DNA of 41,449 bases from positions 1 through 41,449 of the forward strand of contig CALGFJ010000029.1 in assembly GCA_937881055.1 (NCBI GenBank), read 5' to 3'. Both the position numbers and the translations under genes were made by a program. Below are positions 1-41,449 of this stretch, piece after piece (position 1 is the first letter of the stretch; every line of letters begins with the position of its first letter). This DNA is from an uncultured Acidimicrobiaceae bacterium (GTDB lineage: Bacteria > Actinomycetota > Acidimicrobiia > Acidimicrobiales > RAAP-2). The notes below the pieces were generated by a model, which worked only from the letters and a program-made list of their open reading frames with translations, searched no databases and was not told the origin of the DNA.

Positions 1-36
1 AAGCGGGTCCCGTGAGGCCCGTACGACAGGAGAGTA

Positions 37-606
37 ATGAGCAACGAGGAAGAACGCCCGACGCGACTGCGCGGCTCGGCGTTCAGTGCGAAGAGCCAGC
101 TCATGACCGCCGACGACGTGAAGCGCGCATTGTGGCGCATGGCCCACGAAATCGTCGAGCGCAATCACGCCGTGGGGTTGCTTTCCATTGTCGGTTTGCA
201 AACCGGCGGCAGGGCTCCGGCCTCGGCACTCGCGGCGATCCTCGCCGAGATCTCCGGACAACCCGTCAAGGCCGGGACGCTCGACGTGTCGTTCTACCGC
301 GACGACTTGTCGCACAATCCGATTCCGACGTCCTCGGCGACCGACATCGATCACGACCTCACCGATCGCACCGTCGTGTTGGTCGATGACGTCTTATTCA
401 CGGGGCGCACGATTCGCGCCGCCCTCAACGCCCTCTCGGACTGGGGTCGTCCCCGAGCCGTGCAACTCGCCGTGCTCGTCGACCGCGGACACCGCGAACT
501 GCCGATCCGCCCGGACTTCGTCGGCAAGAATCTTCCGACGTCGCACGACGAAGCCATCGTCGCCACGCTCGAGGGCGTGTGGATCGGCACGAAGGAGTCA
601 GCGTGA
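37..606 (+). CDS. pyrR: Bifunctional pyr operon regulator / uracil phosphoribosyltransferase PyrR
   Basis: ATG after SD-like aggagag; PRPP-binding motif VVLVDDVLFTGRTIRAAL; first gene of pyr operon. Confidence 0.95.
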   Translation: MSNEEERPTRLRGSAFSAKSQLMTADDVKRALWRMAHEIVERNHAVGLLSIVGLQTGGRAPASALAAILAEISGQPVKAGTLDVSFYRDDLSHNPIPTSSATDIDHDLTDRTVVLVDDVLFTGRTIRAALNALSDWGRPRAVQLAVLVDRGHRELPIRPDFVGKNLPTSHDEAIVATLEGVWIGTKESA

Positions 607-1589
607 TCGAGTCAATTCGCGGTCGCAGTCTTCTCTCACTCGACGAGCTCTCGAAAGGAGCGATCGTCGAGGTGCTCGACACCGCTGAGTCGTTCGTCGA
701 AGTCAATCGCCGCAGCATCAAGAAGGTGCCCGCCTTGAAGGGTCGCGTCGTGGCCTCGCTCTTCTTCGAAGAGTCGACGCGCACCCGGCTGAGCTTCGAA
801 ACAGCGGCCAAGCGACTAAGTGCCGACGTCCTCTCCTTGGCGGTGGCTTCCAGCAGCGTGAAGAAGGGCGAGTCATTGCGCGACACGATCGCCACGATCG
901 ACGCCTTGGGGATCGACGCGGTCGTCATGCGCCACCGCTCGAGCGGCGCGGCGTTGCAGGTCAGTCGATACGTGCCCCACGTGCGCGTCATCAATGGTGG
1001 TGACGGTCAGCACCAGCATCCGACGCAGGGCCTCTTAGACGCCTTCACGATCCGTCAGATCCTCAGTGAACGTCAGGCGACCACGGGTCTCGAGTCCGGC
1101 GCCGAACTCTTCGAAGGGTTGAGGATCTTGATCGTGGGCGACATTCGCCACAGTCGGGTCGCGCGCAGCGACGTCGCGGCGTACACCACCCTCGGCGCCG
1201 AGGTTCGCGTCTGTGCTCCGGGGACGCTGCTACCCGATGGGGTCGCGACTTGGCCGGTCACGGTGGCCCACGACTTCGACGAGGCGCTCGCCTGGGCCGA
1301 CGTCGTCGGCCTCCTTCGTCTGCAGAGCGAGCGAGGCTCGGGGGCCTTCGTCGCGAGCCTGGACGAATTCACCTTCACTCACGGTCTCACCGTTGAGCGT
1401 GCACGTCTCTTGAAACCCGAAGCGTTGATAATGCACCCCGGTCCGATGAATCGCGGCGTCGAGATCGATTCGCGCGTCGTTGACTCGAGCCAGGCGATCG
1501 TGGAACGTCAAGTCAGCAACGGCGTGCCCATTCGCATGGCGGTGTTGTACCTGAGTGTCGCGGGTTCGCGAGAGGGGCAGGGACTGTGA
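603..1589 (+). CDS. pyrB: Aspartate carbamoyltransferase catalytic subunit
   Basis: GTG start overlapping the pyrR stop (GTGA); FFEESTRTRLSFE and HPTQGLLD motifs. Confidence 0.95.
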   Translation: MIESIRGRSLLSLDELSKGAIVEVLDTAESFVEVNRRSIKKVPALKGRVVASLFFEESTRTRLSFETAAKRLSADVLSLAVASSSVKKGESLRDTIATIDALGIDAVVMRHRSSGAALQVSRYVPHVRVINGGDGQHQHPTQGLLDAFTIRQILSERQATTGLESGAELFEGLRILIVGDIRHSRVARSDVAAYTTLGAEVRVCAPGTLLPDGVATWPVTVAHDFDEALAWADVVGLLRLQSERGSGAFVASLDEFTFTHGLTVERARLLKPEALIMHPGPMNRGVEIDSRVVDSSQAIVERQVSNGVPIRMAVLYLSVAGSREGQGL

Positions 1590-2896
1590 GCACGATCGTC
1601 ATTCGACAGGGCCTCGTGGTGGGCGAGCACACCAGTGGTGTCGCCGACGTCTTGATCGTGGACGGACGCGTCGCTGACGTCGCGGCGGTGATCGACGCGC
1701 CGAGTGACGCCCACGAAGTCGACGCGCGCGACTGCTGGGTGGGACCGGGATTCGTCGATCTGCACACGCACCTGCGAGAACCGGGACGAGAGTCCGCGGA
1801 AACGATAGAGAGCGGTGCGCGCGCCGGTGCCCTGGGTGGCTACTGCGCCCTGGTCGCCATGCCCAACACGGAGCCGGCGCTCGACAGCGTCGCGCTCGTC
1901 TCCTTCGTGCTCGAACGTGGCGCGCGCACGCCGCTCGACATCGCAGTCGCCGGGGCGATAACGATCGGTCGTCGAGGCGAGTCGTTGGCACCCCTGGCCG
2001 AGATGGCCGCCCTGGGTGTTCGACTCTTCACCGACGACGGCATCGGGGTGCAGGATCCGTCGATGATGCGACGCGCCCTCACCTACGCCAAACCGCTCGG
2101 CGTTCGTCTGGCGCAGCACTGTGAAGACGAACGGTTGGCCGCCGGGGGGACCATGAACGAAGGGTCCCTCAGTGGGAGCCTCGGGCTGATCGGGCGACCG
2201 GCGCTGGCCGAAGAGCTGATGGTGCAGCGCGACATCGAGCTCGTCCGGCTGACGGGATCGCCCCTGCACTTCTTGCACCTCTCCACGCGTCGCTCGCTCG
2301 AGATGGTCCTGCGCGCCCGCGACGAAGGGCTGCCGGTGAGCTTTGAAGTGGCGCCCCACCACTTCACCCTCGACGAGAGCGCGTGCTCGAGCTACGACCC
2401 GGTCTTCAAGGTCCACCCGCCGCTGCGTTCACCCGGCGATGTCGAGGCGTTGCGACAATCACTTTGCGACGGCGTCATCGACGCCGTGGCGACCGACCAC
2501 GCACCTCACGCGCCCGAACTGAAGGACCTGGCCTTCGATGAGGCCCCGGCCGGGATGCTCGGACTCGAGCACGCCGCGTCACTGACCTTCGAGGCGCTCG
2601 GTGCGTCGGCCGATCCCGGAGTGTTCTTCGCCGTGCTGAGCCGTGGACCGGCGCGCATCGCGCAGCTGCGCCGTGAGGACGGCCGCGTGCGACACAGTGC
2701 CCACGGCGGCGCAATGGCCGTCGGGGACGACGCGAACGTCACGGTCTTTGACCCGGGATGTCACTGGAGTGTCGATCGCACCACGTTGGCGAGTCGATCG
2801 ATGAACACGCCCTACGACGGTCGACCAATGGTGGGTCGCGTGCGCGCCACCATCGCCAAAGGACGCCTCGTCGTCGATGAGGGCCTCCTCACGTGA
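1586..2896 (+). CDS. pyrC: Dihydroorotase
   Basis: DLHTHLREPG metal-binding motif, MPNTEP, ATDHAPH; overlapping GTGA junction. Confidence 0.95.
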   Translation: MSTIVIRQGLVVGEHTSGVADVLIVDGRVADVAAVIDAPSDAHEVDARDCWVGPGFVDLHTHLREPGRESAETIESGARAGALGGYCALVAMPNTEPALDSVALVSFVLERGARTPLDIAVAGAITIGRRGESLAPLAEMAALGVRLFTDDGIGVQDPSMMRRALTYAKPLGVRLAQHCEDERLAAGGTMNEGSLSGSLGLIGRPALAEELMVQRDIELVRLTGSPLHFLHLSTRRSLEMVLRARDEGLPVSFEVAPHHFTLDESACSSYDPVFKVHPPLRSPGDVEALRQSLCDGVIDAVATDHAPHAPELKDLAFDEAPAGMLGLEHAASLTFEALGASADPGVFFAVLSRGPARIAQLRREDGRVRHSAHGGAMAVGDDANVTVFDPGCHWSVDRTTLASRSMNTPYDGRPMVGRVRATIAKGRLVVDEGLLT

Positions 2897-3981
2897 CGCG
2901 ACAGCCATCGGTGCTCGTGCTCGCTGACGGCACCACGTTCGAGGGCTACGCCGCGGGCCACGTACCGGACGAGGGCTTCACCAGCGGCGAATTCGTCTTC
3001 AACACGGCGCTGTCGGGCTACCAAGAAGTGATCACCGACCCGAGCTACGCCGGACAGATCGTCAGTTTCACGTACCCGCATATCGGCAACTACGGCGTCA
3101 CGCCACTCGACGACGAGTCGCTGCGACCGTGGTGCGAGGGCGTGGTGATTCGTGAACTCTCGAACCTTCCTTCCAACTGGCGATCGGTCGGGCCGCTCGA
3201 AGGCTTCTTGCGCCAACACCGCGTGGCGGCCATTGTGGGCGTCGACACGCGTCGACTGACCCGACATCTGCGCGCCCACGGGGCGCTGCCCGGTGCCTTC
3301 GGTCACGGCGATCCGCAGGTCGTAGCCGCCGCCGCTCGGGTGGCCCGCGGCACCGACGGCACGGACCTGGTGACTCGGGTGTCGACGGGCGAGATCTACA
3401 CCCGCGGCGTCGGTGAACGTCACGTGGTCGCCCTCGACTACGGGATCAAGACGATGATGGTGCACCAACTCGCCGAACGTTTTCGCGTCAGCGTCGTTCC
3501 GGCCTCGACGAGTGCCGAGGAGATCCGCTCGCTCGAGCCCGACGGCGTGTTCCTCTCGAACGGACCCGGTGATCCCGCGGCCCTGGGCGACCAGGTGCGC
3601 GTATTGGAGACGTTGCTCGGCACCGTTCCGATCTTCGGCATCTGTCTCGGTCATCAACTGCTCGCCCAGGCGCTCGGCGGACGGACGTTCAAACTGCCCT
3701 TCGGTCATCACGGCAGTAACCACCCGGTCCGTGACCTCGCGACCGGTCGCATCGAGATCACCGCGCAGAATCACAACTACGCCGTCGAGCCCGACACGTT
3801 GGCCCACGGTGTCGTGAGTCACGTCAACTTGAACGATGGCGTGATCGAAGGAGTGTCGGCGCCGAGTGAGCGCTGTTTCTCCGTGCAGTACCACCCCGAA
3901 GCCGGGCCCGGTCCCCACGACGCGCGCTACCTCTTTGAGCGATTCGAAAACGCGCTTCGCGGCGTGACGATGGGCGCGTGA
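2893..3981 (+). CDS. carA: Carbamoyl-phosphate synthase small subunit
   Basis: Class I glutamine amidotransferase motifs [22 protein letters not shown]. Confidence 0.95.
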
Positions 3982-6900
3982 TGCCAAAGCGCGTCGACAT
4001 CCACTCGATCATGGTCATCGGATCCGGTCCGATCGTGATCGGCCAGGCCTGTGAGTTCGACTACTCGGGGACTCAGGCGTGTCAGGTGCTGCGCGCCGAG
4101 GGTTACAAGGTGATCCTCGTCAACTCCAATCCCGCCACGATCATGACCGACCCGGCGACGGCTGACGTGACCTACGTCGAACCACTGGACGCCGACGTCC
4201 TCATCGACATCATCGAGCGCGAACGGCCCGACGCGTTGTTGCCGACGCTGGGTGGACAGACGGCACTGAACCTGACGATGGAGCTCGTGCGACGTGGCGT
4301 CACCGAGCGGTTCGGCGTCGAAGTCATCGGGGCGCGACCGGAGGCGATCGCCACCGCCGAAGACCGCGACCTCTTCAAGACGGCGATGGCCGACATCGGT
4401 CTGGCGGTCCCCGAGTCCGGTTTCGCGCGAAACGTGGACGAGGCGTACGTGATCGCCGAGGACATTGGGTGGCCCGTGATGATCCGGCCGAGTTTCATCC
4501 TGGGCGGATCAGGCACGGGCATCGCCCACGACGAAGCGCAACTACGCACCCTGGCGGGCGAAGGCATCGCGGCCTCGCCCGTCTCAGAGATCCTGGTCGA
4601 ACGCTCCGTCGCGGGCTGGAAGGAGTTCGAACTGGAGGTCATGCGTGACGCGGCGGACAACTGCGTGGTCGTGTGCGGCATTGAGAACTTCGATCCGATG
4701 GGGGTACACACCGGTGATTCCATCACCGTGGCACCGATTCAGACCCTCTCGGACGTGGAGTACCAAGCGATGCGCGACGACGCCTTCGCGGTCCTGCGAC
4801 GCGTCGGAGTCGAGACCGGGGGATCCAACGTGCAGTTCGCGGTCAATCCCGTCGACGGGGAGCGTCTCGTGATCGAAATGAATCCCCGGGTCAGTCGTTC
4901 GAGCGCGCTCGCGTCCAAGGCCACCGGCTTTCCGATCGCCAAGATCGCCGCTCGATTGGCCGTTGGTTACACGCTCGATGAGATTCGAAACGACATCACC
5001 GAAGTGACGCCGGCCAGTTTCGAGCCGGTGATCGACTACGTGGTGACGAAGATCCCGCGCTGGGCCTTCGAGAAGCTGCCCGGCGCCACGGCCGAGCTCG
5101 GCACCAGGATGCAGTCGGTCGGCGAGGTCATGGCGATTGGAAGAAACTTCGCCGAGTCCTTGCAAAAGGCGGTTCGGTCGCTCGAACAGGGTCGGGCGGG
5201 ATTCGCCCTGGGCCGTCACTCGGAGTTCGTGGACTTCGACCTCGAACGACTCTGGCACAGTTGCGTCGTGGCGACGCCCGAGCGCCTCTTCGCGTTGCAC
5301 GAACTGCTCTGGCGAGGTGCGTCGATTGACGACATCGTCGAACGCACCGGCATCGACTGCTGGTTCATCCACCAATTGGCCGAGATCATCGAACGCGAGC
5401 GTGAACTGAGTCCGGACGTGGTGCTCGAGACCTTCGACGTGAGACGGTGGCGGCGTTACAAGCAGTGGGGATTCTCCGATCCCCAGATCGCCGAGCTCTG
5501 CGGTCGTGACGTCGAGGCGGTGACGGTGCTGCGTCGCGCGGCCGGCGTGGTCACGACCTTCAATACCGTCGATACGTGTGCCGCGGAGTTCGAGGCGTCG
5601 ACGCCCTATCACTACAGCACGTACGAGGACGCGAGCGAGGTTCGTCCGTCATCTCGAGATCGCGTGATAATCCTCGGCTCCGGTCCGAATCGGATCGGCC
5701 AGGGAATCGAATTCGACTACTGCTGCGTCCACGCCTCGTACGCGTTGCGCGACATGGGCTTTGAGACGGTCATGGTGAACTGCAATCCCGAAACCGTCTC
5801 GACGGACTACTCAACATCGGACCGGCTGTACTTCGAGCCGCTGACGCCCGAAGACGTGGCCGAGGTCATTGCGGCCGAGCGTGCGGCGTGCGTCGACGGC
5901 GCGCGCGTACTCGGCGTGATCGTCTCCCTGGGTGGCCAGACGCCGCTCAAGTTGTCACACTCCCTGGACCCGGCCCTGGTCCTCGGCACGCCCGTCGCCT
6001 CCATCGATTCGGCCGAAGACCGAGAGCAGTGGTCGGCGATCTGTAAGTCGTTGGGTCTGCGCCAGCCCCCCGGGGACGTGGCCCTCACTCTCGCCGAGGC
6101 ACGCACGGTGGTGCGCGCGATCGGTTATCCCGTCCTCGTGCGGCCGAGTTACGTACTGGGCGGACGGGCGATGGAGATCGTCTATGACGACGCGTCGCTC
6201 GAACGAGTCATGAAGGACTTGACGAGTGAGCACGGTTCGCTCGCGCGCGAGGGCGGCGTCTCGCAGAGCCGGCCGATCCTCATTGACAGTTTTCTGGAAG
6301 ACGCCATCGAAGTGGACGTCGACGCGGTACGCGACACGCGCGGCGACGTCTTCGTCGCGGGCGTCATGGAGCACGTCGAAGAGGCGGGCGTGCACTCCGG
6401 CGATTCGGCGTGCGCACTCCCGCCCCAGACCCTGAGTGCGGCGGTGCTCTCGACGTTGCACGCGCACACGAAGAAGATTGCCGATTCCCTCGGCGTCGTC
6501 GGCCTCATCAACGTGCAATACGCCGTCAAGGACGAGGAGGTCTTCGTCCTCGAGGCCAATCCTCGAGCGTCGCGCACCGTGCCCTTTGTCGCCAAGGCGA
6601 CCGGCGTCGCGCTGGCCCAAGTGGCGGTTCGCGTGATGATGGGCCAATCGTTACGTGAGCTCGTCGAGCTGGGCGTCGTACCGGCCGCGACGCCCGTGCC
6701 GCACTACGTCTCGGTCAAAGAAGCGGTCTTGCCGTTCAACCGCTTTCCGGGCGTCGACACGGTCCTGGGCCCGGAAATGCGTTCGACCGGCGAAGTCATG
6801 GGCGTGGGGGAGAGTTTCGGCATCGCTTTCGCCAAGGCCCAGTTGGCCGCCGGGACGCGCCTCCCCGACCAGGGCCAGGTCTTCATGAGTCTCGCCGATC

Positions 6901-7274
6901 GCGACAAGGTCCAGGGACTCGAGCTGGCGCGACTGCTCGCGGACCTCGGCTTCACCCTCGCCGCGACGGTCGGAACCGCGGGGTACCTGCGGTCTCACGG
7001 CGTGGTCGTCGCCACGCTGGTCGGGAAGGTCGGCTTGGCCGAGATGGGTGTCGACGCCGTCTCGATGATCGCGGCCGGCGACGTGCAACTCGTGGTCAAT
7101 ACGCCCTCGGGTAGTGGGGCCCGGGCCGACGGCGCGCTCATCCGAGCTGCCTGCATCGTGCACGCCGTATCGTGTCTCACTACGATCAGCGCGGGCTTGG
7201 CCGCCGCTAAGGGCATCGCCGATACCCGTGCCCAGGGATGGCGCGTCGCGTCATTGCAGGAGTTGCACCGATGA
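3981..7274 (+). CDS. carB: Carbamoyl-phosphate synthase large subunit
   Basis: About 1097 aa; duplicated ATP-grasp halves ([23 protein letters not shown] and [22 protein letters not shown]). Confidence 0.95.
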
Positions 7275-8179
7275 GTGATCTCGATACCCACGTGGGAGCG
7301 GTGGCGCTTCGTTCGCCAATACTGACGGCGGCCGGTACCTCGGGCTACGGCGACGAACTCGCCGCGTACGGCGAACTTCGCTCTCTCGGCGCCGTCGTCG
7401 TGAAGTCACTGGCCAACTTCGCGTGGGAGGGGAACGCCGCGCCGCGCGTCGCGGCCTCGGGGGCACACATGTTGAACTCGGTCGGGCTCGCGGGTCCGGG
7501 CGTCTCGGCGTGGCGTGAACACTTCTTGCCCGATCTCGAACTGCGCGGATGCGCCGTGGTGGCCTCGATCTGGGGTCGTACCGTCAACGAATTCGGCGAG
7601 GCGGCCGAAGCGATGCGCGGCGCCAACGTGGTCGCGGTCGAAGTGAATGCCAGTTGTCCGAATCTCGAGAGCCGCTCGTCGATCTTCGCGCACTCGGCCC
7701 TCGCGACCGCCGAGGTCGTGCGAGCGTCGAAAGCGGCCGACCTTCCTCTTTGGATCAAGCTCAGCCCGAACACGCCGGACTTGATCGCGATCGCGGGAGC
7801 GGCCCTCGACGCCGGCGCCGACGCTCTCGTGCTCGTCAATACCGTGCTCGGACTGGGCATCGATATCGAACGCCGCCAACTCTCATTGGGCAACGGCGGG
7901 GGCGGCGTGAGCGGTCCGGGCATCTTGCCGGTTGCGTTGCGTTGCGTGTACGAATGTCGTGCCGCGTTCCCCACGACGCCCATTGTGGGCGTCGGGGGCG
8001 TGAGTAGTGGCGAGGATGCCGTGGCGATGATCATGGCGGGTGCGAACGCCGTGGAGGTCGGAACGGCGACGTTCGCGAACCCCCGCGCGCCGTGGCTGGT
8101 GCAACAGGGATTGGAGCGATGGATGCAACGACACGACGTGACGCGGGTGAGTGAGATCATGGGTGCAGTTCATGGATGA
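7271..8179 (+). CDS. pyrD: Dihydroorotate dehydrogenase, class 1B-like
   Basis: NASCPN catalytic region; [68 protein letters not shown] junction with carB. Confidence 0.92.
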
Positions 8180-9008
8180 GACCTTCGGTACGAGGCTGCG
8201 CGATCGCATACGGGCCCTCGGGCCGCTGTGTGTCGGGGTTGATCCGAGCCGTGAGTTATTGGAGTCCTGGGATCGCGGCGACACGGTCGAGGGCATGGAG
8301 TTCTTCTCGCGCGCGGTCCTCGAGGCGGTGGTCGGCACCGCAGCCGCAATCAAACCCCAGGTCGCCTTCTTCGAACGCTTCGGTTCCGCCGGGTACCGCG
8401 TTCTCGAACAGCTGATCGGAGACGCGCGCGACGCCGATGTCCTCGTCGTCGCTGACGCCAAGCGCGGCGACTTCCTGGTCACCAACAATGGCTACGCCGA
8501 GGCGTGGTTGGCAGAACGCTCGCCGCTTCACGTCGACGCCGTCACCGCCAGTCCCTATCTCGGTGTCGACGCGCTCGCACCTCTCTTCACGCTCGCCGAA
8601 GAACACGCGCGCGGCGTGTTCGTTCTCGTGGCGACGTCGAATACCGAAGGACGCGTCGTGCAGAGCGCCCGTACGCCCGAAGGCGAGCGCGTGGAGGACG
8701 TCGTCCTTCGTAGCATCGCCGAGCGAAACCACCGCGTCGACGGCCTCGGGTCATTCGGCGCGGTCATCGGTGCGACTCGTGACCTCCCGGAGTTCGACCT
8801 GGCGAAGCTGGGTGGTCCGTTCCTGGTACCGGGCGTCGGCGCCCAGGGGGGGAGTGCTGAGAACGTGGCGCGATTGTTCTCTCGTTGCCCTTCGGACACC
8901 GTGCTTGTGAACGTGGCACGATCCATCTTGACGGCCGGTCCGGAACGTGCCGCGCTGCGCGACGCCGCGCGTCATTGGCGCGATGATCTCAGTCAGGCGT
9001 TGGCCTGA
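8172..9008 (+). CDS. pyrF: Orotidine 5'-phosphate decarboxylase (type 2)
   Basis: VVADAKRGD motif; overlaps pyrD end; pyr operon context. Confidence 0.93.
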   Translation: MDETFGTRLRDRIRALGPLCVGVDPSRELLESWDRGDTVEGMEFFSRAVLEAVVGTAAAIKPQVAFFERFGSAGYRVLEQLIGDARDADVLVVADAKRGDFLVTNNGYAEAWLAERSPLHVDAVTASPYLGVDALAPLFTLAEEHARGVFVLVATSNTEGRVVQSARTPEGERVEDVVLRSIAERNHRVDGLGSFGAVIGATRDLPEFDLAKLGGPFLVPGVGAQGGSAENVARLFSRCPSDTVLVNVARSILTAGPERAALRDAARHWRDDLSQALA

Positions 9009-9029
9009 ACAAAAGTCAGCGCAGGGGAG

Positions 9030-9041
9030 TAATCTGACATC
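9030..9041 (+). promoter_or_regulatory. Leaderless-type -10 for mihF
   Basis: TAATCT then 6 nt (gacatc) to GTG 9042. Confidence 0.45.
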
Positions 9042-9362
9042 GTGACTCCCACGCCGCCGAACCTCTCGCAAGAACAGCGGGTCGAGGCTTCGCGTCTGGC
9101 GGTAGCGAACCGTCGTCGGCGCGCCGAAGTGAAGCGCATGGTGAAGTCCGGTGAGTTGTCGCTCGACGAACTTTTCGAGCTGGCCTCACGCGAAGAGTGC
9201 GTGGCGCAGATGCGCGCGTATGACCTCATCAGTGCACTGCCCGCCATCGGTGAAGTGAAGGCCGAACGAATCATGAACAACGCGTCGATCGCCAAGACCC
9301 GGCGAATCCGAGGACTTGGTCCCAAACAACGCGCGGAACTGTTTCGAGCCCTTGTCCGCTGA
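9042..9362 (+). CDS. mihF: Mycobacterial-type integration host factor (mIHF)
   Basis: LPAIGEVKAERIMNNASIAKTRRIRGLGPKQRAEL helix-two-turn-helix-like region; conserved position upstream of gmk in actinobacteria. Confidence 0.9.
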   Translation: MTPTPPNLSQEQRVEASRLAVANRRRRAEVKRMVKSGELSLDELFELASREECVAQMRAYDLISALPAIGEVKAERIMNNASIAKTRRIRGLGPKQRAELFRALVR

Positions 9363-9924
9363 GCCATTCATCGCGGTTCTCATCGGTCCGGGTGGTGTCG
9401 GCAAGGGCACACTGGCGCGACGACTGGTCGAGGCCGACGACCGACTGTGGCTGAGCAAGAGTTGGACGACTCGGCCGGTGCGAGTGACCGAAGACGGTTC
9501 GGAGTACCACTTCGTGGACCGCGCAACCTTCGAAAAGGCCATCGAGGACGACGCGTTCCTAGAGTGGGCCGAATTCCACGGCAACCTCTACGGGACACCA
9601 CGTCCCGAGGCGGGTGATCACGACGTACTGCTCGAGATCGAGGTCCAGGGCGCGGAGCAGGTCCTCGCCCACGATCCGTCGGCGGTCGTCGTTCTCGTGC
9701 TCGCTCCTTCGATGGAGCAGCTCGAGGAACGTCTTCGGGGCCGCGGTGACTCCGACGAGCACGTCGAGAAGCGTCTGTCGAGCGCGCCGCACGAACTCGC
9801 CAAAGGCCATGCGATTGCTACACGCGTCGTCGTCAATGACGACGTCGAGCGTACAACGAGTGAAATCCTCTCTATACTGGAAGAACTCCGCCCGTCCCGG
9901 CGATCCCCCTCGAAAAAGGACTGA
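9352..9924 (+). CDS. gmk: Guanylate kinase
   Basis: P-loop GPGGVGKGT, SWTTRPVR, GSEYHFV, EFHGNLYGTP; start probably TTG at 9352 inside the mihF end. Confidence 0.92.
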   Translation: MSAEPFIAVLIGPGGVGKGTLARRLVEADDRLWLSKSWTTRPVRVTEDGSEYHFVDRATFEKAIEDDAFLEWAEFHGNLYGTPRPEAGDHDVLLEIEVQGAEQVLAHDPSAVVVLVLAPSMEQLEERLRGRGDSDEHVEKRLSSAPHELAKGHAIATRVVVNDDVERTTSEILSILEELRPSRRSPSKKD

Positions 9925-9929
9925 ATATC

Positions 9930-10283
9930 ATGGCCGAACGCCCCACCCTCGTCGATCCGCCCATCGAAACGCTCTTGAACAAGGTGGGTGACTCGAAGTT
10001 CACGCTCGTGGCCGTCACGGCGATTCGGGCCCGCGAGATCAACGAGTACTACAACGGACTTGGTTCCGGTCACGGCGCCCTGATCCCGCCGCAGGTGACG
10101 TCACTGTCGAACAAGTCATTGTCACTGGCGATGGAAGAGCTCTACCAGGGCAAACTGGAGTTCCACCGTCCGACCCCTGAGGAGCTCGAAAATGAGCGTC
10201 TTCAGGCTGTCGCGTTGGAAGAGGCCCGTCAGGACGCCAACAACGACCTGGACGCCTTCACCGATGCCCTCCGCGACGCCTGA
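9930..10283 (+). CDS. rpoZ: DNA-directed RNA polymerase omega subunit
   Basis: PPIETLLNKVGDSKFTLVAVTAIRAREINEYY; context gmk-rpoZ-coaBC. Confidence 0.92.
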   Translation: MAERPTLVDPPIETLLNKVGDSKFTLVAVTAIRAREINEYYNGLGSGHGALIPPQVTSLSNKSLSLAMEELYQGKLEFHRPTPEELENERLQAVALEEARQDANNDLDAFTDALRDA

Positions 10284-11496
10284 GTCGTCCGCACCTCGAA
10301 TAGTCCTCGGCGTCGCCGGCGGCATCGCCGCCTACAAGGCGGTCGAACTGTTGCGCCTCTTGCGCGACGCCAACTACTACGTCACTCCGGTCCTCACGCC
10401 CGACGCCACGCGTTTCGTGGGCGCGCTGACCTTCAGCGCCCTCGCGAGTGAGCCCGCGCGAACGAACCTCTTCGGGGACCCGACGACGCCGATCCCGCAC
10501 ACGTACCTCGGACGTAACGCCGATCTCGTCGTCGTCGCTCCGGCCACGGCCCACCTCATCGCCCGATACGCCGCGGGACTCGCCGATGACCTCTTGAGTG
10601 CCACGTTGCTCGCGACCAACGCCCCCGTGCTGCTGTGCGCAGCGATGCACTCAGAGATGTGGGCGCAACCGTCGGTGCAGGAGAATCTGGCGACGTTGCG
10701 TCGTCGCGGCGTCATCGTGCTCGAACCCGACACCGGTCACCTCGCGGGCGGCGACGTGGGGATAGGACGAATGGTCGAGCCCGCGGCAATTTTCGAACTC
10801 GTCCAGAGGATCGTTGACGGCTACCGTGGTCCGCTCAGCGGCAAGCGCCTCGTGATAAGTGCCGGGGGGACCCGTGAAGCGATCGACCCGGTGCGCGTGA
10901 TCGCCAATCGTTCATCCGGTCGCCAGGGTTACGCGTTGGCCGAGATCGCGCGGCGCCTCGGCGCCTCGGTCACCCTGGTGTCGACCGTCGAACGAGCACT
11001 CGCCCTCGACGTGGCCCACGATATCGACGTCGTTCGCGTCGAGAGCGCGGCCCAGATGCGCGACGCCATGCTCGAACACTTTGCCTCGAACGACGTCGCG
11101 ATCATGGCCGCCGCCGTCGCGGACTTCACCGTCAATCCGGCCAGTGAGAAGATAAAGAAGGACACCGGGCTGCCGTCGTTGCACTTCGAACCCACCGCCG
11201 ACATCGTCCTTGATCTCGTCGCGGCACGCCACGACGCGCAAGTGGTGGTCGCCTTCGCGGCCGAGACGACGAACGTCCTCGAACACGCACGAGAGAAACT
11301 ACGGCGCAAGGATGTGGACCTTCTGGTGGTGAATGACGTCTCGGCCCCGGGCGCCGGCTTCGAGCACGAGACGAACGAAGTCATCCTCCTCGGTCGCGAC
11401 GGTGTCGCAGAAACGGTGTCGTTACGCTCGAAAGAAGCCGTGGCAATGGCGATCTTGGCTAGGGTGGCGTCATTGCTATCGCAAGGAGCCCCATGA
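10264..11496 (+). CDS. coaBC: Bifunctional phosphopantothenoylcysteine decarboxylase / phosphopantothenate-cysteine ligase
   Basis: [48 protein letters not shown]; 20 bp overlap with rpoZ. Confidence 0.94.
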
Positions 11497-12686
11497 GTGA
11501 CCGCACTCTCTTCACGTCGGAGTCGGTGACCGAAGGACATCCCGACAAGGTTGCTGATCAAGTCTCGGATGCGGTCCTCGACGCGATTCTCGCCCAGGAC
11601 CCCACGGCGCGCGTCGCGTGCGAGACGCTCCTTACGACCGGACTGTGCGTCGTGGCGGGCGAGATCAGTACGAGCGCGTACGTGGACATCAATCATCTCG
11701 CCCGACAGACGATCATCGGCATCGGTTACGACGACGGCGCGATGGGATTCGATGGTCGCAGTTGCGGAATTCTGGTGTCCCTCGACAAGCAGAGTCCCGA
11801 CATCGCTGGCGGCGTCGACGTGGCCTTCGAGCAGCGTTCGGGCGCTGGAGGGGAGGACGCGTTGAACTCCCAGGGCGCGGGCGATCAGGGCATGATGTTC
11901 GGCTACGCCTGCAGCGACAACGACGACTTCATGCCCCTGCCAATCTGGTTGGCGCACCGTCTCGCCATGCGACTCGCCCAGGTACGACGCTCCGGGCTCA
12001 TCCCGTACCTGCGGCCCGACGGCAAGACCCAGGTGACCATTGTCTACGAGAACGACAAGCCCGTGGCGATCGACACCGTGCTCATCTCAACCCAACACGA
12101 AGACGGCGTTGACGCGCCGTCGATAGCGAACGACGTGATGGAACACGTCATCACACCGATGTTGCCCGCTGACCTCGACGCCTCGTCGATGCGGGTGTTC
12201 GTGAACCCTTCGGGAAAGTTCGTACTGGGCGGACCCCACGCCGACACCGGTCTCACCGGGCGAAAGATCATCGTGGACACCTACGGCGGGATGGCCCGAC
12301 ACGGCGGCGGAGCGTTCTCGGGCAAGGATCCCTCCAAGGTCGACCGGTCGGGCGCTTACGCCGCGCGCTGGGTCGCGAAACACGTCGTCGCCTCAGGTGC
12401 GGCGGAGCGTTGTGAAGTCCAGGTCGCGTACGCCATTGGTGTGGCCCGACCGGTGTCGGTGTTGGTCGACACGTTCGGCACCGAGCGAGTGGACCGCACG
12501 AGGATCGCCAAGGCCGTCGACGCACTGTTCGACCTGCGACCCGCGGCGATCATCCGTGACCTCGATCTGCGTCGGCCGCTCTATCAGCGCACCGCCGCCT
12601 ACGGCCACTTCGGTCGCAGCGACCAGGGCTTCACCTGGGAGCACACTTCACGGGTCGACGACCTGCGCCGAGAACTGTCGCTGTAA
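11493..12686 (+). CDS. metK: S-adenosylmethionine synthase
   Basis: [49 protein letters not shown]. Confidence 0.97.
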
Positions 12687-12688
12687 CC

Positions 12689-14401
12689 GTGAGCGCCGCG
12701 CGCGCCGTTCGAATCATCACCGAGGTCGCGGCCGTCGATCGCCCCTTCGATTACCTCGTCACGGAGAAGACCGAGCACGTCGCGATCGGTGACCGGGTGC
12801 GCGTGGACTTCAACGGTCGTTCGGTCCGCGGCTGGGTCGTCGACGGGGCCGTCGCCAGTCCCGAACTGAAACCCCTGGTGAAGTGGCTGGGCTACGGTCC
12901 GCCGGCGACGTTGCTCGAGTTGTTGGCGTGGGCGAGTGAACGATGGTACAGCCCGATCAGCCGCTTCCTGGTGTCGACCTCGCCGAAGCGACTCATCACC
13001 GAACTGCCAGTCGCACCGGTCGCCCGAGCACTCGCCTCGGCCGTACTAGCGGGTGTCACCGACCTCGAGCCCGGTGTGCTCGAGGTCGCGCCGACGACCG
13101 ATCCGTTGCCCTTGATCCTCTCCGCCTACGAAATGACTCGAGAGAAGGAAGGTTCACTCTTGGTGCTCGTACCGACGGAGTCCTGGGCCGTTCGACTGCG
13201 CGGACGTCTGGAACAGCGTGGCTGTGACGTCGCGTCGGGCGAGGACCAATGGGACCGGATGCGGGCTGGGTGGCCGGTCGTGGTGGGCGCACGAGGCACG
13301 GCGCTGTCGCCGGTACCGCGAGTGTGCGGCGTCGTCATCGTGGACGCCGACGACGAGGCCTATCGCAGTGCGGGGGCCCCGACGTGGGACGCCGTGACGA
13401 TGGTGCGTGAACGCTGCCGCCGTGACGCCGCGCCGCTGTGGTGTACGTCGAGCGTGCCGTCGCCGTCACTCTTGAACGATGGCTCGTATCGCTCGTGGGG
13501 TGACGTCAACGGCGGATGGCCACGTATCACGATCGCGGATCGTCGGCGAAGCGACCCGCACGACGGGGTACTCGCTCGCGACGCGCTCGACGCCGCACGA
13601 CACGCGCTGCAGGGCGACGATCCGGTCGCGGTCGTCGTCGTACTGCAACGCCTCGGCGACGGGCGCCTCTGGGCGTGCCATCGATGTGGTGAGCTGGCCC
13701 GTTGTGGCGTGTGCGCGCAGGCCGAAGAAGAGCGCGGCGGGCAGTTGGTGTGCCGCGACGGCCACGAGCCCCGCGCCAACTTTTGCCGCTCGTGCGGCGC
13801 GACGAACCTGAAGAGAGTTCGAATCGGTGTGACCACGTTGGCGCGCGACGTCGCGGCCCAACTCGCGCAACGCGTCACCGAGGTGACGGCGACGACGGAA
13901 TTGGACGCGACCCTCGAACGCGTCGTCGTCGGTACCGAAGCCGTGTGGCAACGGGTTCGCCGCTGCGGCGTCGTGATCTTCGCCGACTTCGATCAGTATC
14001 TGTTGGCGCCGCGCGCGTCGGCGCGCCGTAGTGCCATCACGGCGGTGGGTAAGGCCGGACGACTCGTCGGTGCGCGTCGTGAGGGTCGCGGCGTGGTAGT
14101 CCTGCAGACTCGTCGGAGTGAGGACTCGGTCATTGACGCCCTCGAACGGGCGAATTTCGACGGGATCATCGATGAAGACGTGAAGACAGCGCGACTGCTC
14201 GAACTCGCACCGTACGGCGCCGAAGCCGCGGTGAGCGGCGAAGGGGCCGAAGCCTTCGTTGAGGGAGTGCGAGATTCCAACGTGTCGGTGCATCCGGTGT
14301 CGTCTGGATTCATCGTGCGTTCCGCGGACGTGGCGACGTTGACGGCCGCATTGCGCGCCGCGCCGCGACCGCCCGCCAAGGTGCGCGTGGCGGTGCAGTA
14401 G
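12689..14401 (+). CDS. priA: PriA-like primosomal protein N', apparently lacking helicase ATPase motifs
   Basis: PriA N-terminal DNA-binding-like domain (DRPFDYLV...GDRVRVDFNGR...GWVV) and Zn region CHRC-CGVC-C-CRSC; no GxxGxGKT. Confidence 0.85.
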   Translation: MSAARAVRIITEVAAVDRPFDYLVTEKTEHVAIGDRVRVDFNGRSVRGWVVDGAVASPELKPLVKWLGYGPPATLLELLAWASERWYSPISRFLVSTSPKRLITELPVAPVARALASAVLAGVTDLEPGVLEVAPTTDPLPLILSAYEMTREKEGSLLVLVPTESWAVRLRGRLEQRGCDVASGEDQWDRMRAGWPVVVGARGTALSPVPRVCGVVIVDADDEAYRSAGAPTWDAVTMVRERCRRDAAPLWCTSSVPSPSLLNDGSYRSWGDVNGGWPRITIADRRRSDPHDGVLARDALDAARHALQGDDPVAVVVVLQRLGDGRLWACHRCGELARCGVCAQAEEERGGQLVCRDGHEPRANFCRSCGATNLKRVRIGVTTLARDVAAQLAQRVTEVTATTELDATLERVVVGTEAVWQRVRRCGVVIFADFDQYLLAPRASARRSAITAVGKAGRLVGARREGRGVVVLQTRRSEDSVIDALERANFDGIIDEDVKTARLLELAPYGAEAAVSGEGAEAFVEGVRDSNVSVHPVSSGFIVRSADVATLTAALRAAPRPPAKVRVAVQ

Positions 14402-14447
14402 TCGTCGCGACGAAAGTGGTCGACGCCGTTTCACACGGCGCCAGCGA

Positions 14448-14459
14448 TAACGTGGGGGA
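14448..14459 (+). promoter_or_regulatory. Leaderless-type -10 for def
   Basis: TAACGT then 6 nt (ggggga) to GTG 14460. Confidence 0.45.
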
Positions 14460-14993
14460 GTGACGACGCTCCCTATTCGCTTCTACGGTGACCCCGTCCT
14501 GACCCAAGCGACGACGGAGATCGAGAACATCGACGGTCGCATCGCGGCGTTGGCCCAGACCATGATCGAGACGATGAACGAGGCGCCGGGCGTCGGATTG
14601 GCCGCCAACCAGATCGGCGTTCAAAAGCGCCTCTTCGTCTACGACAAGGGTGACGGTCCCCACGTCGTCGTCAATCCCAAGATCCTCGAAACCGACGGCG
14701 AGTGGATCTACGAAGAGGGTTGTCTCTCGGTGCCCGGACTCAGCTGGGAGATCACGCGAGCGAACGCCGTCCACCTGGTGGGATTCGACCTCGACGGCAA
14801 CGAGATCGACGTGCAGACCGACGAATACGAAGGTCGCATTCTCCAACACGAGATGGACCACCTCGACGGCGTCTTACTCATTGAACGACTCGACGTCGAC
14901 CAACGACGAGAGGCCAAGCAAATCCTTCGGCAGCGCAATCTCGAGTTGGCCGGTTCGGACCCCGACGGACTACATCTGTTGCTGGGTGAGTAG
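14460..14993 (+). CDS. def: Peptide deformylase
   Basis: GVGLAANQIGV, EGCLSVPG, QHEMDHLDG motifs. Confidence 0.96.
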   Translation: MTTLPIRFYGDPVLTQATTEIENIDGRIAALAQTMIETMNEAPGVGLAANQIGVQKRLFVYDKGDGPHVVVNPKILETDGEWIYEEGCLSVPGLSWEITRANAVHLVGFDLDGNEIDVQTDEYEGRILQHEMDHLDGVLLIERLDVDQRREAKQILRQRNLELAGSDPDGLHLLLGE

Positions 14994-15869
14994 ATGCGCC
15001 TCGCCTTCCTCGGCACGCCCGAGGCGGCAGTACCGTCGCTACGGGCACTCGTCGACGCCGGTCACGACGTCGTACTCGTCATAACGCGACCCGATCGCAA
15101 ACGTGGCCGAGGGGGTCGACTCTCTCCGAGCCCCGTGAAGGAGTGCGCGAACGAGCTCGGTCTGACGGTCAGCCATCGGTTGAACGACTTGGACGACGTC
15201 GACGTCGAACGCGGCGTCGTCGTGGCCTTCGGGCGACTCATCTCATCCGATGCACTGGAGCGAGTACCGATGCTGAATGTTCATTACTCGTTGCTGCCGA
15301 GGTGGCGCGGCGCCGCGCCCGTGGAACGCGCGATCCTGGCGGGCGATGAGGAGACGGGCGTCAGCATCATGACGCTCGAGGCCGACCTCGATACCGGTCC
15401 CGTGCACCTCCAGCGTCGCGTGGCGATCGACGCCAAATCGCTCGAGGTCCTACTCAGTGAACTCGCGGACCTGGGCGCACGCGCGCTCCTCGAGGTGCTC
15501 GCGACGCCGGAACTCTTGGCGAATGCCCGGGCGCAAGAGGGTGACGTCACGTACGCGACGAAACTGTCCAAGGAGGATTTTCACTTGGCGTCGTCGTATT
15601 CAGCTACGCACCTTTTGCGCATCATCCGATTGGGCCAAGCCTTCACGATGGTGAACGGTCGTCGACTCCTCGTCCAGAGCGCGGCACTCTACGAAGGCGA
15701 CGCCGTGGCCGCCGGGTCCGTCACACGTCGTGAGGGCCACGTCGTACTCGGAGCGCACGATGGCGCGATCGCCATCGAACAGGTGCGGCCCGAGAGTGGC
15801 AAATCCATGAATGCGAACGCGTGGTGGGCCGGTGCGAGACTTGACGGGACTGTCGTTCAATGGGCTTGA
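14994..15869 (+). CDS. fmt: Methionyl-tRNA formyltransferase
   Basis: MRLAFLGTPEAAVPSLRALV; NVHYSLLPRWRGAAPVERAI. Confidence 0.95.
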   Translation: MRLAFLGTPEAAVPSLRALVDAGHDVVLVITRPDRKRGRGGRLSPSPVKECANELGLTVSHRLNDLDDVDVERGVVVAFGRLISSDALERVPMLNVHYSLLPRWRGAAPVERAILAGDEETGVSIMTLEADLDTGPVHLQRRVAIDAKSLEVLLSELADLGARALLEVLATPELLANARAQEGDVTYATKLSKEDFHLASSYSATHLLRIIRLGQAFTMVNGRRLLVQSAALYEGDAVAAGSVTRREGHVVLGAHDGAIAIEQVRPESGKSMNANAWWAGARLDGTVVQWA

Positions 15870-15886
15870 CCGATTACGACCACGAA

Positions 15887-15898
15887 TAGGCTGACGTC
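15887..15898 (+). promoter_or_regulatory. Leaderless-type -10 for rpe
   Basis: TAGGCT then 6 nt (gacgtc) to GTG 15899. Confidence 0.45.
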
Positions 15899-16588
15899 GT
15901 GACTACCATCGACGCCGGCCCCGCCGGAACCCTTCGCGTGGCCCCGTCGATCCTGGCCGCCGACTTCGGTTCGTTGGCCACTGCGGTTCGAGAAATTGAC
16001 GCCGAAACGGACTGGCTTCACGTGGACGTGATGGATGGTCATTTCGTGCCGAACGTGTCGATCGGGCCACCAGTGGTGAAGTCGCTTCGCCAATACAGCG
16101 ACCGCTTTTTCGACTGCCACTTGATGATGAGTGAGCCGGGACGCTACCTCGAAGCGTTTCGAACGGCCGGGGCCGACGGGTGCACCGTGCACGTCGAGGT
16201 CGGCTCGACGGCCACGCTGATCGACGAAGCCCATTCGATGGGCCTACGCGTGGGATTGGCCGCCAATCCAGACACGCCGTTTTCATTGGTTGCGCCATTT
16301 CTCGGGGACATCGACCTGCTCTTGTTGATGACGGTGTTTCCCGGGTTTGGTGGTCAATCGTTCATCAGCGACGTGATGGGCAAGGTCAACGAAGCCCGTC
16401 GCGAAGTCGACGTGAACGACCTCGCGCTCGATATCGAAGTCGATGGTGGTATCGACGTCGTGACCGCCCCGATCGCGGTGGAGGCGGGCGCCAACGTGCT
16501 CGTCGCCGGTTCGGCGATCTTCAACCGCTCCGATCCACTCGAAGCCGCACACGAACTCCGGGTCGCCGCGAGGTCGGGACGAGGATGA
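15899..16588 (+). CDS. rpe: Ribulose-phosphate 3-epimerase
   Basis: APSILAADF, LHVDVMDGHFVPN, MTVFPGFGGQSFI, IEVDGGI. Confidence 0.96.
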   Translation: MTTIDAGPAGTLRVAPSILAADFGSLATAVREIDAETDWLHVDVMDGHFVPNVSIGPPVVKSLRQYSDRFFDCHLMMSEPGRYLEAFRTAGADGCTVHVEVGSTATLIDEAHSMGLRVGLAANPDTPFSLVAPFLGDIDLLLLMTVFPGFGGQSFISDVMGKVNEARREVDVNDLALDIEVDGGIDVVTAPIAVEAGANVLVAGSAIFNRSDPLEAAHELRVAARSGRG

Positions 16589-17571
16589 AGTTCTCGAACA
16601 CTGAGTTGATGACCATGGCGATCGGCGCCGGCGACAAGGCGCGATACCTGTCACCGCCGAACCCGTGGGTCGGAGCGCTCGTCGTGAGTGATCGCGGCGT
16701 TGTCTTGAGCGAGGGTCACACGCAAGTCCCTGGTGAGTCGCACGCGGAGATCGTGGCGCTGCGTCGGGCGGGCGAGGGCGCTCGGGGCTCGACCATGGTC
16801 GTCACGCTCGAGCCCTGTTCACACGAAGGACGGACCGGTCCGTGCGTCGAGGCGATCGTCGAGGCCGGCGTATCGCGGGTGATCGTCGGAACGATCGACC
16901 CCGATCCTCGCGTCTCGGGCGCGGGCGTCGAGCTGTTGAAGGCCTCCGGGGTCGACGTGGAGGTCGGCGTCGAGGAGTACGCGGTTCGCGCGCAACTCGC
17001 GCCATACATATGGCACCGGGTGACGGGACGGCCCTACGTGGTCTTGAAGATCGCCAGCACCCTCGACGGCATCGTGGCGATGGCTGACGGCACCAGTCAA
17101 TGGATCACCGGCGAAGAGGCGCGCCGTGACGCCCACGTCCTACGGGCGCAGAGCCAGGCCGTGTTGGTCGGCGCGGGAACGGCACGAAGTGACGATCCCG
17201 CCCTGACGGCCCGTCTTGGCGACCTGGTCCTCGAACCACTGCGCGTGGTCTTGGGCAAGGCGCCCGAAGGGGCCCAGATGCGGCCCTGTCTCGAACTCAG
17301 TGGCGACCTCGCCCAGGTGCTGGACGAAATTGGAAACCATGACGTGTTACAACTCCTCGTCGAGGGCGGCCCCTCAACCGCCAGTTCGTTCCTGGACGCC
17401 GGTCTCGTGAACCACATTGTCTGGTATCAATCGGCTTCTTTCGCGGGCGGCACCGCAACGCTCGGAGCCCTTCGGAGCCTTTCGACGCCGACGATTGCGG
17501 CGTTGCGCCGGGGCCGAATTGTCGGCGTCACGCGCGTCGGGGAAGATATTCGAATAGACGTGGAGGTCTAA
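16585..17571 (+). CDS. ribD: Bifunctional riboflavin-specific deaminase/reductase
   Basis: HAEIVAL, TLEPCSHEGRTGPCVEAI deaminase Zn motif; LKIASTLDGIVA reductase domain; ATGA overlap with rpe. Confidence 0.95.
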   Translation: MKFSNTELMTMAIGAGDKARYLSPPNPWVGALVVSDRGVVLSEGHTQVPGESHAEIVALRRAGEGARGSTMVVTLEPCSHEGRTGPCVEAIVEAGVSRVIVGTIDPDPRVSGAGVELLKASGVDVEVGVEEYAVRAQLAPYIWHRVTGRPYVVLKIASTLDGIVAMADGTSQWITGEEARRDAHVLRAQSQAVLVGAGTARSDDPALTARLGDLVLEPLRVVLGKAPEGAQMRPCLELSGDLAQVLDEIGNHDVLQLLVEGGPSTASSFLDAGLVNHIVWYQSASFAGGTATLGALRSLSTPTIAALRRGRIVGVTRVGEDIRIDVEV

Positions 17572-18791
17572 TGGCACTATCAACCATCGAAGAGGCGATC
17601 GAACAGTTACGACACGGCGGCATGGTCGTCGTGGTCGATGACGAAGACCGTGAGAACGAGGGCGACCTCATCATGCCCGCCGAGGACGTCACGCCCGAGA
17701 GCATGGCCTTCTTTCTCGAGTACACGTCGGGCGTGTTCTGCGTGCCGATCGAGTCGGCGCGCGCGGACGCACTCGAGCTCCCGTTGATGGTGGTGGCCAA
17801 CACCGAAGCCCAACGTACGGCGTTCACCGTGACCGTTGACTACCGTCACGGCACGTCCACGGGCATCTCGGCGAGTGACCGCGCCGCGACGGTGCGCGCG
17901 CTCATCGACCCCGACACGCGACCAACCGACCTCAATCGTCCGGGACACATCTTTCCCCTGCGCTACCGACCGGGCGGGGTCTTGAAGCGCGCGGGCCACA
18001 CCGAGGCCACGGTCGACCTTTGTCGACTGGCCGGCAAACAGCCCTCCGGAGTGCTCTGCGAGATCGTCACCGCCGACAAGTCGGGAATGGCCCGTCTGCC
18101 CGAACTCGAGGCTTTCGCCACGAAGCACGAAGTGCCGATCATCTCGATCGCTGACTTGATTCGCTATCGACGCCAACACGAGAAGCTCGTGAAGCGCATC
18201 GCCGAAGCGTCCCTGCCGACCGAACACGGTCAGTTTCAGGCCTTCGTCTTTGAGAACGTCCTGGACGGCGTGCAACACATGGCGCTCGTCTACGGCGATA
18301 TCTCGACCACGCCCGACGTTCTCGTTCGCGTGCACTCCGAGTGCTTGACCGGCGACGTCTTCGGGTCACTGCGCTGCGACTGCGGACCTCAGTTGGAGAC
18401 CGCGCTCGCGAAGGTCGCGGCGGAGGGCGCCGGCGTCGTCGTGTACCTGCGGGGCCACGAAGGTCGCGGCATCGGGCTCGGCCACAAGATCCGGGCCTAC
18501 GCCCTGCAAGAGGACGGTCGTGACACGGTCGACGCGAACATCGAGCTCGGTCTCCCGGTTGATTCTCGCGAGTACGGGATCGGCGCGCAGATCCTCGTGG
18601 ACCTCGGGGTCACGTCGATGCGGATAATGACGAACAATCCTTCGAAATACGGCGGTCTCGAGGGCTTCGGATTGAATATCGTCGAACGTGTGCCGCTCGA
18701 GAGCAGCCCCACGGCGTTCAACATCGACTACCTGCGCACGAAGCGAGAGCGGCTGGGTCACATGCTCGGGGGACTCGATGACGTCGAGTGA
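17571..18791 (+). CDS. ribBA: Bifunctional 3,4-dihydroxy-2-butanone 4-phosphate synthase / GTP cyclohydrolase II
   Basis: VDDEDRENEGDLIM; RAGHTEATVDL; HSECLTGDVFGSLRCDCGPQL; RGHEGRGIGL. Confidence 0.97.
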   Translation: MALSTIEEAIEQLRHGGMVVVVDDEDRENEGDLIMPAEDVTPESMAFFLEYTSGVFCVPIESARADALELPLMVVANTEAQRTAFTVTVDYRHGTSTGISASDRAATVRALIDPDTRPTDLNRPGHIFPLRYRPGGVLKRAGHTEATVDLCRLAGKQPSGVLCEIVTADKSGMARLPELEAFATKHEVPIISIADLIRYRRQHEKLVKRIAEASLPTEHGQFQAFVFENVLDGVQHMALVYGDISTTPDVLVRVHSECLTGDVFGSLRCDCGPQLETALAKVAAEGAGVVVYLRGHEGRGIGLGHKIRAYALQEDGRDTVDANIELGLPVDSREYGIGAQILVDLGVTSMRIMTNNPSKYGGLEGFGLNIVERVPLESSPTAFNIDYLRTKRERLGHMLGGLDDVE

Positions 18792-19317
18792 CGAGACGCA
18801 GCTCGACCAACGCCGGGTCGAAGAGTTACGTCGGCGCGTCGGTCTTCACCTCGAGGGCTCGATCGATGGGCGTGGCGTGCGCGTCGCTCTCGTCTGCAGT
18901 CGTTTCAATGGTGCGATAACGACGCGGCTCCTCGCCGGCGCGCTCGACGTCTTGCACGACGCGGGCGTTGACCGCAGCGACATCGCCGTGGGCTGGGTTC
19001 CGGGCGCCTTCGAGATCCCGTTGCTCGCCCTGGCCTTCGCTGACGGCGATCGTCCGGTCGACGCCGTCATCACGCTCGGCGCGGTCATTCGCGGAGAAAC
19101 TACGCATTACGAGATCGTCTCGGGCGAATGCGCCCGTGGGGTCCAGGACGTTCAGCTCAGCACGCGCGTGCCGGTCGTCTTTGGTGTGCTGAGCGTCAAT
19201 ACCCTCGACCAGGCGCTCGAGCGCTCATTGAATGACGCGAGCAACAAGGGTCGCGAGGCCGCCACCACCGCCCTCGAGATGGTGTCGGTGCTCCGTCAGG
19301 GATCGTTGGGATCGTAG
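18778..19317 (+). CDS. ribH: 6,7-dimethyl-8-ribityllumazine synthase
   Basis: VCSRFNGAITTRLL, VPGAFEIPL, GAVIRGETTHYEIV, NKGREAA. Confidence 0.95.
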   Translation: MTSSDETQLDQRRVEELRRRVGLHLEGSIDGRGVRVALVCSRFNGAITTRLLAGALDVLHDAGVDRSDIAVGWVPGAFEIPLLALAFADGDRPVDAVITLGAVIRGETTHYEIVSGECARGVQDVQLSTRVPVVFGVLSVNTLDQALERSLNDASNKGREAATTALEMVSVLRQGSLGS

Positions 19318-19321
19318 ACGG

Positions 19322-19555
19322 GTGCGGGGTCTCATCGAGGCGTTCGATGACCGTCGTGGTGACGGGGCGGTCCGCACCGACGATGGTGAGCGACTCTACT
19401 TTCATTGCGTCAACATCGCCGACGGTTCACGGAGCATCGCCTCGGGCACGCTCGTCTCGGTGCGTCGCGGTGTCGGACATCTCGGCCACGACGAAGCACT
19501 CGAGATCGTCAAGGAGCCGCACGGCGACGAGGGGAACTTCGATGCAGACCACTGA
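19322..19555 (+). CDS. Small cold-shock-domain-like protein
   Basis: GLIEAFDDRRGDGAVRTDDGERLYFHCVNIADGSRSIASGTLVSV resembles CSD RNP1/RNP2 layout; immediately downstream of ribH. Confidence 0.6.
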   Translation: MRGLIEAFDDRRGDGAVRTDDGERLYFHCVNIADGSRSIASGTLVSVRRGVGHLGHDEALEIVKEPHGDEGNFDADH

Positions 19556-19579
19556 CCGAACGTGGACCGCGACGACTGA

Positions 19580-19990
19580 CTAGGCCGTCGTCGTGGTGAC
19601 CGCCGTCTTGTGGCCCGGTTTCACGGGCGGATTACCGAGTTGGGTGAGAGAGTTCGAGCGAGCGATGGTCGCCTCGGTGACGGCAAAGCGATAGGTCGCT
19701 CGAGCACTGATTCGCTGACTCGAGTTCAGGGCTCCGCTCAGAGATGACGCCAGATTCAACTTGGCCGTGGCGACCGCAGCGAGAAAGGTCAGATTGATCA
19801 CCTTGCGCTGGGCCAGGTAGAGCTTGTCGGCGGCGCGGTACTGCTTCATGGTGGTGATGACCGGCGTTTTGGCGACGATGGTCGTCGTCGTGGTCGTGGT
19901 GGTACCGGCGAGGGCCAGGGCGGGAGTGCCGAGCGTGAGCGTCGCCAAGATCGCCACCGAGGCGATGGTGCGCTGAGCGATGCCTTTCAT
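19580..19990 (-). CDS. Secreted Thr-run protein, single copy of a ~70-aa repeat (uncharacterised)
   Basis: Signal peptide MKGIAQRTIASVAILATLTLGTPALALA, then a poly-Thr run, a helical Ala-rich domain ending LGNPP and C-terminus VTTTTA; SD-like GGAAGG. Confidence 0.8.
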   Translation of the reverse strand: MKGIAQRTIASVAILATLTLGTPALALAGTTTTTTTTIVAKTPVITTMKQYRAADKLYLAQRKVINLTFLAAVATAKLNLASSLSGALNSSQRISARATYRFAVTEATIARSNSLTQLGNPPVKPGHKTAVTTTTA

Positions 19991-20017
19991 TGTCGACCCT
20001 TCCAAAGGAACAACCAA

Positions 20018-20073
20018 ATCGTACCGAGCAAACCTTTGAATTTCCTGTGAATTGAATGTATTTCAGTTGTGAT
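20018..20073 (-). promoter_or_regulatory. Candidate PhoP/OmpR-type operator and promoter of secreted gene 1
   Basis: Minus strand: TCACAAC-N4-ATACATT-N4-TCACAGG-N4-TCAAAGG on an 11-bp ladder, then TACGAT (20018-20023) as -10. Confidence 0.6.
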
Positions 20074-20160
20074 GAACTCACGTCCCACGCTCCTCGCGTT
20101 GGGTTGCGGCACTTTCGGCGCGTACGTCGCGTGCACGGTGAAGCGACGGTACGCACATGA

Positions 20161-20198
20161 CAATCGGCGCGCTACTCGCGAGAGCAGCGCGCCGATTG
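20161..20198 (-). terminator. Perfect 13-bp inverted repeat downstream of the second secreted gene
   Basis: caatcggcgcgct (20161-20173) / agcgcgccgattg (20186-20198), 12-nt loop; no clear U tract. Confidence 0.6.
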
Positions 20199-20213
20199 GG
20201 GCGAATCGTGTGA

Positions 20214-20906
20214 CTAGGCAGTGGTGGTCGTAACCGGCACTGTGGTCGTCGTCGTGGTCGTGGTGCCACCCGATGCAGCCGGGGGCGGTCCAAGGGCAAC
20301 GAGGGCCGCGGCGCGAACAACCGCCGCGTTGGCAATCGCCAGTTCCAGCGTCGCACGAACGACGGCACGCTCAGGAGCGGTCGTGGCGTTCGGGAAGGCC
20401 GCAGCGAACGCTGCATCAGCCGCCGCTACCGAGTTGCGGTAGGTCTGGTTGATCGCCTGGAGAGCGACGATGTACGCCGAACGGGGCGTACCGGCCGGAG
20501 GCGCCGGAGGAGCACCGAGCGTGGTGAGCGCCGTGGAACGGGCTTCCATCGCGTTGGCGATCGACAGCGTCAAGGCAGCACGGGCCGCGGCACGGGCCGC
20601 TTGGCGGTTCTGTGAGCCCTTGGAAGCCCTGATGGCCGCCCAGTACTCTTTGCGCGCGGTGTCGACCGTCGCCCTAAAGGTGCGGTTAATCACCTTCAGT
20701 TGGTCGAGGTAGGCGTCTTCAGCCTTGCGCCACTGCTTCCACGCATCCTTCGCGACGTGAATCGTCGTGGTCGTCGTGGCAATCGTGGTTGTGGTGGTTG
20801 GAACGGTCGTCGTCGTAGTGTCCGCAGACGCAATCGCCGGGGCACTCATGCCCAGGGTTGCGAGAATGGCCACTGCCACGACGCTTCGTGTACTGAACTT
20901 CTTCAT
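20214..20906 (-). CDS. Secreted Thr-run protein with two copies of the ~70-aa repeat (paralog of 19580-19990)
   Basis: Signal peptide MKKFSTRSVVAVAILATLGMSAPAIASA, TTTTT runs, repeats ending LGAPP and LGPPP, C-terminus VTTTTA; SD-like GAAAGGGG. Confidence 0.82.
   Translation of the reverse strand: MKKFSTRSVVAVAILATLGMSAPAIASADTTTTTVPTTTTTIATTTTTIHVAKDAWKQWRKAEDAYLDQLKVINRTFRATVDTARKEYWAAIRASKGSQNRQAARAAARAALTLSIANAMEARSTALTTLGAPPAPPAGTPRSAYIVALQAINQTYRNSVAAADAAFAAAFPNATTAPERAVVRATLELAIANAAVVRAAALVALGPPPAASGGTTTTTTTTVPVTTTTA
20280..20486 (-). repeat. Second ~70-aa protein repeat of the two-repeat secreted protein
   Basis: PRSAYIVALQAINQTY...LGPPP, parallel to AEDAYLDQLKVINRTF...LGAPP (20505-20723) and AADKLYLAQRKVINLTF...LGNPP (19625-19834). 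Confidence 0.7.
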
Positions 20907-20934
20907 ATGGACCCCTTTCAAAGGAACGAGACCA

Positions 20935-20990
20935 ACTGTAAAATTCAAGTTTTTGAAAACCCTGTGAAGTGCTTGTTTATTCGCTGTGAA
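20935..20990 (-). promoter_or_regulatory. Candidate PhoP/OmpR-type operator and promoter of secreted gene 2
   Basis: Minus strand: TCACAGC-N4-AAACAAG-N4-TCACAGG-N4-TCAAAAA on an 11-bp ladder, then TACAGT (20935-20940) as -10; same spacings as at 20018-20073. Confidence 0.65.
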
Positions 20991-21060
20991 GTTCGTCCGT
21001 GAACAACTCCTCATCAAGGGCCATAAGTGGGCGATACGCTCACAAGATGCGAGCAACGCC

Positions 21061-21750
21061 ATGACGAAGGTCTTGATCGTCGACGACGAGCCCGGAGTGC
21101 GCGATCTGCTTCGCGACGCCCTCGAGGTCGCCGGGTACGAGACCGAATCGGCGTCCAATGGCGCCGAGGCCCTTGACCTACTGCGGCGACACGACTGTGA
21201 CCTGTGCATCGTGGACATCAACATGCCCACGATGGACGGGTTCGAGTTCCTCGCCAAGCTGCGCGAACACGACACCAAGACCCCGGTCCTGATGCTCTCG
21301 GCGAGGGATTCGCCCGTCGACGTGGCCAAGGGGCTGCGCTACGGTGCCGACGACTACGTACGCAAGCCCTTCAGCCTGGAGGAGATTCTGCTTCGGATCA
21401 CGGCAATCCTTCGTCGTTCCCACGCGGAATCAACCGACGACCTCATCCTCACGTCGGGTCCGATCGAGATGAACGTCGACACTCACGAGATCACGGTCGA
21501 CGCGAATCCGATCACCCTCTCGGCGACGGAGTTCCGACTCCTCGAGGTCCTGCTCGAGCGCAAGGACCGTCTCGTCACGCGAGAACTGCTCCTTCGCGAA
21601 GTGTGGAACATCGATTTCGACTCTGAGACTTCGGTGCTCGACACCTATATCTCGTACCTGCGACGAAAGATCCACCACGATGATTTCGCGCCGATCACCA
21701 CGGTGAGGGGAGTCGGCTTCAAGCTCGTCACGTGGACCGCGGGAATGTGA
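21061..21750 (+). CDS. OmpR/PhoP-family response regulator
   Basis: LIVDDEPGVRDLL, IVDINMPTMDGFEF, ARDS...GADDYVRKPFSLEE, winged helix ending SYLRRKI...TTVRGVGFKL. Confidence 0.93.
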   Translation: MTKVLIVDDEPGVRDLLRDALEVAGYETESASNGAEALDLLRRHDCDLCIVDINMPTMDGFEFLAKLREHDTKTPVLMLSARDSPVDVAKGLRYGADDYVRKPFSLEEILLRITAILRRSHAESTDDLILTSGPIEMNVDTHEITVDANPITLSATEFRLLEVLLERKDRLVTRELLLREVWNIDFDSETSVLDTYISYLRRKIHHDDFAPITTVRGVGFKLVTWTAGM

Positions 21751-23096
21751 AGATTGCCACTCGACTGACGATTCTCCTCATCGTGCTCACGACGATGGTG
21801 GCGTTCACGGTCGGATGGTTTGCGGTGGACGCCAGTACGCGATCGCTCTACTCCGCGCTCGACGCTCAGATCAACTCGGTGATTCGTAGCGGCGCCGGCG
21901 ATCCCAACAACGCGCTCACGAATGCGCTCAACGTCGTCCAAGAGAACGGGTACCCCCTGACCCTCGACGTCGTCGATCCTTCGGGTGCCGTCGTTCAAGT
22001 CAATACCCCCGACGAGCCGCTTCGAAAAAGGCCGACTCGACAGAACGTCCACGCGACACTCGCCAAGGTGGGCACCCAGTCGAATCTGCCCGGGTTTCAA
22101 CTTCGTTCGATCTACGTCGGTGGTGGAGACTATTTGATTGTCGCGGGGTCTACGAGTGCCATTACCCAACAGGGGCGTCGGCTCGCGCTCGAGGTGGCGT
22201 TGGCCGGTTTCCTCGTCGCCGTGGTCATGTTGGTCCTCGCGCGCTTGGTGATGCGTAAGGACCTTCGCACGATGGAACACCTCATCGACTTCGCCAGTGG
22301 CGTCGCCGGCGGCGACGAGCGCGGTCAGATTCCTCCGAGCGCGGGCAGTCGCGACGTCCGCGAACTCCAGGCCGCCCTCGCCACGATGGTCATCGCGCTG
22401 CACGAGCGCATCGCCATCGAAGCACGGAGCGTCGAAGCGATGCAACAGTTCGTGGGCGACGCATCGCACGAACTGCGCACGCCGCTCACCGTCATCAAGG
22501 GCTACAACGAATTGCTGACCAATCCTTCGATCAATGAAGAGCAGCGTGCGCGGGCCGTCGAGCGCGTGCGCCGCGAGATTGACCGCATGGACCTCTTGGT
22601 GGCGGACTTGCTCCTCTCGGCCGAAGTTCGAGAAGCACCCCAGCACCTGAATACGCGGGTGGAGCTCAGTGCGCTGGTCGAGTCGCGCGTCGAGGAGTTC
22701 CGCAACGACCACCCCGAACGAGTCGTGACCCAAGAGACGACTGACGGTCTCGTCGTTCGGGGGCGCGATGACTTGTTGGATCGCCTTCTGGTGAACTCAT
22801 TTTCCAACGTCGTCCGTCACACGCCCGGCGACACCGCGGTTCGCGTCACGCTGCGACGTGAGGACTCGACGGCCGTGTTGTGCGTGGAAGACGCCGGTCA
22901 GGGACTGCCGGAATATGGAGTGCGCCCGCAGCGCTTTCGTCGTTTCGACCAATCTCGCTCGCGCGAGACCGGCGGTTCCGGTCTCGGCATGAGCATCATG
23001 GCCGACATCGCCGAGGGGCTCGGTGGCTCGATGTCGACCTCCAAGAGCACCCTCGGCGGCCTCGCCTTGACGTTCACGTTCGCGCTCGAAACCTGA
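21747..23096 (+). CDS. Membrane sensor histidine kinase
   Basis: Two TM segments flanking an extracytoplasmic domain; HAMP-like region; H-box FVGDASHELRTPLTVIKGYNELL; GSGLGMSI; GTGA overlap with the RR. Confidence 0.93.
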   Translation: MKIATRLTILLIVLTTMVAFTVGWFAVDASTRSLYSALDAQINSVIRSGAGDPNNALTNALNVVQENGYPLTLDVVDPSGAVVQVNTPDEPLRKRPTRQNVHATLAKVGTQSNLPGFQLRSIYVGGGDYLIVAGSTSAITQQGRRLALEVALAGFLVAVVMLVLARLVMRKDLRTMEHLIDFASGVAGGDERGQIPPSAGSRDVRELQAALATMVIALHERIAIEARSVEAMQQFVGDASHELRTPLTVIKGYNELLTNPSINEEQRARAVERVRREIDRMDLLVADLLLSAEVREAPQHLNTRVELSALVESRVEEFRNDHPERVVTQETTDGLVVRGRDDLLDRLLVNSFSNVVRHTPGDTAVRVTLRREDSTAVLCVEDAGQGLPEYGVRPQRFRRFDQSRSRETGGSGLGMSIMADIAEGLGGSMSTSKSTLGGLALTFTFALET

Positions 23097-23117
23097 TCGA
23101 AACTGCGACAGGGATAT

Positions 23118-23414
23118 CTAGCTCGCCGGGGGAGTACTGGCCGCGCGGACGTAGAGCTGTTGCACTTCGGCGAGGGCGTTTCGGTAGAGCTCGACGTGCT
23201 CGCCCAGTCGATCACCCCCGGCCTGGAGCATCGCCGCGATGATGTCGATGACGAGTTGGGCGCCCGACAGGTTGGGAGGCGTCAGCGACAGTTGCAGGGC
23301 CGCCAGCTGCAAGAGGACGAAAAAGTGGTTGCCCAGGACCGTCTCGACGGGCGTCGAGCGCAGATAGGCGATCTCTTCGGAGTCGTCGATGGGTTCGTGG
23401 TCTTGATCGCTCAC
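23118..23414 (-). CDS. DUF1844-like protein
   Basis: HFFVLLQLAALQLSLTPPNLSGAQLVIDIIAAMLQAGGDRLGEH; position divergent to infC as in other actinobacteria. Confidence 0.7.
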   Translation of the reverse strand: MSDQDHEPIDDSEEIAYLRSTPVETVLGNHFFVLLQLAALQLSLTPPNLSGAQLVIDIIAAMLQAGGDRLGEHVELYRNALAEVQQLYVRAASTPPAS

Positions 23415-23489
23415 CGCACCAACGTAGCGCCGTGCGTGCGCGTCAAGCGAGGTCGCGGGTGTTCGAACGGACCCCGCGATCAGGTCTGC

Positions 23490-23632
23490 TAACGTAATTG
23501 GGCAGTTCAGCAAGTGAGGTTGGCAGAGCCAACGTCCACCTGGCCACCGATGTGCGCCGGGTTTCCAGGAGTTTTGCGCCCCGCTTGCCGTGGTGACGCC
23601 ATTCAGGCGTCACGAAGAGCAAGGAGAGAGTT
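23490..23632 (+). promoter_or_regulatory. Structured infC leader with upstream -10
   Basis: -10 TAACGT 23490-23495; hairpins GTTGGC-aga-GCCAAC (23519-23533), CCTGG/CCAGG (23539-23569), GTGACGCC-attca-GGCGTCAC (23593-23613); SD AAGGAG 23621-23626. Confidence 0.6.
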
Positions 23633-24244
23633 ATCGCAACAGTGCCTGGAGACCACCGCGTCAATGAACGAATTCGCGTGGAGACCGTACGCCTCATCGA
23701 TCACGAGGGAAACCAACGTGGCGTGATGGCGACCCGCGAAGCATTGGCGTTGGCCCGAAGCCTCGATCTTGATCTCGTAGAGATCGCGCCCACCGCGCAA
23801 CCGCCCGTCTGTCGCATCATGGACTACGGGAAGTTCAAGTTCGACGAGGCCCAGAAGGCCAAGGAGTCGCGTCGAAAGACCCTCAACGTCGGAGTCAAGG
23901 AGATGAAGTACCGCCCGAAGATCGGACCCGGTGACTTCGACACCAAGACTCGCCTCGTCGAGAAGTTTCTCAACGAAGGTCACAAGGTGAAGGTCACCAT
24001 TATGTTCCGCGGACGCGAGTCGGCCCACCCCGAACTTGGGAAGAAGATCCTGGATCGAATAGTCGCGAAACTCGACGACGTCGCCAAGGTCGAGTCGGCC
24101 GCGAAACTCGATGGTCGCAACATGATCATGGTCCTCGGACCAGAAAAGAAGGCGAAGCCGAAGCCGGCCGAGAGCCCGATTGTCGAAGAGCAGCAAGAAG
24201 TCGCGCCGAGTGTTTCGGCCGAAGTATCGGTAGAGGAGGGCTGA
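23633..24244 (+). CDS. infC: Translation initiation factor IF-3, probable AUC start
   Basis: RVNERIRVETVRLIDHEGNQ...DLDLVEIAPTAQPPVCRIMDYGKFKF; the ATC at 23633 is in frame 6 nt after AAGGAG; the alternative GTG is at 23642. Confidence 0.92.
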   Translation: MATVPGDHRVNERIRVETVRLIDHEGNQRGVMATREALALARSLDLDLVEIAPTAQPPVCRIMDYGKFKFDEAQKAKESRRKTLNVGVKEMKYRPKIGPGDFDTKTRLVEKFLNEGHKVKVTIMFRGRESAHPELGKKILDRIVAKLDDVAKVESAAKLDGRNMIMVLGPEKKAKPKPAESPIVEEQQEVAPSVSAEVSVEEG

Positions 24245-24245
24245 G

Positions 24246-24440
24246 ATGCCAAAGATGAAGACTGACAGCGGGGCCAAGAAACGAATCAAGGTGACCGGCA
24301 GCGGCAAGCTGCGTCGAGGCAAGGCCTTTCGTGGTCACCTCATGGAGGGGAAGTCATCGGTTCGCGCCCGCCGACTCGGTCGCGAGACCGACCTTTCGCC
24401 CGCAATGGAAAAGAAGACCAAGCGCCTGATGGGCATTTAG
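24246..24440 (+). CDS. rpmI: 50S ribosomal protein L35
   Basis: MPKMKTDSGAKKRIKVTGSGKLRR; infC-rpmI-rplT order. Confidence 0.96.
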   Translation: MPKMKTDSGAKKRIKVTGSGKLRRGKAFRGHLMEGKSSVRARRLGRETDLSPAMEKKTKRLMGI

Positions 24441-24467
24441 AGATCGAGCCGGGAAAGAGGAACAGTT

Positions 24468-24827
24468 ATGGCACGTGTCAAGAGGGCGGTCAACGCCAAG
24501 AAGCATCACAAGGCGATTCTGGAAGAGGCGAAGGGTTACTACGGTGACCGCAGTCGCACATTTCGATCGGCCAATCAGGCCGTCCAGCACTCGGGCGTCT
24601 ACGCGTTTCGCGACCGTCGCGCGCGCAAGGGCGACATGCGTCGGCTCTGGATCCAGAGGATCAACGCCGGTACGCGAGCCCACGGTATGAGTTACAGCCG
24701 ATTCATCGCCGGGCTGAACGCCGCGGGCATTGAGGTCGACCGACGGATCCTGGCGGACTTGGCCGTGAACGACAACGCCAGCTTCGCGGCCATCGTCGCT
24801 CAGGCCGGCGCCGCGCTGTCCAAGTAG
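24468..24827 (+). CDS. rplT: 50S ribosomal protein L20
   Basis: [48 protein letters not shown]. Confidence 0.97.
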
Positions 24828-24845
24828 GTAGCTCTGATCGAGGCG

Positions 24846-25655
24846 TTGGGTTCGTCACACCAGCGAGTGCGCCGGCTCCGGCGACTCGTCCAAAAGCGTT
24901 CACTGCGTTGGAGCGAGGGCGTCTGCGTGCTCGAGGGACCCGACCTCGTTGACGCCGCCTTGGAGAGTGGCGTGGAGTTCGAGGCCGTCTACTTCGACGC
25001 GTCGGCGGCACAATCGTCCTCAATGGAACGGCTGACCCAAAGAGCCCAACATCACGGCGTCCGCGTCTTCGCTCTAGCGCCAGGCGTCATTGAAAAGATC
25101 GCCGACGCCCAAACGCCGCAGCCAGTACTGGCCGCCGTACGATTCGACGACCGCGGCGTCGATTCGATTCCCAAGACCGGACTCGTCCTCGTGCTCCACG
25201 ACCTCAAGGATCCGGGGAACGTGGGCACCATCATCCGCTCCGCCGACGCCGCCGGGGTCACCGCCGTTATCGTCACCGGACAGTCGGTCGACCCGTACAA
25301 CCCCAAGACCCTTCGCGCCAGCGCCGGGTCGATCTTCCATCTCCCGGTCGTGGTCGCGTCACTCGATGACACGCTGGCGCATTTCGGTTCCGACACCCAA
25401 GTGCTCGCGACGGTCGTTCGCGGCGGCCGTGACCACCGAGCCGTCGACTTCACGTTGACGAGCGTCATCGTCATCGGCAACGAGTCTGACGGGCTCGATC
25501 ACGCGACGATCGCGCGCTGCGGCGAGACGATATCGATTCCGATGGACGGACGGAGTGAGTCTCTGAACGCCGGCGTGGCCGCGTCGTTGATCGCGTTCGA
25601 GGCGTTGTGGCAGCGCAGAGACGCCGCCGTGACCCCACCACCCCGTAGCCTTTAA
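24846..25655 (+). CDS. TrmH/SpoU-family RNA 2'-O-methyltransferase
   Basis: LVLHDLKDPGNVGTIIRSADAAGVTAVIV; VIGNESDGL; SIPMDGRSESLNAGVAASLIAFE; between rplT and pheS; exact start uncertain. Confidence 0.9.
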   Translation: MGSSHQRVRRLRRLVQKRSLRWSEGVCVLEGPDLVDAALESGVEFEAVYFDASAAQSSSMERLTQRAQHHGVRVFALAPGVIEKIADAQTPQPVLAAVRFDDRGVDSIPKTGLVLVLHDLKDPGNVGTIIRSADAAGVTAVIVTGQSVDPYNPKTLRASAGSIFHLPVVVASLDDTLAHFGSDTQVLATVVRGGRDHRAVDFTLTSVIVIGNESDGLDHATIARCGETISIPMDGRSESLNAGVAASLIAFEALWQRRDAAVTPPPRSL

Positions 25656-25660
25656 TCGTC

Positions 25661-26734
25661 ATGTCCTCTTCGCCCCTCGCCAACCTCGTCAATCAGACGG
25701 CCGAACTCCTCGCGACCATCGCGCGTCTCGAGAGCATCGAGCAGTTGCGCGAGGCCGAGCCCACGATCACCGGCAAGCGATCGATCCTGTCGGCGTTACA
25801 GAAGTCCTTTGGTGCGCTCGCGCCGGAAGAGCGAAAGGACGCCGGGGCGCAGCTGCAAGACGCTCGACGCGTGGTGGAAGCGGCGCTGGCGTCGCGTCGT
25901 CTCGAACTGAGTCAACGGGCGCGCGCCCAGGTCCTACTCGACGACGGATTGGACCTCGGTGACGTCGTCGTGAGCGACGTTCGGTGGCCGGCGTCGATCG
26001 GACATCCGAGTCTGGTCGCCCTAACCCAGCGCGAACTCGAAGACGTCTTCGTCACCATGGGATTCACGGTGTCCGAAAGCCCCGAAGTCGAGAGCGACTG
26101 GTACAACTTCGAAGCGCTCAATATTCCCCCGGCGCACCCGGCGCGTGGTCTATGGGACACCTTTTACGTGGATTTGGGCGAACCGGAAACGGTGGTCCTT
26201 CGCACGCACACGTCGCCGACGCAAATTCATCTGATGGAAGAGGCGGTCGCGAACAACTCGTTGCCGATCCATTCGGTGATGCCCGGACGCTGTTTCCGAC
26301 GCGACACGCCGGACTCTCGACACCTCGCCACGTTCCACCAGATCGAAGGGTTGGTCGTCGATCGCGGTATCTCATACGCCGATCTGGCCGGCGTCATCGA
26401 GACGTTCACGCGTGCCTACTTTGGACCGGATATCGAATCGAGACTCCGCCCGGGCTATTTCCCATTCACCGAGCCGTCGGCGGAGTTCGAGGTGACCTGC
26501 ACCATCTGTCGCGGTGGAGGGTGTCGCACCTGTTCCCAGACCGGTTGGATCGAACTCGGCGGATGCGGCGTCCTCGACCCGGCGGTTCTCGCCGCGGTCG
26601 GCATCGACGGCGAGGAGTGGAGCGGATTCGCCTTCGGGTTCGGCATCGACCGTTGCGCCCAGATGCGCCACGAGATCGCCGACATGCGTGCCCTGATCGA
26701 GAACGACACGCGGTTCTTAGGACAGTTCTCGTGA
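25661..26734 (+). CDS. pheS: Phenylalanine-tRNA ligase alpha subunit
   Basis: VLRTHTSPTQIHLM; GRCFRRDTPDSRHLATFHQIEGLVVD; GFGIDRCAQMRHEI. Confidence 0.96.
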   Translation: MSSSPLANLVNQTAELLATIARLESIEQLREAEPTITGKRSILSALQKSFGALAPEERKDAGAQLQDARRVVEAALASRRLELSQRARAQVLLDDGLDLGDVVVSDVRWPASIGHPSLVALTQRELEDVFVTMGFTVSESPEVESDWYNFEALNIPPAHPARGLWDTFYVDLGEPETVVLRTHTSPTQIHLMEEAVANNSLPIHSVMPGRCFRRDTPDSRHLATFHQIEGLVVDRGISYADLAGVIETFTRAYFGPDIESRLRPGYFPFTEPSAEFEVTCTICRGGGCRTCSQTGWIELGGCGVLDPAVLAAVGIDGEEWSGFAFGFGIDRCAQMRHEIADMRALIENDTRFLGQFS

Positions 26735-29205
26735 AGATCTCACTCTCGTGGTTGCGCGAGTTCGTCGACGTCACCGAGTCGACTGAGGAGCTTCGTTCGA
26801 TCCTCGACGACCTCGGGTTGGTCGTTGAAGGCATCGACCTCATCGGTGAAGGACTCGAGGACGTCGTCGTGGCGCGGATCGACGAGATACGGGCCATCGA
26901 CGGAGCGGACCGAGTACGACTCGTCGTGGTTGACGCCGGGCACGGACCGCTAGAAATAGTCTGCGGCGCGATGAACATCGACCTCGGCGACCACGTGCCA
27001 CTGGCTCCGGTGGGCGCCGTGTTGCCGGGAGGATTCGAGATCGCGCGAAGAGAGATGCGCGGTGTGACGTCAAACGGCATGTTGTGTTCGGCCCGGGAGT
27101 TGGGCCTCGGTGACGACCATCGAGGACTGATGCTGCTCGACGACGTCATCGAACCGGTCGTGGGCGTGAGGCTGTTGGAAGCCCTGTCGATCACGCCCGA
27201 CGTCGTCTTTGACATCACCGTCGAAGGGAATCGTCCGGACGCGTGGTCCGTGGAGGGCGTCGCGCGCGACCTCGCGACGCGACTCGGTCGAGCGCTGGCG
27301 TCACCCTCACTCGCTGAACCCAATGGGGAAGAGTCGAGTGCGTCGTTCGCGTCGGCCGGCATCGACGCCCCGGACCTCTGTGGGCGGCTGACCGTGTCGG
27401 TCCTTCGTCACGTGCGCGTGGGACCGTCGCCGTCGTGGGTCGTCGAGCGAGTTCAGAGCGCGGGGATGCGAGCCATCTCCAACGTCGTCGACGCCTCGAA
27501 CTTGGTGATGCTCGAACTCGGCCAACCCACGCACCCCTACGACGCCGCCCACGTCGCGAATCGAACGATTCAGGTCCGACGAGCGCGACCGGGCGAGACA
27601 CTCGAAACCCTTGACGGCGTCGAACGAGACCTCGCGAAGGCCGGACGGGGATTGGGAGACACGGGGGAGGACTGCGTCATCGTCGATGGCGACGACGTCG
27701 TCATCGGGCTCGCCGGCATCATGGGCGGTGCGACGAGTGAGATCAGCGACGCGACGACCGACGTGTTGCTCGAAGCCGCGTACTTCGATCCGATGAGTAT
27801 CGCGCGCAGTTCCAAACGGCACGGTCTTCGCAGCGAAGCTTCCAACCGATTCGAACGCGGCGTCGATCCGCAGCTGGGTCTTCGCGCGGCCGCACGGTTC
27901 GTCCACATCCTTCGCGAGAGCTGTCCGGAGTTGGAATGGCTCCGCGATCCGCTCGACATCGCGGGTTCGACCCCGACACCACCGACCATCGAGCTCTCCG
28001 AGCGCGATATTGAGCGCGTGCTCGGCGTCATGATTCCGAACGATGACGTGATCACGATCCTGCGAGGCCTTCGCTTCCAGGCGACCTCCTCCGGTGACCG
28101 TTTCTCGGTGACGCCACCGACGGCACGACCGGACGTGCGCAGCGGCTCGGCCGGTATCGCCGACGTCATCGAAGAGATCGCCCGGCTCTACGGCTATCGT
28201 CGACTGCCTCGCCACGTGCCGACGTGGCCCGAACCGGGCGGACTGAGCGATCGCCAGAAGTTGCGACGACGTGTGCGTGACGTGGTCGTGGACCTGGGCG
28301 CCGCTGAGTGCTGGACCCCGACACTGGGTAGTGACGCTGACTTTGACCTCCTGCATCCCGGCGTGGCGCGAGTGCGCATCACGAACCCGCTCGCGTCCGA
28401 CGAGGCCGTTCTGCGCGCCACGATGATCACGGCCCTCGTCCGCGCGTGGGTACGGAACCTAGAACGTGGCACGGGCGACGTGGTGCTGGCCGAGATCGGT
28501 ACTGTCTTCACCCACCCCGATGCGACTCCGACGCCGCGGATGACCAAGGGTGGGGTGAGCGGTTCGGTCACGCTGTCACTGCCCCAAGAGAACGAACGAC
28601 TCACCGTGCTACTTGGTCGCGAAGACGACGACGCCACGTCGGCGGTCGCGTTCTGGGCGACACTCGCCGAGCGAATCGGACTCGCCGACGTGGTCGTGCG
28701 CTCCAGTGAGACGGCCACAACGGGTTTCCACCCGACGCGCTGCGCCCAACTCGTTGACCGAGCGTCCGGCGCCGTCCTCGGATGGGTGGGGGAGGTCGAC
28801 ACGGTGCTCGTCGACGGGGTCAACACCTCGGTTTCTTCGGGTCGTCTCGGGCTCCTCGACGTTGACTTCGATGCGTTGTGCGACAAGGTTCGAGCGACAC
28901 GGCGAAGTGAATTCGCGAAAGTGCCGAGTCGCTTTCCGAGTGCCGTCATCGACTTGGCCTTCGTCACGCCCACGTCGGTACACGCCCAGGACCTCGCGTT
29001 CGAACTGCGCGGCGCCTCGGAGTTCGTCGAAGAGGTCGAGCTCTTCGACGTCTATCAGGGCAGCAACCTTCCCGCCGGTACGCGCAGCCTCGCCTACAGC
29101 GTGCGCTTCAGTTCCGACGACAGCACGCTCAGCGAGAAAGATGTGACCCACGCTCGGCGTCAATTGATCGCCCGCGCCGAGTTACTGGGCGCAACACTGC
29201 GCTGA
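26731..29205 (+). CDS. pheT: Phenylalanine-tRNA ligase beta subunit
   Basis: MKISLSWLREFVDV; MRAISNVVDASNLVMLELGQPTHPYDA; ferredoxin-fold anticodon-binding C-terminus; GTGA overlap with pheS. Confidence 0.96.
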   Translation: MKISLSWLREFVDVTESTEELRSILDDLGLVVEGIDLIGEGLEDVVVARIDEIRAIDGADRVRLVVVDAGHGPLEIVCGAMNIDLGDHVPLAPVGAVLPGGFEIARREMRGVTSNGMLCSARELGLGDDHRGLMLLDDVIEPVVGVRLLEALSITPDVVFDITVEGNRPDAWSVEGVARDLATRLGRALASPSLAEPNGEESSASFASAGIDAPDLCGRLTVSVLRHVRVGPSPSWVVERVQSAGMRAISNVVDASNLVMLELGQPTHPYDAAHVANRTIQVRRARPGETLETLDGVERDLAKAGRGLGDTGEDCVIVDGDDVVIGLAGIMGGATSEISDATTDVLLEAAYFDPMSIARSSKRHGLRSEASNRFERGVDPQLGLRAAARFVHILRESCPELEWLRDPLDIAGSTPTPPTIELSERDIERVLGVMIPNDDVITILRGLRFQATSSGDRFSVTPPTARPDVRSGSAGIADVIEEIARLYGYRRLPRHVPTWPEPGGLSDRQKLRRRVRDVVVDLGAAECWTPTLGSDADFDLLHPGVARVRITNPLASDEAVLRATMITALVRAWVRNLERGTGDVVLAEIGTVFTHPDATPTPRMTKGGVSGSVTLSLPQENERLTVLLGREDDDATSAVAFWATLAERIGLADVVVRSSETATTGFHPTRCAQLVDRASGAVLGWVGEVDTVLVDGVNTSVSSGRLGLLDVDFDALCDKVRATRRSEFAKVPSRFPSAVIDLAFVTPTSVHAQDLAFELRGASEFVEEVELFDVYQGSNLPAGTRSLAYSVRFSSDDSTLSEKDVTHARRQLIARAELLGATLR

Positions 29206-29228
29206 TCTCGTGGCCGGAACCCGTCGAC

Positions 29229-29240
29229 TAGGTTGCCCTC
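29229..29240 (+). promoter_or_regulatory. Leaderless-type -10 for thioesterase gene
   Basis: TAGGTT then 6 nt (gccctc) to GTG 29241. Confidence 0.5.
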
Positions 29241-29945
29241 GTGATTGAGTTCGTCGCGCCGAGTGGCCGGGGTCGACAGTTCAGCGGACAGTTCCGCGTG
29301 CGCCTGGGCGACGCCGACGAGAGCGGCATCCTTCGCCTCGATGGCGTCGCGCGAGTCCTCCAAGACGTGGCGACCGATGACTGGGAAGAGTCCGGTCTCG
29401 AATCGACGGACACGTGGGTCGTTCGCCGAACTGCGGTTCGGGTGGCCGACGGTGGCCGCTGGCCGCGTTACACCGAATTACTGACCGTGACGACGTGGTG
29501 TGGTGGTGTCGGCGCGGCGTGGGCCGAGCGACGCACGAATATCTCGTCGCACGGCGAACTCCTCGTTGAAGCCGTTGCGCTCTGGGTGCCCGTCGACCCA
29601 TCGGGCCATCCGGTTCGCATCAAACCGGCGTTCTACGAGGTGTACGGAGAAGCCCTCCAGGGACGAAAGGTGTCCGGTCGTGTGCCGGCACCGGAAGTTG
29701 ACGGCGGCGCGCAGTATCGGACGTGGCCCCTTCGTCGCTCGGATTTCGACATCGTGGGCCACGTGAACAACGCCGCCGTATGGCAGGCCGTCACCGAGGT
29801 CGTCACCACTCCGGTCTCGTCGGTCAGCGTCACGCATCACGGTGCTATCGAGAGGGGTCACGACGTCGTCATCGCGTACGTCCCCGATTCACTCTGGCTT
29901 CTGGTCGACGATCAGGTCCGCGTCTCGGTTCAGTACGCCGAGTAG
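29241..29945 (+). CDS. Acyl-ACP thioesterase-like, double hot-dog protein
   Basis: RLGDADESGILRLDGVARVLQDVATD...; second hot-dog DFDIVGHVNNAAVWQAVTE. Confidence 0.8.
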   Translation: MIEFVAPSGRGRQFSGQFRVRLGDADESGILRLDGVARVLQDVATDDWEESGLESTDTWVVRRTAVRVADGGRWPRYTELLTVTTWCGGVGAAWAERRTNISSHGELLVEAVALWVPVDPSGHPVRIKPAFYEVYGEALQGRKVSGRVPAPEVDGGAQYRTWPLRRSDFDIVGHVNNAAVWQAVTEVVTTPVSSVSVTHHGAIERGHDVVIAYVPDSLWLLVDDQVRVSVQYAE

Positions 29946-30812
29946 CTCCGAGGACGGCTCCACTTTGGTGCGACTCGTCGCGAAGATGCAACCCACGAGG
30001 ACGAGCGGGAAACCAAGGACGATTCCCGCGGTGAGTGCTTCGTGAAGTCCGACCACGCCGAGCACGACCGCGATCGCGGTGTTGAAATACGTGACGACCA
30101 CCGAGCGAGACGATCCCACCTCTTTCACGAGTTCGAAGAACACCAGGAACGCCGTCGCGGTGCACACGACCGACAACACCGCCATGCAGCTCCACGTCTC
30201 ACCCGAGACGTGCGCGGGCCAGTGAGTGAGCGCCCACGGAGTCCAGCAGATCGCGACGAAGGCGGTCGCCCCGGCGACGACGACGACTCCGGGGACGTGG
30301 GCCAACTTCGTCGAGAGGATCATCGGCCCGATGCAGTACCCGAGGGCTACGACCATCATGAGCCCGATCCACGTGATCGATCCGCCCCGAAGGTCGAGGC
30401 CCACGAGGAAGGCCACCCCGAGCGCACCGATCCCGAGACCGAGGTACCGGCGTCGCGAGATGTGCTCTTCGGTACGTCGGAACCGTTGCGCGAGCACGGC
30501 GAAGAGCGGGACGCAGCAGATCAAGAGACTGGTGAGTGAGCTCGAGATGTGCTTTTCCGCGGTCGACATGCAGTACCAGGGGATCCCGAATTCGACGACG
30601 CCGAAGATGATGATCCAGCGCACGTTCTTGATGAGCACGGGGATCTGTCTTCGCGCGACGACGATGGGGGCCAAGAGCAGTGAAGCGGGAGCGGTCCGCC
30701 AGAGGACCATCACCCCGGGATCGAGTTGACGCACGGCCACGCGAATCAGCAGATACGGGATGCCCCAGATCACCGCCATCGCCAAAAAAAGGGTCCAACC
30801 ACGCCGCGACAT
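29889..30812 (-). CDS. EamA/DMT-family permease
   Basis: About ten hydrophobic segments; VIWGIPYLLIRVAVRQLDPGVMVLWRTAPASLLL; start at 30812 fits the leaderless -10 (alternative ATG at 30821). Confidence 0.85.
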   Translation of the reverse strand: MSRRGWTLFLAMAVIWGIPYLLIRVAVRQLDPGVMVLWRTAPASLLLAPIVVARRQIPVLIKNVRWIIIFGVVEFGIPWYCMSTAEKHISSSLTSLLICCVPLFAVLAQRFRRTEEHISRRRYLGLGIGALGVAFLVGLDLRGGSITWIGLMMVVALGYCIGPMILSTKLAHVPGVVVVAGATAFVAICWTPWALTHWPAHVSGETWSCMAVLSVVCTATAFLVFFELVKEVGSSRSVVVTYFNTAIAVVLGVVGLHEALTAGIVLGFPLVLVGCIFATSRTKVEPSSELLGVLNRDADLIVDQKPE

Positions 30813-30825
30813 GGCGCTCATTCTA
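30813..30825 (-). promoter_or_regulatory. Leaderless-type -10 for the EamA gene
   Basis: Minus strand TAGAAT-gagcgcc-ATG (7 nt). Confidence 0.5.
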
Positions 30826-30842
30826 GTGGTCGCGAAATTGAC

Positions 30843-30883
30843 TTGCGTTTTTATGTCTCCATGTGCATAAAATGTCATTATGC
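30843..30883 (+). promoter_or_regulatory. argC leaderless promoter with ARG-box-like palindrome
   Basis: TTGCGT (30843) N19 TAAAAT (30868-30873), 6 nt to ATG 30880; GCATAA (30865-30870)-N7-TTATGC (30878-30883). Confidence 0.6.
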
Positions 30884-31896
30884 GTGTTGGAGTCGTTGGC
30901 GCCACTGGGTACGCCGGGTCAGAGATACTTCGACTCTGCGCGTCGCACGCCGACCTTGAGGTCGTGCTCGCCACGGGTGAGACCAACGCCGGGAAACGAA
31001 TTCGTGACCTCGTGCCCGCCCTCGCCGCGGCCTATCCGTCGATGGTCTTTCGTGACACGAACGCCGTTCTCACCAGCGACGTTGACGTGGTCTTTCTCGC
31101 ACTGCCGCACGGTCAGAGTCAGAAACTGGTGCCGCACTTACTCGAACGTCGTATCAGCGTCGTCGATCTGGGGGCGGACTTTCGACTGAAGGACGAAAAG
31201 GAGTACCACGCGTGGTACGGGGATGCGCACGCGGCCCCGGCGCTGCTCGCGAGTTCGGTCTACGGACTCGTCGAACGACACCGCAAAGAGTTGGTCGGCG
31301 CGACGTTGATCGCCGTACCGGGCTGTTATCCGACGGCGAGCATCCTCGCGCTCGCTCCGTTCCTCGACGCGGAGTTGATCGAACGTCGCGGCATCGTCGT
31401 CAACGCTCTTAGTGGGACCTCGGGCGCCGGAAGAGCCGCGAGCGACCGCCTGCACTTCTCTCGCCTTTCCGGAAACGCCGAGGCGTACGGTCTGCTGTTG
31501 CACCGCCATACCCCGGAGATACAACAAGAACTCGACGCGGAGCTGCTCTTCACGCCCCACCTGGTCGCGACGAGCCGAGGAATGTTGGTTACCGCCTACG
31601 GTCGCGTGTGTGACCCGTCGCTCACCACGGAGTCAGCGCTCGACCTCCTTCGCGCGACGTACCGCGATGACCCCTTCGTGGTCGTCGTCGATGAGCCGCC
31701 GTCACTGAAGGACCCGGTGGGGAGCAATCTCTGCTTCGTGAGCGCGCGCGTCGACGCGCGCACCGGGTGGTTGGTCGCCATGAGTTCGATCGACAATCTG
31801 ATCAAGGGTGCGGCCGGTCAGGCGATCCAAGCCTGGAACGTAGCGAACGGGCGTGACGAGACGATGGGGCTCCCGATGACCGGCGTGACACCGTGA
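30880..31896 (+). CDS. argC: N-acetyl-gamma-glutamyl-phosphate reductase
   Basis: MRVGVVGATGYAGSEILRL; VPGCYPTASILAL; GTSGAGR. Confidence 0.96.
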   Translation: MRVGVVGATGYAGSEILRLCASHADLEVVLATGETNAGKRIRDLVPALAAAYPSMVFRDTNAVLTSDVDVVFLALPHGQSQKLVPHLLERRISVVDLGADFRLKDEKEYHAWYGDAHAAPALLASSVYGLVERHRKELVGATLIAVPGCYPTASILALAPFLDAELIERRGIVVNALSGTSGAGRAASDRLHFSRLSGNAEAYGLLLHRHTPEIQQELDAELLFTPHLVATSRGMLVTAYGRVCDPSLTTESALDLLRATYRDDPFVVVVDEPPSLKDPVGSNLCFVSARVDARTGWLVAMSSIDNLIKGAAGQAIQAWNVANGRDETMGLPMTGVTP

Positions 31897-32684
31897 ACTG
31901 CGTCGTCGTGAAGATCGGCGGTCACGCGTTGGATTCTCTCGCCCCGTCGTCACCGGTGTTGATCGACCTCGCTCACGATGTCGCCGATCTGCGTGAGCGG
32001 GGCGTGAACGTCGTCGTCGTGCACGGCGGGGGACCGCAGATCGCCGAACTGCTCAGTCGAGTCGGTATAGAAAGTAAGTTCCACGACGGTCTTCGCATTA
32101 CCGACGTCGAGACGATGCACTACGTGTTGATGGCGCTCTCCGATGTCAACGTCCGTATCGTCGCGGCACTCAACGACGCCGGGCTCGCGAGTGTCGGGTT
32201 GTGCGGGGCCGACGCCTCCCTTCTTCGTTCGGAGTCCGTGGGTGAACCGCACGACCGCGTCGGTGATGCGCCGCTCGTCGACCGAACCATTCTCGACGCT
32301 CTCTGGTCGGCCGGATTCACGCCGGTGGTGAATCCCGTCGCGACGGATAAGGACGCCGAAGCGCTCAACTGCAACGCCGACGCCGTGGCGGGCGCCCTCG
32401 CCGCCGAACTGAGCGCCGACGTGCTCGTGCTCTTAAGCGACATCGATCAACTGCTCGCCAATGTCGAAGATCCGAAATCGGCGATGGCGACGGTCTCCGG
32501 CGATGAGATTGAGGCGATGCAACGCTCGGGGGCGGCACGTGATGGGATGACGCCAAAGTTGGCCGCGGCCCGAGACGCCCTGCACGGTGGCGCCGAGAGG
32601 ATCCTCCTGGCGAACGGCACCCGCGCGCACGCGTTGCGCGAAGCCCTCGCGAGATCAATACCGACGACGGAGGTAGTGCGGTGA
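31893..32684 (+). CDS. argB: Acetylglutamate kinase
   Basis: VVKIGGHAL, VVVVHGGGPQI, LNCNADAVAGALAAEL, GMTPKLAAA. Confidence 0.95.
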   Translation: MNCVVVKIGGHALDSLAPSSPVLIDLAHDVADLRERGVNVVVVHGGGPQIAELLSRVGIESKFHDGLRITDVETMHYVLMALSDVNVRIVAALNDAGLASVGLCGADASLLRSESVGEPHDRVGDAPLVDRTILDALWSAGFTPVVNPVATDKDAEALNCNADAVAGALAAELSADVLVLLSDIDQLLANVEDPKSAMATVSGDEIEAMQRSGAARDGMTPKLAAARDALHGGAERILLANGTRAHALREALARSIPTTEVVR

Positions 32685-33604
32685 CCCGCCATTTCTTGAC
32701 CATTGAGCAGCAGAGCCAGTCGGACCTGGACTTGATCTACGAGCTCGCGACGTCACCCTTCGATGATGAGACGTTGAAGGGTCAGGGCGTCGCCTTGTTG
32801 TTCGAACGCCCGAGCCTGCGCACGCGCGCATCGAGTTCCGCGGCCGTGCACGAGCTCGGCGGGTACGCCACGTTCTTCAACGACGAGGAGATCGGCCTCG
32901 ACAGCCGAGAATGTGCCGAGGACGTCGGTCGCACGTTGGCTGAGATGTACGCGATCGCCGGACTGCGCGTGCGCAATCACGCGATATTCGAGCGCATGCG
33001 CGCCGCGACCAATGACCGGATGTCCCTGATCAACTTGCTCAGCGGCGTCGCCCATCCCACTCAAGCCATCGCCGACGTCCTCACGATCGCCGATCAGTTC
33101 GCGAAGGGCGACGTCCATGGACTCGACGGGCTCGAAGTCGCCTACGTGGGCGACGCCACGAACGTGACGCGCTCACTCGCGATCGCGCTGTTGCGTCTCG
33201 GAGTGAACGTCGTGGTTGGCGCGCCGCCCGGATACCAACTGGCCGTCGGGGGACCCGAAGACCCGACGTCGATCAAGGGTCCGGGCACGCTGCGCCAGAC
33301 CGAATCTGCGCCCGACGCCGTCAAGGCGGCTGACGTGGTCTACACCGACGCCTGGGTCTCCATGGGCATGGAGCGCGAGACCGAGAAGCGTCGTCGCGAC
33401 CTCGCTTCATTCCGAGTGGATGAGAATCTACTCAAGCTCGCCAAGAAGCGCACGGTGCTGATGCACTGTTTGCCCGCGCACCGTGGCGATGAGATCACGA
33501 ACGCGGTGCTCGATAGCGCCCAGTCGCTCGTGTGGCGTCAAGTGTTTCACCGTCGTTCAGCGATGATCGGCGTTTTACGTTGGATCAAAGAGGAGAGTTC
33601 ATGA
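32681..33604 (+). CDS. argF: Ornithine carbamoyltransferase
   Basis: LLFERPSLRTRASS, HPTQAIADVLTI, VLMHCLPAHRGDEI; arg operon context. Confidence 0.93.
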   Translation: MTRHFLTIEQQSQSDLDLIYELATSPFDDETLKGQGVALLFERPSLRTRASSSAAVHELGGYATFFNDEEIGLDSRECAEDVGRTLAEMYAIAGLRVRNHAIFERMRAATNDRMSLINLLSGVAHPTQAIADVLTIADQFAKGDVHGLDGLEVAYVGDATNVTRSLAIALLRLGVNVVVGAPPGYQLAVGGPEDPTSIKGPGTLRQTESAPDAVKAADVVYTDAWVSMGMERETEKRRRDLASFRVDENLLKLAKKRTVLMHCLPAHRGDEITNAVLDSAQSLVWRQVFHRRSAMIGVLRWIKEESS

Positions 33605-34095
33605 CCAAAACCCAGCGCCAACACCGTATTGGCGAATTAATCGAGCGAGAGAGGATTTCGACCGCCGCCCAGTTGGTGACGCGGTTGCAATCCGAGGGCA
33701 TCTCCGCCACCCAGGCGACGGTCACCCGCGACCTCCAAGAGCTCGGCACCATCAAGGTCCGCGACGAGAACGGCGTGCGACGCATCGTCACCGCCACCGC
33801 TTCGAACTTCACCCACGCGCCGTTGGATCACCTGCGTCGGATGATGGGCGAATGGGTGGTCTCGGTCGAGAGTTCCGAGAACCTCGTGGTCGTTCGAACT
33901 CCGCCGGGATGTGCGCACGTCGTGGCATCGGCCCTGGACCGCAGTGCCCTCGACGGCGTGCTCGGGAGCGTCGCCGGGGACGACACCGTCCTGGTGATTG
34001 CCGAGGAGCGGCGCGGAGGAATGTCGCTCGCCACGGAGTTCCGCACCCTCGCGGGACTGGATGATACGCCCGCCGGACCGAAGAAAGATAAATAG
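33601..34095 (+). CDS. argR: Arginine repressor
   Basis: RQHRIGELIERERISTAAQLVTRLQSEGISATQATVTRDLQELGTIKV wHTH; C-terminal arginine-binding-like domain. Confidence 0.95.
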   Translation: MTKTQRQHRIGELIERERISTAAQLVTRLQSEGISATQATVTRDLQELGTIKVRDENGVRRIVTATASNFTHAPLDHLRRMMGEWVVSVESSENLVVVRTPPGCAHVVASALDRSALDGVLGSVAGDDTVLVIAEERRGGMSLATEFRTLAGLDDTPAGPKKDK

Positions 34096-34097
34096 TC

Positions 34098-35321
34098 GTG
34101 ACGAAGCGTGTGGTGCTGGCCTACAGCGGAGGACTCGACACGTCGGTGGCGATCCGCTGGATGATCGAAGAGTGGGGCGTGGAGGTGGTCGCGGTACTGG
34201 TCGACGTGGGCCAGGACGTTGACGGCGCGGAAAGTTTCGAGGACATCCGGAGTCGCGCCCTCGTGGCCGGAGCGATCGACTTCGTCCTCGTTGACGCGCG
34301 TCAGGAGATGGCCGAGGAGTTTTGCGCCAAGGCGATCGCCGCCAACGCCCGCTACGAGAACAAGTATCCGCTGGTCTCGGCGTTGTCGCGTCCGGTGATC
34401 GTGCGACACCTCGTCGCCCAGGCTCGCCGTTTCAACGCCCAAGCCGTCGCCCACGGTTGCACGGGTAAGGGCAACGATCAAGTGCGTTTCGAGGTCGGTA
34501 CCCACGCTCTGGCCCCGGACCTCGAGGTGCTCGCTCCGGCGCGCAACTGGGGGATGACGCGAGCCGACTCCGTCGACTTCGCCGAGAAGTGGGAGATCCC
34601 GATCAAGGCGACCAAGGAGAAGATCTATTCGATCGACGAGAACCTCTGGGGACGCGCTATCGAGTGCGGCGCCATCGAAGACCCGTGGGCCGCGCCACCC
34701 GAGGAGCCCTACACGCTCACTCGCGTCACCGACCGAGAGCCGGTCGAGCTCACGGTCAGCTTCCATGAAGGCGTCCCGGTCGCGCTCGACGGTGTCGCCA
34801 TGAAGTTGGCCGACCTGATCCAGGACCTGAACGTCCGAGCCGGAGCCACCGGCTTCGGTCGGCTCGACATGGTGGAGAATCGTCGAGTCGGGATCAAGAG
34901 TCGCGAGGTCTACGAGTGTCCGGCGGCGCTTGCGCTCATCGCGGCCCACGCCGATCTCGAAGACCTCGTGCTCGAGCGCGACGTGCATCACGAAAAGGGC
35001 CGATTGGAGACACGATGGTCCGAACTCGTTTATGACGGCATGTGGTTCTCGCCGCTCAAAGAGGCGCTCGACGCATTCATCGCCGACACTCAACGACACG
35101 TGAGCGGAGACGTGCGACTGCGCTTCGAGGCGCCGGGACTCTTGCGTATCGTCGGTCGACGCAGCCCCAAGGCACTGTACGACTACGGACTGGCCACCTA
35201 CGACGCGGCCGACACGTTCCGACACGCCGACTCCGAGGGTTACGTCCGGATCTACGGACTCGGCGTGAAGACCTGGGCCCAACGCCAGGGTGCCAAGAAC
35301 GCGACGCCGCCGTCATCATGA
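34098..35321 (+). CDS. argG: Argininosuccinate synthase
   Basis: VVLAYSGGLDTSVAIRWM; HGCTGKGNDQVRFE; SIDENLWGRAIECG. Confidence 0.97.
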   Translation: MTKRVVLAYSGGLDTSVAIRWMIEEWGVEVVAVLVDVGQDVDGAESFEDIRSRALVAGAIDFVLVDARQEMAEEFCAKAIAANARYENKYPLVSALSRPVIVRHLVAQARRFNAQAVAHGCTGKGNDQVRFEVGTHALAPDLEVLAPARNWGMTRADSVDFAEKWEIPIKATKEKIYSIDENLWGRAIECGAIEDPWAAPPEEPYTLTRVTDREPVELTVSFHEGVPVALDGVAMKLADLIQDLNVRAGATGFGRLDMVENRRVGIKSREVYECPAALALIAAHADLEDLVLERDVHHEKGRLETRWSELVYDGMWFSPLKEALDAFIADTQRHVSGDVRLRFEAPGLLRIVGRRSPKALYDYGLATYDAADTFRHADSEGYVRIYGLGVKTWAQRQGAKNATPPSS

Positions 35322-36730
35322 CGTTGTGGAGTGGTCGGTTCTCCGCCGGAATGGATGACGCGCTCTGGGACCTCTCGGAGAGCTACTCCTTTGACCACGT
35401 GCTCTACCCGTACGACATCCTCGGTTCGAAGGCGCACGTGCTGGGCCTGGTGCACGCGGGACTCGTGAGCGCGGACGAAGGTTCGGCGCTCAGCGCCGCC
35501 CTCGACGAGGTCCTCGCTGAATTCGCGGAGGAGCGCTTCGTCCGTGCGTCAAGCGACGAGGACATCCATATGGCCATTGAACGCAGGGTGACCGAACTCG
35601 CCGGTGACGTGGGCGCGAAGCTCCACACCGCGCGCAGCCGTAACGATCAAGTGGCCACGACCTTTCGCCTTTTCACGATGAACGCAGTCCTTCGCGTCGC
35701 GGCGGGCTGCCTGGAACTGGTCGATGTGCTCGTGGCCGTCGGTGAACGCAACGCGGGCGCCTCTCTGCCCGGCTACACCCATCTACAGCGCGCGCAGCCG
35801 ATTCTGCTCAGCCATCATTTGAACGCGCACGCGTGGGCACTCCTTCGCGACGTCGATCGACTCCTAGGAGCGAAGGACCGCATGAGCGTCTCGCCCCTCG
35901 GCGCGGGCGCCCTCGCCGGTACGTCACTGGGGATCGATCCGACGGTCGCGGCGATCGCGCTGGGTTTCCATGACATCTTCGCGAATTCGTTGGACGCCGT
36001 TAGCGACCGTGACTTCGTCGCCGAAGCGCTGTTCGACATCGCGCTGCTCGGTGTGCACCTCTCTCGAATGGGTGAGGAACTCGTGTTGTGGACCACGACG
36101 GAGTTCAATTTCGCGGTGTTGGGCGACGAGTACACCACCGGCTCGTCGATGCTGCCGCAGAAAAAGAACAGTGACGTGGCCGAACTGGCACGCGCCAAGA
36201 GTGGCCGGCTCGTGGGCAACTTGACGGGACTGCTGGTGATGCTCAAGGGTCTTCCCCTTTCATACAATCGCGACCTGCAAGAGGACAAGGAGCCACTCTT
36301 CGACTCCTATCGCCAAGTGATGTTGGTCCTCACCGCACTCTCCGGCGCCTACGAATCGATGTCGTTCAATGCCGACGTGGCGGCCAGGAGCGCGGACGAT
36401 GAGTCCATGGTCGCCATCGACATCGCCGAGGAACTGGTGAGTGAGGGCGTACCATTTCGTGTGGCGCACGAACGGGTTGGACAGCTCGTGGGCGAAGCGG
36501 TGCGCAGTGGGCGACCCTTGGCCGACGTCGTGGCCGCCAACCCGGATTTCGAGCGCTTCACGGACCTCTTCGAGCCGGGCGTCTCCTTGGCCCGTCGACG
36601 TTCGCCGGGATCGTCGGGCCCTGAGGGCGCTGGCCTGCAACTCCACCGCCTGAAGTCGGTCCGAGAGAGCCTCGGTATTCGCGTGACCCAAGCCGACGAC
36701 ATACCCGATAAGGGCGAACCGATCGAATAG
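35318..36730 (+). CDS. argH: Argininosuccinate lyase
   Basis: LWSGRFSAGMDDAL; HTARSRNDQVATTFRL; GSSMLPQKKNSDVAEL. Confidence 0.97.
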   Translation: MTLWSGRFSAGMDDALWDLSESYSFDHVLYPYDILGSKAHVLGLVHAGLVSADEGSALSAALDEVLAEFAEERFVRASSDEDIHMAIERRVTELAGDVGAKLHTARSRNDQVATTFRLFTMNAVLRVAAGCLELVDVLVAVGERNAGASLPGYTHLQRAQPILLSHHLNAHAWALLRDVDRLLGAKDRMSVSPLGAGALAGTSLGIDPTVAAIALGFHDIFANSLDAVSDRDFVAEALFDIALLGVHLSRMGEELVLWTTTEFNFAVLGDEYTTGSSMLPQKKNSDVAELARAKSGRLVGNLTGLLVMLKGLPLSYNRDLQEDKEPLFDSYRQVMLVLTALSGAYESMSFNADVAARSADDESMVAIDIAEELVSEGVPFRVAHERVGQLVGEAVRSGRPLADVVAANPDFERFTDLFEPGVSLARRRSPGSSGPEGAGLQLHRLKSVRESLGIRVTQADDIPDKGEPIE

Positions 36731-36807
36731 CGGATGACGTCGCTGTCACAGATCGTCGTCACAATGGAAGAAGCGCCCAGTTGGGCTGCTATCTAGTGTG
36801 GAGATGA

Positions 36808-39800
36808 ATGGTCGAACGTCTGATAACCCCGTCCAAGATCACGGCGTGGTTGGAGTGTTCGCACTTCCTCTCGTTGAGAAATCGTGCTGACGCTGGCTCG
36901 TTGATTGTGGAACCCCGGCCACTCGGGTCACTGGCCGATCTGCTGATCGAGAAAGGTGCGCAACACGAACGCAACTGTTTGCAGGAATTGGAGGATGCCG
37001 GGCGAAGCGTCTACCAAGTGCCGGGACGTAATCCCGATGAGACGTTCCTGGAGTGGGTAGTTCGCGTGGCCAATCCGATGGAGAAGGGTTACGACGTCAT
37101 CTATCAGATGCCACTCGTGCACGAAGGCATCCGCGGTATCGCCGACTTCCTGATTCGAGTCGATGACGTCGAGGGCAGTTGCTCGTACGAACCGGTTGAC
37201 GCGAAGCTGACCCGAGTCGAGGGCAAACCCGGTCACGTACTCCAACTGTGCTTCTACGCCGACGCCCTCGAGGTACTGACCGGAAGCGTCCCGCGCGAGA
37301 TGCATCTGTGGTTGGGCTCGGGGGTGAGCGAGTCGCTGCGAGTCGAAGAGTTCCGACCGTACTGGCGTCGCCTTCGACGACAATTGGCGACCTTGCTCGA
37401 TGAGGACGAGATCGCCGAGACGCGCCCCGAGCCGTGCACGCACTGTGACTACTGCGAATTCAATCAAATCTGTGATTCGCAGTGGCGGCGCGAAGACTCA
37501 CTGGTCTACGTGGCCAACATCCGCACACCCGAACGCCACGCCCTCGAGGGCGACGGCGTGCGCACAGTGGTCGAACTTTCATCTCGCTCGGCATCGGTAC
37601 CGGAATTGCACGACGAGAATCTCGAGCGACTGCGACGACAGGCGACGTTGCAAATCTCTTCGCGCGAGCATCCGGAGTCGCCACCGGTCTATGAACTCGT
37701 CGTGCCGTCGGAGGATCCCGTCTTCGGACACGGTTTCGAACTGTTGCCCGAACCCGATGACGGCGATGTCTTCTTCGACTTCGAAGGTCATCCGTTCTGG
37801 AGCGCCCAGTACGACCTCTTCTTCCTCAGCGGACTCCGGTACCGCGATGGCGGCGGTGAATGGTGTTACGACGGGCGCTGGGCGCACGACTTGGACGCTC
37901 AGGCGCAGATGGTGAAGGAGCTGGTGGAGTTCTTCGCGACGCGACGAGCCACGTTCCCAAACATGCACGTCTATCACTACAACCACACCGAGCGCTCGTC
38001 GCTGGAGCGTTTGACGAGGGGGACCGAGACCGAAAGTCTCTTCGGCTCGCTCGCCGCGACCGGCCTCTTCGTCGACCTGTACGTGGTCGCGAAGAATGCA
38101 CTGCAGGTCGGGACCGAGTCCTACGGCCTGAAGTCCCTCGAACACCTGACTGGATTCGTGCGCCACGGCGGCATCGAACAGGGCGCGGGAGCGGTCGTCG
38201 TCTACGACCGTTACATGGCCACCAAGGACCCGAGGCTGCTCGAGGAGATCGCGCGCTACAACGAAGATGACGTCGCCGCGACCATGGCACTTCGAGATTG
38301 GATCGTCGATCGCCGTCCCGACGACCTTGCGTGGCGCGACGCGGTCCTCGAGCAGTTCGACACCACTCTCGACACCGATGAACTGGTGGAGCGTCTCAGA
38401 GAGTTCGGGGACAACAGTCCGGAACACTTGTTGGGCGATTTGTTGAACTACTGGCGACGTGAACGTCTCGCGAACACCGAACCAAAATTCGCCGAAGCGG
38501 CATCGGACTACGCCATGCTCTACGGCAATCCTGACTTCATCGCCAATCTTTCGTTCCTGGGATTCGAAGACGCCATCAGCCAAGGCGCGCCGGTGAAGAA
38601 CGCTCTCTTCACGTGGCCCGAACAACCAGTGAGCGAGGTCTTCAAGGAAAAGCGCGGCGTCCTGTTCACTGGCGTCGGCGTAGAGCGGGGCTACGGTTAC
38701 CTGCCGTCAATCGATCTCGAAAGTCGCCAGTTGACGATGCGTTGGCACGAGCGCCACGAGGAGGCCGGTGGCCTTCCGGCGGTCGTCACGTACGACGACT
38801 ACGTCGGCCCGGGGGAGAAACCCGGCGTGCTCTTCCATCTCGCGGAGCAAATCGTGAAGCCGGATCCCAGTGATGCACCGAGTCGCGTCTCGATGGCGCT
38901 GCTCGCCCGAGACCGTCCACGGTTCATCCACGGTTTCGGGCCGGACGGCGGGCTGTTTAGTGACGACCTCGCGAGTACGTTGCGATGGGTCGGCGAACTC
39001 GACGAAAGCTACGTCGCGGTGCAGGGTCCGCCGGGTTCGGGCAAGACCTACAGCGGATCCCACATCATCTACGAGTTGATCAAAGCAGGTAAACGCGTGG
39101 GCATCACCGCGATGAGTCACGCCGCCATCGACAATCTCTTCGTCGCCACGTACGAGGTCTTCGCCGAAAAGGGCGAGCTGAATGAGTTGCGCGCCCTCCG
39201 TCGTGCGAAGAAGCCAAAGGTCGGCGCGCTCGAAGGCGTGCGCTACGCCCCGTCGGGCAATGACGCCGAAAGCACGACGTACAACTTGGTCGCCGGAACG
39301 ACGTGGCTGTGGGCCCGACCACAGATGCGGCCCTTCCCGGTCGACGTTCTCGTCGTCGACGAAGCCGGACAGCTCGCCCTCGCTGACGCTGTCGCTTCGG
39401 CGAACGCCGCGAAGAATCTGATCCTGCTCGGCGACCCGCTGCAACTGAGTCAGGTGGCCCAAGCCGAACACCCGGATGGGTCCGGCGCGAGCGTGCTGGA
39501 GCATATTTTGGATGCGCACGCGACGTTGCCCGAAGACCAGGGTGTCTTCATCTCCGAGACGCGTCGCATGCATCCCGACGTCTGTCGATTCATCTCGAAT
39601 CAGATCTACGAGGGTCGACTGTCGAGTCACGAGTCGTGCGCGCAACAGAACACTCAGTTCGGCACCGGGCTTCGGTGGCTGGAGGCCCATCACGAGAAGC
39701 GCTCGACCGAATCACCGGAAGAGGCCGACATCGTGGTGGCCCAGGTGACCGCGATGCTCGCTACGCCATGGATCAACCAACACGGTGAGAGCTCACCGCT

Positions 39801-40158
39801 GCGTCCCCAGGACTTCATGGTCGTTGCGCCCTACAACGACCAGGTGCGGTTGTTACGACACGCCCTGGACCGCACGCCGAGCCTGCGTGACGTCCAGGTC
39901 GGGACGGTGGACAAGTTCCAGGGACGCGAGGCCCCCGTCGTGTTTTTCACCATGACCACGTCCTCGGGGGAGGACATGCCGAGAGGGCCGGAATTCCTCT
40001 TCTCGAGGAATCGACTCAACGTCGCGGTCTCGCGCGCCCGTTGCCTCGCGTACTTGGTATGTACCGAACAGCTCTTGAACTCGCGGGCGAGGACCATCGA
40101 TGAGATGCGCCTGATCGGAACGTTGAGCGCCTTCGTGGAGTACGCGAGCGCCTCGTGA
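36808..40158 (+). CDS. TM0106-like RecB/Cas4-type nuclease, DEDD-type exonuclease-like domain and SF1 (UPF1/DNA2-like) helicase fusion
   Basis: Cas4-like motifs (H 36964, D 37144, DAK 37198-37206, QLCFY 37243-37257, CX2CX2CX5C 37435-37473); FFDFEG (37777), YNEDDVAATMAL (about 38257); Walker A GPPGSGKT (39025-39048), VVDEAG (about 39352-39366), KFQGREAP and NVAVSRAR. Confidence 0.9.
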   Translation: MVERLITPSKITAWLECSHFLSLRNRADAGSLIVEPRPLGSLADLLIEKGAQHERNCLQELEDAGRSVYQVPGRNPDETFLEWVVRVANPMEKGYDVIYQMPLVHEGIRGIADFLIRVDDVEGSCSYEPVDAKLTRVEGKPGHVLQLCFYADALEVLTGSVPREMHLWLGSGVSESLRVEEFRPYWRRLRRQLATLLDEDEIAETRPEPCTHCDYCEFNQICDSQWRREDSLVYVANIRTPERHALEGDGVRTVVELSSRSASVPELHDENLERLRRQATLQISSREHPESPPVYELVVPSEDPVFGHGFELLPEPDDGDVFFDFEGHPFWSAQYDLFFLSGLRYRDGGGEWCYDGRWAHDLDAQAQMVKELVEFFATRRATFPNMHVYHYNHTERSSLERLTRGTETESLFGSLAATGLFVDLYVVAKNALQVGTESYGLKSLEHLTGFVRHGGIEQGAGAVVVYDRYMATKDPRLLEEIARYNEDDVAATMALRDWIVDRRPDDLAWRDAVLEQFDTTLDTDELVERLREFGDNSPEHLLGDLLNYWRRERLANTEPKFAEAASDYAMLYGNPDFIANLSFLGFEDAISQGAPVKNALFTWPEQPVSEVFKEKRGVLFTGVGVERGYGYLPSIDLESRQLTMRWHERHEEAGGLPAVVTYDDYVGPGEKPGVLFHLAEQIVKPDPSDAPSRVSMALLARDRPRFIHGFGPDGGLFSDDLASTLRWVGELDESYVAVQGPPGSGKTYSGSHIIYELIKAGKRVGITAMSHAAIDNLFVATYEVFAEKGELNELRALRRAKKPKVGALEGVRYAPSGNDAESTTYNLVAGTTWLWARPQMRPFPVDVLVVDEAGQLALADAVASANAAKNLILLGDPLQLSQVAQAEHPDGSGASVLEHILDAHATLPEDQGVFISETRRMHPDVCRFISNQIYEGRLSSHESCAQQNTQFGTGLRWLEAHHEKRSTESPEEADIVVAQVTAMLATPWINQHGESSPLRPQDFMVVAPYNDQVRLLRHALDRTPSLRDVQVGTVDKFQGREAPVVFFTMTTSSGEDMPRGPEFLFSRNRLNVAVSRARCLAYLVCTEQLLNSRARTIDEMRLIGTLSAFVEYASAS

Positions 40159-40280
40159 TTTCGACCTTCGACATTGTGTAGGCAGTGAGGATGGTCGCTT
40201 CGGGGCGCGAATGACGTCACCGATGTCGCCGATTCTGCTACTCTGGTTATCCCACCGCAGAGACCGCGGCCGGGTGTGAT

Positions 40281-40310
40281 TTGCACCTCGGCAGACGGCG
40301 CTGATAAAGT
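40281..40310 (+). promoter_or_regulatory. Putative rrn promoter
   Basis: TTGCAC (40281-40286) N18 TAAAGT (40305-40310), about 295 nt upstream of 16S. Confidence 0.55.
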
Positions 40311-40407
40311 GGGCATCCCCGTGGCTGGGCTTCATCGGCTGCGGAATCAACGGAGAAATCCCGAGATGGTGTACGCCGCACCGCTGACTTCGGTCACGTG
40401 TGTCGTC

Positions 40408-40420
40408 GCTCCTTGAAAAC
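40408..40420 (+). promoter_or_regulatory. boxA-like element in rrn leader
   Basis: gctccttgaaaac resembles actinobacterial boxA (TTCTTTGAAAACT-type); TCCTTGAAAA recurs at 40594-40603. Confidence 0.4.
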
Positions 40421-40603
40421 GGAAGAACGAGAGCCAAAAGCCAGTACGGGCGACGATGGACTGATCTAACAGGACGCGTCGTTCGTCAAAAGAAGTATTG
40501 CAGTAGGCAACGAGACCACCCCGTGGAAACTCGTTGTCGTCAGGTGAGTATTAGAGTCACTCATCTGGCTCTCTGATTCGTAGAGGACTTCGGTCCTTGA
40601 AAA

Positions 40604-41449
<846 letters not shown>

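Follow-up and report, generated by a model that had tools for sequence, protein, structure and literature searches.

Pho boxes take the position of the -35 element. PhoB acts at tandem 11-nt units and contacts the sigma subunit (PMC4415409). The site of Mycobacterium tuberculosis PhoP is TCACAGC-N4-TCACAGC (PMC4832192; Protein Data Bank codes 3r0j and 5ed4), and the bases are contacted by Asn212, Val213, Glu215, Ser216, Tyr217, and Tyr220 (PMC4832192). In Escherichia coli, the small exported helical protein CpxP is encoded beside the OmpR-family two-component system CpxRA; it is made under CpxR control and inhibits CpxA (PMC4985592). Spy is an envelope-stress chaperone under Cpx/Bae control, which is likewise small, basic, alpha-helical, and exported (PMC8144458).

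The locus described here resembles each of these systems in part. It shares with M. tuberculosis PhoP/PhoR the OmpR/PhoB architecture and the best PDB sequence match, with a recognition helix that resembles that of PhoP, and with the PhoP sites the 7-bp half-sites, the 4-bp spacer, and the tandem extension. It differs in that the predicted targets are orphan exported proteins and in that the genome contains only two strict sites; the relationship is a likeness rather than an established orthology or kinase pairing. As for PhoB at pho boxes, tandem 11-nt direct repeats are found in the -35 position, but the half-site is TTCACAG, and none of the sites examined belongs to a phosphate gene. As in the case of CpxP, a small exported helical protein is encoded beside an OmpR-family two-component system and is probably its main target, although there is no sequence relation and no detected fold relation to CpxP. 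The proteins resemble Spy in being small, basic, alpha-helical, exported, and, by prediction, under two-component control; in contrast to Spy, they have no match to its family and carry duplicated hairpin repeats and Thr-rich tails. A search of the open-access literature found no paper that describes this module.

Results

The window, the whole stretch of DNA that was analyzed, is contig C29 (41,449 nucleotides) of a 2.29-Mb genome that is about 92% complete and consists of 341 contigs. The nearest named entries are Acidimicrobiaceae/Acidimicrobiales metagenome bins, several of which carry a palsa or bog label. Two genes on the minus strand, one behind the other, encode the exported proteins P1 and P2; the genes of a response regulator (RR) and a histidine kinase (HK) are oriented divergently from them. 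Start codons were picked partly by hand, and the features are located as follows.

19580..19990, minus strand: P1, exported one-repeat protein of 136 aa, with a signal-peptide-like N terminus, a Thr run, and one helical-hairpin repeat ending in LGNPP
20018..20073, minus strand: P1 promoter, candidate site array; TCACAAC (from 20072), TTCACAG (from 20051), TTCAAA (from 20040), 11 nt, and the -10-like TACGAT (20023-20018)
20214..20906, minus strand: P2, exported two-repeat protein of 230 aa, with two predicted hairpins and disordered Thr-rich ends
20935..20990, minus strand: P2 promoter, candidate site array; TTCACAG (from 20990), TTCACAG (from 20968), TTCAAA (from 20957), 11 nt, and the -10-like TACAGT (20940-20935)
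21035..21040, plus strand: likely -10 element (TACGCT) of the RR/HK promoter; complement AGCGTA, at a near-fixed position in 54 of 60 loci
21061..21750, plus strand: RR, OmpR/PhoB-family response regulator of 229 aa, with Response_reg and Trans_reg_C domains
21747..23096, plus strand: HK, sensor histidine kinase of 449 aa, with HisKA and HATPase_c domains and an extracytoplasmic domain

Domain matches and coordinates agree with an earlier note on this DNA, in which the same four genes were placed here, with RR and HK coupled by GTGA and divergent from two exported paralogs. The GTGA at 21747-21750 is the overlap of the RR stop and the HK start, and in most relatives too HK starts 1 base ahead of the RR stop codon. 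The surroundings, which had been described as otherwise housekeeping, are indeed so by their translations: genes of riboflavin synthesis flank the locus at one end, and infC/rpmI/rplT-like genes at the other. A small plus-strand ORF at 19322-19555, upstream of the 3' end of P1, has a sub-threshold match to a cold-shock domain. At the end of the window, a 16S rRNA gene (40607-41449, plus strand) continues past the last position.

By its domains, RR is a member of the OmpR/PhoB family, with a receiver (Response_reg, E 1e-34) that carries the phosphoacceptor Asp52 in DINMP and a winged-helix Trans_reg_C domain (E 3.5e-23). Its top PDB sequence matches are chains of M. tuberculosis PhoP. The recognition helix begins at residue 191 (SVLDTYISYLRRKI), and the positions that correspond to the base contacts of PhoP in helix alpha-8 are occupied by Ser, Val, Asp, Thr, Tyr, and Tyr, so that three of six are identical and three are conservative. 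The name PhoP-like, used in the earlier note, suits this apparent resemblance to M. tuberculosis PhoP in DNA recognition; as a statement of descent it goes too far. RR reaches no NCBIfam equivalog cut-off. The genome encodes further OmpR-family regulators, two of which share YLRRK, and one of these might bind the repeats described below, with the adjacent two-component system being a mere neighbor. Against this, the adjacent RR has the PhoP-type contact set, which is absent from all nine of the other OmpR-type regulators with which it was compared in this genome. The regulator is present twice in each of two relatives (G035 and G070).

HK carries both catalytic domains, HisKA and HATPase_c. 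In the N-terminal part, long helices flank an extracytoplasmic domain of some 110 aa, for which helix and strands are predicted in a PDC/CACHE-like topology. In a Foldseek search, the best match of this domain was to WalK, in an integrative model (E 1.3e-5); ligand-binding domains of the chemoreceptor type came next, and the match to the periplasmic domain of CpxA (8uk7) was weak (E 0.098).

As judged by alignment of their repeats, P1 and P2 are clearly homologous, in keeping with the paralogy proposed before. The P1 domain is 44% identical to the first repeat of P2 (E 9e-18), and the two repeats of P2 are 42% identical to each other (E 6e-14); these alignment scores were reached by none of 1,000 shuffles. 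The conserved core of the family is a basic repeat of the helical-hairpin kind, about 70 aa long, that ends in LGxPP and is present once in P1 and twice in P2. P1 matches the profile of the exported family with an E value of 3.4e-39. Export is predicted by eye from the signal-peptide-like character of the N terminus rather than by a signal-peptide predictor. An AlphaFold model of P2 based on 16 sequences (mean pLDDT 74) contains four confident helices, at residues 53-95, 101-130, 141-173, and 177-205, which pair into two hairpins; the ends are disordered. With the mature form taken to begin after a fixed cut of 28 residues, the exported protein is net basic in 52 of 56 loci. Of the original description as Thr-run repeat proteins, the repeats are conserved. 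The Thr runs come and go across the 56 orthologous loci while the core stays, being long mainly in the clade of the window and short or absent in many relatives, and they were rejected as a hallmark of the family. In the clade of the window, a second, one-repeat gene lies behind the first and has its own site array.

Searches of P1 and P2 against Pfam and NCBIfam gave nothing above cut-off, and there was no significant PDB match by sequence. The predicted fold of P2 gave no Foldseek match in the PDB with E <0.001. The CpxP/Spy (LTxxQ) family in particular gave neither a family-model match nor a fold match (Pfam, NCBIfam, PDB fold), and plasmid copies of P2 were looked for with no match. Two candidates were rejected: the acid-shock protein Asr, for which P2 scores 20.2 bits against an NCBIfam NF033636 cut-off of 50 bits, probably through composition, and TraM, a weak match of P1/P2 below cut-off.

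Conserved co-occurrence in relatives, one of the tests that the earlier note had set for its proposal, was clearly found. Among 99 congeneric genomes, RR (scored at E 1e-50) is present in 77 and the exported family in 80; both occur in 75, RR only in 2, the family only in 5, and neither in 17 (Fisher p 7e-13, with relatedness not corrected for). The sources are mostly metagenome assemblies, and the related sequences are not independent. One of the two RR-only genomes is without the exported gene (G119), and in the other (G088), which retains the operator, the contig stops a short way off. A divergent exported gene that starts 103-180 bp from the RR start is found in 56 of 60 fetched RR loci; the exceptions are an irregular start (L067), two cut or gapped loci (L071 and L084), and one locus without an exported gene (L116). 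Among 296 genomes of the class, matches to the exported family occur only in this genus and in one genome of another genus of the same family.

The matching multi-site arrays reported upstream of both paralogs are present, with half-sites at 0, +22, and +33 followed by 11 nt and a -10-like hexamer. The series is TCACAGC/TCACAGG/TCAAA for P2 and TCACAAC/TCACAGG/TCAAA for P1. In 48 non-redundant orthologous intergenic regions, the next half-site after TCACA is 11 bp away in 27 cases, 33 bp in 15, and 22 bp in 13. For the 27 pairs at 11 bp, the dinucleotide-shuffle mean is 0.085, and TCACA occurs 77 times on the strand of the secreted gene and 5 times on the opposite strand, so that the array is not a product of chance. 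The composite of TTCACAG-N4-TTCnCA, 11 nt, and a -10 element TAnnnT was counted where it scored 13 or more out of 16. This score is reached in 47 of 56 promoters and in 0 of 1,120 sequences obtained from these regions by mononucleotide shuffling. The exact composite is missing in nine loci; L095-L101 and L085/L094, for example, contain TCACAG with other spacing or a low score. The gap from the repeats to the TAnnnT hexamer, assigned as -10 by conservation alone, is 11 nt in nearly all loci. The predicted site is situated where a -35 element would be, as for an activator of the OmpR/PhoB type.

The locus is set among conserved housekeeping genes, and gene order might be conserved in such a syntenic region without any regulation, the repeats being incidental promoter sequence. 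We regard this as very improbable indeed, because the strand-specific 11-bp period and the 11-nt gap to the -10 element are kept across divergent sequence, and similar sites recur at unlinked loci. The half-site sequence, the 11-bp period, the position relative to the -10 element, and the recognition helix of RR support the suggestion of a PhoP-type site, and a strongly conserved site at the right place in the promoter of the exported gene indicates that the regulator would switch this gene on.

Genome-wide scans were performed with consensus patterns rather than a full position matrix. The strict scan of the 99 genomes gave 39 sites compared with 2 for the controls. Module genes account for 35 of the 39, with 34 sites within 2.5 kb of RR and one in G077, where the contig is broken and the site adjoins the exported gene; no clear exported gene follows the sites at G104:C10, G075:C19, and G016:C10. 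In the genome of the window there are exactly two strict sites, at P1 and P2. Strict sites occur in 31 of the 77 genomes with RR and in 1 of the 22 without, and thus follow the adjacent regulator, which makes binding by another OmpR-family regulator improbable.

A relaxed scan of the genome of the window (G000) gave three further places, on contigs C256, C95, and C61. The relaxed PhoP-type site at C256:16783-16799 precedes a sugar-binding-protein gene (Peripla_BP_4) by 71 bp, and the one at C95:21992-22008 lies 82 bp ahead of a short exported ORF that is truncated where the contig ends. The relaxed sites at C61:3223 (unclear ORF) and C312:5588 (inside a coding region) were not counted as targets. 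In G071, an exported gene with a DUF5666-like match below the Pfam cut-off lies next to the module, 914 bp from the RR start, with TTCACAG-N4-TTCACAG upstream, and in G009 one site is found 40 bp before an exported-protein gene. Upstream DNA was readable for seven unlinked two-repeat paralogs in relatives; TCACA-N6-TCACA occurs in five of these upstream regions (L007-L011) and a partial pair in one more (L014). Because sites occur at unlinked paralogs and at other exported-protein genes, the predicted regulon is not confined to the P1/P2 locus. It appears to be small and devoted to exported proteins, which is the part of the proposed self-contained local regulon that stands; self-contained is too strong a word.

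The near-invariant divergent placement of the exported gene by the two-component system, together with co-loss, favors feedback on the kinase. Here the exported protein would bind the extracytoplasmic domain of HK and damp it, as CpxP does CpxA, whose periplasmic domain the sensor weakly resembles; the divergent pair would form a closed loop, with protection being secondary. However, the exported proteins, mostly about 20-40% identical across loci, diverge faster than the N-terminal region of the kinase, which is mostly 43-85% identical. The paralogs also multiply and move off from the two-component system, and a CpxP/Spy family match is absent. Fast divergence and unlinked copies favor an output role, and we hold CpxP-like feedback to be possible, though doubtful.

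Discussion

The homology, gene order, co-occurrence, and the grammar and position of the operator are read directly from the DNA. We consider it probable that RR/HK and P1/P2 form a dedicated envelope-response module, in which sensing leads to RR acting at the repeats, with P1 and P2 as main targets and envelope effectors. From the families to which its domains belong, HK would sense an extracytoplasmic cue via its PDC/CACHE-like domain and phosphorylate RR. The sites and the example of M. tuberculosis PhoP suggest that RR would oligomerize head to tail on the TTCACAG direct repeats, which are spaced by 11 bp. Because the repeats stand in place of a -35 element, with 11 nt separating them from the -10 element, RR most likely recruits RNA polymerase at the target promoters in the manner of PhoB. 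The main targets, P1 and P2, which are basic and predicted to be exported, are most likely envelope stress effectors with a role comparable to that of Spy; we infer this role, the weakest step of the proposal, from charge, predicted helices, and analogy.

A more far-reaching reading, which we think unlikely, is that these hairpin-repeat proteins constitute a new exported family, specific to the lineage, that would both protect the envelope and set kinase activity, an independently evolved CpxP-type loop on a PhoP-type regulator in actinobacteria.

With the proposed envelope-response module, a little-known peatland genus gains a predicted circuit that leads from sensor to output and whose binding sites follow a precise grammar, and a testable role is attached to an exported protein family that is absent from the searched libraries. 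If the feedback reading is true, the locus would represent a convergent CpxP-like loop.
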